A stretch of DNA of 64,000 nucleotides from DASRDR01 sp963812945 [NCBI: uncultured Candidatus Rokubacteria bacterium]. Lineage in GTDB: Bacteria > Methylomirabilota > Methylomirabilia > Rokubacteriales. The notes under the pieces are model-generated. The model saw only the letters and a list, made by a program, of their open reading frames with translations, ran no database searches and was not told the DNA's origin. Position numbers and translations under genes: made by a program. This document shows, in pieces, positions 1 to 64,000 of the stretch. Position 1 is the stretch's first letter. Every line of letters begins with the position of its first letter. Location: the NCBI GenBank assembly GCA_963812945.1, contig CAWEXD010000004.1, positions 186,001-250,000 of the forward strand, read 5' to 3'.

Positions 1-421
1 GCGCGCCGTCGATCCCTCGCCGGTCCGGCTGGAGGAAGTGGATCCCGCCCGGCGCGCCGGGTGCGGACACCCGGCTGCCGCTGTCTCCGGTGGCCCAGTA
101 CTGCGGCCAGTCGACCCAGGGGCCGCGCCGGAGCTCGACCGCCCGGGCGCCCCCACGGCATCGGGCACGGCTCTCGTCGACCGTGCCGAGGAATCGCTGA
201 GCGCGATCCTCGGCGACCGGACGAAACCCCGCCCAGAGCGTTCGGAGACACGCCTCGAGGTCCGGGGGGGCATTCCCGCAGCCGCCGAGGAACAGCGCGA
301 TCCCGCACGCGCCGAGGAAGCCCGCCCGGACCCGCCGGCCTCGATGCCGCGGCCACCGCCGGCGGTGAACGCCACGCTCCACCGCGAGACGGCCCGTGAC
401 GAGGTCTGGGAGGGCGCGCAT
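1..421 (-). CDS. Lipoprotein of unknown function (3' end cut by window edge)
   Basis: An open minus-strand frame starts at the ATG at 421 and runs off the left edge. The N-terminus is arginine-rich (about 32 residues) and is followed by a hydrophobic stretch ending in the lipobox LFLGGC, so the mature protein is probably lipid-anchored at Cys48. A soluble domain with several Trp and Arg residues follows (for example GPWVDWPQYWATGDSGSR). The start lies 4 nt after the stop of the Dyp peroxidase gene, so it is the downstream member of the same operon. No family was recognised. The open frame, lipobox and spacing support a real gene; the start codon could be further in. Confidence 0.65.
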   Translation of the reverse strand, partial: MRALPDLVTGRLAVERGVHRRRWPRHRGRRVRAGFLGACGIALFLGGCGNAPPDLEACLRTLWAGFRPVAEDRAQRFLGTVDESRARCRGGARAVELRRGPWVDWPQYWATGDSGSRVSAPGAPGGIHFLQPDRRGIDGA

Positions 422-425
422 GGGC

Positions 426-1940
426 TCAGCCGCCGAAGCCGGTGAGGTAGCGCAAGGCCCGGATGCCCGGCAGGAAGAAGTACGCCCCGCCGCGGACGGT
501 GACGAACTGCGGCAGACCCGTGATGCGGCGCCGCACGCCCGCGTCCTGCGGCAGGGAGAAGGTATCCGTGGCCGGACAGCCGGGCACACGCTCCCTGGTT
601 CCCATGAGCGGATCGCTCTCCTCGGCGAGACCGCCGAACTTCGTGCCCAAGAGCCAGGCGCTCTGCACGAACTCGAACTGCCGGGCGATGCTGGCGTTGA
701 GGCCGATGAAGTACAGCCCTCGCTCCTCGTCGTCAGGGTCGCCGGGCCGGATCGCCTCCTCGACGGGCATCGACGGGCCATACTCGCGCCCCCGCCGGAG
801 AATCCGGTGGAAGCGCGTGGAGGAGACCACGTCCTCGCGGATGCCCTTCCGGCCGAATCCGAGCGTGCGGACGAGTCGACTCACGAACCCGACCGGATGG
901 CCCGGCAGGTCGGCGTTGCGCGGGTTGGCGCGGCGAATGTGGGCGCCGAGCGGACAGTCGATGCCGTGGGGGTCCGACTCGAAGGTGAACTGATTGTACC
1001 GGACGTCATCCGGATCCTCCGGGTCGATCCCGGGAATCGGCCGGCCTTCCGCCGAGACGAGCGGGTCGCCGGACATGGTTCGACCGACCATCGCCTCGGC
1101 CAGCGCGCGGCGAGCCTGGGCGTCGCCGTTCGCCTGCCGCTGGAGGAACTGCCAGAAGCTCCGGACGTCCTGCCGGAGCTGCCGTATGACGAGATAGGTG
1201 CCGTTGCAGCCGACGTCGCGGCGGCCCGGGACGTCCTCGGCGAGAGGCAGCTCGCCCCGGGGATCGTCCGCCCCGTCGATGAGCGGGCGGTCGGTGTACT
1301 GGCCGTACTCGTTCGGATAGCCGAGCAGGAATTCTCCCAGGGCGACGACATTGCCGTACTCGATCTGGTCGCTCCCGTCGATGACTCGCCGGCGATCCCA
1401 GTCCAGCACCGGCTGGCTGATGCCGTCGACGAAGCCGAAGGCCTCCACGCCGTCGAGCGGCGCCGGGGGCGGGGTCGAGAGCACCTGGAACGCGGCGTTC
1501 CAGGGGTCCCGCATCACCGTCCGCGCCCAGGCGTCGAGCAGTCCGAGCTCCGCATAGAGCAGGACGAGGACGTGCGGGATCTTGCCGGGCCCTCCCCACT
1601 GCCAGCTGGACGGCGCGCTGGCGCCCACGTCCCCCAGCCGTCGAGAGCGGCCCTCCTCGCCGGCGAGGCCGGAGACGAACTCGGGGGAGAATCCCGAGAC
1701 GATCGGCGCCGGGACCGCCAGCGCCTCCAGCCCCTCGCGGGTGAAGGCCACTTGCAGCGCCGTCCGGGGCCGCGGCAGGGCGCGGACGGCGGTCGTGACG
1801 GGCGCCGCCCGCAGCCACGCGCGGGCCGCCCGGGGATTGGCGATGCGGAGGAGGAAGAAGCGGGCCTCGGTCATGTGGCCGTGGCCGTGGCGCACCAGGC
1901 CCTGCACGTCGCTGAAGTCCACCGCGGCGGGTGGCGTCAT
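426..1940 (-). CDS. Dyp-type haem peroxidase
   Basis: 504-aa dye-decolourising-type peroxidase, which uses H2O2 to oxidise aromatic or other reductants at a haem. Visible family marks are GFVDG (residues 169-173, with the catalytic Asp), NGTYLVIRQL (246-255), CPLGAHIRRANPR (329-341), whose His334 is the expected proximal haem ligand, and the ILRRG segment (380-384) supplying the distal Arg. No signal peptide is seen, so it is cytoplasmic or exported with a partner. It sits between the lipoprotein gene (4 nt downstream) and the two-TM protein gene (13 nt upstream) in an oxidative operon with a GMC flavoprotein and a di-haem cytochrome. The family call is secure; the substrate is unknown. Confidence 0.93.
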   Translation of the reverse strand: MTPPAAVDFSDVQGLVRHGHGHMTEARFFLLRIANPRAARAWLRAAPVTTAVRALPRPRTALQVAFTREGLEALAVPAPIVSGFSPEFVSGLAGEEGRSRRLGDVGASAPSSWQWGGPGKIPHVLVLLYAELGLLDAWARTVMRDPWNAAFQVLSTPPPAPLDGVEAFGFVDGISQPVLDWDRRRVIDGSDQIEYGNVVALGEFLLGYPNEYGQYTDRPLIDGADDPRGELPLAEDVPGRRDVGCNGTYLVIRQLRQDVRSFWQFLQRQANGDAQARRALAEAMVGRTMSGDPLVSAEGRPIPGIDPEDPDDVRYNQFTFESDPHGIDCPLGAHIRRANPRNADLPGHPVGFVSRLVRTLGFGRKGIREDVVSSTRFHRILRRGREYGPSMPVEEAIRPGDPDDEERGLYFIGLNASIARQFEFVQSAWLLGTKFGGLAEESDPLMGTRERVPGCPATDTFSLPQDAGVRRRITGLPQFVTVRGGAYFFLPGIRALRYLTGFGG

Positions 1941-1953
1941 CGTCGGGCGTCCA

Positions 1954-3255
1954 TCAGAGGAGACGCAGCCATTCCCGGGCCTCGTCGTCCGTCATCGACG
2001 GCTGCTCCAGGCCCGCGCGGATGCGGCTGTTGCGCAGGAGCTCGAAGGCGGTGAGGCCAGGATGGGCGTTGTACCAGACCTCCGTCGGCAGCTCGTGCCG
2101 CCGGATGAAGTACTTGAACTTCTGCTCGGCCTTGGCGCCGCCGAAGATGAGCCACCGGGTGCGCGGGTAGCCGACGGCATTGCCGAACACGACGTTCAAG
2201 CCGAAGGCGACCTTGTTGATGAAGTCGTCCGTGTAGCTCTCCAGGCTGCCGTCGTAGTTGCTGACGAACAGCAGCCGGCGCTTGTTGTCGAGAAACGTCC
2301 AGCGCGCGAAGTGGATCGTGTTGGCGCGCCCGAGGAAGCCCCGCGAGTAGACGTGCCGCACCGTGTAGCTCACGAGCCAGAACATGAAAACCAGCGTCGT
2401 GCGACGAAACCAGCCCGGCTTGAGGGAGCCCATGATGCCGACCTGGTTCGTGACGTCGTGGTCCTCCAGGTCGGCCAGGCGCGCGAGGTGCTCGGGATCG
2501 GGCCGGGGGGCGATCTCGGGATCCGCCCGCTCCCGGCGGCGCAGCGCAAGCGCGAAGAACGGCAGATAGAGGAGCAAGAGCGGGAGCGCGAGGAGAAGGA
2601 CGAGGGGCACGCCGACCGCATGGAGCAGGCTCCGCAGCCGCCAGCCCCGCGGCGTGGGCGCCGCCGCGGTCAGAGTGAGGCGACCGGCCTGGCGCTCCCG
2701 GGCGACGAACGCGCGGAGGTCGTCGCCGATCTGAGCCGGCGCCCGGCCGGCCAGCGCCGCCGCGTTGGCATCGAGGTAGGCCTCCAGCGCCTGGCGCAGC
2801 GCGCTCTCCTCGCGGATCTGCCGCACCGTTCGGCCCACCCAGTTCACGTAGTGGGCGGCGGGCGGATGGTCTCGCGCCTTGATCCACTGGAGCAGATCGC
2901 CGGCCGCCGGGCCTCCTTGGCAATGGGAGAAGATGCGCCGGAGTCCCGGCTCCGCGCGCGCCGCCAGATCCGCGAGGAAGTCGTCCGCCGGTCCGTCACA
3001 ATCCCCCATGAAGGCCAGGGCCACGAGATGGCTGGCCGGCGTCACCCCGTGCTCCGCGATGTCCTTCGCCGTCTGGTCGTCGAGCACGGTGAGGCGCGCG
3101 AAGTGCAGACGATCGAATCGGCCGAAGGGCACGAGGCTGTTGTCCGGATCCGCCACCCCCGGCCGCCGGTTCATGGAGGCCAGCAGTGCCCTCAGTTCGC
3201 TCTCGCGGCCGTCCTCGAGCGCCGCCACGACCGCGAAGCTGGACTGCGGCGTCAT
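1954..3255 (-). CDS. Membrane-associated protein with a repeated HFAR-x-T-x-LDD motif
   Basis: 433-aa protein of no family I can name. The N-terminal part carries HFARLTVLDD near residue 51. The C-terminal part carries a related HFARWTFLDN followed by LLFVSNYDGS, suggesting two copies of one alpha/beta fold. Between them are two hydrophobic stretches (about 213-240, Leu-rich, and about 285-300) that look like membrane helices. The arrangement suggests two soluble domains on one side of the membrane joined by a hairpin. It lies 13 nt upstream of the Dyp peroxidase gene and 7 nt downstream of the next gene, so it is cotranscribed. It may be a membrane anchor or lipid-acting partner for the peroxidase, which is inference only. 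Confidence 0.8.
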   Translation of the reverse strand: MTPQSSFAVVAALEDGRESELRALLASMNRRPGVADPDNSLVPFGRFDRLHFARLTVLDDQTAKDIAEHGVTPASHLVALAFMGDCDGPADDFLADLAARAEPGLRRIFSHCQGGPAAGDLLQWIKARDHPPAAHYVNWVGRTVRQIREESALRQALEAYLDANAAALAGRAPAQIGDDLRAFVARERQAGRLTLTAAAPTPRGWRLRSLLHAVGVPLVLLLALPLLLLYLPFFALALRRRERADPEIAPRPDPEHLARLADLEDHDVTNQVGIMGSLKPGWFRRTTLVFMFWLVSYTVRHVYSRGFLGRANTIHFARWTFLDNKRRLLFVSNYDGSLESYTDDFINKVAFGLNVVFGNAVGYPRTRWLIFGGAKAEQKFKYFIRRHELPTEVWYNAHPGLTAFELLRNSRIRAGLEQPSMTDDEAREWLRLL

Positions 3256-3262
3256 GACCCCG

Positions 3263-3694
3263 TCAGAACTTCAGGGCGAAATCCATGAGGCGTCTCTTGT
3301 TCCAGTAGACCTTGCCCAGATACAGGCCCGGGCCGATCTGGCGGATCTCGTCGCGAATCCACTGTGCGACGAGCGAGGTGTCCGAGTAGTCGAGGACGAT
3401 GCACTCCTTGCCGTCCAGCCAGCTCGGCGCCTTGTACACCCTGGCGATGATGGCGTTCAGGCCGAAGGGCAGGATCCGGTTCTTCAGCTGGCCCTTCTTG
3501 CCATCGAAGGTCTTGCCTTGCCACGCGAAGTGGCTGACGATCTTCGCCATGTCGGCGGTGTAGGTCGTGCCCGGAGCGACGATCGCGGTGCCGTCCGCCT
3601 CGCCGTCGGGAATGTCGCCGGGCGGGCTGTTCGTGAACAGCTCGTCGAGCTGGACCTGGGACATCGTCATCAGCTGGGGCACGTCGTACGCCAT
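3263..3694 (-). CDS. Small conserved protein, possibly lipocalin-like
   Basis: 143-aa protein. The ATG at 3694 is chosen because AGGAGG lies 8 nt upstream; longer reading in this frame runs back into the GMC gene. The sequence alternates aromatic and charged strands (HFAWQGKTFDGKK, VLDYSDTS, GLYLGKVYW), a pattern resembling small lipocalin-like or DUF4334-type barrels, but no diagnostic motif is visible. It has no signal peptide. It lies 20 nt downstream of the GMC oxidoreductase gene and 7 nt upstream of the membrane-protein gene, so it belongs to the operon and may bind the lipophilic substrate or product of the flavoprotein (inference). Confidence 0.8.
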   Translation of the reverse strand: MAYDVPQLMTMSQVQLDELFTNSPPGDIPDGEADGTAIVAPGTTYTADMAKIVSHFAWQGKTFDGKKGQLKNRILPFGLNAIIARVYKAPSWLDGKECIVLDYSDTSLVAQWIRDEIRQIGPGLYLGKVYWNKRRLMDFALKF

Positions 3695-3714
3695 GGCCGT
3701 CGCCTCCTGTGCTG

Positions 3715-5625
3715 TCAATCTCTCGCCGCGGCGAGGATGTCGTCGGCCGCCTTCTCGGCGACCATGTAGATCGCGCTGGCGGGGAAGAAACCCGGGATCC
3801 GAGGGAAGACCGACGCGTCGACCACACGGAGGCCGGCGGTGCCGTGCACACGGAAGTCGGTGGTCAGCACCCCGCCCTTGTCCCGGGGGCCGATCGCGCA
3901 GCTGCAGGACGCGTGATGGCCCCAGGCGTGATTCCGCGCGAATTCCCGCAGGTCGGCGTCGGACTGCACGTGCCGGCCGGGCAGCTCTTCCTCGGCGACG
4001 AGCCCGTCGCGCACCAGCCCGTCGGTGATGCGCCGGGCGAGCCTGATGCCCGCGACCACCGAGTCCAGGTCCTCCCCCGACGCGTCGCTCCCCTCTTCGA
4101 AGTAGCGGAAGTTGACGTGGGGCGGCTCGCGCGGATCGGCCGAGCGCAGGGTCACCTCGCCGGCCCGGTTGTTCGTGTGGGCCTTCAGGATCGTCCACGT
4201 GAGCTGGTCGAGGCGCTGGGCGATGGGCAGGGAGTACCCGGGATAGTAGCCCTCGAACCGCGCGAGCAGGCCGAAGCAGTAGAGATCCGGCAGGGCGCGG
4301 GCGGGCGCGGAGCGCGCGGCCACCCCGAGCAGCGCGCCGTTGCTCGCGTAGACGCCCTTCCGCCGGTTCGCCCACTCGCGGTGCTGCGGGTCGTCTCGTG
4401 TGAACCGGGCTCCCGCGAGCACCTTCCAGTGGTCGAAGTTCATGCGGTACACCACGCCGATCTCGTACCGGTCCTGGAGGTTCCGTCCCACACCCGGAAG
4501 CGGCACCCGGACCTTGATGCCGTGGCGCTCGAGCGCCTCCCGCGGCCCGATGCCTGACAGCATCAGGAGCTGGGGCGTGTTGAAGGCGCCGCCGGCCAGG
4601 ATGACCTCCCGCGACGCGCGCACCTCACGCCGCTCGCCCGGCGCGCCGCTCGGGCGCCGGTGCGCCTGGTAGAGGCGCTCTCCGTGGAGGTACTCCACGC
4701 CGATCGCCCGGTTCGCCCGGTCGAGGAGCACGCGGGTCGCCAGCGCGTCGAGCTCGATCCGCAGGCACTCCGGATGCCGCCGGGCGACGTCGAGGACGCG
4801 CTCTCGCGAGCCGGTCCGCGCGTGATTCCAGGTCGTGAGCGGCGTGTAGCCGATGCCGACGGCGTTGCGCTTCACCAGCCGCCAGTCGTTCGGATCGGCC
4901 TTGCCCTGGATCAGCCACCACAGCCGCGTCAGCCACGGGGCGACGGCCTGGTTCGCGCGGCGAGCGGATTTCTTCATGACCTTCCGCAGGGCGCGATCCC
5001 GCAGCGCGGGTCGGACGTCCGCCCGCTCCGTGGAGAGCCATCCCGCAAAGCCATGGCGCGTGAGATCGATGCCCAGCTTCGCGAGCCAGCGGTGCACCGG
5101 GCGGTGGTGACAGTTCTCGAGTCGCCGGAAGTACCGGTGCATGCTCGCGGCGCTCCAGGAGGGATCTCCGGTGAGCGCGGCGATGCCGTTCCAGTCGTCC
5201 TCGTGCGGATACACGAAGATCAGGGCGTTGTGGGCGGTGCAGCCCCCCAGGGTCCCGGCCCGCGGATAGAACACGCCGTCGACAAACCGGTCGTTCCACG
5301 TCTTCCGGTACTTCGGGTCCTGGTGCTGGCGGGCGTCGCTCTCGTAGTGCCGGACGAAGAAGTCCCATGTCATCGCGTCGTTCTCGGACGCGAAGGCGTG
5401 GAAGGCGGGCACGTCGTAGTCCTCGGGCAGACGCTGGCCGTCGGGGTCGACGGGGTCCCCGCCGACCATGTGGCGGGGGTTCCCGCCCGCTTCGAGCAGC
5501 ACGACGGTGTGGCCCGCCTCGGCGAGGCGGGCGGCCAGCGTTCCACCGCCCGCGCCCGAGCCCACCACGACGTACTCGCAGTCGGCCCGGCGCGGGGTGT
5601 CCGACGACATGCGCGAATCGCTCAC
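3715..5625 (-). CDS. GMC-family FAD-dependent oxidoreductase
   Basis: 636-aa glucose-methanol-choline oxidoreductase, oxidising an alcohol with FAD. The ADP-binding fingerprint GSGAGGGTLAARLAEAGHTV starts near residue 22 with acidic LLEAGG after it. The C-terminal active-site segment HAWGHHASCSCAIG (566-579) has the conserved His at about 571, and the terminal block VVDASVFPRIPG is typical of the family. The gene following the cytochrome starts 1 nt after the cytochrome stop codon, so the pair is translationally linked. GMC enzymes often hand electrons to a cytochrome c, which fits. An internal ATG at codon 6 is an alternative start. The likely substrate class is a sterol, terpenoid or long-chain alcohol, but the sequence does not settle it. 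Confidence 0.93.
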   Translation of the reverse strand: MSDSRMSSDTPRRADCEYVVVGSGAGGGTLAARLAEAGHTVVLLEAGGNPRHMVGGDPVDPDGQRLPEDYDVPAFHAFASENDAMTWDFFVRHYESDARQHQDPKYRKTWNDRFVDGVFYPRAGTLGGCTAHNALIFVYPHEDDWNGIAALTGDPSWSAASMHRYFRRLENCHHRPVHRWLAKLGIDLTRHGFAGWLSTERADVRPALRDRALRKVMKKSARRANQAVAPWLTRLWWLIQGKADPNDWRLVKRNAVGIGYTPLTTWNHARTGSRERVLDVARRHPECLRIELDALATRVLLDRANRAIGVEYLHGERLYQAHRRPSGAPGERREVRASREVILAGGAFNTPQLLMLSGIGPREALERHGIKVRVPLPGVGRNLQDRYEIGVVYRMNFDHWKVLAGARFTRDDPQHREWANRRKGVYASNGALLGVAARSAPARALPDLYCFGLLARFEGYYPGYSLPIAQRLDQLTWTILKAHTNNRAGEVTLRSADPREPPHVNFRYFEEGSDASGEDLDSVVAGIRLARRITDGLVRDGLVAEEELPGRHVQSDADLREFARNHAWGHHASCSCAIGPRDKGGVLTTDFRVHGTAGLRVVDASVFPRIPGFFPASAIYMVAEKAADDILAAARD

Positions 5626-5626
5626 C

Positions 5627-8086
5627 CTAGAAGGTCTTCAGGAACTCGATCAAGGCTCGCTTGTCCGCGTCGCTCAGCCCGGGCTCCTCGGTGAAGGCGC
5701 CCGTTCCGAAGTAGTGACCGCGGTTGACGACGAAGTCCGGGCACTTGTTGAGCTCGAGGAGCTGCGGCACCAGAGGGGCGAACGCCTTGCGCACCTCCTC
5801 GTCGCTGGACGCGCGTTCCACCTTCTTCAGGGCCTGGACCAGGTCGTGCAGCATGGGCAAGAGCTTCTTGATGTGTGCGGCGCGCTCCGAGAGATCGGCG
5901 CCGTCCGGCATCATCTCCAGATTCGCCATCAGGTTGACCGGGGTGCCCTTGGGAATGGGCCCGATCTCCACCCCGCCCTCGCCGAACGCCCAGGGCAGGT
6001 GCCGATTGAGCCGGCCCAGCAACGGCTGCAGCGCCTCGGGCAGGTAGCCGCCCGCCACCCGGAGGTAGCTTGGCGCGGTCGTCCGGTCGATCCAGCCGGG
6101 CACCCGGTCGCCGAGCACCGTGTCCTTCTCCCGGCGCTCCGGCCACAAGAGCTTCTCGATGGAGTCCTGGAACGACGCCATGCGCGCCTCGACGGAAGGG
6201 CTCCACTTGAAGTCGCCGAGGCTGTTGTTGAGGAGGAACGGCGCCGTCGACCAGACGCTGACGAGAGAGGCCGGCCGGGTGTAGCCGCGGCCGCCGGCCG
6301 GCATCTTGTGCGGGCGTGGCTGGCCGGTGAAAGGATCGTGCACCGTGATCGTCCCCACCGACGGCAGGTCCTTGTAGGACTGGGAGGAGAAGTTGTCCCA
6401 GATGTTGCCGCCGATCGCGTTGGTCGCCAGCGGGCTGCAGGCGTTCGTCTCGAGAAGCGTGACGGGCACCCGCAGCTCGTTCGACAGGAGGTTGCCCTCG
6501 AGGAAGTCCTTGGCGAGAACGATCTGCCGCATCTTCTGCTTGTACTCGTCGGTCTTGGTCCAGTCCCAGTACCGGGTCCAGCAGGTGAGGTAGCCGGGCC
6601 CCGCACAGCCGCCGGGATCGACGCCCGGCGCCGGGGTGGGCGCCTTGCTCGAGTGGCAGCGGGCGCAGCGCTCGGCGAACACGACCTTGCCCCGCTGGAG
6701 CACCGACTGGTCCTTCGTCAGGTACGCGGCGCCGCCGGGCGCGTCCTGCAAGCGGTGCGGGGTGGCGGTCTTCAGGAAGAACTGCGCCATGGCTGGTGTC
6801 TGGGTCTCGGTCGCCAGCCAGTAAGGGGAGTTCTTGCGGGCGACGCTGATCTCGATCGGGGTGATCGGCTTGCCGCCCACCAGGGCGTTGAAATGCAGCA
6901 TCCACTCCTCGCTGAAGAGGCCGATGTTCAGGTACACGCGGTTGAGCGCCCCGAGCGCGCCCACCGAGTCGGAGCCGTCCTTGAGGACTTTGGGGGTCCA
7001 GACCGTGTTCGGCTTCTGGAAGAACTCCGTGAGCGGCCCGGCCTTGACGTAGTCGTTCAGCTGGGCGTTGTTCAGGCCGCCGCCCGCGAGCGTCTCCTTC
7101 CCCCACCGCTTGCCGATCTCGAGCCGCGGGCCCAGCAGGTAGACCGCGTTCATGGTGCGGGGGTTGTTGATGTAGTCCGTGGAGACGAGCGACGTGTCGA
7201 GCGCCCCCGGTCGCGACGTGTGAAGCAGCTGGAACATGTAGTTGGACTCGTCCTTCTTCCAGCTGAAGATCCGGTCGACCCAGAAGTACTGGGCGCCCAC
7301 GTTGGAGGCGAGGTTCTCCCACTTCGGGTTCTCGGGATCGGCGGGCGGCTTGATCGGGTTCGGGCCGACGTGGCAGAACCCGCACGACATCCCCACGCGA
7401 TACGGCCGCACGAGGTCCTTCGAGTTGTAGTAGGCCGGGTCGCTGTAGTACTTCACCGGGTCCCACTTCTTGGCGGCCGCCTCGTCGAAGGCGGGGTTCG
7501 GGAACAGGCGAAGGCCCACGACCCCGGACGCGTATCCGTAGTAGGACCCGGCGGGGATGTTGCGGCCGCGAGCGCCCACGCGGACCCCCGGATACTTCTG
7601 CTCGCTCTCGAAGGGATCGGCCGGGCAATCGGCGCGGCGGCGGTCGAGCCAGAGGCCGTGGCGCTTCTCGTCGGGACCGGTCGGCTTCTCGAAGCACGGC
7701 TCGTTGACGAGCCCGAGGTACCGCCAGCGGGTGTCGCGTTTCAGGTGCTCGAGGCTCTTGTCGGGGTGTGACGAGACGATCTTGAGCAGATCGAAGAGGC
7801 CGAAGCTGTCGACGGAGATCCTGTCCCAGAACCGGTCGTTCCCGCCCGTCCACACGATCCAGGTGTTGCGCCCCTGCACTTCCTCGCGCGTGAGGGCGCC
7901 CCCGCCGTCCATGTCCCGGAAGTAGTCCTCGTCGGCCGCGGGGAACGAGGCGACGGCCCGGCCGGCCGTGCCGGCCTCGTCGACGACCTCCCCGGGACGC
8001 GGGCCATCCTTCCCGCATCCGATCGAGAGCAGGGTGACGCTCAAGCCCAGCAGGATGCCCCTCCAGCGGACGTCATGGGCGGCCAT
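5627..8086 (-). CDS. Di-haem cytochrome c lipoprotein, MauG/RoxA-like
   Basis: 819-aa exported lipoprotein. A hydrophobic segment ends at the lipobox LLSIGC, so Cys24 is the acylated residue. Two haem c sites are visible: CGFCH (235-239) and CARCH (474-478). The motif RNTWIVWTGGNDRFWD (73-88) and the length suggest the large di-haem peroxidase-like/RoxA-like group, which includes rubber oxygenases, but that subfamily call is tentative. AAGGAG lies 7 nt before the ATG. It is the first large gene of the oxidative operon and is joined to the GMC gene with a 1-nt gap. It is likely to receive electrons from the GMC protein in the periplasm, or to act itself as an oxygenase or peroxidase. Confidence 0.88.
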   Translation of the reverse strand: MAAHDVRWRGILLGLSVTLLSIGCGKDGPRPGEVVDEAGTAGRAVASFPAADEDYFRDMDGGGALTREEVQGRNTWIVWTGGNDRFWDRISVDSFGLFDLLKIVSSHPDKSLEHLKRDTRWRYLGLVNEPCFEKPTGPDEKRHGLWLDRRRADCPADPFESEQKYPGVRVGARGRNIPAGSYYGYASGVVGLRLFPNPAFDEAAAKKWDPVKYYSDPAYYNSKDLVRPYRVGMSCGFCHVGPNPIKPPADPENPKWENLASNVGAQYFWVDRIFSWKKDESNYMFQLLHTSRPGALDTSLVSTDYINNPRTMNAVYLLGPRLEIGKRWGKETLAGGGLNNAQLNDYVKAGPLTEFFQKPNTVWTPKVLKDGSDSVGALGALNRVYLNIGLFSEEWMLHFNALVGGKPITPIEISVARKNSPYWLATETQTPAMAQFFLKTATPHRLQDAPGGAAYLTKDQSVLQRGKVVFAERCARCHSSKAPTPAPGVDPGGCAGPGYLTCWTRYWDWTKTDEYKQKMRQIVLAKDFLEGNLLSNELRVPVTLLETNACSPLATNAIGGNIWDNFSSQSYKDLPSVGTITVHDPFTGQPRPHKMPAGGRGYTRPASLVSVWSTAPFLLNNSLGDFKWSPSVEARMASFQDSIEKLLWPERREKDTVLGDRVPGWIDRTTAPSYLRVAGGYLPEALQPLLGRLNRHLPWAFGEGGVEIGPIPKGTPVNLMANLEMMPDGADLSERAAHIKKLLPMLHDLVQALKKVERASSDEEVRKAFAPLVPQLLELNKCPDFVVNRGHYFGTGAFTEEPGLSDADKRALIEFLKTF

Positions 8087-8294
8087 GTGACGCTCCTTGT
8101 TTTGTGTGCACGCGCGGCGGCGGACCGGCCCCGGCCGACCTCGTTGCTTGTCGGCGCATCGTCAACTCGCTCGCCTTCCGGTTGCAGGGCTGGAAGTCGG
8201 TCTCGCTCGTGTCGGTCCGGCACACGATGATCGTGCCCTCGATCGAGGTCAGCTGGATGCGGTCATCGTCCACGAAGGAGCCGGTGAACCTCAC
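8073..8294 (-). CDS. Possible small protein, 73 aa, GTG start
   Basis: A short frame begins with GTG just after an in-frame TAG and overlaps the cytochrome start by 14 nt. The first 50 residues (for example TSIEGTIIVCRTDTSETDF) have an ordinary amino-acid mix; the tail is low-complexity. No ribosome site is convincing. A TAGAGT hexamer 10 nt upstream could serve as a -10 box, but there is no matching -35. It may be a real small gene or the remnant of one. No function was recognised. Confidence 0.35.
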   Translation of the reverse strand: MRFTGSFVDDDRIQLTSIEGTIIVCRTDTSETDFQPCNRKASELTMRRQATRSAGAGPPPRVHTKQGASHGRP

Positions 8295-8394
8295 GTTCCC
8301 GCCACTCTAGGCTGGGCGATGGCGGCGAGGAGGAGAGGGCCGGACGCCACCGTCCACAGGATGGACAGCGTCGTCGCGGCCCGCGCGACTCCTG

Positions 8395-9231
8395 TCACGC
8401 CTCTCGCCCGGACGACGTCCCCGAATGCCGCGCGGTGATCCGGCGCAGAACGCCCACCGCCAGCGCCGCGTCCTGGTACGTGTCCACGACTCGCTCGAGG
8501 CCGCGGTCCAGGAGCACTCCGAGGTCCGGGTTCGCCGGGTCCAGAGCCTGGTGGAGCGCGTCGAGATCCTCCTCGTCGAGATCGATGCCCTGGGTCCGCG
8601 CGTAGACGAGGACGGCGAGCCGAATGGTCTGGTTCTCGGGGCCGATGAGCGCCCGGATCGTCTCCACCAGCGCGCCCGGGGTCGCCTCGCTGAGCAGGAC
8701 GCGCAGCGTGTTGGTGAGGATCCGCCGCCGGCCGTCGAGCTTGCCGTCCTGGAGGTCGACGATCACGTCGCGCGGCGTGCGGGGCGCGTCGTCCTTGAGG
8801 TCGGCCCGGATGGCTTCCGCCACGGCGCGCGGCAGCTCGGGCAGGGTCAGCGCGTCGCGCGCCAGCGCCACCGGCAGCCGCGGCACGAGCACGAGCACCG
8901 CGCGGAGCCCGGTCACGACGTCCACCACGAGCTCGCCCGTCGTCAGGAGCTCCACGACCGCCCGGGCCTCGTCGGCCCGGATCGGCACGCCGCGTCGGCG
9001 GCCGACCGCGTCGAGAGCCCGCCCGATCACGGCGGGAGTGATCACCTCCCCGACGAGCGGCTCCCGCTGCCGCTCTCGCGCGCCCACGGCCAGAAGCGCG
9101 ATCAGCCCGGGCAGGGTGAAGCGGCCGTCCGCCGCCCGGTCGGGCGCATCGGAGGCGGACACGCCCGTGCGCGTCACGAAGGCGTCGGTCCGTCGGTTGA
9201 CCTCGCGCAGCAGCTCTTGCGTTCTTCTCAT
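8395..9231 (-). CDS. Conserved hypothetical protein, alpha-helical
   Basis: 278-aa protein rich in Leu, Ala, Arg and Asp, predicted mostly helical. It has no signal peptide and no recognised catalytic motif. The start is firm: GGAGG lies 5 nt before the ATG. The gene follows the patatin-like lipase gene with an 18-nt gap, so the two form an operon, and it precedes the cytochrome operon by about 300 nt. It has no Cys-rich site and no nucleotide-binding motif. A role as a partner or regulator of the lipase is possible but unsupported. Confidence 0.72.
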   Translation of the reverse strand: MRRTQELLREVNRRTDAFVTRTGVSASDAPDRAADGRFTLPGLIALLAVGARERQREPLVGEVITPAVIGRALDAVGRRRGVPIRADEARAVVELLTTGELVVDVVTGLRAVLVLVPRLPVALARDALTLPELPRAVAEAIRADLKDDAPRTPRDVIVDLQDGKLDGRRRILTNTLRVLLSEATPGALVETIRALIGPENQTIRLAVLVYARTQGIDLDEEDLDALHQALDPANPDLGVLLDRGLERVVDTYQDAALAVGVLRRITARHSGTSSGREA

Positions 9232-9249
9232 GATCGCCTCCGCCGGCGC

Positions 9250-10365
9250 CTACTGGTCGAGCGGGAGCTCGGGCACCGGCCATGCTGGGGGCGGCCCCGC
9301 CCCGCCCGTCACCCGCCGTCGCATCGCCGCGTCACACACTGCGTAGCCCCAATTGATGAGCCGGCCCTGCTCGGTGTCCGAGAAGTCGTCGAGCCGCGTC
9401 CGCATTCCGGCGAGCTCGTGGATACGGCCGGGAAGGACCGGCAGGGCGTCGGCCAGGCCGTACTTCTTGATCTCGGTGTCGATGCCCCAGTACACGCCCT
9501 TCCGCACGCCGCGCTCGTAGTCCTCGACCAGAGCCCGCTTGCGAAGCCCGCGGGACTGATTGGTCGCGACGTCGAGGGCCCGCAGCACCTGGCCGTGCCA
9601 CGAAGTCTCCGGATCGACCGCGAGCCCGAACGGCGCGCCGGCATCGCTCACCAGCACCGTGTCGTAGCGGTTCCACACGGTCTCGAGGCCGAGGTTGTCG
9701 TACGCTCCGCCGTCGGTCAGGAGGACCCGCTGGCGGTACTGGATCTGGTCGAAGAGATCGGCGCCCTCGACGCGCTCGAAGGCGCTCGGATCGGTCTCGA
9801 CCGGGACCGGCGAGAGGAAGGGCGGGAAGGCGCTCGAGGCGGTGACCGCGAGGGCGACCGGGAAGGCCGGCTTCCGGATGAGGCCGATCCGGTAGTCGCC
9901 GGCATACGGCTTCGAGAACCGGAAGCTCACCCCGGTGCCGAGGTTCGTCGCGTTGATCACGAAGCGCGGGCGATCGGGCAGCTCCTGGAGCGTGGCCGCG
10001 CCGTAGAGGTGCTCCGCGTAGGCCGCCTGCAAGATGCCGCTCGGCTGCCGCCCGGGGAGCAGCGTCCCCAGCCCGATCGCGGGCGCGTCGACTGTCCGGT
10101 GGCAGAACGCCCGGAGCGGCTCGACCATCAGCTCTCGGAAGTTCGCGGCGACATCGCCCTGGAACCGGAGCCCCGTCCAGCGGGTGGCGAGGACCCCGGC
10201 GGTGATCGAGCCGCCGGAGACGCTCGACACGCGGTCGAGCTTGGCGAGAACGCCGAGCTCGTTGAGCCGCCAGAGCGCGCCGCAGTGGAAGAGCGTCGCG
10301 CGGAAGCCTCCGCCCGAGAGTGCTAACCCGATGCCTGGATCGACACCCTCGCTCCCGAACGGCAT
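9250..10365 (-). CDS. Patatin-like phospholipase
   Basis: 371-aa patatin-domain acyl hydrolase. The oxyanion loop SGGGFR lies at residues 17-22, the nucleophile elbow SSVSGGS at 47-53 (Ser50 the likely nucleophile), and the partner Asp in LLTDGGAYDN further on. I chose the ATG at 10365, which puts the patatin fold at the very N-terminus as usual; the frame stays open 34 codons further upstream but that part looks non-coding. No signal peptide is visible. It probably hydrolyses membrane or storage lipids, matching the lipid/terpenoid-oxidation theme of the operon downstream. It is the first gene of a two-gene unit with the 278-aa protein. Confidence 0.88.
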   Translation of the reverse strand: MPFGSEGVDPGIGLALSGGGFRATLFHCGALWRLNELGVLAKLDRVSSVSGGSITAGVLATRWTGLRFQGDVAANFRELMVEPLRAFCHRTVDAPAIGLGTLLPGRQPSGILQAAYAEHLYGAATLQELPDRPRFVINATNLGTGVSFRFSKPYAGDYRIGLIRKPAFPVALAVTASSAFPPFLSPVPVETDPSAFERVEGADLFDQIQYRQRVLLTDGGAYDNLGLETVWNRYDTVLVSDAGAPFGLAVDPETSWHGQVLRALDVATNQSRGLRKRALVEDYERGVRKGVYWGIDTEIKKYGLADALPVLPGRIHELAGMRTRLDDFSDTEQGRLINWGYAVCDAAMRRRVTGGAGPPPAWPVPELPLDQ

Positions 10366-10982
10366 GACGTGAGTCCCCCGCGCAGCCCCGAGTAGAAACA
10401 ATGCGGGCGACACCTTTGCAGCAACGCGAGTGCCAGTGGCGCCTGGCGCCGCGAGCGCTGGTGCCACGCGGAGTTAGGGGCGCGCAGTGACGCGACCCCT
10501 GCACAGTCCACGTGGCAGGTCGCGGGAGAACCGCCGCTTCAGAGCTCGGAACGCCTTATCCCGCGGACCCTTAGCCGCCCTGCACTGTGGACTGTGCAGG
10601 GTGCCCTGTGGACTGTGCACATGGGCGGGCCGCGGGCGACGAGGATGCCACGGCCTTGGTCACGCTCGGAGGTGGTGGTGCACACCGGTGGTGCTGGCGT
10701 CACAGCGGGGACCCGGACGGGGACCGGCAGGGCCGGCCGCGCGGGGGACCGCGCCACCCCGCCCCACGATCATGGCCGACGTCGCGTGGGACGAAGTGGT
10801 GGGCCGAACCCGCTCGCGCGGGGCCACGTCCGCGCCAGCCCGACCATCGTCGACCGGCAGGAGTGCTACCGAGGTCAGGCTACCAGCGGCGGGGCCTCCG
10901 GGCCACGGAGGAAAGTCTTGGAGCCAGGGACCCAGTTTGGCATGCTCGAACTCAAGATGAGGTGCGCGTGCCTCGCTCGCTC
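10366..10982. other. Gene-poor gap with a structured repeat
   Basis: About 600 nt between the patatin gene and the small basic protein. It holds copy A of the TGCAC/GTGCA element (10500-10620). The rest shows only overlapping low-quality frames on both strands with no start site, domain or signal that I would support. The promoter of the patatin gene must lie at its left end, but no clear -35/-10 pair is visible. Confidence 0.6.
10500..10620. repeat. TGCAC-palindrome element, copy A
   Basis: Short unit beginning TGCACAGTCCACGTGG at 10500, then about 62 nt containing CGCCTTAT, then a 41-nt double unit at 10580-10620 made of TGCACTGTGGACTGTGCA, GGG and TGCCCTGTGGACTGTGCA. The double unit is the reverse complement of those in copies B (17174-17213) and C (30742-30781), at about 85% identity. 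The distance from short to double unit (80 nt) matches the other copies (83 and 84 nt). Confidence 0.75.
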
Positions 10983-11426
10983 ATGTCGGCGATCGGCGTA
11001 GGGATGCGGCGTCGCCGGCCGCCCGCTCGCCGCGCTCGGCCACAGCGGAGGCCCAAGGTGCGGCTGGGCCCGTCCGCCAAGGACCTCGTCATCGTCAGCC
11101 GCGCGCTGGCCGATCTCGCCGAGTTCCTGCGGACCCCCCAGGAATCCAGGGGGCGCGGGCGCGTCATCCTGGACCGGCGGGTCGGGGAGCGCCGCGCGGC
11201 GGCCCTCTCGGTCGAGGACGAGCGCCGACGGCGTGACCGGCGCCAGCCGCCGCCCAGCGCGCGGGCGCTCATGGAGGTGCTGGGCTTCATGGTCGTCCCG
11301 GCGGGCAAGCCCCCTGTCGAGCCCAGCGCGCGCGGGAAGGCGGAACGGTCCGGTCGCGCCCCCCACGCGCCGCGCCGGGCTGCGCGGGCCGTCACCGGTC
11401 ATCGCGCTCGGCGCCGCCGCGCCTGA
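10983..11426 (+). CDS. Possible small basic protein with an Arg-rich DRR/ERR motif
   Basis: 147-aa frame from the ATG at 10983 (ATG at 11004 also possible). The central part looks coding: SAKDLVIVSRALADLAEFL is an amphipathic helix, followed by VILDRRVGERR and DERRRRDRRQ and then ALMEVLGFMVVP. The paired D-R-R/E-R-R repeat is a pattern I recognise from short proteins of soil bacteria, but I cannot name a family. Both ends are Arg/Pro-rich and may be non-coding. It is convergent with the metallo-beta-lactamase gene. It could be a nucleic-acid-binding protein; evidence is only moderate. Confidence 0.4.
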   Translation: MSAIGVGMRRRRPPARRARPQRRPKVRLGPSAKDLVIVSRALADLAEFLRTPQESRGRGRVILDRRVGERRAAALSVEDERRRRDRRQPPPSARALMEVLGFMVVPAGKPPVEPSARGKAERSGRAPHAPRRAARAVTGHRARRRRA

Positions 11427-11482
11427 GGCGCCCGGCAGTCCGGCAGCGGCCGCGAGCGCCGGCCCCGGAGAGATCGCCAGCG

Positions 11483-12634
11483 CTACACCAGCTTGATCGG
11501 CACCGACAGCTGTCCCGGGTCGCGTGTCACCACCTTGTAGCTCCGGCCGGCCTTGCGCTCCGCGTCGAAGAACTTCTTGATCCTCTGCCCGATCTTGGCC
11601 ACCGCGAACTTGTCCAGCGGATAGGTCAAGTAGATCGTGAAGCCGTCGTCCGGCCGGGCGGCGGAGATCATCTCGAGCGTCTCCATGTCGGGGTTGTCGT
11701 GCTTGCCGTCCGCCGAGACGACGTAGTGCTTCGCGACGATCGTCTCGAAATAGCCCTTCTCGACGTTCCGGCTGCTGCCGTGGTGCGGCACCTTCAAGAC
11801 GTCGACGACCAGCTTGCCCTTCTTCAGGAGCTTGGCTGACTTCAACCCGTCGAGGGTATGGTCGCCACGGCCGTCGCCCGTGAGGAGAATGCGCTTGCCC
11901 TGCGATTCGACGAGCACCACGATGCTCGAGAGGTTGTGCACCGAGTCGTCGACGTAGGCCGCGATCTCGGCGAGTCGTCCCCGGCTGCGCTCTTTCTTCA
12001 GGAGCGGCGCGATCTCGGTATTCCACTTCTGCTGCAAGGCCGTCAGCTCCGTCTTGCGCGGGCCGACCACGGTCATCCTGAGGTCGCCGACCGTCACGAC
12101 CTTCGCGGGATTGGTGCCGAGCACGAGGCCCTTGAACGGGGCGTTTCCGCCGAGGCTCAGCGCGTCGAGCAGCTTGCGGAGGTCGCGTCCCTGCTTGACG
12201 CTCGCCAGGATGAGCGATCCCTCCGGCGCGAGGAACTCCTCGAGCGAGGCGGTGTTCATCGCCGAGCCGCTCCCGCCGACCTGGAGGTCGTCGTTGTCCA
12301 GGATGTCGTCGAACGAGTTGTGCCAGAAGCGACGGATCTTCCACGGCAGGGGCTGGCCCGACTCGCGCCGCTGGTTGAGCTTCCGGGCGAGCTCCAGGAG
12401 GCCGGCCACGTGGTCGTCGTCGATGTGGCTGACCATCATGAGCTCGACGTCGAGGGGCGTCCGGGCGTCCAGCCCGCGCTCGGCGCGGATCGCCTCCAGC
12501 CGCGGGCGCAGCGCGTCGTTGTAGACGCCGGGCGGCCCTCCGTCGATGACGGTCACCTGCGGGCTCTTCGCGGTGCCGGAGTGGAGGATGAGCGAGTCGC
12601 CGAACTTCGCGCGGAGCGCCTCGAGCACCAGCAT
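11483..12634 (-). CDS. Metallo-beta-lactamase-fold hydrolase, ComEC-like
   Basis: 383-aa cytoplasmic MBL-fold protein. The metal site SHIDDDHVAG (His70, Asp72, Asp74, His75) is the H-x-D-x-D-H variant used by ComEC C-terminal domains. It is followed by LLTGDG and VPHHGSSRN, which give further metal ligands. There is no signal peptide and no ComEC membrane domain. AGGAG lies 7 nt before the ATG. The subtilase gene ends 42 nt upstream on the same strand, so the two form an operon. The fold suggests a phosphodiesterase or nuclease-like hydrolase; the substrate is unknown. The pairing with a protease is the notable feature. Confidence 0.88.
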   Translation of the reverse strand: MLVLEALRAKFGDSLILHSGTAKSPQVTVIDGGPPGVYNDALRPRLEAIRAERGLDARTPLDVELMMVSHIDDDHVAGLLELARKLNQRRESGQPLPWKIRRFWHNSFDDILDNDDLQVGGSGSAMNTASLEEFLAPEGSLILASVKQGRDLRKLLDALSLGGNAPFKGLVLGTNPAKVVTVGDLRMTVVGPRKTELTALQQKWNTEIAPLLKKERSRGRLAEIAAYVDDSVHNLSSIVVLVESQGKRILLTGDGRGDHTLDGLKSAKLLKKGKLVVDVLKVPHHGSSRNVEKGYFETIVAKHYVVSADGKHDNPDMETLEMISAARPDDGFTIYLTYPLDKFAVAKIGQRIKKFFDAERKAGRSYKVVTRDPGQLSVPIKLV

Positions 12635-12676
12635 GGGAAGCTCCTTTCCAGGATCTCGGCCGGGTCGCCTCGCCCG

Positions 12677-14701
12677 TCAGACCGACTGCAGGGCGCGCAG
12701 CACGTCCAGCATCCCGGCGCCCTGGAAGTAGCGCTCGCGGCCGAGGTCCGTCGCCGTCGAGCACAGGATCTGCTTGAGGCGCCCCGGCCGGCCGACCAGC
12801 TCGTTGTGCCGGGCCATCAGCAGCGCCGCGGCGCCGCTCACGTGGGGCGCGGCCATGCTCGTGCCGTCCTTGAGTCCGAAGCCGTTCTCCGGGACCGGCG
12901 CCGTGATCTTCTCGCCGGGCGCCACGAGATCCGGCTTGCTGCGTCCATCGCCGGTCGGCCCCCGGCTCGAGAAGTAGCTGACGCCGTAGGTGTGCGGCCG
13001 GTAGCGGTGCGTGGCCCCGACGGTGATGACCATCTCGGCGTTGCCCGGGTCGGTGACGCTGATGCTCAGGTACGCCTCGGCGACGCGGCCCTCCGCCGTC
13101 GTGTATCGCTGGCGCCCCTGGTTTCCGGCCGCCGCGACCACGACCACCCCCGAGGAGACCACGCGCTCGCACTCGTCACAGACGGGCGTGCGGCCGCACG
13201 CGTAGTTCGAGATCTCGTGAGGGATCGAGAGACTCAGGTTCGCGCCGTGCACGACGACGTACTCGTTGGTCGAGTTGAGGTAGCGCACGAACTGCAGCGC
13301 GGCCATGACGGCAAACTCGTCGCCCCGGCCGGTCTCGTCCAGCACGCGGAGGTCGTAGAGGCGGAGATCGGGGCAGACGCCGATCAGGTCCTCCTCGAGC
13401 CCCCCCTCGAATTCGTCCTTTCGCCAGTCGCCGGCCAGGATGCCGGCGACGTGCGTGCCGTGGTCGTTCCCGGGCCGCGCGTACTTCCCGTCATGGGGGA
13501 CTCGGATGAGGGGAGCGACGAGGCTCCAGTCGACCGCGCGGCCGCGGCTCAGAGCGCCGTTGAGCTCCTCGAGCTGCCGCCTGAGCTCCTCGGCCTCGGC
13601 GGAACTGACCTTGAGCCGCTTCGCCAGCGGCGCGGGCTGCTTGCTCGGATCCGGGTCCAGCAGGAGATCGATCTGCGTGAAGTCGTACGTCTCGACGATG
13701 CGGGTGTAGTTCTCGGCCTTCCCCCTCTTGGTGCCGAACGGCACCTTGCTCACCGGCTTCCCGTCCGGATCGCGCAGCCGGAAGGCCGAATGCCGGGCGT
13801 CGATGCCGCTGTCGATGACCGCCCACGCCAGGTCACGGCAGGAGATCTTGAAGAGGAGCCGGGCCGCGTCGGCCTTGATGGCCAGCGTCGATTGCGCGAT
13901 GGTCGGGGACGCCTCCCGGTTCAGGTTGACCGAGTACACCAGGGCGGACGTGTCCTGGTTCACGCCCCGGACCATCTCGGCCGCCGCGCGGACCAGCGGC
14001 AGCCAGTCGGCCGCCGTCGCCGCGGCGACGCCTTCCTTGGTGTCGGTGAACGCGCGGGGCAGCTGGCCGCCTGTTCGCACGATGGCCAGGGCGCCCACCA
14101 CCCGGATCAGCCACAGGAGATCCGGCGGCACCCGCCGCCGGCGCTTCTTGCTCTTCGGGCCGGGAGCGATCCCCGGATTCTCGGGATCCTTGATGGCCTG
14201 CGCCAGCCACCGCTGCGAGGCCTCGGACTGGATGTCCGAGACCTTCCAGTCCTTGGTGAGCCGTGCCCACCACCTGGTCATCGGCAGCACGACGCGGATC
14301 AGGTCCTCGAAGTGCAGCGTGGCAGCAACCGTGGACTGGTTGTAGGCGATGCGCGGCGGCGCCGGCTCGTGACCGAACGCGCGCCACGACGGTGTCCGGC
14401 GCTCGATGGGCAGGCGTTCCCGGATGAGGCGACACACCTCACCGGCCGCCACATCCCGGAACGGCGTGAGCAGGAGCTTCAGCGGAAGAAGCGGCGCGGT
14501 CGGCGGAGCCGGTCCGCGGGCACCCGGGGGGCGGCCCTCGGGCGGGGCCACCGGCTGCTTGGCATACTCCAGCCAGACGTCGGGAAGCACCGGCGAGTCC
14601 TGGGTGAACCTCCGGGCCCGCCCCGTCCCGAAGAGCAGCTGCTCCATCAGATCCCGGTCGAGCTTTTGCAGAGGCGTTGCCCGCGTGCGCTTGGTCGCCA
14701 T
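12677..14701 (-). CDS. Cytoplasmic subtilisin-like serine protease (S8) with a unique N-terminal domain
   Basis: 674-aa S8 peptidase. The triad is visible: Asp297 in AVIDSGID, His414 in NDHGTHVAG and Ser615 in KDGTSMAAPHVSG, with oxyanion Asn527 in AAAGNQG. There is no signal peptide, so it acts inside the cell. The first 285 residues form an uncharacterised domain. The distance from Asp to His (117 residues) is far longer than usual and contains an EAEELRRQLEEL helical insertion. A Cys pair with further Cys (CGRTPVCDEC, 502-511) could bind metal. It is cotranscribed with the MBL protein and divergent from the 387-aa gene. The catalytic machinery looks intact. Confidence 0.92.
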   Translation of the reverse strand: MATKRTRATPLQKLDRDLMEQLLFGTGRARRFTQDSPVLPDVWLEYAKQPVAPPEGRPPGARGPAPPTAPLLPLKLLLTPFRDVAAGEVCRLIRERLPIERRTPSWRAFGHEPAPPRIAYNQSTVAATLHFEDLIRVVLPMTRWWARLTKDWKVSDIQSEASQRWLAQAIKDPENPGIAPGPKSKKRRRRVPPDLLWLIRVVGALAIVRTGGQLPRAFTDTKEGVAAATAADWLPLVRAAAEMVRGVNQDTSALVYSVNLNREASPTIAQSTLAIKADAARLLFKISCRDLAWAVIDSGIDARHSAFRLRDPDGKPVSKVPFGTKRGKAENYTRIVETYDFTQIDLLLDPDPSKQPAPLAKRLKVSSAEAEELRRQLEELNGALSRGRAVDWSLVAPLIRVPHDGKYARPGNDHGTHVAGILAGDWRKDEFEGGLEEDLIGVCPDLRLYDLRVLDETGRGDEFAVMAALQFVRYLNSTNEYVVVHGANLSLSIPHEISNYACGRTPVCDECERVVSSGVVVVAAAGNQGRQRYTTAEGRVAEAYLSISVTDPGNAEMVITVGATHRYRPHTYGVSYFSSRGPTGDGRSKPDLVAPGEKITAPVPENGFGLKDGTSMAAPHVSGAAALLMARHNELVGRPGRLKQILCSTATDLGRERYFQGAGMLDVLRALQSV

Positions 14702-14776
14702 GGGTCGTGGCTCCGATCAGTTCCCGCGTGGGCCTTGTTCGCTCGCCGTGAGTCGCAGTAGCCTCCGGTCGTGCCA

Positions 14777-15940
14777 ATGGTCGTGCCAACGGTCATAGAG
14801 GTCGAGGCGATCTGCGCGACCCCCGATCCGGTCGTGCGAAATCTCCGGATCACGCAGGTCTACTCCGAGCTCTCGAGCGCCCTGGCCGCGCGCACGGGCG
14901 CCGGCGCCAACTGGTGCACCTTCGCGACGTGGGCGTCGAAGCAGGCGGGCCAGACGATCCGCCAGGAGGATCTGGCGCGGCGCATCGAGGACGACCTCGG
15001 AGGGTCGGAGGCGGTTGGCCTCACCGTCATGCGGATCCAGCACTTCCTCCGGGCGATCGGGCACGCGGCCGACGGCCACCGCATCGCGCGCGCCCTCCGC
15101 GAGGCCGCGTCGCCGGCCCGGAAACTGGCCCGGACCAGCGACGCAGTGGCCCGCGGGAACCTGAAGGTGTTCGAGGAGGTCGGGCGCGAGTTCGCACGCT
15201 TCCTCGCGATGCTCGGGGCGCCCGGCGCGAGCGCGCCGGAGGCCATCGAACGCTTCTGTGAGGGGCTGCGCCCCGGGGATCCTCCGGAGGGCCAGGCGGG
15301 CCTGCGGGCGGCCTTCGCCGGCTACCACCGCGCCTTGACGACGACGGGCGCGAAGCCGCGGGCCGAGGGCCTCTTCCTCGCCAACCTCCGCATCGGCCTT
15401 CACGAGCAGACGCGGCTTCAGCCGGAGATCCGGGAAGCGCTCGAAGCCCCGGCCGTGGACCCCCGCGAGCTCAGAGAGCGGCTGCTCGAACAGCTCCTTC
15501 TCGACGCCCCGTGGCTCACGTGGGCGCGCATTCGCCTCGAGCGCTGGCGGGGGCGCCTCGATCTCCTCGACGAGGCGTGCCGCCGACTGGCCGAGGCCCT
15601 GCGCGAGGCGGTGCGCGAGGCGGTGACGGAGAAGCTGACCACGCTCGCCCTGCCGGGGGAGACGCTCCGGCTGGGCCGGGACGTGCCGGGGGCGTTCTCG
15701 GAGGACCTGCGCGCGCTGGCCGACCCCGACCTCGTCGCGCTGCTCGCCACGATCGATCCCGCCCCCGATACGCCGGTGGGCTCCGGGGCCGGGGACTGGT
15801 CGAGCCTGGCCGAGCGCATGCACTTCATCGCCGATCTGTTCCGCACGCGGCACGGGATCCTAACGCTCCTCGACCCGCCCTTCTCGCCGGACCAGGCACG
15901 GGCCATCAAGGCCGGCCACCGCCCGGCGGGCCGGCTCTGA
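14777..15940 (+). CDS. Conserved hypothetical protein divergent from the subtilase
   Basis: 387-aa protein; the ATG at 14777 is preferred, with a GTG two codons earlier. The N-terminal block (YSELSSALAARTGAGANW then CTFATWASKQAG) looks like a conserved motif containing a Cys/Trp cluster. The rest is helix-rich with many Arg and Leu. No TM segment, signal peptide or catalytic motif was recognised. It starts 75 nt from the subtilase gene on the other strand, so the two share a control region, and it converges with the Fn3-like gene. A link to the protease/MBL pair is suggested only by position. Confidence 0.75.
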   Translation: MVVPTVIEVEAICATPDPVVRNLRITQVYSELSSALAARTGAGANWCTFATWASKQAGQTIRQEDLARRIEDDLGGSEAVGLTVMRIQHFLRAIGHAADGHRIARALREAASPARKLARTSDAVARGNLKVFEEVGREFARFLAMLGAPGASAPEAIERFCEGLRPGDPPEGQAGLRAAFAGYHRALTTTGAKPRAEGLFLANLRIGLHEQTRLQPEIREALEAPAVDPRELRERLLEQLLLDAPWLTWARIRLERWRGRLDLLDEACRRLAEALREAVREAVTEKLTTLALPGETLRLGRDVPGAFSEDLRALADPDLVALLATIDPAPDTPVGSGAGDWSSLAERMHFIADLFRTRHGILTLLDPPFSPDQARAIKAGHRPAGRL

Positions 15941-15979
15941 GGGTCGACTCACCGTCGCGGCTACGCGCCCCCATGATCC

Positions 15980-16909
15980 TCAGTCCTGGACGGCGTGGCC
16001 CATCTCGACGCGGCCCCGGACGGCGCGGAGCTGTTTCTCGGTATTGCTCCCCAGGGTCTTGCCGCACCGGCCCACCTCGTCGTTCTCCAGGATGAGCGCC
16101 GTCGTCTGCGGCGCGGCCATCATGACCGACTTGACGGTCTCGATGTAGTTCGACCAGAAGTCGCGCAGCTCCTTGCGCTGGTCGCTCAGGTGGGCATCGG
16201 GGTCGTGGCCATGGAAGGACCAGTTCCACCCGGCATAGGAGCGCGACATGGTCCACCAGAGGGCCGTGTCACGGCCCCGGAACCCGGCCTTGCGCATCCG
16301 GCGCGGAACCTCCTTCATGTCGGCGAGGACGAGCTTGGTCGGTCCTCCCCGGCAGTACCGTCCCAGCCAGGCCTTGAACGCCGGGTCGATCTGCGTGAGG
16401 GCGCCCGGAACCCAGACCTGGTGGTCCACGAGCACGTTCACCGTCGCGGCCTCGTGCGTGATCGGCGTCTCGTCCCCGGATGCGGGGTCCGGCGTCGTCC
16501 CGCCGGGAGTGGGCAGGGGTTCGACCACGGGCGGCACCCGTGGCTGGGGGGGCGCTGCGGCCGGCAGGGTTCTGATGGTCAGCGCTCGCGTCGCCGGTAT
16601 GGCGCCGCGCTTCGGAACGATCACCGTCACCTCGACCTGGTACTCCGTGTCGGGGGTGAGGGGCGCCAGGGTCCGCTGGTGGTCGCGCTGCCTGGCGGCG
16701 TCGACCACCTCCGTCCACGCTTCGGTCAAGGCCGTGCGGTAGCGCACCACGCCGCTCGATCGCCGATCCGTCTGCCACTCCACGCCCGCCACGTCGCGAG
16801 CGACTCCGAAGGGACGCGGGCCCACCGTGAACGTCGGGGGCGGCACCGGTTCGGGCGCGGCCCCCCCGGAGGACTCCAGCTCCTCGAGCAGATCTTCGAG
16901 CCAGCCCAT
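15980..16909 (-). CDS. Unknown protein with an Fn3-like domain
   Basis: 309-aa protein. The ATG at 16909 has GGAG 7 nt upstream; the longer frame reads into a repeat and is rejected. Residues 1-30 are acidic (MGWLEDLLEELESSGG). Residues about 35-110 look like a fibronectin type III fold (VEWQTDRRSSGVVRYR, then LTPDTEYQVEVTV). A Pro-rich linker leads to a C-terminal domain with many Trp residues (DTALWWTMSRSYAGWNWSF). There is no signal peptide or TM segment. It may be a binding or scaffold protein. It lies between the subtilase group and the kynurenine-type genes with no obvious operon partner. Confidence 0.75.
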   Translation of the reverse strand: MGWLEDLLEELESSGGAAPEPVPPPTFTVGPRPFGVARDVAGVEWQTDRRSSGVVRYRTALTEAWTEVVDAARQRDHQRTLAPLTPDTEYQVEVTVIVPKRGAIPATRALTIRTLPAAAPPQPRVPPVVEPLPTPGGTTPDPASGDETPITHEAATVNVLVDHQVWVPGALTQIDPAFKAWLGRYCRGGPTKLVLADMKEVPRRMRKAGFRGRDTALWWTMSRSYAGWNWSFHGHDPDAHLSDQRKELRDFWSNYIETVKSVMMAAPQTTALILENDEVGRCGKTLGSNTEKQLRAVRGRVEMGHAVQD

Positions 16910-17305
16910 TGTTAGTCTCCTCCCGATGCGGAGCTCGCGGGACCTGAGCGCACGTTCGCCTCCGTTGACGGTCGGATCGCGGCGGCGATGCTGGGGGGTG
17001 CATGGCCCGTGCCGGGCGTGAGCGCCCTGACAAACCCCATGGGCCATCGGCAGTTGTGCGTCATGGACCGACAGGGCGCCCGGCCGGCCCTTGCACAGCC
17101 CACTGTGCAGCCCCCGTGGGGCCCTCGGGGCCATGGACGGCGTGGCGCCTTATTATTCAGCGAGCTACAGGCACTGCACTGTCCACAGTGCACCCTGCAC
17201 AGTCTAGTGTGCAAGGGTGAGCCGCAGGAGCCCGCGCCGTCGGTCCCTGCGCCGATCGGCCGGTCCTCCGGCGATCGGCGGGCCGTGGACCGCTGGCCTC
17301 GACGC
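16910..17305. other. Gene-poor gap with a structured repeat
   Basis: About 400 nt between the Fn3-like gene start and the 3' end of the dioxygenase gene. It holds copy B of the TGCAC/GTGCA element (17091-17213), including a locally AT-rich CCTTATTATT. No credible gene was seen on either strand. Confidence 0.6.
17091..17213. repeat. TGCAC-palindrome element, copy B (best preserved)
   Basis: Short unit at 17091-17110 forms a perfect hairpin, TGCACAG-CCCA-CTGTGCA. About 63 nt later, 17174-17213 forms two hairpins separated by CCC: TGCACTGT-CC-ACAGTGCA (perfect 8-bp arms) and TGCACA-GTCTAG-TGTGCA (6-bp arms). The spacer carries GCGCCTTATTATT, also seen in part in copy A. Confidence 0.8.
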
Positions 17306-17854
17306 CTACCCGGTCGTGCCCGCGGGCCGCTCGGGAACCGCTGGCCGCTCCGGCTGCACGTGCCCGCACCGACGGCACGTCCTGAGCTCGACGCTCGCAT
17401 CGAAGCGCTGAATGGCCACGCGCAGCTCGCCCTCGATGTTCGCCACGTGCATCGTCACCTCGTGGAGGAGCGCGTCACACCGCTCGCAGAGCCAGAGGAG
17501 CGACTCCGTCTGGTCCGGGCGCCGCTTGACCTCCACCACGAAGCCCCACGTCCCCTCCGGCCGGTGGGGCGCGTGGGGCGTGAGCGCCGGCACCAGGAGG
17601 AGCTCCCCCTCGCGGATGACCTGCTCGTGACGCCGCCCGTCCTCGAGGTACTCGAGCGTCATGTCGCCGCGGAGCATGTAGAAGATCTCGTCGGACGGAT
17701 CCACGTGGAAGTCCCGGCGGGCGTTGGGGCCACGAATGATCATGGCGGTGAACTGAGAGTCCTCCCAGATCACCTTGTTGCCCACCGGCGGCTCGAAGTC
17801 CTGCCGGTGCTGCTCGATCCAGTCCCAGACGCCGCGCGAGACGAGGGGCTTCAT
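17306..17854 (-). CDS. nbaC: 3-hydroxyanthranilate 3,4-dioxygenase
   Basis: 182-aa cupin dioxygenase that opens the ring of 3-hydroxyanthranilate to 2-amino-3-carboxymuconate semialdehyde (kynurenine or 2-nitrobenzoate pathway). Fe ligands are visible as His50 and Glu56 in FHVDPSDEIFYMLRGD and His94 in PALTPHAPHRP. The bacterial-type C-terminal rubredoxin-like site is present as CERC (123-126) and CRRCG (160-164). The length matches the bacterial family. A TTGACT/TAGAGT promoter with 17-nt spacing lies upstream (17890-17918). It is divergent from the flavin monooxygenase gene; no kynureninase or other pathway gene is adjacent. Confidence 0.95.
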   Translation of the reverse strand: MKPLVSRGVWDWIEQHRQDFEPPVGNKVIWEDSQFTAMIIRGPNARRDFHVDPSDEIFYMLRGDMTLEYLEDGRRHEQVIREGELLLVPALTPHAPHRPEGTWGFVVEVKRRPDQTESLLWLCERCDALLHEVTMHVANIEGELRVAIQRFDASVELRTCRRCGHVQPERPAVPERPAGTTG

Positions 17855-17889
17855 GGGATGGCGGGAGGGAGCCGGGCGCCCATGTCGGG

Positions 17890-17918
17890 ACTCTAGGCAG
17901 GGAGGGACCGACAGTCAA
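17890..17918 (-). promoter_or_regulatory. Predicted sigma70-type promoter for the dioxygenase gene
   Basis: On the minus strand TTGACT (17918-17913) and TAGAGT (17895-17890) are separated by exactly 17 nt and point toward the dioxygenase start at 17854. Confidence 0.55.
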
Positions 17919-17945
17919 GATCGAGCCGGCCCGCCGCGCGCGCCG

Positions 17946-17975
17946 TTGTCCGGTCCTCTCCGCCCGCGCTACACT
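17946..17975 (+). promoter_or_regulatory. Predicted promoter, TTGTCC-N18-TACACT
   Basis: TTGTCC at 17946-17951, 18-nt spacer, TACACT at 17970-17975 followed by CC. It points to the flavin monooxygenase gene. The same arrangement with the same spacing is found at 19372 and 38042. Confidence 0.6.
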
Positions 17976-18037
17976 CCGGCTGCCACGGGCCTTCGGCGCT
18001 CGTGAAGACATACTTCCCTGACGGAGGGAGCGGCGGG

Positions 18038-19324
18038 ATGGACATCGCCATCGTCGGCGGCGGGATCGGGGGGCTCACCCTCGCGCTGGCCCTCCACCAG
18101 AACGGCCTCTCCTGCCGCGTGTACGAGAGCGCGCCCGTGGTGAAGGAGCTGGGCGTGGGCATCACGCTCTTGCCGCACGCCATGCGCGAGCTGACGGCAC
18201 TGGGCCTCGGCGAGGTGCTGGCACGCCAGGGCATCGAGAACCAGGAGAGCCGATTCTTCAACCGCTTCGGCCAGCTCATCCACGCCGAGCCGCGCGGGCG
18301 CCTCGCGGGATATCCCTTCCCCGAGGTGGGCATCCATCGGGGCCGCCTGCATCTGACCCTGTGGAACGCCGCCGTGGCGCGCCTCGGCGCCGAGCGTGTC
18401 CTGACCGACCATCAGTGCGTCGGGCTCGTGCAGGCCGACCGGGGCGTGACGCTCGCCTTCCGGTCCAGCGTGACCGGCGCGGCGCGGGCGCCGGTGGACG
18501 CCGACGTCGCGATCGCCTGCGACGGGGTCAACTCGGTCGTGCGCCGGCAGTTCTACCCGGGTGAGGACCTCCGCTTCATCGGCATCAACACGTGGCGCGG
18601 CGTCACGCGCGCCAAACCGTTCCTGACCGGCCGCAGCTACGTGCGCGCCGGATCGATCCGCTCCGGCAACATCGTGATCTATCCGATCGTCGACGACGTG
18701 GACGGCGAAGGACGCCAGATCGTCAACTGGACCGCCCAGGTCGCGCAGCCGGGCTACGACCGGAACGACTGGAACAAGCCGGGGCGGCTCGAGGACTTCA
18801 TCCACATCTACGCGAGCTGGACGTTCGACTGGCTCGACGTCCCGGACCTGATCCGCCGCTCCGACGTCATCTTCGAGTACCCGATGGTGGACCGGGATCC
18901 CGTCGATCGCTGGACCTTCGGCCGCGTGACCTTGCTCGGCGACGCCGCGCACCCGATGTACCCGCGCGGCTCGAATGGCGCGGCGCAGGCCATCATCGAC
19001 GCGCGCACGCTCGCCGATCGACTCGCCGCGGGCGGGAACCCGCTGGCCGCGCTCTCCGCCTACGAGGCCTCGCGCTCGGGGCCGACCGCCCGGGTGGTGC
19101 GCGCGAACCGCGACCATCCGCCGGACTACCTCATCGCGCGGGTGGAGGAGCTGGTGGGCGACCGGCCGTTCGACGACCTCGATCGCTACATCACCCGAGG
19201 CGAGCTGCAGCAGCTGTCCGACGACTACAAGCGGGTCACCGGCTTCGCGCTCCCGGACGTGATCGGCGGGACCCCGGCGTCGAGCGGCGGCGTCCGGCGC
19301 GCGGGCGGTCCCGGCTCGGGGTAG
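18038..19324 (+). CDS. FAD-dependent aromatic monooxygenase, PhzS-like
   Basis: 428-aa class A flavin monooxygenase. The FAD fingerprint GGGIGG is at residues 7-12, the second FAD/NADPH motif is CDGVNSVVR, and the third is LLGDAAHPMYPRGSNG. The blocks FIGINTWRGVT and EYPMVDRDP resemble the PhzS/salicylate-hydroxylase-like group that hydroxylates (often decarboxylating) aromatic acids. I chose the ATG at 18038 because the fold then begins at residue 2 and GGAGG lies upstream; an in-frame GTG at 18002 is an alternative. It is divergent from 3-hydroxyanthranilate dioxygenase, so an anthranilate-like substrate is plausible (inference). Confidence 0.9.
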   Translation: MDIAIVGGGIGGLTLALALHQNGLSCRVYESAPVVKELGVGITLLPHAMRELTALGLGEVLARQGIENQESRFFNRFGQLIHAEPRGRLAGYPFPEVGIHRGRLHLTLWNAAVARLGAERVLTDHQCVGLVQADRGVTLAFRSSVTGAARAPVDADVAIACDGVNSVVRRQFYPGEDLRFIGINTWRGVTRAKPFLTGRSYVRAGSIRSGNIVIYPIVDDVDGEGRQIVNWTAQVAQPGYDRNDWNKPGRLEDFIHIYASWTFDWLDVPDLIRRSDVIFEYPMVDRDPVDRWTFGRVTLLGDAAHPMYPRGSNGAAQAIIDARTLADRLAAGGNPLAALSAYEASRSGPTARVVRANRDHPPDYLIARVEELVGDRPFDDLDRYITRGELQQLSDDYKRVTGFALPDVIGGTPASSGGVRRAGGPGSG

Positions 19325-19371
19325 CCGCCCGAGCGACATTCGGCTCCGGCAACGATCCGGGACCCGGGGCG

Positions 19372-19401
19372 TTGCGGCGTCCGGCGCGGGCGCGCTACAC
19401 T
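19372..19401 (+). promoter_or_regulatory. Predicted promoter, TTGCGG-N18-TACACT
   Basis: TTGCGG at 19372-19377, 18-nt spacer, TACACT at 19396-19401 followed by CC. It would give an untranslated leader of about 215 nt before the cyclase gene; no structure was recognised in that leader. Confidence 0.55.
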
Positions 19402-19624
19402 CCAGACCGCCAGCTAGACAGCCCAGCGACGACGACCGGCTTTGGGGCGGTCTCGGCGGCGCGGCGCCGGCGGGAGGACGACAGGTGCGATGGGCAGGTG
19501 CGCTGGACAGCCTCACGCAAGAGACGCCGAACGCGCCGGACCGGAACCGCTCGCGACCCGCTCGGCGGCTCGGGACCACTCCGAAGAACCCCCCGGACGG
19601 CGCCACGCCTGAGCGCAGGCTCAG

Positions 19625-22600
19625 GTGAGCGATCCTCACCGCAACCTCGCCGATCCGAGCACCCCGACGGGGCGGGCCGGGCCAGGGCCCGAGCGACACC
19701 CGGAGCCCGACCACGGCGGGCGGCCGCTCGACCACCCGCAACCGCTCGATTCTCCGTCCCTCGAGCTCGATGACGAGCGGAAGATCGTGTCGATCCTGTT
19801 CGTCGACCTCGTGGGGTTCGTGGCGCGATCGGATCGGGCCGACCCCGAGGACGTGCGGGCCACCCTCAGGCCCTACTACACCTGTGTTCGGCGAGAGCTG
19901 GCGCGGTGGGGTGGCACCGTCGAGAAGTTCATCGGCGATGCCGTGATGGCCACGTTCGGCGCGCCCGTTGCTCACGAGGACGACGCCGAGCGGGCGGTAC
20001 GGGCTGGCCTCCGTGTCGTGCGCGCGGTCCAGGAGCTGAACGCGGCCGAGCCGGGACTCGGGCTGGCGCTCCGCGCGGCGGTCACGACGGGGGAAGCGGT
20101 CGTGGCGCGCGGAGCCCGGTCGACGCAAGGCGAGGGCATCGCGACGGGCGACGTGGTCAATACGGCGGCCCGCCTCCAGATGGTCGCCCCGGTCGATGCG
20201 GTGGTCGTCGACGAGGCGACCTACCGGACGACCCGGCACCTCGTCGACTACGAGGCCCTCCAATCCGTCCCGATCCAGGGAAAGGCCGGGCCGATCCGGG
20301 TGTGGCGGGCCAAGGCCGCGCGCAGCCGATATGGCGCCGACCCGGCCCAGACCACGCCGTCGCCGTTCATCGGGCGGAGCCACGAGCTGGCGCTCCTGAA
20401 GGCCATGTACGCGCGGGCCGTGCGCGAGGCGTCGGTGCAGCTCGTCACGGTGACCGGCGAGCCCGGGGTCGGGAAGAGTCGCCTGGTGCGGGAGTTCCGC
20501 GCCTTCGTCGACTGGCAGCCCGAGCGGACGCGCTGGCGGCAGGGCCGATGCCTGGCCTATGGGGAGGGCATCAGCTTCTGGGCGCTGGGAGAGATCGTCA
20601 AGAGTCAGGCGGGCATCCTCGAATCGGACAGCCCGGACGAGGCCTCCGGCAAGCTGGCGGCGGCGATCGCCGCGATCGTCGAGGATGCCGCCGAGCGAGA
20701 CTGGCTCCAGGCCCGCCTGGCGGTCCTCGTGGGCGCGAGCGCGCCCGGCGCCGGGGCCCCGGCCGAGCGGTCGGAATCGTTCGCCGCCTGGCGACGCTTC
20801 CTCGAGGCGGTCGCGGCCGACCGCCCGCTGGTCCTCGTCTTCGAGGACGTGCACTGGGCCGGCACCGAGCTGCTCGAGTTCGTCGAGCACCTCGTGGACT
20901 GGTCGGCCAGCCTGCCGTTCCTGGTCGTGTGCACGACGAGACCGGAGCTCTTCGAGCGCCGGCCGGGATGGGGCGGCGGGAAGCACGACTCCACCACCAT
21001 CTCGCTCGCCCCGCTCTCGCGCGAGGAGACGGCGCGCCTGATCGCCGCGCACCTCTCCGAGGTCGCCCTCCCGGCCGAGACCCAGAGCGCGCTCCTCGAG
21101 CGGGCCGGCGGCAACCCGCTCTACGCCGAGGAGTTCGCTCGCATGCTCACCGACCGCGGGATGCTCGAGCGCCGGGGACAGACCATGCAGCTGGCGGTCG
21201 GCGCCGACATCCCGGTCCCCGAGACCATTCAGGCGGTGATCGCCGCGCGGCTCGACACGCTGCCGGCCGACCGGAAGGCGCTCCTTCACGACGCGGCCGT
21301 CGTGGGCAAGTCCTTCTGGGTGGGCGCGCTCGCTTACATGAGCGGGCTCGACGAGCGCAAGGTGGAGCAAGGCCTCCGCACGATCGCCAAGAAGGAGCTC
21401 CTGCGTCCCGTCCGGAACTCGTCGGTCAACGGCCAGGCCGAGTACTCGTTCGGGCACCTGCTCATCCGGGACGTCGCCTACCAGCAGATTCCGCGCGCGG
21501 CGCGGGTGCGGAAGCACCGGGCGGCCGCCGCCTGGATCGAGCGCCTGCCCGGGGCCCGGGTGGCCGACCACGCGGAGATCCTGGCGCACCACTACGGGCA
21601 GGCGCTCAGGCTCGCGAGGGCCGCCGGCCTGTCCGACGACACCGGTGAGCTGGAGACTCAGGCCCGGCGCTTTCTGACCATGGCCGGAGAGCGCGCGCTC
21701 GAGTTCGACGCCCGGAAGGGAGAGGCCTTCTACCGGCAGGCGCTCGAGCTCTGTCCGCCGGGCCATCCCGACCGGGCCAGGCTGCTAGGGAAGGCGGCCC
21801 TGGCGGCCGTCGTCGCCGGCCACCTGTCCGAGGCACAGCACGACTTCGAGGAGGCGATCGCCGAGTTCCGCGCCCGGGGAGAGGCTCGCGGCGCGGGCGA
21901 GGCGATGGTGGAGCTGGCGGGGACGTACTGGTTCCGAGGCGAGACCGACCGGAAGCGGGCGCTCCTGGCGCAGGCGATCGAGGTGCTCGAGCGCGAGCCG
22001 CCCGGACGCGAGCTCGCCCTGGCCTACACGCACACCGCCGCCGACCACATGGTCGCGAACCGCTCCCAGGAGTGCGCGCGGTGGTCGGAAAAGGCCCTGT
22101 CGCTCGCCCAGGGGCTCGGGCTGGAGGCGGAGAGCATCCGGGCGCGTCAGCTCCGGGGGCTCGCGCGCTGCCAGCTCAGCGACGTGGCCGACGGCCTGGC
22201 GGACCTGCGGGAAGCGCTTCGCCAGAGCCTCGAGCTCGGGCTGGGGAACGAGACGACCCGATCCTACGGGAACCTCGGCGATTGGGTCTGGTACGCCGAG
22301 GGCCCGGCACGGAGCCTGGAGGTCAAGCGAGCGGGGATCGAGTTCGGGGAGCGGCACGGACTCACCCTGCCCGTCGTGTGGGCCAAGGCCGAGACGATCT
22401 GGCCTCTGTTCGACCTCGGGCAGTGGGACGAGCTCTCGCGCCTCGCCGCGGAGCTGATCGAGTGGGACCGGCTGCAGGGTGGTGGCCAGATCACCGTCGT
22501 CGCCCTCACGTACACGGCGTACGTGCTCGCGTGTCGCGGAGAGATCGACCAGGCCCAGACCCTCGCGGAGGCGTTTCTGCCGCGCGCCCGGGAGATCCGG

Positions 22601-23122
22601 GACCCACAGGTGCTCGTCCCGGCGGTGGCGGTCGTCTCGCTCATCGAGCACGCGCGCGGCAACCATTCCACCGCCGTCCGGCTGATCGAGGAGAGCGAGG
22701 AGATCACGCGGAACAGGCCCGTGTTCCGGGCCCGCCACCTGCCCGAGGCCCTCCGCGTGTGCGTGGCGGCGGACGCGATCCCCCTGGCCGAACGCCTGCT
22801 GGAGTCGAGCGGGCACACCGCCGCCCGCCACCGGCACTCCGTGCTGGCGGGGCGCGCCGTGCTGGCGGAGGCGCGGGGCAAGCGGGAGGAGGCGAGCGCC
22901 CTCCATGCCGAGGCGGCCGAGCGGTGGGCGGACTACGGGTTCGCGCTGGAGCGCGGACAGGCGGCCCTGGGGGCGGGCCGCTGCCTCGTCGCCCTGGGCC
23001 GGCACGACGAGGCGGTGGCCCGACTGGACGAGGCTCGGGGAGTCTTCGCCGCGCTCCGGGCGGCGCCGCTCTCCGGCGAGGCTGACCGGCTCCTGGCGCG
23101 CGCGCGGGGCCAGATCTCCTGA
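19625..23122 (+). CDS. Class III nucleotide cyclase fused to AAA-type NTPase and TPR domains
   Basis: 1165-aa regulator. Residues 52-230 are a class III cyclase/GGDEF-fold catalytic domain with both metal Asp residues (Asp61 in FVDLVGF, Asp105 in KFIGDAVMA) and the catalytic Asn179/Arg183 in VVNTAARL, so it looks active. A STAND-like AAA_16 ATPase follows: Walker A GEPGVGKS (278-285) and Walker B LVLVFEDVHW. The C-terminal half is a helical TPR-type array. It uses a GTG start with no strong ribosome site. The second copy of the architecture starts 7 nt after its stop codon. It probably senses a ligand through the TPR array and makes cAMP or cGMP. Confidence 0.93.
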   Translation: MSDPHRNLADPSTPTGRAGPGPERHPEPDHGGRPLDHPQPLDSPSLELDDERKIVSILFVDLVGFVARSDRADPEDVRATLRPYYTCVRRELARWGGTVEKFIGDAVMATFGAPVAHEDDAERAVRAGLRVVRAVQELNAAEPGLGLALRAAVTTGEAVVARGARSTQGEGIATGDVVNTAARLQMVAPVDAVVVDEATYRTTRHLVDYEALQSVPIQGKAGPIRVWRAKAARSRYGADPAQTTPSPFIGRSHELALLKAMYARAVREASVQLVTVTGEPGVGKSRLVREFRAFVDWQPERTRWRQGRCLAYGEGISFWALGEIVKSQAGILESDSPDEASGKLAAAIAAIVEDAAERDWLQARLAVLVGASAPGAGAPAERSESFAAWRRFLEAVAADRPLVLVFEDVHWAGTELLEFVEHLVDWSASLPFLVVCTTRPELFERRPGWGGGKHDSTTISLAPLSREETARLIAAHLSEVALPAETQSALLERAGGNPLYAEEFARMLTDRGMLERRGQTMQLAVGADIPVPETIQAVIAARLDTLPADRKALLHDAAVVGKSFWVGALAYMSGLDERKVEQGLRTIAKKELLRPVRNSSVNGQAEYSFGHLLIRDVAYQQIPRAARVRKHRAAAAWIERLPGARVADHAEILAHHYGQALRLARAAGLSDDTGELETQARRFLTMAGERALEFDARKGEAFYRQALELCPPGHPDRARLLGKAALAAVVAGHLSEAQHDFEEAIAEFRARGEARGAGEAMVELAGTYWFRGETDRKRALLAQAIEVLEREPPGRELALAYTHTAADHMVANRSQECARWSEKALSLAQGLGLEAESIRARQLRGLARCQLSDVADGLADLREALRQSLELGLGNETTRSYGNLGDWVWYAEGPARSLEVKRAGIEFGERHGLTLPVVWAKAETIWPLFDLGQWDELSRLAAELIEWDRLQGGGQITVVALTYTAYVLACRGEIDQAQTLAEAFLPRAREIRDPQVLVPAVAVVSLIEHARGNHSTAVRLIEESEEITRNRPVFRARHLPEALRVCVAADAIPLAERLLESSGHTAARHRHSVLAGRAVLAEARGKREEASALHAEAAERWADYGFALERGQAALGAGRCLVALGRHDEAVARLDEARGVFAALRAAPLSGEADRLLARARGQIS

Positions 23123-23128
23123 TCTGAC

Positions 23129-26100
23129 ATGGCCGAAGAGCGCCGCATCGTCACCGTGCTGTTTGCCGACATGACCGGCTCCACCGCGCTCGTCGAGGCC
23201 CGCGATCCCGAGGACGTGCGGGCGCTCCTGGCGCGGTACTACGGGATCGCGAGGGAGGTGGTCAGCGCCCACGGCGGCACGCTGGAGAAGTTCATCGGCG
23301 ACGCCGTCATGGCCGTCTTCGGGCTCCCCCAGGCGCACGGTGACGACGCGCAGCGCGCGATGTCGGCGGCGCTGGACATCCGCGACCGCGTCCGCGGGGA
23401 CCCGAAGCTCGGACCCCACCAGGCGGTGCGAATCGGCGTCAACACGGGGGAAGTCGTCGCCACGCGGGACAGCGCGGCCAGCGACTTCCTGATCACGGGC
23501 GACGCCGTCAACGTGGCGGCGCGGCTCCAGCAGACGGCCGAGCCGTGGACCATCATGTGCGGGGAGCGAACCGCGCGGGCCGCCCGGGAGCGGTTCGTCC
23601 TGGGGCACGCCATCGAGGTCGAGGTCAAGGGCAAGCAGCAGCCGGTCCAGGCGTCGCCCCTTCTCGGCCGGGCGGCCGAGGCCGTCCCGCTGTCCCGATT
23701 CCCGCTCGTCGGCCGGGACGACGACCTGGCGCAGCTCCAGCTGGTTTCTCGGCGCGCGTTCAGCGATCGGCGGCCGTTTCTCGTGAGCCTGATCGCGCCG
23801 GCGGGGGCCGGCAAGACCCGCCTGGTGGAGGAGTTCCTGCAGCGGCTGCCCCTGCTCTCACCCGACGCGACGGTGGCGATCGCGCAGTGTCTTCCCTACG
23901 GCCAGCGGGTCACCTACTGGCCGCTCCGCGCCCTGCTGGTCCGCCTCGTCGGCCTGAAGGACGAGGCCGCGCCGGACACCGTGCGCGAGGAGATCCGGGC
24001 CTGGCTCCACGATCGGGGGGTCGAGTCGTCCGAGCGTGTGGCAGACCTGCTCGCCGCGACCATCGGCGCGGGCGAGCCGGAGGTGATCGATCGGCCGGCC
24101 CTCTTCGCGGCCTGGCGCACGGCCATCGAAGTGGCGGGGCGTCGGGCGCCGCTGGTCCTGGTGTTCGAGGACCTGCACTGGTCCAGCGACAGCCTCCTCG
24201 ATCTCGTCGAGTTCATGATGCAGCCCCGGGGCGATGCGGCCGTGCTCATGATCGCCCTCACCCGCCCGGAGCTGCTCGACCGGCGCCCGGGGTGGGGTGG
24301 CGGCCAGCGGAATTACGTCGCCATGTCGCTCGAGCCCCTCAGCGACGACTCCGTCGCGCAGCTGGTCCGCCATGTGGTCGGGGCCACGGCCCCGCAGATC
24401 GTCGAGCGGGTCGTGGCCCGCGCCGAGGGCAACCCCTTCTTCGCGGGGGAAATCGTCCAGTCGATCCGAGAGCGCGTCCACTCGCTGAGCGATGGGGCCG
24501 CCGTCGAGCATGCGCTCGCGACGCTGCCGGACACGATCCAGGCCACCATTCTCGCCCGGCTCGACCTCCTGGAGCCCGCGGAGCGCCGCATCCTGCAGCT
24601 CGGCGCGGTGTTCGGGCGAGCGTTCCGCACGGGCGAGATCGCCGCCCTCGGTCCGGATCTGGCGGCCGAGGTCGACGCGCGGGTGGATCGGCTCGTCCAG
24701 AAGGACCTCATCCGGCCCTCGGCGGGCGACAGCTTCGTCTTCCGTCACATCCTGATCCGGGAGGTGGCGTACCAGACGCTGCTTCGCGCCGAGCGGGCGG
24801 AGCTGCACGCGGCGGCCGCCCGCCGCCTCGAGGGACGGGCCGGCGGGCGCGAGGACGCGCTCGCCGAGCTGATCGCCTATCACTTTCGCGAGGCGGCCAC
24901 CCTCACGAGCGCGACCAGGCCGGCGCCCGCCCACACGGACGAGATCCGGCGAAAGGCCGTGAGCTGGCTCAAGCGCGCGGCCGACGTCGCGGCGGCCGGC
25001 GCGGCGACCGCCGAGGCCGCCCGGCACCTGCGCGCGGCCATCGAGCTGGCGCCCGCCGGCGATCTTCCGGAGCTCCAGGAGCGCCTCGGCGACGTCTCGG
25101 GGGGAGACGGCGGGGCGGAGGCGTACCGGGTCGCGCTTCGGCTCTGCCGGGAGCTGGGCCGGCCGGCGGATCAGGAGCTCCGCATCCTGGGCAGCCTCCT
25201 CATCCGGTACATGCGGTTCCAGGGAACGGTGGGAAATCGGCCGTCCACGGACGAGCTCCAGCAGCTCCGCGCGGACGGCCGCGCGCTCCTCGCCGCGGCC
25301 CGAGACGAGCGGGCCATCGCGAGCTTTCTCGTCGCGGATGGCTTCTATCCGTTCTGGCTCGGGGCCCAGACGACGGCAGAGGACATCGCCGAAGCCGAGG
25401 CGAGCACCGGGCGTGGCCTCGCGATCGCCGACCGGCTCGACGATCCCCGCCTCAGGAGCGCCGCCCTCGACGCGCTCACGTGCTGCGCCCAGGCGCGAGG
25501 GGCGTGGGCGCAGGCCCGGCGGTTCTCGGTCGAGCGTCTCGCCTTCGAGGACCGCCTCGACCTCCACGAGCGCCTGGACGCGTACACGATGGTGGCGTGG
25601 GCCTCGGCCCTCCTGGGCGACCTCGCCCAGGCCGACCGCGCGACCGCCTCGGCGCTCGGCCTGTTCCAGTCGGGCCAGGTTCACTGGTGGGGGCTCCACT
25701 CCGCCTCCTGGCGGGCGTACACGCTGACGCTTCTCGGCCGCTGGGACGACGCGCTCCGCGTGGCCGAGCACGCCCGGAAGATCTGGGCCGAAGGCGGTCT
25801 GATCCCGGCCGCGTACTGCGTGCATGGCTTCATCGCCGCCCTGGACGTCGCGCGAGCGCGCCGCGACGGTCGGCTGGTCGACCAGTACCGGACCGTGCTC
25901 GACGAGATCCTGAAACACTTCGCCGGGGACTCTCTCTTCGGGCGGCTGCGTCCCTACGCGCGTGGGGACGTCGACACGCTCGAGCAGGAGGTCGTTCGCG
26001 GCTTCGGCACGATTCCGCGCGCGCGCCAGCAGCTCGTCGAGCGCGCGCTCTCTCTGTGCGCCGATCTCGGGCGCGCCCGCGCCCCCGACACGCTCCGGCC

Positions 26101-26386
26101 GATCGCGGAGTCGGCGGCGGCTGACGGTCTCAAGCTTCTCGAGGCTCAGGCGCGGCGAGCGCTCGGCATCGCGGGGCGAGACGTCGCCGAGCTGACGCGC
26201 GCCCTCGCGATCTTCGAGGAGGCTCGCGCGGCGCCGTACGCCGCGAGGGTCCGCTGTGAGCGGGCCCTCGTCACCGGCGACGAGGGCGAGCTCGAGGCCG
26301 GCCTGCGCGCCCTGGAGGCGCTGGGCGACCTCGATCAGCTGGCCCGGATGGAGCGCGCGCGCGGCGGCGAGCACCGCGCGCCGTAG
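23129..26386 (+). CDS. Class III nucleotide cyclase fused to AAA-type NTPase and TPR domains (second copy)
   Basis: 1085-aa paralogue of the preceding gene with the same domain order. Cyclase: Asp14 in LFADMTGST, Asp58 in KFIGDAVMAVFG, Asn128/Arg132 in AVNVAARL. ATPase: Walker A APAGAGKT (223-230) and Walker B LVLVFEDLHW. A TPR-like helical region follows. It lacks the Pro-rich N-terminal extension of the first copy. The 7-nt gap implies translational coupling, so the two proteins may form heterodimers; class III cyclases work as dimers. The sequences have diverged well beyond a recent duplication. Confidence 0.93.
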   Translation: MAEERRIVTVLFADMTGSTALVEARDPEDVRALLARYYGIAREVVSAHGGTLEKFIGDAVMAVFGLPQAHGDDAQRAMSAALDIRDRVRGDPKLGPHQAVRIGVNTGEVVATRDSAASDFLITGDAVNVAARLQQTAEPWTIMCGERTARAARERFVLGHAIEVEVKGKQQPVQASPLLGRAAEAVPLSRFPLVGRDDDLAQLQLVSRRAFSDRRPFLVSLIAPAGAGKTRLVEEFLQRLPLLSPDATVAIAQCLPYGQRVTYWPLRALLVRLVGLKDEAAPDTVREEIRAWLHDRGVESSERVADLLAATIGAGEPEVIDRPALFAAWRTAIEVAGRRAPLVLVFEDLHWSSDSLLDLVEFMMQPRGDAAVLMIALTRPELLDRRPGWGGGQRNYVAMSLEPLSDDSVAQLVRHVVGATAPQIVERVVARAEGNPFFAGEIVQSIRERVHSLSDGAAVEHALATLPDTIQATILARLDLLEPAERRILQLGAVFGRAFRTGEIAALGPDLAAEVDARVDRLVQKDLIRPSAGDSFVFRHILIREVAYQTLLRAERAELHAAAARRLEGRAGGREDALAELIAYHFREAATLTSATRPAPAHTDEIRRKAVSWLKRAADVAAAGAATAEAARHLRAAIELAPAGDLPELQERLGDVSGGDGGAEAYRVALRLCRELGRPADQELRILGSLLIRYMRFQGTVGNRPSTDELQQLRADGRALLAAARDERAIASFLVADGFYPFWLGAQTTAEDIAEAEASTGRGLAIADRLDDPRLRSAALDALTCCAQARGAWAQARRFSVERLAFEDRLDLHERLDAYTMVAWASALLGDLAQADRATASALGLFQSGQVHWWGLHSASWRAYTLTLLGRWDDALRVAEHARKIWAEGGLIPAAYCVHGFIAALDVARARRDGRLVDQYRTVLDEILKHFAGDSLFGRLRPYARGDVDTLEQEVVRGFGTIPRARQQLVERALSLCADLGRARAPDTLRPIAESAAADGLKLLEAQARRALGIAGRDVAELTRALAIFEEARAAPYAARVRCERALVTGDEGELEAGLRALEALGDLDQLARMERARGGEHRAP

Positions 26387-26421
26387 GCGAGGGTTCGAGC
26401 CGAATCCGACGGAGCCCTTGC

Positions 26422-27801
26422 ATGGCGCCCAGACGGCCCAACGTCCTGCTGATCCTGGTGGACGACCTCCGGTTCGACGAGTTCGGCGCCGGCGGTCATC
26501 CCTACATGAAGACCCCGCACATCGACCGCATCGCGCGTGAAGGCGCGCTGTTCGAGCGGGCGTTCCACACCACGCCCATCTGCTCGCCCAACCGCGCGTC
26601 GATCCTCACCGGCCAGTACGCCAGCCGACACGGCATCATCGACAACGTCGCGCGCGACGCCGCGAGCCGCCGCTTGCCCAACTATCACCTGGAGCTCCAG
26701 CGCCTGGGCTACGAGACGGCCCATCTCGGCAAGTGGCACATGGGTAACGACGGCACGCCACGGCCCGGCTACGACTACTGGGTGGCCTACGACGGGCACG
26801 GCCGGCTGTACGATCCGACGCTGAACGAGCACGGGACCTACGTGAAGCACACGGGCTACATCACCGACATCATGAACCGGATGGCGGTGGACTTCGTCAC
26901 GCGCCCGCACGCCAGACCATGGTCCCTCTGGTTCGCGCACAAGGCCGTGCATCCGGACGCGGAGCAGGCGCCGGACGGGACCGCGCGGATGGAAGGCTAC
27001 CGCGTCGCGCGCCGTCACGAGCACCTCTACCGCGACGCCGTGTTTCCGCGGACCCCGAACATGCAGGCCCCGGAGGCGTTCCTCGAGCACAAGCCGGTGT
27101 GGGCCGACGCCGTCGAGCTGCGGAAGACGGCGCAATCGCGGGCGATCCTGGATCCGCTGATGTCCGGCACGCAGGAGGAGATCCGCCTGCGGGCGCGCAT
27201 GATGGCGGCCGTGGACGAGGGCGTGGGCATGCTGCTGGAGGCGCTCGGGCGCACCGGCCAGCTCGACGACACGGTCATTCTCTTCCTCGGCGACAACGGG
27301 TTCTTCTTCGGCGAGCACGGCCTGGGCCCCGACCGCCGGTTCCCCTACGAGGAAGGCATCCGCTCGCCCCTCGCCATCCGCCACCCGGCGCGCATCAAGG
27401 CCGGCTCCCGCTTCCGGGACCTGGTGATTCTCCAGGACCTGGCGCCGACGCTCATCGAGATCGCCGGCGGCCGGCCAGGCCGGCACATCCAGGGTCGGTC
27501 GCTGCTGCCCTTGTTCCGCGGGCGCAAGGATCGGTGGCGCCGGTCAATACTGCTCGAGTACTGGGCGGAGCAGGCCTACCCCTGGCTCGTGGGCATGTCC
27601 TACAAGGCGGTCCGCACCGATCGCCACAAGTACGTCAAGTGGGTGAACCGGGGAACGAACGGCGAGCTCGACGAGCTGTACGACCTGGAGAAGGACCCCT
27701 ACGAGATCAACAACGTGATCCGGAAGCCCGCCTATCGCGCGACGCGCGACCGGCTGCGCCGCGAGCTCCGGCAGCTCGCGGCCGCCGCGCTGGGCCTGTA
27801 G
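26422..27801 (+). CDS. Sulfatase (formylglycine type)
   Basis: 459-aa type I sulfatase. The activation motif ICSPNRASILTG places the formylglycine-forming Cys at residue 54 (C-x-P-x-R). Metal ligands are the Asp pair in LILVDDLRFD (14-15) and Asp/Asn in FLGDNGFFFGEHG. It would need a formylglycine-generating enzyme, which is not in the window. It has no signal peptide, so it is cytoplasmic or exported in another way. It starts 35 nt after the second cyclase gene on the same strand and may be cotranscribed. The substrate (aryl sulfate or sulfated sugar) cannot be read from the sequence. Confidence 0.92.
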   Translation: MAPRRPNVLLILVDDLRFDEFGAGGHPYMKTPHIDRIAREGALFERAFHTTPICSPNRASILTGQYASRHGIIDNVARDAASRRLPNYHLELQRLGYETAHLGKWHMGNDGTPRPGYDYWVAYDGHGRLYDPTLNEHGTYVKHTGYITDIMNRMAVDFVTRPHARPWSLWFAHKAVHPDAEQAPDGTARMEGYRVARRHEHLYRDAVFPRTPNMQAPEAFLEHKPVWADAVELRKTAQSRAILDPLMSGTQEEIRLRARMMAAVDEGVGMLLEALGRTGQLDDTVILFLGDNGFFFGEHGLGPDRRFPYEEGIRSPLAIRHPARIKAGSRFRDLVILQDLAPTLIEIAGGRPGRHIQGRSLLPLFRGRKDRWRRSILLEYWAEQAYPWLVGMSYKAVRTDRHKYVKWVNRGTNGELDELYDLEKDPYEINNVIRKPAYRATRDRLRRELRQLAAAALGL

Positions 27802-27836
27802 CCCGGCGGGCTCCGGCCGCGCCGCCGGCCGATCGG

Positions 27837-28571
27837 TCAGCCGGGCCGCCGCAGGCGCACGCGGCGCCGGATCCGCCGCGAGCCGGCCGTGAGAGCTGTG
27901 GCCCGTCGGGCCGATGCGGTTCGCTTCTTCGCCACGATCCGCCCCGCGCTCCGGATCCGGAACACGATCGTCTGCGCCGTGTGGACGCTGATGCGCGCCG
28001 GCTGGAACGCGTCCCGGGCCGCATCCACGTACACGGGCGCCACCTCCCGCAGGTTGGTCCCCGGAGGCGCGGGCGTCACCTCGATCTCTCCCTGCGCCGC
28101 CCCGCCCGGACTCGTCACGACATAGCTCGTGGGCTCGACCAGCGCCAGGGCGACCAGATCGCCGTCCGACAGGACCCGGCTGTCGAAGACCGCCTGGGCG
28201 TCCTCCTTCGCCTCGCCCACCAGGACCGCGTAGCCGCCCGGCCCCCGGGCGACGTGAAAGAGCACATACCCCTGGGGCGAGACCGCCGGGGCGCTCTCGG
28301 GATGCTCGCGGCACGCGCACCGGGCCGCGCCGCCGCTCGGCAGCGTCGCGGCCGCCAGATCGATGTTGAGCTGCGTCGCCCCGGTCTCGCCGGTGACCCG
28401 GAAGCAGGTCGTGCCCACCCGCTGGCCGTCGCGCAGCACCACGGCCTGGAAGGTGCCCGGCGCCGCGAACCGATGAATCACGTGCACGAGGGGGCCGACC
28501 GCCCCGCTGTCGAAGGTCGAGGTCGTCCACAGCCAGTGGTTCAGACGGACGCCGGTCTTCACGGTGCTCAC
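27837..28571 (-). CDS. Unknown protein, third gene of a three-gene cassette
   Basis: 244-aa protein starting with GTG at 28571, which overlaps the TGA of the upstream gene (GTGA). It appears beta-rich (for example AVVLRDGQRVGTTCFRVTG, VVTSPGGAAQGEIEV). One short cluster of Cys residues, CACREHP, is visible. The C-terminus is very basic (KKRTASARRATALTAGSRRI). It has no signal peptide or TM segment. The family is unknown. The overlap with its neighbour argues that the cassette products act together. It is convergent with the sulfatase gene, 35 nt away. Confidence 0.75.
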   Translation of the reverse strand: MSTVKTGVRLNHWLWTTSTFDSGAVGPLVHVIHRFAAPGTFQAVVLRDGQRVGTTCFRVTGETGATQLNIDLAAATLPSGGAARCACREHPESAPAVSPQGYVLFHVARGPGGYAVLVGEAKEDAQAVFDSRVLSDGDLVALALVEPTSYVVTSPGGAAQGEIEVTPAPPGTNLREVAPVYVDAARDAFQPARISVHTAQTIVFRIRSAGRIVAKKRTASARRATALTAGSRRIRRRVRLRRPG

Positions 28572-29509
28572 CCCACGCTTCCTTCGAGTACCAGCTCGAC
28601 GTCGTTGTTGGAGACGGTCAGGTCCCGGATCGGGAGCTTGACCGGCACGAGCTCGGGCAGCGGCGGCTGGCCCGTCTTGTCGTTCGGGTTGGGCGCCTTG
28701 CCCAGGATCGGGTACGGATCCTCCAGCTCGAACAGCGGCTCGTCGGTGATGAAGTGCTCGATCAGCGCCTGGCCGATGACGTTCTCGAGGCCCAGGCTCA
28801 CCCCGAGCAGGTCGATGAGCCATTCCTGGATGTCGTCGCCGATGTCGAGCACGACGCGCACGAGGGTCACGGCCCCGCCGAGCAGGTCGAGGATGAACTG
28901 CGGGACCCCGAGCGCGGCGATGGCGTCGATGATCGCGTTGTCGAGCAGATCGCCCACCGTGTCGGCGACGTCGATGATGTCGATGTCGACCGTCTGCGGA
29001 TCGAGGAACAGCTGCCAGGTGTTGTAGAGCTTCGGGTCAGGCGGCTCCGGCAGCTGGGCGTCCCACTGGTCCATGTCCGGGGGGCGGTCCGTGTTCACCT
29101 TGTACCGGGTCAGGAGCCGGCCGGTGATCGAGATCTCCGAGGTGATGAGCTCGTGCAGGTGCAGCGTGATCGAGATGTCCGGATCGGCGGTGAACACGCA
29201 GATCTCCGGAATCTCCAGGGCGCACCCGAGGGGAGTCGGGATGATACACCCGCCGATGCAGAACCCGGGGATGTCGATCCCCAGCGTGAGGTCGAGCCGG
29301 TCCCACTTGACGTCGAGCTCCTTCACCTGAATGGTGTTGTCGGCCCGCAGGTCGACGCTCCCGCCTTCCAGGCGAATCTTCACGTCGTACCCGGCCGTGA
29401 ACGGGCCCAGGTCCCGGCTGTCCGCGTCCTCGAACACGAACTTCTCCACCACCTTGGCGAACAGCTTCCGGAACGCCTGCTCCGACGCGGCGACCTTCAG
29501 GTGCGGCAT
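28568..29509 (-). CDS. Unknown amphipathic protein, second gene of a three-gene cassette
   Basis: 313-aa protein. The ATG at 29509 lies 2 nt after the upstream stop. The N-terminal half alternates hydrophobic and charged residues as in long beta-strands (YDVKIRLEGGSVDLRADNTI, QVKELDVKWDRLDLTLGIDI). A glycine/cysteine loop, GFCIGGCIIPTPLGC, follows. The middle is a hydrophobic helical stretch around 210-265 (LDLLGGAVTLVRVVLDIGDD). The C-terminus returns to strands. This pattern could be a lipid-binding tubular fold, but no family motif confirms it. It has no signal peptide. The gene overlaps the next one. Confidence 0.78.
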   Translation of the reverse strand: MPHLKVAASEQAFRKLFAKVVEKFVFEDADSRDLGPFTAGYDVKIRLEGGSVDLRADNTIQVKELDVKWDRLDLTLGIDIPGFCIGGCIIPTPLGCALEIPEICVFTADPDISITLHLHELITSEISITGRLLTRYKVNTDRPPDMDQWDAQLPEPPDPKLYNTWQLFLDPQTVDIDIIDVADTVGDLLDNAIIDAIAALGVPQFILDLLGGAVTLVRVVLDIGDDIQEWLIDLLGVSLGLENVIGQALIEHFITDEPLFELEDPYPILGKAPNPNDKTGQPPLPELVPVKLPIRDLTVSNNDVELVLEGSVG

Positions 29510-29511
29510 GG

Positions 29512-30339
29512 CTAGCTCACCTCGAGATCGATGAAGGCCCGGACCTCGTCCTGCTCGATGGCCGGGTTGTTGGGAACCTGTGGCGACACCGGCACCGGCT
29601 TCGGCTGCACGTCGATCGTCACGCCGTCGGTGAGCTCGAGCGCCATCTTCTCGAGCAGGATGCGCAGCTGCGGCAGGAACCCGAGCCGGAGGGTCGTGTC
29701 GATGACGCACTCCAGGCCGCTCTCGAGGTCGGGCGGCTGGATGTCCGAGATCTCGATGCGATCGACGAACGGCTCCAGGAAGAAGTGCTGGAAGTACTCC
29801 TTGAACCGGAGCCCGCCCACCAGGAAGGCGTCGAGGCAGACGCAGATGAGCTGCTGATCCGGCGGCAGGACCACCGGGTCGGGCGGCGGGGGCGGCGGAG
29901 GCGGCGCGTTGGGGTCCGGGTTGGGCGGGGGCGGGATGCTGTCGGCCACGGCCTGGGCGGGCGGGCACCCGATGCCCGCGCAGACGCGGAGGCTGATCGC
30001 GAGCCTCTGCGCGCCCAGCGGCGCCAGCTCCGGCGGCAGCGCGACCTCGTCCGGCGGATGGAAGTCGATCCGGACGTCCACGAGCTGGACCGAGAAGTTC
30101 AGCGCGAAGTGGGTGCCCGGAATCGGCAGGGGGTCGACGATCGTGACCAGTGGGTTGCCGTGGGCGTTCAGGCGCGGGTGCGCCACGATGGGCCGGCACA
30201 GGAGGGCCGGGTTGTCGTGGATGGCCTGGGTAGCGTAGTTGAACATCGACGGCCGCTGGAACCGGATGTGTCCGAGGATCGCGTTGAAGCCATCCTCGTG
30301 AAAGGCCCCGAACACGTCACAGTGATCAGTAAGCGCCAT
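29512..30339 (-). CDS. Unknown protein with a polyproline linker, first gene of a three-gene cassette
   Basis: 275-aa protein. The start is strong: GGGAGG lies 6 nt before the ATG. An N-terminal domain (GHIRFQRPSMFNYATQAIH, FALNFSVQLVDVRIDFHPP) is joined to a C-terminal domain through a long proline-rich linker, roughly residues 135-157, with eight consecutive Pro. The C-terminal part has strand patterns similar to the next gene (RIEISDIQPPD, LTDGVTIDVQPKP). The next gene begins 2 nt after its stop. It has no signal peptide. The function is unknown. Confidence 0.78.
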   Translation of the reverse strand: MALTDHCDVFGAFHEDGFNAILGHIRFQRPSMFNYATQAIHDNPALLCRPIVAHPRLNAHGNPLVTIVDPLPIPGTHFALNFSVQLVDVRIDFHPPDEVALPPELAPLGAQRLAISLRVCAGIGCPPAQAVADSIPPPPNPDPNAPPPPPPPPDPVVLPPDQQLICVCLDAFLVGGLRFKEYFQHFFLEPFVDRIEISDIQPPDLESGLECVIDTTLRLGFLPQLRILLEKMALELTDGVTIDVQPKPVPVSPQVPNNPAIEQDEVRAFIDLEVS

Positions 30340-30393
30340 GGATGCCTCCCTCGGGCCCCGGTCCCCGCCCGGTCCGTCTTGCCGCGCTGACCG

Positions 30394-30576
30394 CTACTCC
30401 CCCGCCTCGATCCGACCCCGCGCCGTGAGCCGGGTCACGACCTCCGTGGTGTAGCGCGCCGCCGAGCACGGTTCGCCGCCCGGATCGGGGTCGACGATGA
30501 GGGCGCGTGTCACGACCGGACGGTCCTCGGGGAAATGACGCCAGCAATGTCCGAGCCATTCGAACAGCAGCCGGGG
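30394..30576 (-). pseudogene. Fragment resembling the C-terminus of a lost protein
   Basis: A 60-codon open frame without a plausible start, ending at TAG. The amino-acid composition is protein-like (RPVVTRALIVDPDPGGEP, RYTTEVVTRLTARGRIEAGE) and unlike the other frames here. The upstream part is cut by an in-frame TAA, and the structured repeat copy C begins about 80 nt away. It may be the tail of a gene that once headed the three-gene cassette. No family was recognised. Confidence 0.35.
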
Positions 30577-30991
30577 TTACCTGCTCGAAGTACTGACGGG
30601 ATGGAACGAATCGGACGCGTGGCCTCCAAGAATGCCGGGAGATCGGATCGGTCGAGGTTGCACTGTCAGGTGTGCAGACCGCTCGACGATCGACGGGGAA
30701 TCGCTTCGATCAGGCGCGCAACATCAAGTGCTTACACGACACTGCACTGTGGACTGGGCACCCTGCACTGTCCAGTGTGCATCCCCACGCGGTGGGGAGA
30801 AATCCCACGCGGTGCCCGGCGGATCGAAGAGCTCGGTGGCCTCGAGGTCCCGGAGGCGTCGCCGGCCCTGACGCGCCAGCTCCCGGACGAACGCGGCCGG
30901 GATCCGGTGGAGCCTTACGCCGGCGGTGCCGTCAGCAACGACGACGGCGTCTCGGTCACGCTGGCGAGCGTCTCCTCACTCGGCGACCGGC
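30577..30991. other. Gene-poor gap with a structured repeat
   Basis: About 415 nt between the fragment and the binding-protein gene. It holds copy C of the TGCAC/GTGCA element. No supported gene was seen. Confidence 0.55.
30658..30781. repeat. TGCAC-palindrome element, copy C
   Basis: Short unit TTGCACTGTCAGGTGTGCAG at 30658-30677. After 64 nt comes the double unit at 30742-30781: TGCACTGTGGACTGGGCA, CCC, TGCACTGTCCAGTGTGCA. The double unit has 6 differences in 40 from copy B. Spacing from short to double unit is 84 nt. Confidence 0.75.
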
Positions 30992-31963
30992 TCAATCGAT
31001 GACCTCATCGGCCCGAGCCAGGATGGTCGGCGGCAAGCTGAGACCGATCGTCCGCGCCGTCTTCTTGTTGACGATCAGCTCGAACCGGGTCGGCCGCTCG
31101 ACCGGGAGATCCCCCGGCGGCGTCCCCTTGAGAATTCGGTCGACGTACGTCGCCGCGCGGCGCCAGTTGTCCGTGATGCTGGGACCGTACGCGATCAGAC
31201 CACCCGCGTTGGCAAAGCCCGACTGCCCCGCGATGACGGGCAGGCGGTGCCGTATCGCCAGCTCCGCGACCCTCTGGACGTACGTGTTGAAGAAGGGGTC
31301 CGGCACCACGACCACCGCGCCCGCACGCTCGCGCGCGGCCTGCTGGAACGCCGCCTCCAGGTCCTGGCCATCGCCACGGTGGACCTCCAGCCGAAGAACC
31401 TCGAGACGCAGGCTGCGCGCGGCGGCCTCCGTCTCCTGGATCATCCCTGGCATCTGCGCGCGCGACCTGAACAGCACCCCCACGCGCGACAGACCCGGAA
31501 CCGCATCCTTCAGGACCTCGACCCGCTTGCCGCTCACCCCTGTCGAGAACAGGACCAGCCCGGTCACGTTGCCGCCCGGCCGCGCCAAGCTCGCGAACAG
31601 CCCCTCGAAGGGTTCGTGCGCGGTCGTCACCACGATGGGGATCCGGGTGGTGGCCGCCTTGGCCCCCAGCGCCGCCTCGTGCGTGCCGGCCACTATCAGG
31701 TCGACCGGCCGCCGCGCCAGCTCGGCGGCCAGCTCCGGCCAGCGATCGGTCCGGCTCCCGGCCCACTGCATCTCCAACACGATCGTTCGCCCCTCGACGT
31801 ACCCGATGTCGCGAAGCCCTGCCCTCAGGGCCTCGAGCGTCGGGCGGGTCGGGGGGCCTCCCGGCACGAGCACGCCGACCCGGGGCACCTTCGCAGCCGG
31901 CTGCGCCCAGGCGGGAGCCGGAGCCAAGAAGAGCCCGGCCAGCAGAAGCCGACGGCGATTCAT
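30992..31963 (-). CDS. ABC transporter substrate-binding protein (PF04392-type)
   Basis: 323-aa periplasmic binding protein. The ATG at 31963 gives a clean signal peptide (MNRRRLLLAGLFLAPAPAWA, cleavage after AWA). The mature part begins with VPRVGVLVPGGPPTRPTLEA and continues with GLRDIGYVEGRTI, the hallmark of the PF04392/TrpX-like family often found without its own permease. No permease or ATPase gene is adjacent. The ligand is unknown; family members are credited with aromatic or other small solutes. It follows the molybdenum hydroxylase gene by about 50 nt in the other direction of reading and could be its downstream operon partner. Confidence 0.88.
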   Translation of the reverse strand: MNRRRLLLAGLFLAPAPAWAQPAAKVPRVGVLVPGGPPTRPTLEALRAGLRDIGYVEGRTIVLEMQWAGSRTDRWPELAAELARRPVDLIVAGTHEAALGAKAATTRIPIVVTTAHEPFEGLFASLARPGGNVTGLVLFSTGVSGKRVEVLKDAVPGLSRVGVLFRSRAQMPGMIQETEAAARSLRLEVLRLEVHRGDGQDLEAAFQQAARERAGAVVVVPDPFFNTYVQRVAELAIRHRLPVIAGQSGFANAGGLIAYGPSITDNWRRAATYVDRILKGTPPGDLPVERPTRFELIVNKKTARTIGLSLPPTILARADEVID

Positions 31964-32012
31964 CGATGGGCCCACGAGGGGAAGATAGACCGCGCCGCCC
32001 TTCTCGATCCGC

Positions 32013-34367
32013 TCAATTTATCCGCATGAGCGCCTCGGGCCGGATGGGAAGCCGGGTGACCGGCACGGCAAGCGGCCGGACGGCATCCGCGACGGCGTTG
32101 GCGATGGCGGCCGGCGCGCCCACCGTGCCGCCCTCGCCCATGCCCTTCACCCCGCCGGGCGTGTGCGGCGACGGCGTCTCGAGGTGGCCGATCACGAAGG
32201 CCGGCAGCGCGCTCGCCACCGGCACCGGGTAGTCCATGAGGGTACCCGTCACGAGCTGGCCCGTGCCGTCGTAGACGAGCTCCTCGCCGAGCGCCTCGCC
32301 GATGCCCTGCGCCAGGGCCCCGTGGATCTGGCCCTCCACGATCGTGGGATTGATCACGGGCCCGCAGTCCTCGACCACCGTGTAGTCGCGCACCGAGACC
32401 CGCCCGGTGTCGGCGTCCACCTCGACCGCGGCCACGTGGACCGCGCCCGAGAACGCGGCGCCCGGCGGGTCGAAGGGCTGGGTCGCCTCGAGGCCCGGCG
32501 GCCTGGCCGCGGGGGACCCGGCCGCGGGGGGCGCGTGCGCGAGGCGCGCCAGCTCGGCCACGGACACGCCGCGCTCGGGCACGCCCCGCACCGTGACGCG
32601 GCCGTCGCGGAGCTCGAGGTCCGCCGCATGGGCCTCGAGCACCGCGGCGGCCAGCGCGAGAATCTTCGCTCGCAAGACGGCCGCCGCGCGCTGGACGGTG
32701 CCGGTCTGGGAGATCGCGCCGCGGCTCGCAAAGGTGCCGGTCCCGGACGGCGAGGTGTTCGTGTCCACCGGGTGGACGCGGACGCCATCCGGCGGCACCC
32801 CCAGCTCGGCGGCGACGAGCTGGGCGATCGTCGTCTCGTGCCCTTGCCCCTGAGACGGGAAGGACACGAAGCACGACACGCTGGCGTCGGCCTGCATCTC
32901 GACACGCCCCGACTCCGGTCCCGGGACCTCGACCATCCCGCGGCGGCGGTACGTCTCCGAGCCCATGCCGGTGTACTCGGTGTAGCAGGCGATGCCGACG
33001 CCCAGGAGCCGGCCGTGCCCGCGCGCCTGGTCCCGCTCCACCTTGAGGCGCTCGTAGCCCGCCAACTCCAGCGCCTGCTCGAGCGCCGTGGGGAGGTCGC
33101 CGCTGTCGTAGACGAAGCCCCCCGCTGACGCGAACGGATAGGCGTCGCGTGGGATCAGATTCCGCCGGCGGACCTCGGCCGGATCCAGGTCGAGCCGGTC
33201 CGCGAGGAGATCGAGCGTCCGCTCCATGGCGAACACGGCGAACGCCATGCCGACACCGCGATACGCGCCGAGCGGCGGCTTGTTGGTGGCGACGGCCACC
33301 CACTCGTAGGCGTAGGCCGGCGTGCGGTAGGGCCCCGGCAGGATGGCCGAGGTCCCCAGTGGCTCGAGCGCCTGCGTCAGCGGATGGATGTGGTAGGCGC
33401 CGGCATCCGAGACGACGCGCGCGCGCAGCCCGAGCAGCACGCCGTCGGCGCCGGCCGCCGCCTCCAGCTCGATCCGCGCCTCCCGCGCCTGGGACGCGGC
33501 CGCGAGGTTCTCGCGCCGTGTCTCCGTCCACTTGATCGGCCGGCCGACGTCCCGCGCCAGCGCGGCCACGGCCAGGTCCTCGGGCATCACGTGCATCTTC
33601 TGACCGAAGCCGCCGCCCGTGTCCGGCACGATCACGCGCACGTGGCCCTCCGGGAGACCGAAGGCGCGCGCCAGGGCCGCGCGATAGATAAACGGAATCT
33701 GCGTGCCGGTCCAGATCGTGAGGCGATCGTCCTCCCACCGAGCGACGGTCCCGCGCGGCTCGAGGGGCACGGCGGCGCACCGGCCGTGGCTGAAGCTTTC
33801 GCGAATGCGGACCGCCGCGCGAGCGAACGCGCCGTCCACGTCGCCCTGGCTGAACCGTTTCCGCAGCAGCACGTTGCCGGGGGCCGACTCGTGAAGGGCC
33901 GGCGCGCCGGGCGCCAGGGCCGCGTCCGCGTCGGCGAGCGCGGGGAGCGGATCGTACGCGGCGGCCACACGCTCGCACCCGTCCACCGCCTCGTAGGGCG
34001 TGCGGGCCGCCACGACGGCCACCGGCTCGCCGACGAAGCGCACTCGGGACTGAGCCAGGGCCGGCCACGCGGTCGCGGCGAAGGACTCGCTCTCGAGCCT
34101 GGGCGCGAGCGGCGCCACCCGGCCGGCGAGATCCGGCCCGGCCAGGACGGCGACGACCCCCGGCACCGCGAGCGCCGCCGACGCGTCCACGCCGCGGAGT
34201 CGTGCGTGCGCGTGGGAGCTCCGCACGAACGCGGCGTGAAGCAGCCCCGGGAGGCGAATGTCGTCGAGGTATCGCCCCCGGCCGGTGAGCAAGCGCGGGT
34301 CCTCGAGCCGCTTCACCCGGGCCGCGACGACGCGCGTGGCGATCCCGGGGCGTGCGGCAGGCGTCAT
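32013..34367 (-). CDS. Molybdenum hydroxylase large subunit (xanthine dehydrogenase/CoxL family)
   Basis: 784-aa molybdopterin-binding subunit. The N-terminal block RLEDPRLLTGRGRYLDDI is the family signature. The cofactor loop PLGAYRGVGMAFAVFAMERT is of the AYRG type, not the AYRCSFR loop of CO dehydrogenase. The catalytic Glu745 lies in GMGEGGTVGAPAAIANAV. The FAD and 2Fe-2S subunit genes are not next to it, so it must use partners encoded elsewhere. It lies 1 nt downstream of the LLM oxidoreductase gene. With the PF06684 protein and an enamidase relic nearby, a role in hydroxylating an N-heterocycle such as a nicotinate-like compound is plausible (inference). Confidence 0.92.
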   Translation of the reverse strand: MTPAARPGIATRVVAARVKRLEDPRLLTGRGRYLDDIRLPGLLHAAFVRSSHAHARLRGVDASAALAVPGVVAVLAGPDLAGRVAPLAPRLESESFAATAWPALAQSRVRFVGEPVAVVAARTPYEAVDGCERVAAAYDPLPALADADAALAPGAPALHESAPGNVLLRKRFSQGDVDGAFARAAVRIRESFSHGRCAAVPLEPRGTVARWEDDRLTIWTGTQIPFIYRAALARAFGLPEGHVRVIVPDTGGGFGQKMHVMPEDLAVAALARDVGRPIKWTETRRENLAAASQAREARIELEAAAGADGVLLGLRARVVSDAGAYHIHPLTQALEPLGTSAILPGPYRTPAYAYEWVAVATNKPPLGAYRGVGMAFAVFAMERTLDLLADRLDLDPAEVRRRNLIPRDAYPFASAGGFVYDSGDLPTALEQALELAGYERLKVERDQARGHGRLLGVGIACYTEYTGMGSETYRRRGMVEVPGPESGRVEMQADASVSCFVSFPSQGQGHETTIAQLVAAELGVPPDGVRVHPVDTNTSPSGTGTFASRGAISQTGTVQRAAAVLRAKILALAAAVLEAHAADLELRDGRVTVRGVPERGVSVAELARLAHAPPAAGSPAARPPGLEATQPFDPPGAAFSGAVHVAAVEVDADTGRVSVRDYTVVEDCGPVINPTIVEGQIHGALAQGIGEALGEELVYDGTGQLVTGTLMDYPVPVASALPAFVIGHLETPSPHTPGGVKGMGEGGTVGAPAAIANAVADAVRPLAVPVTRLPIRPEALMRIN

Positions 34368-34368
34368 C

Positions 34369-35355
34369 TCAGCGCTGGGCCACCCGCGGCAACACCTCGC
34401 CGGCCAAGAGCTCGAGCTGCTCCGCCTCCCAGTCGAGCGGGTTCAGCACGATCCACTCGCATCCGCCCAAGGCGTCGACCTTCCCCCGGATCCGATCGGC
34501 CAGCTCCTCGGCCTCGCCCAGGAGGTAGAACTCCCGCCAGTAGTCGAGGTCCATCCCCGAGTAGACCCGGAACCGCGCCGCGGCCGATTCCGGCTTCTCG
34601 CCCGGCTTCAGCACCCACACGAAGTTCGAGTAGACCCGCGACATCTCCTCGGGCTTCCGGCCGCACTCGCCCATGAAGCGCTGGATCTTCTCCCAGTCGC
34701 CTCGGACCATCTCGGCGGTCGACGAGGAGTGCGGGACCCAGGTCCGCGCGTACTTCGCGATGCGGCGGAGCACCGGATCGATGTTGGCCACGGTCTGCGC
34801 GTAGATCTTCTCCGAGGGCTGGGTCCCTCCGCCGATCCACATCGGCGGGTGCGGCTTCTGAACGGGCTTCGGATCGATGGTCACGTTCTCGAAGCGGTAG
34901 TACGTGCCCTCGTAGGTGACGTTGTCGCCCGCCCAGAGGGCGGTCACCGCCTCCAGCATCTCGTCCATCCGCCGGCCGCGCTCCCGGTGCGGGACGCCCA
35001 TCAGCCGGAACTCCTCCTCGTGCCAGCCGACGCCCACGCCGAGAATCGTGCGCCCCCCCGACAGGACGTCGAGCGTCGCCCACTCCTTGGCGAAGTAGGC
35101 GGGGTTCCGGAGCGGCAGGACGAGCACCATGGTCCCGAGCCTGATCGTGCGCGTCACGCCCGCCAGCCCCGCGAGCATCGCGACGGGCTCGAGCCAGGTG
35201 CAGGTGTAGGCGGGCGGCGTGAGGAGCAGGTGGTCGATCGCCACCGCGCACTCGAACCCCAGGTCCTCCGCCCGCCGGAGATAGGCGCCCATCGTCTGGA
35301 GCGACGCCGTCCGGGGACCCAGGGCGAAGCTCGGGAGACGGAGCCCGAACCTCAT
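34369..35355 (-). CDS. LLM-class flavin-dependent oxidoreductase
   Basis: 328-aa luciferase-like monooxygenase-family protein (FMN or F420). Typical blocks are the N-terminal strand MRFGLRLPSFALGP, LGTMVLVLPLRNPAYFAKEW, LDVLSGGRTILGVGVGWHEEE and the sugar-like loop PPMWIGGGTQPSEK. Its ATG overlaps the stop of the upstream PF06684 gene (ATGA), which implies coupled translation. It is followed by the molybdenum hydroxylase gene after 1 nt. It is probably a step in the breakdown of a heterocyclic or aromatic compound; the cofactor cannot be decided by eye. Confidence 0.92.
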   Translation of the reverse strand: MRFGLRLPSFALGPRTASLQTMGAYLRRAEDLGFECAVAIDHLLLTPPAYTCTWLEPVAMLAGLAGVTRTIRLGTMVLVLPLRNPAYFAKEWATLDVLSGGRTILGVGVGWHEEEFRLMGVPHRERGRRMDEMLEAVTALWAGDNVTYEGTYYRFENVTIDPKPVQKPHPPMWIGGGTQPSEKIYAQTVANIDPVLRRIAKYARTWVPHSSSTAEMVRGDWEKIQRFMGECGRKPEEMSRVYSNFVWVLKPGEKPESAAARFRVYSGMDLDYWREFYLLGEAEELADRIRGKVDALGGCEWIVLNPLDWEAEQLELLAGEVLPRVAQR

Positions 35356-35921
35356 CGGAGCCCGTCCTCCTTCTTGGCCTCGGTCACCGTGAGGCCGCCG
35401 ACGCGCGGGTGCGGCCGGCCGCCGTCCGTGACGACGAGCGCGACCAGGATCTCGTTCGCCCGGGGCGCGTCCGGCAGACGGACCTCCATGGCGTCGAAGT
35501 GGGTGCGGACGAACGCCGCATCCTTGAAGTGGAGCGGCACGTCGATCGACGTCCCCGGCCCGCCGAGCTTCTTGGCCGACGGGATGATCGCCTTGCCGCC
35601 TCCCACCGCGGCGCGAAAGGGCGTCCCCAGCGTCGGGTGGAGGATCGCGGCCGCGTGCTCGTACTCGCCGTCCACGCCGACGATGGCCGCCTTGCCGTAG
35701 GAGTGCACGGGCCCGCCGAGGGCCGCCACCGCGCGCCGCCCGAGAAGATCGCCCAGCTCCTCCCCCGTCTTCACCAGCGCCTGGAGATCTTCGACGAAGC
35801 GCCCCGCGAAGGGGTTCTCGATCACCGCCACCGCGGCCACCTTCCTGACGGGCCGGGCGGCGGCCTTGCCGCCGTCCTCCAGGATCTCCTCCACCACCGT
35901 GACGAGCTTCCGGATGCGCAT
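35352..35921 (-). CDS. PF06684 'amino acid synthesis' family protein
   Basis: 189-aa protein starting MRIRKLVTVVEEILEDGG, the family's usual N-terminus. It continues with VAVIENPFAGRFVEDL and the conserved HSYGKAAIVGVDGEYEHAAA and LHFKDAAFVRTHFDAMEVRL. A good ribosome site (GGGAGGG) precedes the ATG. Its ATG overlaps the TGA of the ruined enamidase frame (TGATG), and its stop overlaps the LLM gene start. The family's biochemical role is not established; it often accompanies enamidase-like amidohydrolases and LLM enzymes. A truncated second copy lies at 39902-40055. Confidence 0.92.
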   Translation of the reverse strand: MRIRKLVTVVEEILEDGGKAAARPVRKVAAVAVIENPFAGRFVEDLQALVKTGEELGDLLGRRAVAALGGPVHSYGKAAIVGVDGEYEHAAAILHPTLGTPFRAAVGGGKAIIPSAKKLGGPGTSIDVPLHFKDAAFVRTHFDAMEVRLPDAPRANEILVALVVTDGGRPHPRVGGLTVTEAKKEDGLR

Positions 35922-36075
35922 CAGTGCCCTCCCCCGCCCGGGCCGATCCCCTTGAGCACCTCGGCCGTCCACGCGGCCGGCGTGTTGCGGCTCCGGCCAA
36001 CCCTCACCTGCCCGTCGAGATCGTCGAAGGCCGCGTGGCAGTGGGGCGGCGTCGATCAGGCCGGCGATACGGCGT
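35921..36075 (-). pseudogene. Enamidase pseudogene with a large internal deletion
   Basis: This frame ends GPGGGGH-stop and matches the last 33 residues of the intact enamidase at 47137-48312 (DGQVRVGRSRNTP against DGQVRIGRSRNTP). Just upstream, the DNA around 36020-36070 matches the region of the intact gene coding for GLIDSHCHPVFGDF. About 1 kb between these two points is missing. The relic keeps its TGATG overlap with the PF06684 gene, and the inverted repeat found upstream of the intact enamidase is also present at 36129-36146. Confidence 0.75.
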
Positions 36076-36128
36076 GCCTCCACGTTCCAAGCCCCGGGCG
36101 GTCCGACCTCGCAGGGTTCGACTGGGCA

Positions 36129-36165
36129 CCGATTCTGTCAGATCGGCCGGGGCCGGGCAAACGGG
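36129..36165. promoter_or_regulatory. Inverted repeat shared with the intact enamidase promoter region
   Basis: CCGATTCTGTCAGATCGG (36129-36146) followed by a conserved GC-rich run to ACGGG. The block is 36 nt with 3 differences from 48372-48407. It lies upstream of the enamidase relic in the same orientation as the second copy, so it is a candidate operator or leader hairpin. Confidence 0.5.
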
Positions 36166-36291
36166 CCGCGCCCGTCGCCCACTGAAGGGCTGGCGGGAAG
36201 ATCGGGCTCTTTCGGCCGAAGAAGGCCCCCGCGGCTGCTCCTGGTCCCTCATCGCGTGGCGCTCACGAGGGTGGGGGCGGACCTCTCCAGG

Positions 36292-37926
36292 TCACCCTGG
36301 CTTCTGAGGCACGTGGAGATGGAGGATCTTTCCGGAAGCCATCGTCAGTGGCGGCCGGCGTTCGATTCGAACGAAGTGGCCGTCCTGCCACATCAGTCCC
36401 GCGAGACGCTCGATGCCCGAGCCGGGGCTGACGGCCAGGAGAAACGCCTCCGCCACCTCATCGGGCTCGAGTGGTCCCACCCCGGGGTGAATCAGCAGCC
36501 GCAGACACGGCCGGCCGTTCTCGACCTCCTCTTCGACCAACTGGTAGTCGGCTGGGCCACCGCCGAAGCGCGCCGGCAGAACCTCCTCGAGCACGCGGAC
36601 CACGTCCGTGTCCAGAAACGCGATTCCACCGGCAGTCAACTTCTCGAAACTGCGTATGGTCTCGAGATGGGTCGGCCAACCAAAAGCTTCGAGCGGGCAG
36701 CCGCACTTTCGCCGTACCACACTCGCCTGATCGCCGAGTGAAACGTTTAGAAGCACGAAGGGAGCAGTGGGGAGGAGCGAGGAAAGCAGGAGGGCGCGTG
36801 GCGGCAGTACGGAGGGTTTGTCGTCGGACCTCGGCTGGATCACAGCGTGGGTATCGTGGAGCACGTGAACGTCGTCGGGAGCCTCCGGGGCCAGGCACCC
36901 AGCACCGAGGGGGCCACCCATCTCCATGGCTCCGTAGCTCGCGGCCACTTCGGCGCCGGCCCGCCGGATCACGGCGAGACGAGTCTCAGTGATCGGCTCA
37001 CCCGAGAGGGTGAGGTACACGCCCCGAAGGTCCACGCCCGACTCGAGCGCCGCCTGAGCGAGGCGCGCTGCGGGGCTGGGGGCCAAGAACAGATGAGGCG
37101 TGGCCCCCTTTCGGAGCACCCCGTGCATCCAGCGGGCGATCTGGAGCGCGGAATCAACGGGGACGTACTGGAGCCGAGGCAGCGGCACCCCGCCAAGCAG
37201 ACTGCCCCACCGCATGACGCGAGCGCTCCAGCGATACCGAGCATGGAGATCCGGTGAGTCGGGATCGACGGGTGAGAACCAGCAGACCGGTACCGCCCCC
37301 GCGGCTGCATACCGAAGCAGAACCCGCATGGGCGTGCCGCCGGGGACTGTCCACACGGCGTGGCGGCATTCCATCCAGCCGCGCGCGCTGAAGACCAATC
37401 GCTGATTCACGGCATGATCCCGGATGGAGGCGAGATCGAGCAGCCCCACGGTCGGCAGCCCTCGGCTCCCGCCGCTCTGGACCGGCACGTGCGCAACCGA
37501 GGAGGGATTCCGCAGCCGACTCGGATCCGCCACGAGCGTGATACTCCCGCGCACCACGGGCCGTCGCCCTTTGAACTCGTCCACCGTGAGATAGACGCCA
37601 TGCCGGAGCAGGGCATGGAGAGCTCCTTCCAGGCCATCCTGTTCGACGAGCCTCTCCAGATCGCCGTACTCGCAGCCAGCGAAATTCAGGAGTTGCCGAT
37701 ACGCGCTGGAGGGGTTCTGATAGATGGCCCGATGGGCCAGAGCAAGGAAGTTGGTCTCGCGCTGTTCGAGCCGTCGGCGAAGGACGGCCCGCGCCTCATC
37801 AAGACTCACTGGATGCCGCAGGAACGAAGGGAGGCGGACGAAGAACCTGGCGCCGACGCGGACCTCCTCCAGCGAGTTCGCGCCAAAGAGCTTCACATGT
37901 TTGGCCTCCCAGGCACCATAGGACAC
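36292..37926 (-). CDS. Adenylate-forming enzyme, PaaK/LuxE-like (paralogue 1)
   Basis: 544-aa protein of the ANL type. The phosphate-binding loop SGGSRG lies at 151-156, and an A5-like motif ASYGAMEMGG resembles the YG-x-x-E of phenylacetate-CoA ligases. Group-specific blocks shared with the genes at 52331 and 57672 are VYLTVDEFKGRRPVVRGS, CGCPLEAFGW and SFEKLTAGG. No C-terminal catalytic Lys motif of classic CoA ligases is obvious. It uses a GTG start at 37926 (another GTG at codon 11). By eye it is less GC-rich than its neighbours and may have been acquired with the FMO gene. It probably activates a carboxylic acid as an adenylate. Confidence 0.85.
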   Translation of the reverse strand: MSYGAWEAKHVKLFGANSLEEVRVGARFFVRLPSFLRHPVSLDEARAVLRRRLEQRETNFLALAHRAIYQNPSSAYRQLLNFAGCEYGDLERLVEQDGLEGALHALLRHGVYLTVDEFKGRRPVVRGSITLVADPSRLRNPSSVAHVPVQSGGSRGLPTVGLLDLASIRDHAVNQRLVFSARGWMECRHAVWTVPGGTPMRVLLRYAAAGAVPVCWFSPVDPDSPDLHARYRWSARVMRWGSLLGGVPLPRLQYVPVDSALQIARWMHGVLRKGATPHLFLAPSPAARLAQAALESGVDLRGVYLTLSGEPITETRLAVIRRAGAEVAASYGAMEMGGPLGAGCLAPEAPDDVHVLHDTHAVIQPRSDDKPSVLPPRALLLSSLLPTAPFVLLNVSLGDQASVVRRKCGCPLEAFGWPTHLETIRSFEKLTAGGIAFLDTDVVRVLEEVLPARFGGGPADYQLVEEEVENGRPCLRLLIHPGVGPLEPDEVAEAFLLAVSPGSGIERLAGLMWQDGHFVRIERRPPLTMASGKILHLHVPQKPG

Positions 37927-38041
37927 TCACCGGCAGGTCGCAAGAGGATCCAAGGTACCAGACACCGCAGGCGACGGGACGCGAGGGCGACCGCCCCGGC
38001 ATGACAGACCGGCGTTGTCCGGCCGGTAGGAGTCACCGCCC

Positions 38042-38071
38042 TTGGCGGGCCGCCCCGGAGCACGCTACACT
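38042..38071 (+). promoter_or_regulatory. Predicted promoter, TTGGCG-N18-TACACT
   Basis: TTGGCG at 38042-38047, 18-nt spacer, TACACT at 38066-38071 followed by CC. It precedes the FMO-type gene by about 110 nt and has the same layout as the promoters at 17946 and 19372. Confidence 0.55.
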
Positions 38072-38182
38072 CCGGCGACGTGGGCAACGCGCCGGCTGGG
38101 GCGACGTGCGCCCGGACGAGCCGCCCAGGACACCACAGGAAACATGCCTGGCGCCGTCCGCATTCCGCTACGGAGGACCACG

Positions 38183-39895
38183 ATGCGACCCGAACGACAA
38201 GCCTTGCGCCAAGGGGCGGCAAGGTCACTAGACGTCTGTGTCATAGGGGCCGGGTTGGCTGGGCTCGTGACGACCAAGGAGCTGCTCGACGAAGGCCATC
38301 GCGTGACGTGCTTCGACCGCGAAGCGCGGGAGGGCGGCAACTTCAACCATCCCGCCGGGGCCGCGTACGACACCATGTACCTGACCACTACTCAGTACTT
38401 CACCGCCTTTTCCTCCTTTCCACCTCCGCTCAACGAGAAGCCTCGCCACTGGTCGCGCCAGGAGTATGCCGCCTATCTGCACGACTTCTGTCTCGCATTC
38501 CACCTTCTGAACCACATCCACTTCGGCGTGGAGGTCGTCAGGGTTCGGCACGTGCCGGGCGGCCCCGACGGCAGATTCGAAGTCGAGCACCGCGACTCGA
38601 TGGGCACATCCCAGGTCAGCACGTTCGATGCCATCGCGATATGCACGGGGCCACACGCGGTCAGGACACCGAGGATTCCACGCTTTCCGGGGGCCGACCG
38701 GTTTCGAGGACAGATCGAGCACGCGGCATCGTACAGGTCTCCAGAACCCTACCGCGGCAAACACGTGGTGTGCGTCGGCTTCGGGGAGACGGCGGCCGAC
38801 GTCGCGGGACAGATTGCGGACGTGGCGGCCTCTTGCTGGGTATCCTTTCGTCACTACCCCGCGCTCCTGACGCGCTACATCGGGAAGGGCGCGAAGCGTC
38901 ATCCGAATGACGCCTTCTTGTCGCGACTCGCGCACGGGATACCGCGGGCCGTTCTCAACCGCCTGCACTTGCGGCGCGCGCGACGTGTGCTCAACGCTCC
39001 GGCACACAGAACCGGTCCCCGCGATCGTCTCATTGCCGAGTGGCGACTCCAGGGCGGGACCCCGGCGCATCAACCGTTCCAGAAGAACGACGACTTTCTC
39101 GACAGAATCGTCTCGGGGACGTTGCAGGTGAAGCCGTGCGGAATCGAGCGGCTCGAGGAGGACGCGGTCGTATTCACCGATGACAGCCGGGTCAAGGCCG
39201 ATGTCGTGATGTGCTGTACTGGCTTTCACGAGAGCACACCGCCGACCATCATCGAGGGCACGCACCCCTTGACGGTGAGGAAGCTGTATAAGCACGCGTT
39301 TCACCCTGACTTCGGCGGGCGTGTCGCGTACATCGGATGGGCCAGGCCGGCGCAGGGCGGCGTCCCGGCGTGCTCCGAGCTGCAGGCTCGATACTTTGCT
39401 CTTCTCTGCAGCGGCACCCGAGCGCTTCCCGAGCCCGCGATCCTGCAGCGCCTGATCGAGAAGGACCGGGACAGCGAGGAGCGGTCCTTCTACGCGCGAC
39501 GGAACCTCGAGACGCTCTGTAGCTACACGCCCTACATGGAGTCCGTGGCCGAGTTGATCGGGTGTCGCCCCCGGATTCGGGACTATCTCCTCGAGCCGAG
39601 CGTGGCGTATCGCCTGTTGTGCGGATCCAACATCGCGGCCACCTATCGGCTACGCGGGCCCCACGCCCAACCGGAGCCGGCAAAGAGGATGATCCTCTAC
39701 CTGCCCGTCGCCCACCGCCCCACGGAGCTGGTGGGCTTGGGCGTCTTGTATGTGCTCAGTCGGATCGGGTTGCTTAGAGAGCCGGTGCATCCACGCGATG
39801 ACTCCGATGGCCGAACGGGAGTCGTGTCGTCACATGACCGCCCCCCGCGGACTTCCGGTTCAGTGGGCCGGCGGTTCGCTCGCAGGGCAGGTTAG
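38183..39895 (+). CDS. Flavin-containing monooxygenase-type oxidoreductase
   Basis: 570-aa class B flavin monooxygenase. FAD site GAGLAG (22-27), the FMO fingerprint FRGQIEHAASY (174-184) and the NADPH site GFGETA (199-204) are all present. The ATG at 38183 has GGAGG 7 nt upstream and is preferred over the ATG at 38144. The C-terminal 60 residues are unlike the family and may be an extension into former intergenic DNA. It probably adds oxygen to an N, S or carbonyl centre of a small molecule. It is divergent from paralogue 1 of the adenylate-forming enzymes, and its 3' end abuts a truncated PF06684 gene. Confidence 0.9.
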   Translation: MRPERQALRQGAARSLDVCVIGAGLAGLVTTKELLDEGHRVTCFDREAREGGNFNHPAGAAYDTMYLTTTQYFTAFSSFPPPLNEKPRHWSRQEYAAYLHDFCLAFHLLNHIHFGVEVVRVRHVPGGPDGRFEVEHRDSMGTSQVSTFDAIAICTGPHAVRTPRIPRFPGADRFRGQIEHAASYRSPEPYRGKHVVCVGFGETAADVAGQIADVAASCWVSFRHYPALLTRYIGKGAKRHPNDAFLSRLAHGIPRAVLNRLHLRRARRVLNAPAHRTGPRDRLIAEWRLQGGTPAHQPFQKNDDFLDRIVSGTLQVKPCGIERLEEDAVVFTDDSRVKADVVMCCTGFHESTPPTIIEGTHPLTVRKLYKHAFHPDFGGRVAYIGWARPAQGGVPACSELQARYFALLCSGTRALPEPAILQRLIEKDRDSEERSFYARRNLETLCSYTPYMESVAELIGCRPRIRDYLLEPSVAYRLLCGSNIAATYRLRGPHAQPEPAKRMILYLPVAHRPTELVGLGVLYVLSRIGLLREPVHPRDDSDGRTGVVSSHDRPPRTSGSVGRRFARRAG

Positions 39896-39901
39896 TCCCA
39901 G

Positions 39902-40055
39902 CTGTCACCAGCACCGGGACATCTTCGACGAAGCGCTCCGCGAACGGGTTCTCGATCACCGCCACCGCGGCCACCTTCCTGACGGGCCGGGCGACGGCCT
40001 TGCCGCCGTCCTCCAGGATCTCCTCCACCACTGTGGCGAGCTTCCGGATGCGCAT
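39902..40055 (-). pseudogene. Truncated PF06684 gene
   Basis: Starts MRIRKLATVVEEILEDGG and matches codons 1-51 of the intact PF06684 gene (35352-35921) almost perfectly. It then diverges at about 39902, 6 nt from the stop of the FMO gene. The rest of the frame is unrelated sequence. Its ATG overlaps the TGA of the short upstream frame (TGATG), as in the intact locus. It marks the right edge of an insertion or deletion. Confidence 0.85.
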
Positions 40056-40150
40056 CAGTGTCCTCCTTCCTGGTGCAGGACGGCCGTCAGGCGGACGAGG
40101 CTCACGACGTCTCCGCTCCGGGTGACCGCGAGCTCGGCCGTCCGGCGCAT
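40055..40150 (-). pseudogene. 31-codon frame coupled to the truncated PF06684 gene
   Basis: A short frame beginning MRRTAELAVTR and ending VLHQEGGH-stop, with GGAGG near its end serving the next ATG. The TGATG join mimics the enamidase-PF06684 join, so this is probably the C-terminal relic of an enzyme that preceded PF06684 here. It overlaps the last 49 nt of the kinase gene. It could instead be a genuine leader peptide. Confidence 0.4.
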
Positions 40151-41091
40151 CGAGTATATGCGCGCGGAGCGGTCGTGGCTCCACCGGTCGACGTGCCCGC
40201 CGTCTCGAGAGCCTCGCTCAGCTCGCGAAGACGCGCGAGCGGCTCCTGAAGCCTTCCGGGATCCGCGGCCAGGCGCAGCGCGGCGCTGCGCGCCGTCGCC
40301 GCGATCTTCCACACCATGAGCGCGGAGTCCGGCGACGCCTGGGCCCTCCGGGCCGCGTAGGTCTCGAGAAAGAGCCCCCAGGCGACCGCCGGCATGGGCC
40401 ACAGGCACCAGACTCGCCCGAGATCGTAGGCGAGCGGCCCGAGCGCGAGCCCCTCGTTGTCGATCACGCACAGACGACCATCGGGCCGCCTCACCATGTT
40501 CTCCGCGCAGAAATCACGGTGGATGACGCCGGTCTCTGTCGCTCCCCGATCGAGCCGGCGCAGCGCCTCCCGCAGCGTCCGGGCCTGCCCCCGCGAAAGA
40601 GCACCGCGCTCCGAGAGCAGAGCGAGGTCGCGGCGGGCCCGCTCGAGCCGCTCAGCCGCCGTCATCAAGCGGGCGGCGATACCCTCGATCTGCCCGACGC
40701 TGTGAAGGGACGCCAGGAGAGTCGCGGCCGCGGCCACATGCTCCGGCGTTCCGTCGGCATGCGAGAGCGGTGCGCCCTCGACCCACTCCTCCATCAGCAC
40801 GCACCCATCCCGTGCATGGATGCGGGCGAGCCCGGGGATCGCGAGGTGGCGGTCGATCTCCCAAATGTCACGCGCCCTCGCCTCGTCAGCGCAGCACCGG
40901 GCCTTGACGACGCGGCCATCGTCCAGCTCCAGGCGGAACGCCACGCGCGGATCCGCGCTCGTCCGCTGCCGGGTGATCCGGGTCCAGCTGCGCGCCCGGA
41001 CACCCCACCGGACGAGTGCCGAGGCGACACGCTCGTCCAGCTCCGAGGTCTCCCTCACGGCCTGTCCCTTCGGGTGATGCGGTCCCTCCAC
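40102..41091 (-). CDS. Aminoglycoside/choline kinase-like phosphotransferase
   Basis: 329-aa protein with the kinase fold of the APH family. The catalytic loop GVIHRDFCAENMV has the H-x-D-x-x-x-x-N pattern, and LCVIDNEGLALGPLAYDLGR supplies the metal-binding acidic residue and the family's typical following segment. It uses a GTG start. The last 35 residues look like read-through into the relic downstream, so the original C-terminus has probably been replaced. It lies about 22 nt after the ABC permease gene on the same strand. The substrate is unknown; a sugar, amino alcohol or antibiotic is possible. Confidence 0.82.
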   Translation of the reverse strand: MEGPHHPKGQAVRETSELDERVASALVRWGVRARSWTRITRQRTSADPRVAFRLELDDGRVVKARCCADEARARDIWEIDRHLAIPGLARIHARDGCVLMEEWVEGAPLSHADGTPEHVAAAATLLASLHSVGQIEGIAARLMTAAERLERARRDLALLSERGALSRGQARTLREALRRLDRGATETGVIHRDFCAENMVRRPDGRLCVIDNEGLALGPLAYDLGRVWCLWPMPAVAWGLFLETYAARRAQASPDSALMVWKIAATARSAALRLAADPGRLQEPLARLRELSEALETAGTSTGGATTAPRAYTRCAGRPSSRSPGAETS

Positions 41092-41113
41092 GGCTGGGCG
41101 GGCCCCATGGCCG

Positions 41114-42040
41114 TCAACGACGCTTCAGCACCGGGTCGATCGCCTCGCGGAGGCCGTCCCCGAACAGGTTGATCGAGAGCACCGTCACCACGATCATGAG
41201 GCCGGGAAACGTCGAGACCCACCAGGCGCTTCGAAGATACTCCCGGCCGCCGCTGACCATGGCGCCCCACTCCGGTGTCGGAGGCTGGACCCCCAGGCCG
41301 AGGAACGAGAGCCCCGCCGCCACCAGAATCGCCGTGGCGACCCCGAGTGTCGCGACAGCGATCACCGGTGTCAGGGCATTCGGCAGCACGTGGACGAGCA
41401 TCAGCCGGCGATCTCCGCAGCCGATCGCCCGGGCGGCGTCGACGTAAAGGTCGTTCGTCGTCGAGAGCACGCTCGATCGGACCACGCGCGTGTACTGCGG
41501 AACATGCGAGATGCCGACCGCGACCATCACGTTGGACAGGCCGGGCCCGAGAACGGCGATGATGGCCAGCGCGAGCAGGATTCCGGGAAACGCGAGCAGC
41601 ACGTCCATCGCGCGCATGATGAGCGTGTCACGCCAGCCACCCCAGAAGCCGGCCAGCACCCCCAGCGCCAGCCCGCACGTCAATGCGATCCCGACCGAGA
41701 CCACCCCGACCCGGAGCGAGAGCCGGCCGCCGTGGAGCACGCGACTGAAGACGTCACGGCCGAGATAGTCGGTGCCGAATGGCTGCGGCGCGCTCGGCGG
41801 CTTGAGGGTCCTCGTCGACGCGACCTTGAAGGGATCGGACGGCGCGATCACCGGCGCCAGGATCGCCGCGATCGCGGTCAGGGCCAGGATGGCGCCACCG
41901 GCGAGCGCGCTCCAGTTGCCCCGGAGGTTCCGGAGGGTCTCCGCCCAGGGGCCCCCGGCGCCAGGCTCCGCGCGATCCCTGGGAGCGCGGGCGGTCACCG
42001 GCGACAGCGGCGCCGCAACCCCGAGCTCGAGCTCACTCAT
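41114..42040 (-). CDS. ABC transporter permease, DppC/OppC type
   Basis: 308-aa inner-membrane permease of the peptide/nickel family. The N-terminal TM segment (ALAGGAILALTAIAAILAPV) is followed by the family block GTDYLGRDVFSRVLHGGRLS and the EAA loop YVDAARAIGCGDRRLMLVHV, which contacts the ATPase. Five to six TM segments are visible. Its start overlaps the end of the DppB-type gene by 8 nt. No ATPase genes are in the operon, so it must borrow them. The binding protein is encoded divergently at 43021. Confidence 0.93.
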   Translation of the reverse strand: MSELELGVAAPLSPVTARAPRDRAEPGAGGPWAETLRNLRGNWSALAGGAILALTAIAAILAPVIAPSDPFKVASTRTLKPPSAPQPFGTDYLGRDVFSRVLHGGRLSLRVGVVSVGIALTCGLALGVLAGFWGGWRDTLIMRAMDVLLAFPGILLALAIIAVLGPGLSNVMVAVGISHVPQYTRVVRSSVLSTTNDLYVDAARAIGCGDRRLMLVHVLPNALTPVIAVATLGVATAILVAAGLSFLGLGVQPPTPEWGAMVSGGREYLRSAWWVSTFPGLMIVVTVLSINLFGDGLREAIDPVLKRR

Positions 42041-42956
42041 GGCGAAGGCGTGGATCGAGCGTGGCGTAGAGGAGGTCGACGATCAGATTGACCAGGACGT
42101 AGACCACACCGGACACGAGCACGACGCCCTGAACGATCGGGATGTCCCGATTCAGGATCGCCTCCACCGCCAGCCGTCCCATGCCCTGGCGGGCGAACAC
42201 GTTCTCGATGATGACGCTGCCGCCGAGCAACGCGCCGAACTGCAGCCCCACGATCGTGACAACCGGTAGCAGCGCGTTCCGGAGCGCATGCCGGAACAGC
42301 AGCACGCGCTCCGACACTCCCTTGGCGCGGGCCGCCGTGACATACTCCTGCGCCAGCACCTCGCCCATCCTCGCCCGTGTGACCAGCGCAATCGCGGCCA
42401 TCCCCTGCACGGCCAGGGTGAGGGCCGGAAGGATCAGGCGCTCCAGCCCGCCCTGTCCCGTGGCCGGCAACCAGCCCAGCCGTAGCGCGAACAGGAAGAT
42501 CAGGAGCATGCCGAGCCAGAAGGACGGCATCGAGACGCCGAAGAGCGACAGGGCCACGCTCACCCGATCGAGCCAGCTGTTTCGATGGTGGGCGGCCAGC
42601 ACGCCGAGCGAGATTCCGAGGACGGCCGCGACGCTCAACCCCGCCAGGGTGAGCTCGAGCGTGCGAGGCGCCTGCTGGCGAATCTCGTCGAACACGGGGC
42701 GATTCGAGCGAATCGACCTCCCGAGGTCACCGCGGAGCGCATTGGCCAGGTAGCGCGCGTACTGCACGGCGATCGGATCGTCCAGCCCGAGCTGGGCCCG
42801 AAGCTCCGAGACTCGCTCGGGCGAGTCGCCGGACTCTCCGAGCATGACCGTGACCGGATCGCCGGGCAGCAGATGCAGCGCGGAGAAGGTCAGGATCGAC
42901 ACGCCCAGCACCACGGGGATCGCCGCGAGCAGCCGCCGGTGGATGTACCCCGTCAT
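42033..42956 (-). CDS. ABC transporter permease, DppB/OppB type
   Basis: 307-aa permease. The ATG at 42956 gives the classic start MTGYIHRRLLAAIPVVLGVS followed by TFSALHLLPGDPVTVMLGE, the family signature. The EAA loop is YVTAARAKGVSERVLLFRH. Six TM segments are visible. It overlaps the DppC-type gene and is divergent from the Tat-exported binding protein, with 64 nt between. It forms the membrane channel with DppC. Confidence 0.93.
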   Translation of the reverse strand: MTGYIHRRLLAAIPVVLGVSILTFSALHLLPGDPVTVMLGESGDSPERVSELRAQLGLDDPIAVQYARYLANALRGDLGRSIRSNRPVFDEIRQQAPRTLELTLAGLSVAAVLGISLGVLAAHHRNSWLDRVSVALSLFGVSMPSFWLGMLLIFLFALRLGWLPATGQGGLERLILPALTLAVQGMAAIALVTRARMGEVLAQEYVTAARAKGVSERVLLFRHALRNALLPVVTIVGLQFGALLGGSVIIENVFARQGMGRLAVEAILNRDIPIVQGVVLVSGVVYVLVNLIVDLLYATLDPRLRHE

Positions 42957-43020
42957 GCGGCTACAATAGCCCATCGATGCGCCAGCGAGCCATGTCCGCC
43001 GAGTGGAGTGCGAGACTGCG

Positions 43021-44697
43021 ATGACGGACCGTCAGCGGTTCTTTCGCGTCGACGATGTGAATGGGCTCTCGCGTCGGCGCTTCCTCGCCATCGCCGGGAC
43101 AGGCGCCGGCATCTCAGGTCTCGTTGCGTCCCGACGCGCGTCCGTCCGGCGGGCGGAAGCGGCCGGCGGCGACAAGGCCCAGCCCGGAGGACAGCTGGTG
43201 GTGGCCACGTGGGACGAGCCAATCTCCCTGGACCCGGCCAACACCGCCGCGGGCGGGTTGAACCCGGTTCGGCTCCTGTTCGATACGCTGGTCGTCCAGG
43301 GCGGTGACTTCGCGCCACATCCCGGGGTGGCCGAGTCGTGGACGGTGTCCCCGGACGGACGGGCATACACCTTTCGCCTGAAGAGGAACGTCAGGTTCCA
43401 CGACGGGAGCCCGCTCGACGCCCAGGCGGTCAGGTTCAGCTTGGACCGGGCCACGAGTCCCCAGGCGAAGGCGAACTTCACCATCTCGCTCGCTGGAACC
43501 TACCAGGCCACGGAGGTGATCGACGCGCGGACAGCGCGAGTCGTGCTCACCCAGCCCTACGCCGCGTTCCTGGACGCGCTTGCGGAGGGGTATCACTCGA
43601 TCGTGTCGCCGGCTGCCGTCGCGAAGCACGGGCGGGACTTCGATCGCAACCCCGTCGGGAGCGGACCGTACAGCTTCCAGGAGTGGATATCCAAGAGCCA
43701 CGTGACCCTCAAGAAGAATCCGGACTACGCCTGGGGGTCAGCGCTCTTCAAGCATCAAGGGCCACCGCACCCCGACCGCGTGACGTTTCGGCTGGTTCCG
43801 GACGGCTCGACCCGGCTGGCGACCCTCGAGATCGGCGAGGTCCACGTCGCCGAGGACATCCCGCCCGAGGAGGTCGGTCGCCTCAGGAAGGACCCGAAGC
43901 TTCAGGTCCTGAATCGGGTCGCCCCCGGCACCTGCGCGCAGCTCATGATCAACACGACCCAGCCGCCACTGGACGACCTACGGGTCCGCCAGGCCCTCCA
44001 GTACGCGGTGAATCAGGCGGAGATGTCCACGATCCTCTTCCGGGGCATGCTCACGCCCGCCCGCGCACCGCTGGCGCCGGGCACCTTGGGCTACGAGGAG
44101 GGTATCACCGCCTTCTACCGCACCGACCCCGCCCGAGCCAGGGCGCTGCTGGAGGCGGCCGGCTGGACGCTCCGCCCCGACGGCATCCGCGCGCGGAACG
44201 GCAGCCGCCTGGAGGTCTCGATCACCATTGTGAGCCCGAGCATCCAGACCCTGCCCACCAAGGTGGCGGAGCTCCTCCAGGCCCAGCTTGCCGACGTGGG
44301 CGTCCTGCTGAACATCAAGCAGATGGACACCGCCGGCATCTTCGCCGTCCTGAGGCAGGGCAGTCAGCAGATGATGCTCGGCTGGCGTGCGGGCTCCGAC
44401 CCGGACGTCATCCGTCCGCTCTTCCACTCGAGCTTCTTCGGCAAGTCGCCGGTCGCGCGCATTCGCTACAAGGACGAGCAGCTCGACCAGCTCCTCGTGC
44501 AGGGCGCGCAGGAGCTCGACCGGAGCAAGCGCCACGCGATCTACGGGGAGATCCAGCGGATCGTGCTCCGGAACGCCTTGATCGTGCCCCTCTGGAACCG
44601 TCACGCCTTCGTGGGCACGCGCGCCACGGTCCGTGACGTCAGCCTCGACACGCGGGGGGCTCTCAGCCTGTACGATGCCTGGCTAGCCAGCCCCTGA
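43021..44697 (+). CDS. ABC transporter substrate-binding protein, DppA/OppA type, Tat-exported
   Basis: 558-aa family-5 binding protein. The signal has the twin-arginine motif SRRRFLAIAG near residue 16, followed by a hydrophobic stretch, so it is exported folded. Family blocks include VVATWDEPISLDPANTAAGG, FRLKRNVRFHDGSPLDAQAV and NPVGSGPYSFQEW. The ATG at 43021 is preferred over one 18 nt upstream. TACAAT at 42962-42967 could be its -10 box, but the -35 is weak. It delivers peptides or other small solutes to the two permeases encoded on the opposite strand. Confidence 0.93.
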   Translation: MTDRQRFFRVDDVNGLSRRRFLAIAGTGAGISGLVASRRASVRRAEAAGGDKAQPGGQLVVATWDEPISLDPANTAAGGLNPVRLLFDTLVVQGGDFAPHPGVAESWTVSPDGRAYTFRLKRNVRFHDGSPLDAQAVRFSLDRATSPQAKANFTISLAGTYQATEVIDARTARVVLTQPYAAFLDALAEGYHSIVSPAAVAKHGRDFDRNPVGSGPYSFQEWISKSHVTLKKNPDYAWGSALFKHQGPPHPDRVTFRLVPDGSTRLATLEIGEVHVAEDIPPEEVGRLRKDPKLQVLNRVAPGTCAQLMINTTQPPLDDLRVRQALQYAVNQAEMSTILFRGMLTPARAPLAPGTLGYEEGITAFYRTDPARARALLEAAGWTLRPDGIRARNGSRLEVSITIVSPSIQTLPTKVAELLQAQLADVGVLLNIKQMDTAGIFAVLRQGSQQMMLGWRAGSDPDVIRPLFHSSFFGKSPVARIRYKDEQLDQLLVQGAQELDRSKRHAIYGEIQRIVLRNALIVPLWNRHAFVGTRATVRDVSLDTRGALSLYDAWLASP

Positions 44698-44708
44698 CCG
44701 TTCAGGCA

Positions 44709-44729
44709 CGGCGGGAAGTGCGCCCGCCG
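44709..44729. terminator. Hairpin between convergent genes
   Basis: CGGCGGG-AAGTGCG-CCCGCCG: a 7-bp GC stem with a 7-nt loop, 12 nt after the binding-protein stop and 28 nt from the stop of the convergent glycosyltransferase gene. No T-run follows on either strand, so termination here is only likely. Confidence 0.45.
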
Positions 44730-44756
44730 AAGGCCCCCCGAATGCGCCAACGACCA

Positions 44757-45980
44757 TCAGAGCAGGCCGGCGATCCGCTGCACGACGGCGCCCCGGTCGG
44801 CAATCACCTCCAGCTCCCACTCGAGGGCCTGGGCGAGGTTGGCGCGCATCTTCTCGCGGTTGCCCGAAAGCTCGGTCAGGGCCAGGTTGACGTCGTCGGC
44901 ACCTATCGGGCCCCGGACTGATCCGGTAAGCGGGACCGCCAGGCCGAACTGCTGGCACTTCCGGGCGAGCGACGGCTGGTCCCACCACCAGGGATAGGAG
45001 ATCATGGGAGTGGTGGTGGCGATCGCCTCGTGAGTCGAGTTCAAGCCGTGGTGCGTCACGAAGGCGTCGGCGTCGGCAAGCACGTGCCACTGGTCCACGT
45101 AGTCGGCGACCGAGACGTTGGGCCTCTCGATCTCACGGCGGACCTCGTCGGCGATGTCCGCCCCTCCGAGGCTGACAAGGGCGTGGACGTCCGCCCGGTC
45201 GGCAAGGCACTGCGAGATCGACCGGAGGGCGTCGAGCGCCTGCGCCCCGAAGAAGCGCCAGATCTGCGTGCCGAAAGACACATAGAGCCTGAGCTGGCCT
45301 GACTCAGGTCCGAAGGGTGAAGGGCCTCGGGCGCGGCGCCGCGCTTCCATGTCGGGGATTGCCGGAAGGGACCCGAAGAACGCAACCGGCTCGAAGACGC
45401 GCCGCTCGGACTCGGTCAGGTACGCGGCGGGCTCGCAGTAGACGTTCAGGAATGGGCTGAGCCCTGACATGAAGCAGAACGGCGATGCGTCCTCCAGGCC
45501 GTAGCGATCCCGCAATACCGCCACGGCTCGATGGCATTGCGGCGACACGTGGATCTCGGGGTTGGCTTGCAGCAGCGGGAGAAAGTGGGCCGGGTCGATG
45601 TTGTGGCCGGCACACACGTTGACGTACGGGATGCCGAGAGCCTTCGCGACGACACGGGCGACGACCGCGTACGTGTCGTAGACGATCAGGGACGGTCCGA
45701 GCGCCTCGACGTCGCGGATGATCTCATCGGCGTAGCTCGCCGCGAAGCTGACATACCGGCTCCCCCGCAAGCGCGACTCGGCATCCGCCCGCTCGAGGGG
45801 GTACTTCGCGAAGAGATCGACGCAGATGCCTCCCGCCTGCCGGACCTTGGCCTCGAAGCGGTCCCCCGTGAACACGTACGTCGTGATGTTCCGGCTGGTC
45901 AGCGCCGAGATGAGCGGGTGGAGCCGCTGGAAGTGCCCATCGGCGAGCATGACGAAGACGACGGCGGTCGGAGGGCGCAT
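44757..45980 (-). CDS. UGT/MGT-family glycosyltransferase (GT1)
   Basis: 407-aa GT-B glycosyltransferase. The ATG at 45980 gives the usual N-terminal strand AVVFVMLADGHFQRLHPLIS. The donor-site motif DADAFVTHHGLNSTHEAIAT with TPMISYPWWWDQPSLARKC is typical of UGT/macrolide glycosyltransferases (His-x-G-x-N-S and Asp-Gln). Such enzymes transfer a nucleotide-activated sugar to a lipophilic aglycone. It has no TM segment. It is not tightly linked to a neighbour: 165 nt from the beta-propeller gene upstream. With the nearby adenylate-forming and GT genes it suggests glycolipid or natural-product assembly (inference). Confidence 0.88.
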   Translation of the reverse strand: MRPPTAVVFVMLADGHFQRLHPLISALTSRNITTYVFTGDRFEAKVRQAGGICVDLFAKYPLERADAESRLRGSRYVSFAASYADEIIRDVEALGPSLIVYDTYAVVARVVAKALGIPYVNVCAGHNIDPAHFLPLLQANPEIHVSPQCHRAVAVLRDRYGLEDASPFCFMSGLSPFLNVYCEPAAYLTESERRVFEPVAFFGSLPAIPDMEARRRARGPSPFGPESGQLRLYVSFGTQIWRFFGAQALDALRSISQCLADRADVHALVSLGGADIADEVRREIERPNVSVADYVDQWHVLADADAFVTHHGLNSTHEAIATTTPMISYPWWWDQPSLARKCQQFGLAVPLTGSVRGPIGADDVNLALTELSGNREKMRANLAQALEWELEVIADRGAVVQRIAGLL

Positions 45981-46145
45981 GGATGGCCACCTCAGCGGCG
46001 TGTCAGCGCTCTCCTCCGGCCTGCCGCAGCCGGCGCTGGGATGCCGCGCCACCGGTCCTCCACCACCATGAGATGGCGGCGGACCGTCGATGGTGTCATT
46101 GGGCGCTCGGGACCAGGCGCGGCGAGGCGCGCCCGGAGCGCTGCC

Positions 46146-47081
46146 TCACGGCGGCACCACCGCGACCGCGAAGGGCTGCCGGAGAAACCCTCCGGATGCC
46201 AGGAGCGTCTGCGAGCCCGATCGCGGATTGATCGACACGACGGTGCCGGCAGCCGCCCCCGCCCTGGAATGGTAGTTCACGACGACGAGGTTCCCGCTGG
46301 CGGTGCCGGCAATGCCAAACGGCCGCGAGAGAAGCCCGCCGGGAGATCCCGACGCGATGACGGTCTGGGCTCCCGTCGACGGGTCGACCCGCACGACCTG
46401 GCCTCCTTGGCCGGACTCCGGCACCGTCGCGAACAGGCTGCCCCCGACGAAGGCGAGGCCCCCGATCCACGGCCGGAGGTGATCGGCCTGGCTCACGACG
46501 ACCGGATCCGAACGGAACGCCGGCAGGCCCCGACGCGGCGGCACCGCGTCGTACCGGAGGATCGCAGGTGTTCTTTCCGCCCCGGACGAGACGAACAACG
46601 CTCCCGACGGCCCCAGGACGACCGGGATCGTCTCTCGCTTCACGAGCAGCTTCGGAGTGGCCCGCGCGGCCACGAGGTAGATCGCGTCGTCGGATACGCC
46701 ACCGAGGCCGGTGACGGAGACGATCAGGCTGCCCAGCGGCGCGGCGGCGACGCCATGGATGACGCGAGGGGCGGGAAACCGCGCCCGCACCGTGCCCCCG
46801 GAGGTTCCGAGCACGATCTCGAGCAGCTCCGTGTGTCCGCCGACGATGCTTTCCACGCCAGCGACGACCTGCTTCGCCGGGGTCACGGCCACGCTCCACG
46901 GACTGGAGGCCCCGTTCCAGAAGAGGAGGCCCTGGGCGCCGGTCCGGGGGCTCACCCTGATGACCGCGCTCGCGAATGGATCGGCCACGACGATGTCGCC
47001 CGGTCCCACGGTGGGAACCCAAAATGGGGGCCGGCGCGGCGCGAGCAGATCGCGCACCCGCCGAGGCATCTTGCGGCTCAT
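46146..47081 (-). CDS. Beta-propeller protein, NHL/SMP-30-like
   Basis: 311-aa protein with about six repeated blade-like units of the form GDIVVADPFASAVIRVSP, GGSLFATVPESGQGGQVVRV and GNLVVVNYHSRAG. Each ends in a strand-turn-strand pattern with I/V-R-V-x-P. It has no clear signal peptide (basic N-terminus MSRKMPRRVRDLL). Its ATG overlaps the stop of a 19-codon mini-frame which in turn overlaps the enamidase stop, so it is translationally coupled to enamidase. It could be a lactonase-like enzyme or a binding protein; no metal-site residues stand out. Confidence 0.8.
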   Translation of the reverse strand: MSRKMPRRVRDLLAPRRPPFWVPTVGPGDIVVADPFASAVIRVSPRTGAQGLLFWNGASSPWSVAVTPAKQVVAGVESIVGGHTELLEIVLGTSGGTVRARFPAPRVIHGVAAAPLGSLIVSVTGLGGVSDDAIYLVAARATPKLLVKRETIPVVLGPSGALFVSSGAERTPAILRYDAVPPRRGLPAFRSDPVVVSQADHLRPWIGGLAFVGGSLFATVPESGQGGQVVRVDPSTGAQTVIASGSPGGLLSRPFGIAGTASGNLVVVNYHSRAGAAAGTVVSINPRSGSQTLLASGGFLRQPFAVAVVPP

Positions 47082-47137
47082 CGGGCTCCCCTCCTCTCGA
47101 CGTCTTTGGTCATCGTGCCGGGCTCGTGGCTGCGCAT
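47078..47137 (-). CDS. 19-codon coupling frame between enamidase and the beta-propeller gene
   Basis: Its ATG overlaps the enamidase TGA (TGATG), and its own TGA overlaps the ATG of the beta-propeller gene (ATGA). GAGAGGAGGGGAG inside it is the ribosome site for that gene. In the ruined copy of this locus the PF06684 gene begins at the equivalent TGATG. So this may be either a relic of a PF06684 start or a device to couple translation. Confidence 0.45.
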   Translation of the reverse strand: MRSHEPGTMTKDVERRGAR

Positions 47138-48312
47138 CAGTGACCCCCGCCGCCCGGACCGGCCCCCTTGATCACCTCCGCCGCTCGCGCGGCCGGCGGC
47201 GTGTTGCGGCTCCGGCCGATCCTCACCTGCCCGTCGATCAGCACCATGGAGATGCCGAAGAGGTCTCCCGCCCGGAGCGCCTCGCACGCGGTCTTCCCCA
47301 CCGAGCCGACGGGCGCGTCCACAACGCAGAGGTCGGCCTCCCGTCCGGGCTCGATCACGCCCACGGGCAGCCGGTACACGCGCGCCGTGTTGCCCGTCGC
47401 CATGCAGATCGCCTCCTCGGGCTCGATCCCGCCGAGCGAGGTCAGGTGGGCGATGACGCGGAGGATGCCGAGCGGGACGACCCCCGTGCCCGAGGGCGCG
47501 TCGTTGCCGATGATGACCCGGTGGAGGGCCCGCGCCTCCTTCGCCCGGGCGAGCGTGTGGAGGGCCGTCCGGCCGTTGCCGCAGTGGACGATCTCGAGCG
47601 CCAGCTGGGTCGCCACCAGGAGGTCGATCTCCCGCTCGCTCATGGAGGTCGTCCCGCCGTTGATGTGCCCCACCACGTGGGGATCCGCCTCCAGGACGAC
47701 GTCGGCGCTGATCGGGCTCGAGCCGGCGATGGAGGGGCCGCCCGTGTGAATCGTCACGGTCATGCCGTGCTGCTTGGCCCACTTCACCATGGGGGCGGCG
47801 TCCTTGCCGGTCCTGACCGAGCCGAGGCCGATCTCCCCGACGAGCCGGACTCCCGCCCGCGCCATCTCGGCGAAGTCCTCCTCCACCATGCCGAGCTCGA
47901 GGATCGGCGCGCCCGCGTGAACCTTGACGCCGGCCGGCCGCAGGTTCGCGTAGGCCTTGGCCGCGACGATGGCCAGCGCCTTGAGCCCAACGACGTCCTT
48001 GGGCCGGCCCGGCAGGTGCACCTCGCCGGCCGAGATCATGGTGGTGAGGCCGCCGTTCAGCCCCGAGTCGATGAAGTCGACGGTGCGCTGGCGCGGGGTG
48101 AAATCGCCGAACACCGGGTGGCAGTGCGAGTCGATCAGACCGGGGATGACCGTCGATCCCTTGGCGTCGATGACCGTGTCGGCCCCGTCCTCGAGTCCCT
48201 TCCCCACCGCGATGATCCGGCTTCCCTCGATCTGGATCGAATCGGCGTCGAGAAGCGGCCGGGTGATGTCGCCGCTGATCAGCGCCCCGATGTTGCGGAT
48301 CACGGTCTTCAT
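47137..48312 (-). CDS. Enamidase-like amidohydrolase
   Basis: 391-aa amidohydrolase. The metal site GLIDSHCHPVFGDFTPRQ (His63, His65) is followed by LNGGLTTMISAG and LPGRPKD. Later blocks are HTGGPSIAGSS, VVGHINGGTTS and VIIGNDAPSGTGVVPLGILR. The order and wording match enamidase of the nicotinate fermentation pathway (6-oxo-1,4,5,6-tetrahydronicotinate to 2-formylglutarate) very closely. I am sure of the family; the exact substrate may differ. ATG at 48312. A conserved inverted repeat lies 60-75 nt upstream. A deleted copy of this gene lies at 35921-36075. Confidence 0.92.
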   Translation of the reverse strand: MKTVIRNIGALISGDITRPLLDADSIQIEGSRIIAVGKGLEDGADTVIDAKGSTVIPGLIDSHCHPVFGDFTPRQRTVDFIDSGLNGGLTTMISAGEVHLPGRPKDVVGLKALAIVAAKAYANLRPAGVKVHAGAPILELGMVEEDFAEMARAGVRLVGEIGLGSVRTGKDAAPMVKWAKQHGMTVTIHTGGPSIAGSSPISADVVLEADPHVVGHINGGTTSMSEREIDLLVATQLALEIVHCGNGRTALHTLARAKEARALHRVIIGNDAPSGTGVVPLGILRVIAHLTSLGGIEPEEAICMATGNTARVYRLPVGVIEPGREADLCVVDAPVGSVGKTACEALRAGDLFGISMVLIDGQVRIGRSRNTPPAARAAEVIKGAGPGGGGH

Positions 48313-48370
48313 GACATGCCCTCGCGTCCCGGGTTCTGGGCGGTGCCCGCTCGAGCGATCTGGCCGGGTC

Positions 48371-48407
48371 CCGATTCTGTCAAATCGGCCGGGTCCGCGC
48401 AAACGGG
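48371..48407. promoter_or_regulatory. Inverted repeat upstream of enamidase
   Basis: CCGATT-CTGTCA-AATCGG (48371-48388), perfect 6-bp arms, followed by a GC-rich run to AAACGGG that is conserved at 36130-36165. On the minus strand it contains TTGACA, a possible -35 for enamidase, though no matching -10 is visible. It is either an operator or a leader hairpin. Confidence 0.5.
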
Positions 48408-48436
48408 CTCCCCCCCCCCGACGTCACGCCACCCAA

Positions 48437-48463
48437 CGGCGACAAGCTGTCGTGTCGCGACAG
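48437..48463. repeat. Left short repeat flanking the MscS-like gene
   Basis: CGGCGACAAGCTGTCGTGTC continuing to CGACAG. It matches 50071-50095 in 21 of 25 positions in direct orientation and contains the inverted repeat CTGTCG-TGTCG-CGACAG. Confidence 0.45.
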
Positions 48464-48485
48464 GACGCCGTGGCGATCGCCGACC

Positions 48486-50057
48486 ATGGCAGTTGCCTTG
48501 CACCACGAGCCTGTGATGAAGATGCGACGGGCCCTTGTCACCCTTCTGGTCGGCATCGCGCTTCTGGGCGCGGTCCGGCGTGCGGACGCGCAGGACTCCA
48601 CTCCGCCGGCCGGCGACCACCGGATGAGGGCCGAGTCGGTGATGGCGCCGCTCCAGCGCTCGATCGTCTGGTACCAGGACGCGAGGGCCGCCATGCAGTC
48701 GATCAGGGGCATCCTCGATGGGGACTTCGATCGCGGCGAGGAGGAGACCGCGCAGCGCGCGCTCCAGCGAGCCTTCGACACCGCCCGCGCCCGCGCGGCG
48801 GTGCTCGCGCAGGACGATCAGACAGAGAGCCCCGGGTCGCCGCCCCGGCCGGCGCGTGCCAAGCGGCGCGCGGAGCTCGAAGCTACCATCGAGCGCGAGG
48901 AGCGCGAGGTCGCCCGGCTCAAGGGGCGTCTGGGCACGGCGACGTCCGCCGCGCGGCCCGCGCTCGAGCGCGAGCTGGCCGCCGCGACGAACCGGCTCGA
49001 GCTCGGCCGCGTCCAGCTCGAGTTCCTGACCAAGCTGGATCGGGCCGATTCCGCGGCGCCCGACGAGGAGGCCGATCTGCCTGAACAGATCCAGGCCCTG
49101 CAGGAGACCCTCCCGCGGCTGAGCACGGCGGCCGGCACTCCGGCCGTCGTGACGACCTCCCCCCGCACGGCGGCACCGTCCGGCGCCTGGGCGCTCGTCT
49201 ATCGGCTGCTCGCCCTGCAGCGCGACCGGAGCGCGCTCAAGGACCTCACCCGCTCGACGACCGAACTCGCGAGCGAGATCCGGAGCGAGATGCGGGCCAC
49301 CCGGCAGACGGTTCGCCCGATGATGACGCGCCTCCGCGAGCTCGCGAACCGCCCGGCCAGCGACGGGACATCCGGGACGGGAGGCCAGGAAGAATTCCGC
49401 GGACTGCTCGCGCGCGTCAAGCTCCTCCGCGCGGTCATGCTGCCACTACGCGAGGAATCGGCCCTCCTGCAGCGGTACACCGCCGACATCGAGACCTGGC
49501 GGCGCGCCCTCGATCGCGAGATCGGGCAGGCGCTACGCGGACTCGCCATCCAGCTCGTCGGCATCGGACTCACGCTGGGCGCAATTCTCCTGGGCTCGGT
49601 GCTCTGGCGGATCGCGGTCGTCCGCTACGTCACGAACGGCTATCACCGGCGGCTCCTGCTGAACGCGCGCCACGTCGTGGTGGTGACCGCGATCACGCTC
49701 GTGCTGGTCTTCCACTTCGCGAGCGAGCTCACCGCCCTCGTGGCCGTGCTCGGGTTCGCGGCGGCGGGGATCGCCTTCGCGCTCCAGAACGTGATCCTGG
49801 CCGTGGCGGGCTACTTCTCGATGGTGGCGCCCAACGGCATCCGGGTCGGCGATCGGGTGAGCCTCCAGGGGCCGTTCGGCTACGTGCACGGCGAGGTGAT
49901 CGAGATAGGGGTCGTCCGGACCCGGCTGCAGGAGCTGACCGGGGATCCGCTCCAGCCGACGGGCCGGACCATGGTCTTCCCCAATTCCGTCGCGTTCACC
50001 GGCAGCTTCATCAAGCACCCGCCGCCCGAGAAACGCCGGACCGCGATCGCCGCGTGA
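48486..50057 (+). CDS. MscS-family mechanosensitive channel with a coiled-coil periplasmic domain
   Basis: 523-aa protein. A signal-like segment (MKMRRALVTLLVGIALLGAV) starts at codon 11, and the ATG there (48516) is an equally good start. Residues about 50-350 are helical and charged (ATIEREEREVARLKGRLGTA), a likely periplasmic coiled coil. TM segments lie at about 355-445, the last being the pore-lining helix GFAAAGIAFALQNVILAVAG. The beta-domain follows (GIRVGDRVSLQGPFGYVHGE), ending at VAFTGSFIKHPPPEKRR. The C-terminal alpha/beta cage of E. coli MscS is absent. It would release solutes under osmotic downshock or act in signalling. Confidence 0.9.
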   Translation: MAVALHHEPVMKMRRALVTLLVGIALLGAVRRADAQDSTPPAGDHRMRAESVMAPLQRSIVWYQDARAAMQSIRGILDGDFDRGEEETAQRALQRAFDTARARAAVLAQDDQTESPGSPPRPARAKRRAELEATIEREEREVARLKGRLGTATSAARPALERELAAATNRLELGRVQLEFLTKLDRADSAAPDEEADLPEQIQALQETLPRLSTAAGTPAVVTTSPRTAAPSGAWALVYRLLALQRDRSALKDLTRSTTELASEIRSEMRATRQTVRPMMTRLRELANRPASDGTSGTGGQEEFRGLLARVKLLRAVMLPLREESALLQRYTADIETWRRALDREIGQALRGLAIQLVGIGLTLGAILLGSVLWRIAVVRYVTNGYHRRLLLNARHVVVVTAITLVLVFHFASELTALVAVLGFAAAGIAFALQNVILAVAGYFSMVAPNGIRVGDRVSLQGPFGYVHGEVIEIGVVRTRLQELTGDPLQPTGRTMVFPNSVAFTGSFIKHPPPEKRRTAIAA

Positions 50058-50070
50058 CCGCGCGTCGCTC

Positions 50071-50104
50071 CGGCGACACGTTGTCGCGTCGAGACGACGA
50101 CAAC
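50071..50104. repeat. Right short repeat and hairpin flanking the MscS-like gene
   Basis: Direct repeat of 48437-48461, here extended into GTTGTCGCGTC (50080-50090) pairing with GACGACGACAAC (50093-50104) through a stem of 11 bp with one bulged A. It starts 14 nt after the channel stop codon, so it can act as a rho-independent-like stop although no T-run follows. Confidence 0.45.
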
Positions 50105-50144
50105 GGGGCACCGCCGAGATGTGGCATCATCGCGCCTACCTCTC

Positions 50145-50942
50145 ATGAGGATCACCGGCGTGATGGTGACCCGCAACCGGGCGCGGCTTGCCGCGCGCGC
50201 CGTGCGCTGCTTCGCGCGCCAGACCTGGGCCGACAAGGAGCTCCTCATCCTCGACGACGGCGAGGAGGACTACGCGCCCATCCTCGCGCCATATCGGGAC
50301 CAGGTCGCCATCCGGTACGAGCGGCTGGCCGTCGACCCCGAGCGGAAGCTCGGCGGCTTGCGGAACCTGGCGCTCGACCGTGCTGGCGGCGACGTCATCG
50401 CGCAATGGGACGACGACGAGTGGTACCATCCCGAGCGACTGGCGGTGCAAGCCACGGCGCTCGAGCAGCGGACGCTCGACGCGTGCTTGCTCGAATGCAC
50501 CCTCGTGCACCTCGACGAGCCGGGCTTCGTGGAGCATCCGTATCGCGCCACCCTGCGCTACGGCACGGCGGGCACCGTCGTTCACCGGCGCACCGAGGTT
50601 CGCTATCCGAACTGGCCTCGGAACGAAGACACGGCGTTCCGCGCCCGTCTCCGGCAGGCCGGCGCCCGGGTCGGCGTTCTGAGGCGGACGCCCAGCCACT
50701 TGTTCATCCGCTGCTTTCACGGGGCCAACACCTGGGACCTGCGGCATTTTCGAAGCCGGCTCCGCGTCCCCGTGCGCGATCTCCTGCGCTACGCGATGGC
50801 GCGCTTCGTGCGCGGCGACTTGCTGACCCACCCGGCGTTTCAGCTGACCGAGCTCGAGCGCCAGAGCGTGGATCGCTTCCTGTCCGACAGCCGCGAGCTG
50901 GGGCTGCTGAAGCACGCGGCGCGTGGGGAGGAAGCCGGCTGA
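50145..50942 (+). CDS. Glycosyltransferase family 2
   Basis: 265-aa GT-A enzyme. The N-terminal block GVMVTRNRARLAARAVRCFA is the GT2 nucleotide-binding start, followed by LLILDDGEED. The metal site is QWDDDEWYHPERL (Asp89-Asp91). The ATG at 50145 is preferred; an in-frame GTG 24 nt upstream is possible. It is soluble and probably membrane-associated. It transfers a sugar from a nucleotide donor to an unknown acceptor. It is convergent with the GT4 gene, 43 nt away, which suggests the two act in one pathway. Confidence 0.88.
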   Translation: MRITGVMVTRNRARLAARAVRCFARQTWADKELLILDDGEEDYAPILAPYRDQVAIRYERLAVDPERKLGGLRNLALDRAGGDVIAQWDDDEWYHPERLAVQATALEQRTLDACLLECTLVHLDEPGFVEHPYRATLRYGTAGTVVHRRTEVRYPNWPRNEDTAFRARLRQAGARVGVLRRTPSHLFIRCFHGANTWDLRHFRSRLRVPVRDLLRYAMARFVRGDLLTHPAFQLTELERQSVDRFLSDSRELGLLKHAARGEEAG

Positions 50943-50985
50943 CGGGGCGTGGGCCCTGCCCGTGCGGAGCTCGGAGCGGAGGCCC

Positions 50986-52260
50986 TCAGCCGCCGCGGTC
51001 CGCTGGGGCGCCGGCCCCGGCCAGGATCTCCTCGTACAGGGCCTCGAACTGCGGCAGCACGACGTGGGCCGTGAAGAGGGGGGCCCGCTGCGCCGCCGCC
51101 CGGCCCAGCCGCTCACGAAGATCCGGGTCGTCGATCAGCCGCCGCATCGCGCCGGTGAGGGCCTCCGCGTCGCCGGCCGGCACGAGCAGCCCGGTCTTCC
51201 CGTCCACCACCATCTCCGCGTGGCCGCCCGGCGTCGTGCCGATCACCGCCTTGCCGTGGCTCATCGCCTCGTACACGACGTGGCCGAAGGGCTCGGCCCA
51301 GGTCGAGGGCGCGACCCCGAAGAGGGCGCCGGCCCAGGCCGCCATCACCGTGCCGTGCGGCACGTCGTAGAGGACCGTAACGCCCGGCGGAAAGGCGGTG
51401 GGAGCGCCGAAGTAACGGGTTCCGATGAGCACGAGCGGAGGGGGCGCGGCCAGCCGCTCATACGCGTCGAGAAGCTCACGTACGCCCTTGAGGGGACGCA
51501 ACGCCCCCACGAAGAGGATGTACGGCCCCGCCGGCAGCCTCGCCATGAGGCCCGGGTCGGCCGGCCCATCCGCGCTCTGGTCTCCGAAATTGTGGATCAC
51601 GCGATGCGGCACCGCGCGGCCATGCGGAGGCGATCCAGCGTCGGTGCTCAGCAGGTGCCGCTGCAGGACCCCTTGCACGTAGGCACTGGGGCTGTGGACG
51701 CCCTGGAGGCGGTGCCGCAAGAATCCGCGGCCGCCCAGTGTTCCCGCCACCGCCAGCAGGCCCTTGACGAGCCCGAGAGTGCGCGGCGCGCAGCGAAAGC
51801 ACTTCATCGGGGCCGGCCCGTCGCAGATCCGGTCGCGGCGGACCAGGGTGTGCAGCGGGCAGACGTACCCGTAGTCGCGCGCGGTGAGGAGCAGCGGGAT
51901 CCGCAGACCCAGCAGGGCCACGGCGCACGAATACGCGATCCAGCCATAGACGTGGACCAGGTCCGGACGAAGTCGCGCCACCAGGCGCCGCAGCCGCCAG
52001 ATCGTTTCGGGATCGGGGAAAGGCGGGTGACGGCGTCTGGCGGGGTCAGCCGAGAGAAACGAGAGCCGTGTCGTCAGGCTCCGGACGCGGTGCACCTCGA
52101 CGCCGCCGTCGTCTTCCCGCTCCGGCGAGCCGGTCTGCCAGGGCGTCGCGACGCTCACGGTATGCCCGCGCCGCGCGAGCCCTCGTGCCAGGAGACGCGT
52201 CGAGCGCGCCGAGCCCCCGATGTACGGCGGGTAGAGGTCGGACATCAGGAGAAGACGCAA
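50986..52260 (-). CDS. Glycosyltransferase family 4
   Basis: 424-aa GT-B enzyme. The acceptor-domain loop LYPPYIGGSARSTRLLARGL and the donor site EPFGHVVYEAMSHGKAVIGT (E-x7-E) with GHAEMVVDGKTGLLVPAGD are textbook for retaining GT4 enzymes. A Cys cluster in the middle (YVCPLHTLVRRDRICDG, then MKCFRCAP) is unusual and may bind a metal. The gene for paralogue 2 of the adenylate-forming enzymes lies 70 nt upstream on the same strand, so the two are probably cotranscribed. Confidence 0.92.
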   Translation of the reverse strand: MRLLLMSDLYPPYIGGSARSTRLLARGLARRGHTVSVATPWQTGSPEREDDGGVEVHRVRSLTTRLSFLSADPARRRHPPFPDPETIWRLRRLVARLRPDLVHVYGWIAYSCAVALLGLRIPLLLTARDYGYVCPLHTLVRRDRICDGPAPMKCFRCAPRTLGLVKGLLAVAGTLGGRGFLRHRLQGVHSPSAYVQGVLQRHLLSTDAGSPPHGRAVPHRVIHNFGDQSADGPADPGLMARLPAGPYILFVGALRPLKGVRELLDAYERLAAPPPLVLIGTRYFGAPTAFPPGVTVLYDVPHGTVMAAWAGALFGVAPSTWAEPFGHVVYEAMSHGKAVIGTTPGGHAEMVVDGKTGLLVPAGDAEALTGAMRRLIDDPDLRERLGRAAAQRAPLFTAHVVLPQFEALYEEILAGAGAPADRGG

Positions 52261-52330
52261 GCGCCGGCTGGGCCGCGCGTGGGTCAGCGGGTCCCTCCTC
52301 GAGAATCCCGCCGCGCCCGTCGCGCCGGAC

Positions 52331-53947
52331 TCATTCGCGCCCCGGGTCGGCGCCAGGTTTCCGGACGTGGAGGTGGAGAACCTTGCCGGAGGCGGTCACG
52401 AACGGCGGTCGGCACTCGACGCGGAGGACGCCGCTTTCACGCCAGAGCTGCGCCATCACCCGCTCCGCACCCGACCCCGGGCTGATGGCCCGCAGAAAGG
52501 CGTCCGTCACCGCCTCGGAGCTGATGGGCCCGACTTCGGGGTGAACGAGGAGCCGCAGGAGGGGGTACCCAGCGCCAGTCTCGTCCTCCACGATCTGGTA
52601 GCTGGTCGGGCCGCCGCCGAACCGGGCCGGCAGCACCTCCTCCAGAACTCGGACGACGTTCGTGTCGGCGAATGTCATGCCGCCGGCCGTCAGCTTCTCG
52701 AAGCTGCGGATCGTGTGCAGGTGCGTCGACCAGCCGAGCGCCTCCAGGGGGCAGCCGCACGATCGCCGCGTGACGACCGCCTGATCGCCCAAGGAGACGT
52801 TCAGCAGGATCAGCGGGGCCGTGGGCCGGAGCGAGGAGACGAACAGCGCGTCCGGAGCGAGGTCGCCCGGCACCCCGACAGTCCCGCCCCCGCCCTGGAC
52901 CAGGGCGTGAAGGTCGTGCAGCACGTGGACCTCGTCCGGGGCCTCCGGGGCAAGGCAGCCGTAGCCGATCGGGCCGCACTCGACGGTCCCGTAGCGTGGC
53001 GTCGCGGTCGCCCCGCATCGGCGGATCGCGTCCAGGCGCGCCGCCGTGATCGGTTCGCTCGTGAGCGTGAACTGGGCACCGCGGAGATCGACACCCGCCT
53101 CGAGGGCGGCCTGGCACAGGCGCGCGGCCGAGCTCGCGAACGTGTAGAGATGCGGAACCTTGCCTGCGCGAAGAGCGCCGACCATCCAGCGAGCCACCGG
53201 CAGCGGCTCGGCGAGTGGCGCATAGACGGGACGCGGCAGGCGGATCCCGGCGATGCGGCCTCCCCAGCGAATCGCGCGCGCGCTCCAGCGGTAGCGCGGG
53301 TGAAGGCCGCGTGTCCCGTCGTTCACCTGCCAGAACCATCCGGCCGGGACCGCGCCGGCGGCGCTGAACCGTAGCAGCTGCGCGAGGAGCGCACCGCCCG
53401 GGACACCCCAGTTCGCGTGAAGCCATTCCATCCCTTCGCGGGCCCGGAGCATCAGAGCCTTGTCGACAGCGGTGTCCCGGACGAACCGCAGGTCGATCGA
53501 CACCTGCGTGCGGACGCTCCGGCTGCCGCCGCTCTGGAGCAGCACGTCGAACGCCGAAAGCGGGTTGCGCCAGGCCTCGGGGGTGGTCTCGATCGTCGCA
53601 CCGCCTCGCACCACCGGCCGCCGTCCCTTGAACTCGTCCACGGTCAGATAGACCCCGTGGCGAAGGAGCGCGCGAAGAGCCCCCTCCACCCCCTCCTGGT
53701 CGACCAGCCGCCCGAGATCTCCGTACTCGCAGCCGGCGCGGTCCATGAGCCAGCGGTAGGGGTTGGCCGCCGCATCGTAGACGGCGCGGCGCACGAGCGC
53801 CAGAAAGTCGGGCCCCCGGCGTTCGAGCCGGCTTCGCAGGCTGTCCCGGGCCTCCGCCGGGCCGATCGAGCGTCTGAGGAAGCCCGGGAGCCGCCAGAGC
53901 AGGCGGGCGCCCTCGGCCACGTCGTGACCGGTCGGGAGAGCGTGCAC
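52331..53947 (-). CDS. Adenylate-forming enzyme, PaaK/LuxE-like (paralogue 2)
   Basis: 538-aa paralogue of the genes at 36292 and 57672. It shares VYLTVDEFKGRRPVVRGG, the loop LQSGGSRS, the A5-like block RYGTVECGPIGYGCLAPEAP, CGCPLEALGW and SFEKLTAGGMTF. The GTG at 53947 is chosen because it gives the same N-terminal length as the paralogues; the frame stays open to 54139 through a duplicated intergenic block and that part is rejected. It is upstream of the GT4 gene. It may activate a fatty or aromatic acid for attachment to a sugar or protein. Confidence 0.84.
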   Translation of the reverse strand: MHALPTGHDVAEGARLLWRLPGFLRRSIGPAEARDSLRSRLERRGPDFLALVRRAVYDAAANPYRWLMDRAGCEYGDLGRLVDQEGVEGALRALLRHGVYLTVDEFKGRRPVVRGGATIETTPEAWRNPLSAFDVLLQSGGSRSVRTQVSIDLRFVRDTAVDKALMLRAREGMEWLHANWGVPGGALLAQLLRFSAAGAVPAGWFWQVNDGTRGLHPRYRWSARAIRWGGRIAGIRLPRPVYAPLAEPLPVARWMVGALRAGKVPHLYTFASSAARLCQAALEAGVDLRGAQFTLTSEPITAARLDAIRRCGATATPRYGTVECGPIGYGCLAPEAPDEVHVLHDLHALVQGGGGTVGVPGDLAPDALFVSSLRPTAPLILLNVSLGDQAVVTRRSCGCPLEALGWSTHLHTIRSFEKLTAGGMTFADTNVVRVLEEVLPARFGGGPTSYQIVEDETGAGYPLLRLLVHPEVGPISSEAVTDAFLRAISPGSGAERVMAQLWRESGVLRVECRPPFVTASGKVLHLHVRKPGADPGRE

Positions 53948-54060
53948 TTCAGGTCCCCGGCATGCGGATACGCGTGCCCATACCGCCAGCCAGCCTTTCG
54001 TGAGGCCATGCCTCCGGCATGACGCTCCGGTGCCGCGACGGCGCGCGGGCCAGGCCCCGG

Positions 54061-54150
54061 AGGTCCGCGACACCCGCGACGCCCGTGGACATATCAGACG
54101 GGACGGCATCCAGGCAAGGGCACGCAGACGACGCGCCAAGGCCCGGACTC
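54061..54150 (+). repeat. Duplicate of the block upstream of the acyl-CoA synthetase
   Basis: The first 59 nt match 55605-55663 with 7 differences, sharing AGGTCCGCGACACCCGC and GGCATCCAGGCAAGG. After a small gap a weaker match runs to CCAAGGCCCGGACT. Confidence 0.7.
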
Positions 54151-54392
54151 CGCGATGCCTCGAAACTGACGGTCACCCTGCCAGGAGTCGATGCCTCAAG
54201 ACTGAGGTTACCGCAGCCGTGTGCCCGCGGCGGCATGCAGGCGTCCCGCGGGCCGCACCGCCAGGGGCCAGAGGGTGGTCAGGATCGTCTCGATGCGCGG
54301 CGTGAAGTCAGCGGGGTTCAGGGCGCGAAGGTCCCCCGCGAGCGCGGGGAGCGCGGGCAGACTCAGGGCCGGGGTGGCCAGCAGCCGTTGGG

Positions 54393-54430
54393 CCGGCTCT
54401 GCATGCGCTGGATCGACGATTCCGGTGGCG
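54393..54430 (+). repeat. Exact 38-nt copy of an internal segment of the acyl-CoA synthetase gene
   Basis: Identical to 55854-55891, which codes for residues about 41-53 (RLCMRWIDDSGG) of the synthetase. The flanks do not match. Confidence 0.85.
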
Positions 54431-54470
54431 CACTCCGGCGACGCGCGCGATCGCAGGCGGACGAGCTCTC

Positions 54471-54980
54471 CTACGGCGGCAACTGCTCCACGGTGACCGC
54501 ACACCCGTCGCTGCCCTTGACGAATCGCACGTTGTGGAACGAGCCCGAGGTCGGAAGGGCGATCAAGGTTGCATTGCATTTCGCGATCCACTGGTAGTCG
54601 GTGGCCACGACGCGAAACTGGCCGGGGGATACCCATGCCCACGCGCCGGTGGCGAGGATGCAACGCCCGTTCGCGTCCGGCCGGCCGGAGTTGAGCGCGA
54701 TGACACCCCCGTGCGGGTCGAACGCGGTCGGATTTCCGGCCGCATCCAGCCGCTTGTTGAAGATCCACTCGAACTCCGGCGTGCTGCAGAACGTGCCCAG
54801 GCCCGTAGGTTCGGTGACGATGAACCCCTGCGCGACCGCCACCTCGTAGCGCACGACCGCCCGTATCGGCGAGGATCCCCCTTCCGGCCCAACTGGTCGG
54901 CATCCCGGCAGCGCGACGACGGGGATCATGGCGGCGACGCGAGCGACCGACAGGAGGACCGACCGCCTCCGGGCCGCCAT
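54471..54980 (-). CDS. Small lipoprotein, sister of the next gene
   Basis: 169-aa exported lipoprotein: a basic N-terminus (MAARRRSVLL), hydrophobic stretch and lipobox VALPGC (Cys27). The mature domain has several Cys residues and ends with a motif VRFVKGSDGCAV that recurs in the upstream gene as IRFVRGESGCSV. Both also carry a strand of the type FRVVATDYQWIAKCNATL / WFVMAMDETQWITECQTS. It begins 1 nt after the upstream stop. The function is unknown; it is likely to be a small secreted binding domain held by disulphides. Confidence 0.78.
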   Translation of the reverse strand: MAARRRSVLLSVARVAAMIPVVALPGCRPVGPEGGSSPIRAVVRYEVAVAQGFIVTEPTGLGTFCSTPEFEWIFNKRLDAAGNPTAFDPHGGVIALNSGRPDANGRCILATGAWAWVSPGQFRVVATDYQWIAKCNATLIALPTSGSFHNVRFVKGSDGCAVTVEQLPP

Positions 54981-54981
54981 C

Positions 54982-55461
54982 TCACTGGCCTCCGACCGAG
55001 CACCCGCTCTCGCCCCTGACGAAGCGAATCGTGCCGACGGAGAAGATCGGCTGATCCGGACCGGCCTGCGTCAAGAGCGACGTCTGGCACTCGGTGATCC
55101 ACTGGGTTTCGTCCATCGCCATCACGAACCACTTCATCGTGCGTATCTGATTGGGGATTCTGACCAGGATGGATCCGACGTACTCGCACACGTTGCCGTT
55201 CGCCGTCATCACGTTGGAATTCACCCGCGACGGCAGGCCGGGGAACCTGTTAGTCGCCTCGGCATCGTAGAGATGGACGAGCCACATCATCTGGCGCGCA
55301 CGCTGCTCGCAGTTCGCGTCACTCGGGGCGGGGTCGTGGATGACGAACCGTCCCACGACCGGGATCGGCGCGTCGGTCGTCGAATCGAACGTGCACCCGG
55401 CCGCCACGACGCAGAGAAGCGCGGTCGTCAGCCGCGGGCCTGATCGCCAGACCCTCCTCAT
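54982..55461 (-). CDS. Small lipoprotein, sister of the downstream gene
   Basis: 159-aa lipoprotein from the ATG at 55461: MRRVWRSGPRLTTALLCVVA then lipobox VVAAGC (Cys22). It shares the C-terminal Cys motif and the W-x-x-C strand with the 169-aa protein, but little else, so the duplication is old. The two genes form an operon with a 1-nt gap. They lie between the two copies of the duplicated synthetase block. The function is unknown. Confidence 0.78.
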   Translation of the reverse strand: MRRVWRSGPRLTTALLCVVAAGCTFDSTTDAPIPVVGRFVIHDPAPSDANCEQRARQMMWLVHLYDAEATNRFPGLPSRVNSNVMTANGNVCEYVGSILVRIPNQIRTMKWFVMAMDETQWITECQTSLLTQAGPDQPIFSVGTIRFVRGESGCSVGGQ

Positions 55462-55604
55462 GGCGAATCCACCTCCTGGCAGCATCGGCAAAGATCGCGA
55501 TGCTGGCGGATGACTACCCGGTGAATAGCACGAGTCGTCGACGGCTCACAATGGGACCTTGGGCCTATCGCCGCGTGGCCGGGCGTCACTCCGGTGACAC
55601 CTCG

Positions 55605-55700
55605 AGGTCCGCGACACCCGCAACGCTCGTGGACATCTCGGGTGGGGCGGCATCCAGGCAAGGCCGAAAAGTCGAGGGGATCCGTCAAGGCCCGCACTCT
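55605..55700 (+). repeat. Block upstream of the acyl-CoA synthetase, also found at 54061
   Basis: Second copy of the block at 54061-54150. It ends in CTCTTGACAGG, where TTGACA (55700-55705) could be a -35 box, but no good -10 follows before the ATG at 55735. A shorter, weaker match (GCCTGGATGCC, opposite strand) lies near 57465. Confidence 0.65.
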
Positions 55701-55734
55701 TGACAGGCCCAAGCCGGCCACGCACCATCGCGAC

Positions 55735-57393
55735 ATGACCCTGACCACCGACGCCGCGAGATACGAGGCGCTTCGTTCGAGCGTCACCGCCCAGCTGATC
55801 GTGCCGGCCAGGTTCAACTTCGTGACCGACACGTTCGAGAAATGGTCCTCGGACCGGCTCTGCATGCGCTGGATCGACGATTCCGGTGGCGACCGGACGA
55901 TCTCGTGGAAGGAGATGTCCGACAACGCGAACCGGGTCGTGAACGTCCTCCGGGCGTGCGGCGTGAAGAAGGGGGACCGCGTCTTCATCCAGGTGGGCCG
56001 TCTCCCGGAATGGTGGGAGACGATGCTGGCCTGTCTCAAGATGGGCGCGGTCGCCATGCCGGGCACGGTCATGCTCACGCCGAAGGACATCGGCTATCGG
56101 ATGGAGCTGTCGGAGCCCGCGGCCGTGGTGACCGAGGCCTCGATCGCGCCACGGTTCGACGAGGTGCGCGGCAAGTCGAGCTCGGTCAAGGCCTACCTGG
56201 CCGTCGGCGGCCACCCGGACCGCTGGCTGGACTTCCGCGCGGAGCGCGAGCTGGCGCCGGCGGCGGCGCCGGCGGAGCCGACGCTCGCGACCGATCCCTG
56301 CCTCCTCTACTTCACTTCGGGTACCACCGGCTTCGCGAAGATGGTGTGCCACACGCAGGCGTCCTACGGCATCGGTCACGTCGTGACCGCCCGGTACTGG
56401 CTCGACCTCGCGCCGGAGGACCTTCACTGGAACATCTCCGACACCGGCTGGGGGAAGGCCGCGTGGAGCTCCCTCTTCAGTCCGTTCATCACAGGGGCAG
56501 CGCAGCTCGTCCACAACCCGACCGGCCCGTTCAGCGCCAAGCGGGCGCTCGACGTCCTCGCGCAGTACCCGATCACGAGCATGTGCGGGGCGCCAACAAT
56601 CTTTCGGGCGATCGTGCTCGAGGATCTCCGGAAGTGGACGTTCCCGAGTCTCCGGAGCTGCGTCGCGGCCGGAGAGCCGCTCAATCCCGAAGTGATCGCG
56701 ACCTGGCGAGCCGCCACCGGACTCGAGATCCGTGACGGCTACGGACAGACCGAGACGTGCTGCCTGGTCGGCAACTACAAGGGGCTGACGGTGAAGCCCG
56801 GATCGATGGGCAAGCCGTCGCCGGGCTACGACGTCGCGATCGTCGACGACGACGGACGGCCGGTGGCGGCGGGCAAGGAGGGCGACATCGGCGTGCGGAT
56901 CACGCCGGTGCGGCCGGTCGGTCTCTTCAGCGAGTACTGGAAGAACGACCAGGCGAACCGGAGCTCCGTGCGAGGGGACTACTACATCACCGGCGACCGC
57001 GGCGTGATGGACGAGGACGGCTACATCTGGTTCGTGGGCCGGGCCGACGACGTCATCCTGAGCGCCGGCTACCGCATCGGCCCGTTCGAGGTGGAGAGCG
57101 CGCTGCTCGAGCACGCGGCGGTCGCCGAGTCCGCCGTCGTCTCGAGCCCGGACGACATCCGCGGCGAGATCGTGAAGGCCTTCATCGTCCTCAAGCCCGG
57201 CTCGACCCCCTCGGAAGCCCTCGCGGCAGAGCTCCAGGAGCACTGCAAGAAGGTGACTGCGCCGTACAAGCACCCGCGGAAGATCGATTTCGTGACCACG
57301 CTGCCGAAGACGGTCAGCGGCAAGATCCGCCGCATCGAGCTCCGGAACAGGGAGTGGGGCCGGCCCATCCCGGCGAGCAACGAGCGCGAGTAG
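55735..57393 (+). CDS. AMP-dependent acyl-CoA synthetase, medium-chain/aryl type
   Basis: 552-aa ANL-family acyl-CoA ligase that joins a carboxylic acid to CoA through an adenylate. The phosphate loop FTSGTTGFAK is at 193-202, A5 is DGYGQTETCCLVGNYKG, A7 is YYITGDRGVMDEDGYIWFVG, and the catalytic Lys is in LPKTVSGKIRR. The pattern WNISDTGWGKAAWSS is that of the MACS subgroup, which takes medium-chain or aromatic acids. Unlike its PaaK-like neighbours it has all canonical motifs. Residues 41-53 are coded by the segment copied at 54393. Confidence 0.93.
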   Translation: MTLTTDAARYEALRSSVTAQLIVPARFNFVTDTFEKWSSDRLCMRWIDDSGGDRTISWKEMSDNANRVVNVLRACGVKKGDRVFIQVGRLPEWWETMLACLKMGAVAMPGTVMLTPKDIGYRMELSEPAAVVTEASIAPRFDEVRGKSSSVKAYLAVGGHPDRWLDFRAERELAPAAAPAEPTLATDPCLLYFTSGTTGFAKMVCHTQASYGIGHVVTARYWLDLAPEDLHWNISDTGWGKAAWSSLFSPFITGAAQLVHNPTGPFSAKRALDVLAQYPITSMCGAPTIFRAIVLEDLRKWTFPSLRSCVAAGEPLNPEVIATWRAATGLEIRDGYGQTETCCLVGNYKGLTVKPGSMGKPSPGYDVAIVDDDGRPVAAGKEGDIGVRITPVRPVGLFSEYWKNDQANRSSVRGDYYITGDRGVMDEDGYIWFVGRADDVILSAGYRIGPFEVESALLEHAAVAESAVVSSPDDIRGEIVKAFIVLKPGSTPSEALAAELQEHCKKVTAPYKHPRKIDFVTTLPKTVSGKIRRIELRNREWGRPIPASNERE

Positions 57394-57671
57394 CGCCCGG
57401 GGAACGACCACTCGCGAGGCGTCGCCACTGCGCCGAGTCTCGGGGCCCGCGCGGTCCTTGGCGGGCCTGGATGCCACCCCGTGGGTTGAACTCGGTGTCG
57501 GCGCGGCCCATACTGCCGGCCGATGCTCGATCGGCGGGCCCACCTTGGGCTGCACACACGGTGGCGGCAGGTGCCACGTGGCTCGACCGGTAGCAGCCCG
57601 GCCCGGACGCCGCCGGTGACGGTACGCCGTGGTTGCGCGCGACCGGGTCGGCCGGGCCTCCGGCGCGCGAC

Positions 57672-59309
57672 GTGCCCGTGCCGTCCGTGCTGGCGTCCGA
57701 AGCCTTCGGTGTCGCGGCCGTGATCACGCTGGCGGATCTCGTCGTCGGGGCGCGGGTTGCGCGGCGGCTGCCGTACTATCTTCGCCATCCGATCGCACCG
57801 GACGAGGCCCGAGCCATCGTGCGCGGCCGGCTCGAGCGACGGGAGGCCAGGTTCCTCGCCCTCGTCCGGCGGACCGTCTACCAGCACGCGGCCAGCCCCT
57901 ACCGGCAGCTCCTACGGCTCGCCGGGTGCCAGCCGGGCGACCTGGAGCGACTGGTGCTCCAGGAGGGCATCGAAGGGGCTCTCCGGAGCCTCTTCCGCGA
58001 GGGCGTGTACCTGACCGTCGACGAGTTCAAGGGACGGCGGCCCGTCGTGCGGGGGAGCGCGACGATCTCGGCGGACTCGGAGCAGCTTCGCAATCCACTC
58101 TCCGCCGCGCACGTGCCCCAGCGAAGCGGGGGGAGTCGCAGCCGCGGCACGGCTGTCCCCATGGACCTCGCCTTCATCCGCGATGTCGCCGTCAACACCT
58201 GCCTCCTTCTCGAAGCCCGCGGCGGTCGCGAGTGGGTCAAGGCCAACTGGGAGGTGCCCGGCGGCGGCGCCCTGTACCACATCCTGCTGTACAGCGGCTT
58301 CGGCGCCCCCCACGCTCGCTGGTTCTCGCAGCTCGATCCCGGAGCGCCGGATCTCCCGCTGCTGTACCGATGGAGCCCGCGCATCATGCGGTGGGCGAGC
58401 CTGCTGGCCGGCGTTTCCCTGCCGGCCCCCGAGCACGTGCCGATCGAGGCGCCCTTGCCGATCGCCGACTGGGCGTCCTCGGTCCGCCGGAGCGGCCGGA
58501 CTCCCCACATCTACACGTTCCCCAGCTCGGCCGTGCGCCTGGCCCAGGCAGCCCTCGACGCCGGGAGGGATCTCGAGGGCCTGCAGTTCCTGGTCGGAGG
58601 GGAACCCGTCACGCCCGCTCGCCTGAGGGCGATCCGGCAGGCCGGGGCCGACGCGTTGCCGGGGTACGGCAGCATCGAAGGGGGCGTCTACGGGTACGGT
58701 TGCCTTCACCCGGCCACGTCCGACGATGTCCATCTGCTGCAAGACCTGCACGCCATCGTCCAGCCCGGGCCGGCGGGATCTCACGGGCTCCCGCCCAACG
58801 CGAACCTGTTCACGTCGCTGAGCCGACACGCCCCGTTCGTCTTCCTGAATGTCGGGATGGGCGACCAGGCCATGGTCGATCGCCGGCGCTGCGGCTGTCC
58901 CCTGGAGCTGCTGGGGTGGACGACGCACCTGCACTCGATCCGGAGCTTCGAGAAACTCACCGCGGGGGGCATGACGTTCCTCGACACGGATGTTGTCCGG
59001 GTGCTCGAGGAAGTGCTGCCGGGCCGCTTCGGGGGCTCACCCGCTCACTACCAGCTCCTCGAGGAGGAGGGCGCGGACGGCCGACCTTACCTGCGTCTGC
59101 TCGTCCACCCCTCCGTCGGGCCGCTGGATCATTCGGCGGTCGTGGAGGCTTTCCGGAGCGCGATCGGAGATGGCCCGGGCGCCGCACGTGCCATGGGCCT
59201 TCACTGGCGCCACGCCAACTACGTCGGCGTGGCGCGCCGGGTGCCTCTGACCACCCACGCGGCGAAGATCCTCCACCTCCACGTCCAGCGAACGGGATCC
59301 GGCCGGTGA
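57672..59309 (+). CDS. Adenylate-forming enzyme, PaaK/LuxE-like (paralogue 3)
   Basis: 545-aa paralogue of the genes at 36292 and 52331, with VYLTVDEFKGRRPVVRGS, the loop RSGGSRSRG, PGYGSIEGGVYGYGCLHP, CGCPLELLGW and SFEKLTAGGMTF. The start is uncertain: the GTG at 57672 is chosen by alignment to the paralogues, while the frame opens with TTG at 57633 and another GTG lies at 57678. It follows the acyl-CoA synthetase gene by about 280 nt and is convergent with livF. The conserved GGMTF-LDT-DVVRVLEEVL segment near the end is specific to this trio. Confidence 0.83.
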   Translation: MPVPSVLASEAFGVAAVITLADLVVGARVARRLPYYLRHPIAPDEARAIVRGRLERREARFLALVRRTVYQHAASPYRQLLRLAGCQPGDLERLVLQEGIEGALRSLFREGVYLTVDEFKGRRPVVRGSATISADSEQLRNPLSAAHVPQRSGGSRSRGTAVPMDLAFIRDVAVNTCLLLEARGGREWVKANWEVPGGGALYHILLYSGFGAPHARWFSQLDPGAPDLPLLYRWSPRIMRWASLLAGVSLPAPEHVPIEAPLPIADWASSVRRSGRTPHIYTFPSSAVRLAQAALDAGRDLEGLQFLVGGEPVTPARLRAIRQAGADALPGYGSIEGGVYGYGCLHPATSDDVHLLQDLHAIVQPGPAGSHGLPPNANLFTSLSRHAPFVFLNVGMGDQAMVDRRRCGCPLELLGWTTHLHSIRSFEKLTAGGMTFLDTDVVRVLEEVLPGRFGGSPAHYQLLEEEGADGRPYLRLLVHPSVGPLDHSAVVEAFRSAIGDGPGAARAMGLHWRHANYVGVARRVPLTTHAAKILHLHVQRTGSGR

Positions 59310-59322
59310 TGGAGGGACGTGA

Positions 59323-60036
59323 CTATCGGCGCACGCCGACGTAGCGCAGCAGGGTCTCCGGCTCGGCGGCGAGCTCGGGCGGCGTGGCCTCTCGCACGAT
59401 GCGGCCCTGCTCGATGAGGGCGACCCGATCCGCCACGCCGAGCACGGCGTCAACCTTCTGCTCGACGAGCAGGATGCCCACGCCCTTCGCCCGCAGCGTC
59501 GCCACCGTCCCGAGCAGCCGATCGACGAGGGTCGGCATGAGCCCCTCGCTCGGCTCGTCCAGCAGCAAGTGCGTGGGACGGGCGCAGAGCGCCCGGGCGG
59601 TGGCCAGCATCTGCTGCTCCCCTCCGCTCAGCGTCCCCGCCCGCTGGCGCAGCCGCTCCCGGAGCACCGGGAAGAGCTCGAGCACCGGCTCCAGGGTTTC
59701 GTCCCCGGCCCCCCGCACCAGAAGCCCCATGCGGAGATTCTCCGACACCGTCAGGTCCGGGAAGAGCCGGCGGCCCTGTGGAACGTAGGCGATCCCGCGC
59801 CGGGGGATCTCGTGGGGAGCCACGCGCGAGAGCTCGGAGCCGTCGAGCGTAATGGAACCGGACCGAGCGCGGACGAGTCCCATGATCGTCCTGAGCGTCG
59901 TCGTCTTGCCTGCCCCGTTCCTCCCGAGCAAGCCCAGCACCTCGCCGGGCGCGACCGCGAGCGACACGTCCCGCAGCACGTGGGCGCCGCCGTAGTAGCA
60001 GTTCACGCGGTCGAGCCTGAGCGTCATCGCCTCCAC
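59323..60036 (-). CDS. livF: Branched-chain amino-acid-type ABC transporter ATPase LivF
   Basis: 237-aa ATPase. Walker A GRNGAGKT (38-45), signature LSGGEQQMLATARAL, Walker B LLLDEPSEGL, and the LivF-specific YVPQGRRLFPDLTVSENL. It energises uptake by the LivH/LivM channel. It is last in the Liv operon, 38 nt after livG. Family members in soil bacteria often import aromatic acids or other substrates rather than amino acids, so the substrate is open. Confidence 0.96.
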   Translation of the reverse strand: MEAMTLRLDRVNCYYGGAHVLRDVSLAVAPGEVLGLLGRNGAGKTTTLRTIMGLVRARSGSITLDGSELSRVAPHEIPRRGIAYVPQGRRLFPDLTVSENLRMGLLVRGAGDETLEPVLELFPVLRERLRQRAGTLSGGEQQMLATARALCARPTHLLLDEPSEGLMPTLVDRLLGTVATLRAKGVGILLVEQKVDAVLGVADRVALIEQGRIVREATPPELAAEPETLLRYVGVRR

Positions 60037-60074
60037 GGCATCAGCGTCCCCACAGCGTCAGCGGCCCCACAGCG

Positions 60075-60812
60075 TCAGCGGCCAAGGTACGCGCGCTGGA
60101 CCTCGGGGTGCGCCTCGATCTCCCGCGGCGTGCCCTCGGCGATGACGCGGCCGCGGTCCATCACGGTCACCCGGCCCGCCAGCTCCAGGACCACCGCCAT
60201 ATTGTGCTCGATGAGCAGAACCGTCGTCGTCCCGGCGATGTCGCGCACCAGGCGGCAGAAGGCCTCGATCTCGTCGCCGGCAAGGCCCTGCGTGGGCTCG
60301 TCGAGGATGAGCAGCTCCGGCCCGAGCGCCAGGGCCATGGCGACCTCCAGGACACGCTGGTGCCCGTAGGCCAGGGTCCCGGCTCGCTGATCGCTCAGAC
60401 CGGCCAGCCCGACCCTGGCCAGGGCGGCCTCGACGTCCGCCGCGACGGCCCCGGCGTCGAGCGAGAGCCAGTCGCGGCAGTGTCTGAGCCGCGGGCGCTG
60501 CGCGGCGAGGGCCACGTTGTCGTAGACGGAGAGGGTGCGGTAGATGCTCGTGATCTGGAAGGTGTAGACGATGCCGAGCCGGGCGCGCTCCGAGGCCCGG
60601 GCGCGCGTGATGTCGCGGCCGGCGAAGCGCACCGCGCCCGCCGTCGGGCGGAGGCGCCCGCTGACGAGGCCCACCAACGTCGTCTTGCCCGCCCCGTTGG
60701 GCCCGATCAGCGCGCGCACCTCCCCCCGGTCCAGGCGGAGGTCGACGCCCTGCACCGCCTCGAGACCGCCGAAGCGCTTCGAGAGGCCCCGGGTCTCGAG
60801 GAGCGGGGTCAC
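60075..60812 (-). CDS. livG: Branched-chain amino-acid-type ABC transporter ATPase LivG
   Basis: 245-aa ATPase starting with GTG at 60812, overlapping the livM stop (GTGA). Walker A GPNGAGKT (37-44), Walker B LLILDEPTQGL, and the LivG hallmark RLGIVYTFQITSIYRTLSVY. The signature is LAYGHQRVLEVAMAL, a variant of LSGGQ that LivG proteins commonly have. It forms a heterodimer with LivF. Confidence 0.95.
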   Translation of the reverse strand: MTPLLETRGLSKRFGGLEAVQGVDLRLDRGEVRALIGPNGAGKTTLVGLVSGRLRPTAGAVRFAGRDITRARASERARLGIVYTFQITSIYRTLSVYDNVALAAQRPRLRHCRDWLSLDAGAVAADVEAALARVGLAGLSDQRAGTLAYGHQRVLEVAMALALGPELLILDEPTQGLAGDEIEAFCRLVRDIAGTTTVLLIEHNMAVVLELAGRVTVMDRGRVIAEGTPREIEAHPEVQRAYLGR

Positions 60813-61765
60813 GGGAGCCACGGCGCCCACCGGGCCCGGATGCCGCCGACGATGCCGGCCGGGGCCCACAGGATCATGACCACGAGCGTCGCGCCCACCA
60901 CCAGGAGGTACGCCGTCGTGTACCCGCTCGTGATGTCCACGACGTAGGTCATCACGAGCGTGCCCACCAGCGGGCCCAGCACGGTCCCGGCGCCGCCCAG
61001 GAGGGTCCAGATCAACGGGTAGATCGAGTAGAGGATGCCGGCGAAGGCGGAGCCCACGTACGAGAAGAGCAGCGTGTAGGCGGAGCCCGCGACGCCGGCG
61101 AGGAGCCCGGACACGAGCATCGCGACCATGCGGTACCGGGCCGTGTTGTAGCCGAGGAGACGGGTTCGCTCCTCGTTCTCCCGCACCGCCACGAGGACGC
61201 GGCCCAACGGCGAGCGCGCGATCCAGAGGCTCACGAGAAGACAGGCGGCGAAGACGGCCAGGGCCACGTTGTACTTGACGGCGGGATCGGCCAAGGCGAG
61301 GCGGACCCCGCCGAGCTCCACGTGCAGCCCCGCGAGGATGAACCCCTGGTCGCCGCCGGTGAACTCGTTCCAGTAGAGCGTCGCCAGGTAGAAGGCCTGG
61401 GCGAGCATCATCGTCACGATCAGAAGGGCGGGGCCGGTCGTGCGGAGCGTCATGAGCCCGACGACCCACGCGACGGCGAGCGCGGCGACGGCGCCGGCGA
61501 GGAAGCCGGCGGTGACCCCGAACCCCAGGTGGTGCACGGTGAGCCCCGTGCCGTACATCCCCGCGGCGAAGAACATGGCGTGCCCGAGGCTCATGAGGCC
61601 CGTGTAGCCCAGCAGCACGTTATAGCCGACCCCGTAGGCGGCCAGCACCATGATCCGCGCCAGCATGCCGTGGTGGAACGGAGGCAGCACGAGCTGGAGC
61701 CCCGCGAGGAGCGCCACCACGCCCAGGTGGAGCGTCAGCACCCGACCGAGGTCCCCTCCCCTCAC
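60809..61765 (-). CDS. livM: Branched-chain amino-acid-type ABC transporter permease LivM
   Basis: 318-aa permease with about eight to nine TM segments. Family marks are YNVLLGYTGLMSLGHAMFFA and the ATPase-contact loop ENEERTRLLGYNTARYRMVA. The GTG at 61765 overlaps the livH stop (GTGA). It pairs with LivH to form the channel. Confidence 0.95.
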   Translation of the reverse strand: MRGGDLGRVLTLHLGVVALLAGLQLVLPPFHHGMLARIMVLAAYGVGYNVLLGYTGLMSLGHAMFFAAGMYGTGLTVHHLGFGVTAGFLAGAVAALAVAWVVGLMTLRTTGPALLIVTMMLAQAFYLATLYWNEFTGGDQGFILAGLHVELGGVRLALADPAVKYNVALAVFAACLLVSLWIARSPLGRVLVAVRENEERTRLLGYNTARYRMVAMLVSGLLAGVAGSAYTLLFSYVGSAFAGILYSIYPLIWTLLGGAGTVLGPLVGTLVMTYVVDITSGYTTAYLLVVGATLVVMILWAPAGIVGGIRARWAPWLP

Positions 61766-62628
61766 GCCGCGGCCTCGCCGAAGAGGCCGCGGCCCCGCAC
61801 CGCCAAGACGAGGGCCACCAAGAGCGTGGCGATGATCTTGGCCAGCGTGGGCGAGAAGAACACCGAGATCACGCCGTCGCTCAGCCCGACGAGGAGGGCC
61901 GCCACCAGCGTGCCGCGAAGGCTCCCGAGCCCGCCGAGGATGACCACCACGAAGGACAGGAGGAGCGCGTCGAGCCCCATGAGGTAGTGGGCCTGCTGGA
62001 CGGGGACGATGAGCGCCCCGGCCACGGCTGCCAGGCCGGCCCCGACGCCGAAGGCCATCGTGTAGACGCGATTCACCGGCACGGCGAACGCCTGGGCCAT
62101 CTCGCGGTCCTGCTGCGTGGCCCGCATATAGAGGCCGAGCCGCGTTCGCGAGAGCGCGAGCCAGGTGGCCCCGAGGAGCGCCGCCGCCAGGGCGGCAACG
62201 ACGAGCTTGTACCCCGAGTAGCCGAACCCGGGAAACGCGACCAGGAAATAGACCGGAGGGGAAACGGGCCGAGCGTACGGTCCGTAGGTGGTCAGCACGA
62301 GCTGCTGCAGGATGTACAGGAGCCCGATGGTGGCGACGATCGTGCTCTCCGGCTCGTAGCCGATCCGCCGAAGCACGAGCCGATCCGCCAGGATGGCGAC
62401 GGCCGCGACGACGGCCGGCGCCGCCAGGAGCGCCAGGAGAAAGCTCCCGGTGGCCGTGGCGACGTACCAGGTGACGACCGCCCCGAGCATGAAGAACTCC
62501 CCGTGGGCGACGTTGACGATCCGCATGACGCCGAACACGAGGGACAGGCCCAGCGCGGTCAGCGCGAGGACCAGGGCGCCGACGGTCCCCTCGAGGAGGG
62601 CCAGGAAGAGATGCGGCCCGAGGCTCAT
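61762..62628 (-). CDS. livH: Branched-chain amino-acid-type ABC transporter permease LivH
   Basis: 288-aa permease with about eight TM segments. Family marks are LSLVFGVMRIVNVAHGEFFM near residue 30, the coupling loop TRLGLYMRATQQDREMAQAF and VVVILGGLGSLRGTLVAALL. It is followed by livM with a GTGA overlap. It is separated from the binding-protein gene upstream by 264 nt, which may hold its own promoter or an attenuator. Confidence 0.95.
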   Translation of the reverse strand: MSLGPHLFLALLEGTVGALVLALTALGLSLVFGVMRIVNVAHGEFFMLGAVVTWYVATATGSFLLALLAAPAVVAAVAILADRLVLRRIGYEPESTIVATIGLLYILQQLVLTTYGPYARPVSPPVYFLVAFPGFGYSGYKLVVAALAAALLGATWLALSRTRLGLYMRATQQDREMAQAFAVPVNRVYTMAFGVGAGLAAVAGALIVPVQQAHYLMGLDALLLSFVVVILGGLGSLRGTLVAALLVGLSDGVISVFFSPTLAKIIATLLVALVLAVRGRGLFGEAAA

Positions 62629-62780
62629 GCGGGTCGGGGCTGCGCAGCGACGGCACGCCCCGACGGGGACAGGGTCGGACTATCCGCGTTGTCCGTGCAG
62701 GGTCTCCACGAGCCTGTCACGGACTTGACGCCGGGGTCGAGACGCGAGCAGCCCTAGGACGCAGGCCCGAGCCCACCGGA

Positions 62781-62800
62781 GCCGTACGCGGTTGTACGGC
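62781..62800. terminator. Hairpin between livK and livH
   Basis: GCCGTAC-GCGGTT-GTACGGC: a perfect 7-bp stem about 90 nt after the binding-protein stop on the transcribed strand. No T-run follows. It could be a partial terminator or an mRNA-stabilising element that sets binding protein above permease level. Confidence 0.4.
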
Positions 62801-62892
62801 GAGGATGGGCGAGGGCCGAGGACGACCAGAGGTCGCCGCGCCCCGAGGCGCGCCGACCGTGACGATCGTCGCGACGCGGATCGGCCACGGCA

Positions 62893-64000
62893 CTAAAGCG
62901 GCTGCTTCGTGTAGTCGGCCTCGGGCTCGTACATCGACTCCTCGATCGCGGTGCGATGCACGACCTGGAGCTGGCGCTTCTCCACCTTGGAGATGAGCTG
63001 CTGCCCGAAGGCCTGGTGAATCCGCCCCACGAAGCGCTTCGGCCCCTGCGGGTGCTCGATGCCCTCCGGGAAGCTCTGGAAGCCCTCGAGCGTCTCGATG
63101 AACGCCTTGTAGTCCGGTCCGGGCCGCTTGTACCCGCTCTGCTCGACGGCCCGCTTGATCACGAAGAGCGTCTCCCAGCACCCGAACATGTGCGAGGCCG
63201 TGGACACGTCTTTCGGGTCGGTGAGGCTCGCCCCGCTGTCGTTGATGCCCACGCGCTCGCGGTAGAGGCGCACGTGCGACGGGGTGCTTGCCGTCGTATA
63301 GCGCGGGAAGGCCTCCCAGAAGTACGTCCCCTCCAGGTACTCGAGCCCGGGGCTCCCGATATCGACGCCCTCCACCGAGTCGACGAAGCCGAAGATCTGC
63401 GGCCGCTTGGCCCCGAAGTGCTCGCCCATCTCCTTGACGAAGGTGAGGACGCCCGGGCCGACCATGACGTGGTACAGCACCTCCGTGTCGGCCGGCACCC
63501 GCGGGAAGTACTTCGTGAAGGAGGTCTCGGTCGGCGGGATGGGGATGAGCGCGCGGACGGTGCCGCCCTGGGCGGTCGCGACCCGGCTGAAGAAGTCCCG
63601 GTGGTCGTGGCCGAAGGCGTAATCGGGGAAGATCAGGGTGACCTTCTTGCCCACGTTCTTCAGGATCCACCCGGCCACGGCCGTGATCTGCGCCCGGACG
63701 TCCGTGATGCCGGGCTGGAACACGTACCGGTTCAGCTTGCCGGAGGCCACGTGATAGCCCTCGCTCACCACGAGGTAGGGGATCTTCAGCTCGCCCGCCC
63801 GCGGGGCGGAGGCGATGACGACGTGCGAGAAGAGCGTGCCGAAGATCATGTCCACCTTGTGGTGGATGGCCAGCTTCTCGACCACCTCGCCGCCCCGCTT
63901 CGGATCCGTCCCGTCGTCCTCGGCGACGATCTCCACCTGGCGCCCCGCGATGCCGCCCCGCTCGTTGATGAGCTTGACCGCGGCGGCGGTCGTGCGCTCG
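62893..64000 (-). CDS. livK: Branched-chain amino-acid-type ABC substrate-binding protein (5' end cut by window edge)
   Basis: At least 369 residues of a type I periplasmic binding protein. The visible part opens with KLINERGGIAGRQVEIVAED, the family's usual N-terminal segment, and continues with DMIFGTLFSHVVIASAPRAG and a second lobe. The signal peptide lies beyond the edge. It ends 264 nt before livH on the same strand. The ligand-binding residues usual for Leu/Ile are not evident, so another small acid is possible. Confidence 0.93.
   Translation of the reverse strand, partial: ERTTAAAVKLINERGGIAGRQVEIVAEDDGTDPKRGGEVVEKLAIHHKVDMIFGTLFSHVVIASAPRAGELKIPYLVVSEGYHVASGKLNRYVFQPGITDVRAQITAVAGWILKNVGKKVTLIFPDYAFGHDHRDFFSRVATAQGGTVRALIPIPPTETSFTKYFPRVPADTEVLYHVMVGPGVLTFVKEMGEHFGAKRPQIFGFVDSVEGVDIGSPGLEYLEGTYFWEAFPRYTTASTPSHVRLYRERVGINDSGASLTDPKDVSTASHMFGCWETLFVIKRAVEQSGYKRPGPDYKAFIETLEGFQSFPEGIEHPQGPKRFVGRIHQAFGQQLISKVEKRQLQVVHRTAIEESMYEPEADYTKQPL

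What the first reader, a model, noticed from the sequence alone, without database searches (positions are those of the whole stretch)
17091..17213. Structured element of about 125 bp present three times in gene-poor gaps
Copies at 10500-10620, 17091-17213 and 30658-30781 share the same plan: a short unit of about 20 nt with TGCAC/GTGCA arms, a spacer of about 60 nt, then a 40-nt double unit of two such palindromes separated by CCC (GGG in copy A, whose double unit is inverted). Short-to-double distances are 80, 83 and 84 nt. Copies B and C differ at 6 of 40 positions in the double unit, yet palindromy is kept, notably in B with perfect 8-bp arms. All three lie in gaps of about 400-600 nt next to genes of unknown function. 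It could be a REP/BIME-like mobile repeat, a structured RNA or a protein-binding array.
Basis: seen in the sequence. Interest (0 to 1): 0.75.

Follow-up and report, generated by a model that had tools for sequence, protein, structure and literature searches.

The report
Sigma-54 gene-switch docking sites
The three look-alike elements are most likely landing pads for an activator protein that switches on three nearby genes through the sigma-54 form of bacterial RNA polymerase, rather than mobile repeats or RNAs, and relatives carry the same kind of pads beside a conserved, so far undescribed mini-protein gene.

Summary
The three elements are real and far beyond chance. Each holds three 18-bp dyads (TGCAC-N8-GTGCA): a tandem pair at 21-bp pitch and a single one 81-84 nt away. 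They are best read as enhancers (UAS) of sigma-54 promoters, not REP/BIME repeats or structured RNA. Each has a -24/-12 promoter on the minus strand, on its single-dyad side; these are the only three minus-strand sites in 64 kb scoring >=0.88. They face a patatin-like phospholipase (A), a weakly Fn3-like protein (B) and an orphan protein (C). In Methylomirabilota, 44 of 95 genomes hold a locus running: NtrC-family regulator (bEBP), promoter region, ~43-aa micropeptide, OppA-like binding protein. Of 45 such loci, 40 have the promoter, 31 have TGCAC dyads with N7 or N8 spacers, 43 have the bEBP upstream, and 9 have the pair-plus-single layout. The kind is known (NtrC-type enhancers; E. coli's NtrC box is 17 bp). 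The 18-bp form, this regulon and the micropeptide locus were not found described in the few searches made. The window's own bEBP is not in the window, orthologues of gene A lack the element, and nothing was tested at the bench.

The parts
10602..10619 (-). Element A, distal dyad of the tandem pair (TGCACAGTCCACAGGGCA on the minus strand)
   Evidence: pattern match
10581..10598 (-). Element A, second dyad of the tandem pair (TGCACAGTCCACAGTGCA)
   Evidence: pattern match
10500..10517 (-). Element A, single dyad, degenerate (TGCCACGTGGACTGTGCA)
   Evidence: 3 mismatches to the pattern
10420..10435 (-). Promoter A, -24/-12 sigma-54 type (TGGCACTCGCGTTGCT)
   Evidence: score 0.98; weights set by hand
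9250..10365 (-). Gene A, patatin-like phospholipase, 371 aa
   Evidence: PF01734 E 1e-20; start read
17196..17213 (-). Element B, distal dyad of the tandem pair (TGCACACTAGACTGTGCA)
17175..17192 (-). Element B, second dyad of the tandem pair, perfect 8-bp arms (TGCACTGTGGACAGTGCA)
17092..17109 (-). Element B, single dyad (TGCACAGTGGGCTGTGCA)
16999..17014 (-). Promoter B, -24/-12 sigma-54 type, the weakest of the three (CGGCACGGGCCATGCA)
   Evidence: score 0.89
15980..16909 (-). Gene B, 309 aa, weak Fn3-like stretch, RBS-like GGGAGGAG before the ATG
   Evidence: (scanned as 15980-16912; fn3 16.8 bits, below the cut-off of 25)
30764..30781 (-). Element C, distal dyad of the tandem pair (TGCACACTGGACAGTGCA)
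30743..30760 (-). Element C, second dyad of the tandem pair (TGCCCAGTCCACAGTGCA)
30659..30676 (-). Element C, single dyad (TGCACACCTGACAGTGCA)
30543..30558 (-). Promoter C, -24/-12 sigma-54 type (TGGCTCGGACATTGCT)
   Evidence: score 0.93
29512..30339 (-). Gene C, 275 aa, no family found
   Evidence: no homologue in 95 Methylomirabilota genomes

Best explanation
Each element is the upstream activating sequence (enhancer) of a sigma-54 promoter. Dimers of one bacterial enhancer-binding protein (bEBP), most likely a NtrC-family response regulator with a Fis-type HTH, bind the three 18-bp dyads. The tandem pair (21-bp pitch, about two helical turns) and the single dyad about 80 nt nearer the promoter would together hold three dimers, enough for one hexameric ring. 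When the receiver domain is phosphorylated the AAA+ ring forms, reaches sigma-54 RNA polymerase at the -24/-12 site through a DNA loop, and opens the promoter of gene A, B or C. Shown here by sequence: the dyads, their geometry, the promoters and their orientation, and the same arrangement next to a bEBP gene in relatives. Inferred: binding, phosphorylation, looping, which bEBP acts in this organism, and what the three genes are for.
For: The only three minus-strand -24/-12 sites in 64 kb with score >=0.88 lie at the three elements, all on the single-dyad side; a random position has such a site in the matching place with frequency 0.006. The 0.88 cut was set after B's score (0.89) was known. 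Dyad plus N60-90 plus TGGC-N7-TTGC: 23 matches in 21 of 95 Methylomirabilota genomes against 2 for the pattern read backwards. The bEBP-micropeptide-SBP locus: 44 of 95 genomes; of 45 loci, 40 have a -24/-12 site at -150 to -50 against 3 on the reverse strand, 43 have a bEBP within 700 nt upstream, 31 have TGCAC dyads with N7 or N8 spacers. Spacers N7 and N8 stand out: 17 and 16 loci against 0.5 and 0.9 expected. Pair-plus-single layout in 9 of 45 against 0.0 in shuffles. The spacer type goes with the bEBP recognition helix.
Against: The window holds no bEBP (tblastn of five relatives' bEBPs: no hit at 1e-3) and its genome is not held. Two orthologues of gene A (68% and 61%) have no -24/-12 site >=0.88 and only three-mismatch dyads. 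Genes B and C had no homologue to footprint. One search's search for paired dyads was hardly above its own control: 16 against 13 forward matches (12 against 8 genomes). 14 of 45 loci lack TGCAC dyads and 5 of 45 a promoter >=0.8. Seven of the 45 loci were first reached through N8 dyads, which favours N8 counts. Promoter B is weak; the promoter weights are mine.
Confidence: 0.92

Rival explanations
1. Operators of an ordinary dimeric regulator (TetR, LacI or GntR type) with looping between the pair and the single site, acting on sigma-70 promoters.
For: 18-bp dyads in phased pairs are also typical of such repressors (recalled); the dyads alone do not tell the protein.
Against: A -24/-12 site beside each of three copies and the bEBP gene directly upstream in 43 of 45 related loci would be a coincidence.
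Confidence: 0.05
2. REP/BIME-like mobile repeat spread by a REP-associated transposase.
For: Palindromic units, pairs with a short fixed spacer, intergenic places, three copies in 64 kb.
Against: Every copy is oriented to a promoter and gene. In ten genomes with exact pairs there are 1-4 matches per genome counting both strands, not tens to hundreds. No transposase domain in the 41 ORFs scanned. The spacers between the parts are not alike among copies.
Confidence: 0.01
3. A structured RNA or attenuator.
For: The palindromes could form hairpins; the covariation score 0.126 is reached by 2 of 500 shuffles.
Against: The element lies upstream of the predicted promoter, outside the predicted transcript. 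Outer arm letters are fixed and pair 4:15 is broken in 7 of 23 units without compensation. No Rfam family.
Confidence: 0.01

Closest known systems
NtrC box and NtrC enhancers of enteric bacteria
   Same: Half-site TGCAC/GTGCA, tandem dyads upstream of a sigma-54 promoter; consensus TGCACCAnnnTGGTGCA (PMC8743547, passage; table row in PMC4987338). The N7 dyads of related loci (for example TGCACCAGTTTGGTGCA) equal this box.
   Different: Window dyads are 18 bp (N8) with WGT...ACW beside the core, in a pair-plus-single layout, and before genes not known for nitrogen control. The relative's bEBP tested scores below every NCBIfam equivalog cut-off shown, NtrC among them (25 of 125 families shown).
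NorR enhancer (three sites) of E. coli norVW
   Same: Three dimer sites upstream of a sigma-54 promoter serve as scaffold for a hexamer (passages of PMC2941729, citing Tucker 2010, which is not held).
   Different: NorR is a GAF-domain sensor (same passages); the likely regulator here has a receiver domain.
PrsR / PEP-CTERM promoter region
   Same: Activator motif, spacer averaging 63 nt, then a sigma-54 site, before genes with long non-coding leaders (PMC1569441, passages).
   Different: Its motif 1 is 17 nt and ends in TTTACA; the genes here were not seen to carry a PEP-CTERM signal (no such match).

Membership tests
sigma-54 promoter with bEBP enhancer (UAS) | -24/-12 site downstream of the dyads in the right orientation | tested here: met
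   3 of 3 elements; B weaker than A and C
sigma-54 promoter with bEBP enhancer (UAS) | repeated dyads at phased spacing upstream of the promoter | tested here: met
   21-bp pitch in 3 of 3; double centre 165-204 nt from the -24 site
sigma-54 promoter with bEBP enhancer (UAS) | a cognate bEBP binds and is required | not testable with these tools
   indirect only: bEBP upstream in 43 of 45 related loci; none in the window
NtrC box (strict) | 17-bp dyad TGCAC-N7-GTGCA | tested here: not met
   the nine window units are N8; N7 occurs in related promoters
NtrC box (strict) | regulator is NtrC | tested here: inconclusive
   the bEBP of L087 is below the NtrC cut-offs (443 of 558.6 and 362.5 of 620 bits); the window's own is unknown
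REP/BIME | many copies per genome, linked to a TnpA-REP transposase | tested here: inconclusive
   own genome not held; no transposase in 41 ORFs scanned; 1-4 exact pair matches per genome in ten other genomes
structured RNA | stem kept by compensatory change along its length | tested here: not met
   outer pairs fixed, 4:15 broken in 7 of 23; inner pairs show some both-side changes, as a protein dyad would
structured RNA | is transcribed | not tested
   no expression data

The most novel reading that the evidence does not exclude
The bEBP that reads such dyads runs a peptide-signalling circuit of Methylomirabilota: it turns on a secreted or membrane micropeptide (about 43 aa, ..APVIESGTS.STQ.FQAIGTADGGG) and the oligopeptide-type binding protein beside it, so the cell makes and then takes up or senses its own peptide. 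In the window's organism the same enhancer, with its pair-plus-single layout, stands before a patatin-like phospholipase and two genes of narrow distribution, adding them to the circuit.
Probability: 0.2. Interest if true: 0.75.

Novelty: new variant of a known kind. Interest (0 to 1): 0.5.

Why it matters
It turns three puzzling repeats into a testable regulon in an uncultivated lineage and names the operator and the likely regulator family. Orthologous promoters carry 17-bp dyads in some genomes and 18-bp dyads in others, together with a change in the recognition helix, which is a natural series for asking how an enhancer-binding protein and its site change together. It also brings out a widespread micropeptide gene that no Pfam or NCBIfam model matched.

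Tried and rejected
Rfam on the window at gathering scores: nothing. tRNA/tmRNA scan: nothing. Homologues of genes B and C for footprinting: 0 of 95 genomes each (the tool warns that an empty answer without a positive control shows little). Orthologues of gene A: 2 of 95, without the element. PDB sequence search for protein C: best E 0.06, chance. PADLOC: no family for A, B or C; neighbours 11483-12634 and 12677-14701 match LmuA-like and subtilase models, not followed. Micropeptide model against the window: no hit; in 297 genomes of the phylum of G003 (a Desulfobacteraceae MAG): 1 weak match, E 0.006; in the phylum of G002 only one genome was held, no match. Reading the relatives' bEBP as NtrC itself was rejected on cut-offs. 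Paired dyads in 95 genomes were hardly above the reversed control (16 against 13 forward matches); what convinced me was synteny, not that count. Of its 12 genomes I set aside G043 and G044 (tandem or low-complexity) and G045 (unclear). Of the 67 stretches many are simple tandem repeats; after setting these aside by eye, 27 loci have 3-4 nt between dyads, 22 of them titled Desulfobacterota or Deltaproteobacteria. No structure was predicted.

Full report
What is there. The window holds three copies of one plan. Each has three 18-bp dyads of consensus TGCACWGTSSACWGTGCA: two in tandem at 21-bp pitch and one 81 (A), 83 (B) or 84 (C) nt away, start to start. The search pattern gives 20 matches, both strands and overlaps counted, against 0.22 in shuffles.

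What lies beside it. I scored -24/-12 sites with hand-set weights on TGGCACGNNNNTTGCW (the textbook consensus, recalled; PMC4641369 gives tGGcacg and tTGCt for Desulfovibrio, passage). One such site lies on the minus strand beside each copy, always on the side of the single dyad: TGGCACTCGCGTTGCT at 10435, CGGCACGGGCCATGCA at 17014, TGGCTCGGACATTGCT at 30558. In the whole window three minus-strand and two plus-strand sites reach 0.88; the three minus-strand ones are these. A random position has such a site in the matching place on a given side with frequency 0.006. The 0.88 cut was chosen after seeing B at 0.89. Each promoter faces a gene: a patatin-like phospholipase (9250-10365; PF01734), a 309-aa protein with a sub-threshold Fn3 match (15980-16909) and an orphan of 275 aa (29512-30339).

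Relatives. A scan of genome contigs for paired dyads 0-10 nt apart returned 67 stretches. Setting aside simple tandem repeats by eye, 27 loci have 3-4 nt between dyads; 22 are titled Desulfobacterota or Deltaproteobacteria, and one each Methylomirabilota (L015) and Tectomicrobia (L033). Of 25 plus-strand places examined, 8 have a sigma-54 site scoring >=0.9 within 400 nt. L015 opened the way to 95 genomes of its phylum. The window seems to belong near them: its MoCoBD protein is up to 70% identical there and its patatin 68% and 61%. No other phylum was searched with these proteins, so the placement is likely, not proven.

The conserved locus. Paired dyads with a 3-nt gap and up to two mismatches occur in 12 of 95 genomes (16 forward matches), but the reversed control pattern gives 13 forward matches in 8 genomes; the count alone proves nothing. 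The context does: in G099, G100, G102, G092 and G082 the pair begins 2-7 nt after the stop codon of a bEBP gene (in G082 the stop lies within the first dyad), and in L015 18 nt after it. The bEBP of L087 has Response_reg, Sigma54_activat and HTH_8 domains. Then come a sigma-54 site, a micropeptide of about 43 aa and an SBP_bac_5 gene. A model made from five such peptides finds the peptide in 44 of 95 genomes, 40 of them at E <= 6e-14 and four (G001, G012, G014, G016) at 5e-7 to 0.004. I examined all 45 matches as loci L093-L136 and L015. A -24/-12 site >=0.8 lies at -150 to -50 in 40 of 45, against 3 of 45 on the reverse strand and 1 of the 44 loci with enough sequence at -400 to -300. A bEBP ends within 700 nt upstream in 43 of 45, and an SBP-like gene starts within 700 nt downstream in 42 of 45; in the other three the sequence held stops 122-270 nt after the peptide start.

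The operator. In these promoters, dyads TGCAC-Nn-GTGCA with at most one mismatch occur in 17 of 45 loci for n = 7 and 16 of 45 for n = 8, against 0.5 and 0.9 in shuffles; n = 5, 6, 9 and 10 give 0, 3, 1 and 2. Seven n = 8 loci (L015, L093, L094, L096-L099) lie in genomes first met through n = 8 dyads, so that count is biased upward; n = 7 was never searched for. Together 31 of 45 loci have either type. The n = 7 dyads include the exact E. coli NtrC box (PMC8743547, passage). The type goes with the neighbouring bEBP's recognition helix: HRNT in 8 of 12 n = 8 loci and 0 of 13 n = 7 loci, HRNS in 2 of 12 and 12 of 13 (the helix was read by a fixed motif in 29 of 45 loci; kinship inflates the contrast). 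Under one rule (pair at 19-22 nt, at most three mismatches in the two; single with at most two, 75-95 nt on), 9 of 45 loci have the pair-plus-single layout, against 0.0 in shuffles: L015, L093, L096, L123 and L135 (n = 8), L102, L115, L117 and L118 (n = 7); L102's single overlaps its promoter and is probably chance. The window's three promoters have the same layout at 81-84 nt.

Mechanism. Shown: sequence, geometry, orientation, synteny. Inferred from established knowledge of bEBPs: each dyad binds a dimer through the Fis-type HTH; three dimers can supply a hexamer, as described for NorR with its three enhancer sites (PMC2941729, passages); phosphorylation of the receiver domain allows ring formation; DNA looping brings the ring to sigma-54 polymerase. 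Which bEBP acts in the window's organism is unknown: its genome is not held, and five relatives' bEBPs find nothing in the window.

Other readings. RNA: at pair 4:15 seven of 23 units are broken without compensation and two pairs never vary. The excess of both-side changes (3 of 500 shuffles as high) lies in inner pairs, as for a symmetric protein site. REP: no transposase domain in 41 scanned ORFs, 1-4 exact pair matches per genome in ten genomes, and promoter-linked placement.

Against my reading. Orthologues of gene A (L076, L077) lack the element. B and C cannot be footprinted. 14 of 45 loci lack TGCAC dyads; 5 of 45 lack a promoter at 0.8. Promoter B is weak. The window has no micropeptide, and several genomes with the closest MoCoBD match (G066-G070, G079, G098) had neither the micropeptide nor paired dyads, so the link between the window's regulon and that locus is by operator likeness and layout.

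In print? Searches of the PMC library showed, in the rows listed, no description of this operator in Methylomirabilota or Rokubacteria; listings were capped (20, 20 and 8 rows) and one search was crowded with eukaryotic papers. One search, for small proteins in Rokubacteria, listed 8 of 211 papers, none on this by title. The Desulfovibrio regulome paper has no TGCAC or GTGCA in its main text (find). Supplements and subscription journals were not searched.

Noticed in passing
L093-L136 and L015 (for example L093, L097, L123): A micropeptide of about 43 aa with a hydrophobic N-terminal half and a conserved tail (IESGTS.STQ.FQAIGTADGGG) between a NtrC-family regulator and an OppA-like gene, found in 44 of 95 Methylomirabilota genomes; no Pfam or NCBIfam match for two members.
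   Followed up: partly
L139, L143-L145, L147, L148, L150, L151, L154, L155, L158: A second sigma-54 promoter type with one or two TGCAC dyads (32 nt apart in some) before a small protein with a Fis-like HTH (..GNRTHAARALGLQRTYLLRLIR..) and, in many, a thiolase-like gene (names by eye).
   Followed up: no
L146, L152, L159: Paired TGCAC-type dyads 33 nt apart and a sigma-54 site before a receiver-domain gene followed by a second gene with an HD-GYP-like stretch (domain names by eye).
   Followed up: no
L083, L084, L091: Paired dyads about 70 nt upstream of a gene with a YD/RHS-like stretch (YDDLGRLVRVIREDG), without a good sigma-54 site downstream in L083 and L091.
   Followed up: no
L013, L038, L041, L045, L060, L029, L050: In Desulfobacterota, pairs of AT-cored dyads (TGCACAnTTTTnTGTGCA) 3-4 nt apart with strong sigma-54 sites; a regulon seemingly not described in the main text of the Desulfovibrio paper.
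   Followed up: partly
window 11483-12634 and 12677-14701: Metallo-beta-lactamase-fold protein matching the LmuA model (E 8e-52) and a subtilase matching a defence-library model (E 3e-42), next to the patatin-like gene: possibly a defence-like neighbourhood.
   Followed up: no
window 19625-26386: Two adjacent large genes, each with a class III cyclase domain followed by an AAA_16 domain.
   Followed up: no
window 30394-30513, minus strand: A 39-aa ORF in the long leader between promoter C and gene C (MTRALIVDPDPGGEP...); not like the micropeptide.
   Followed up: no
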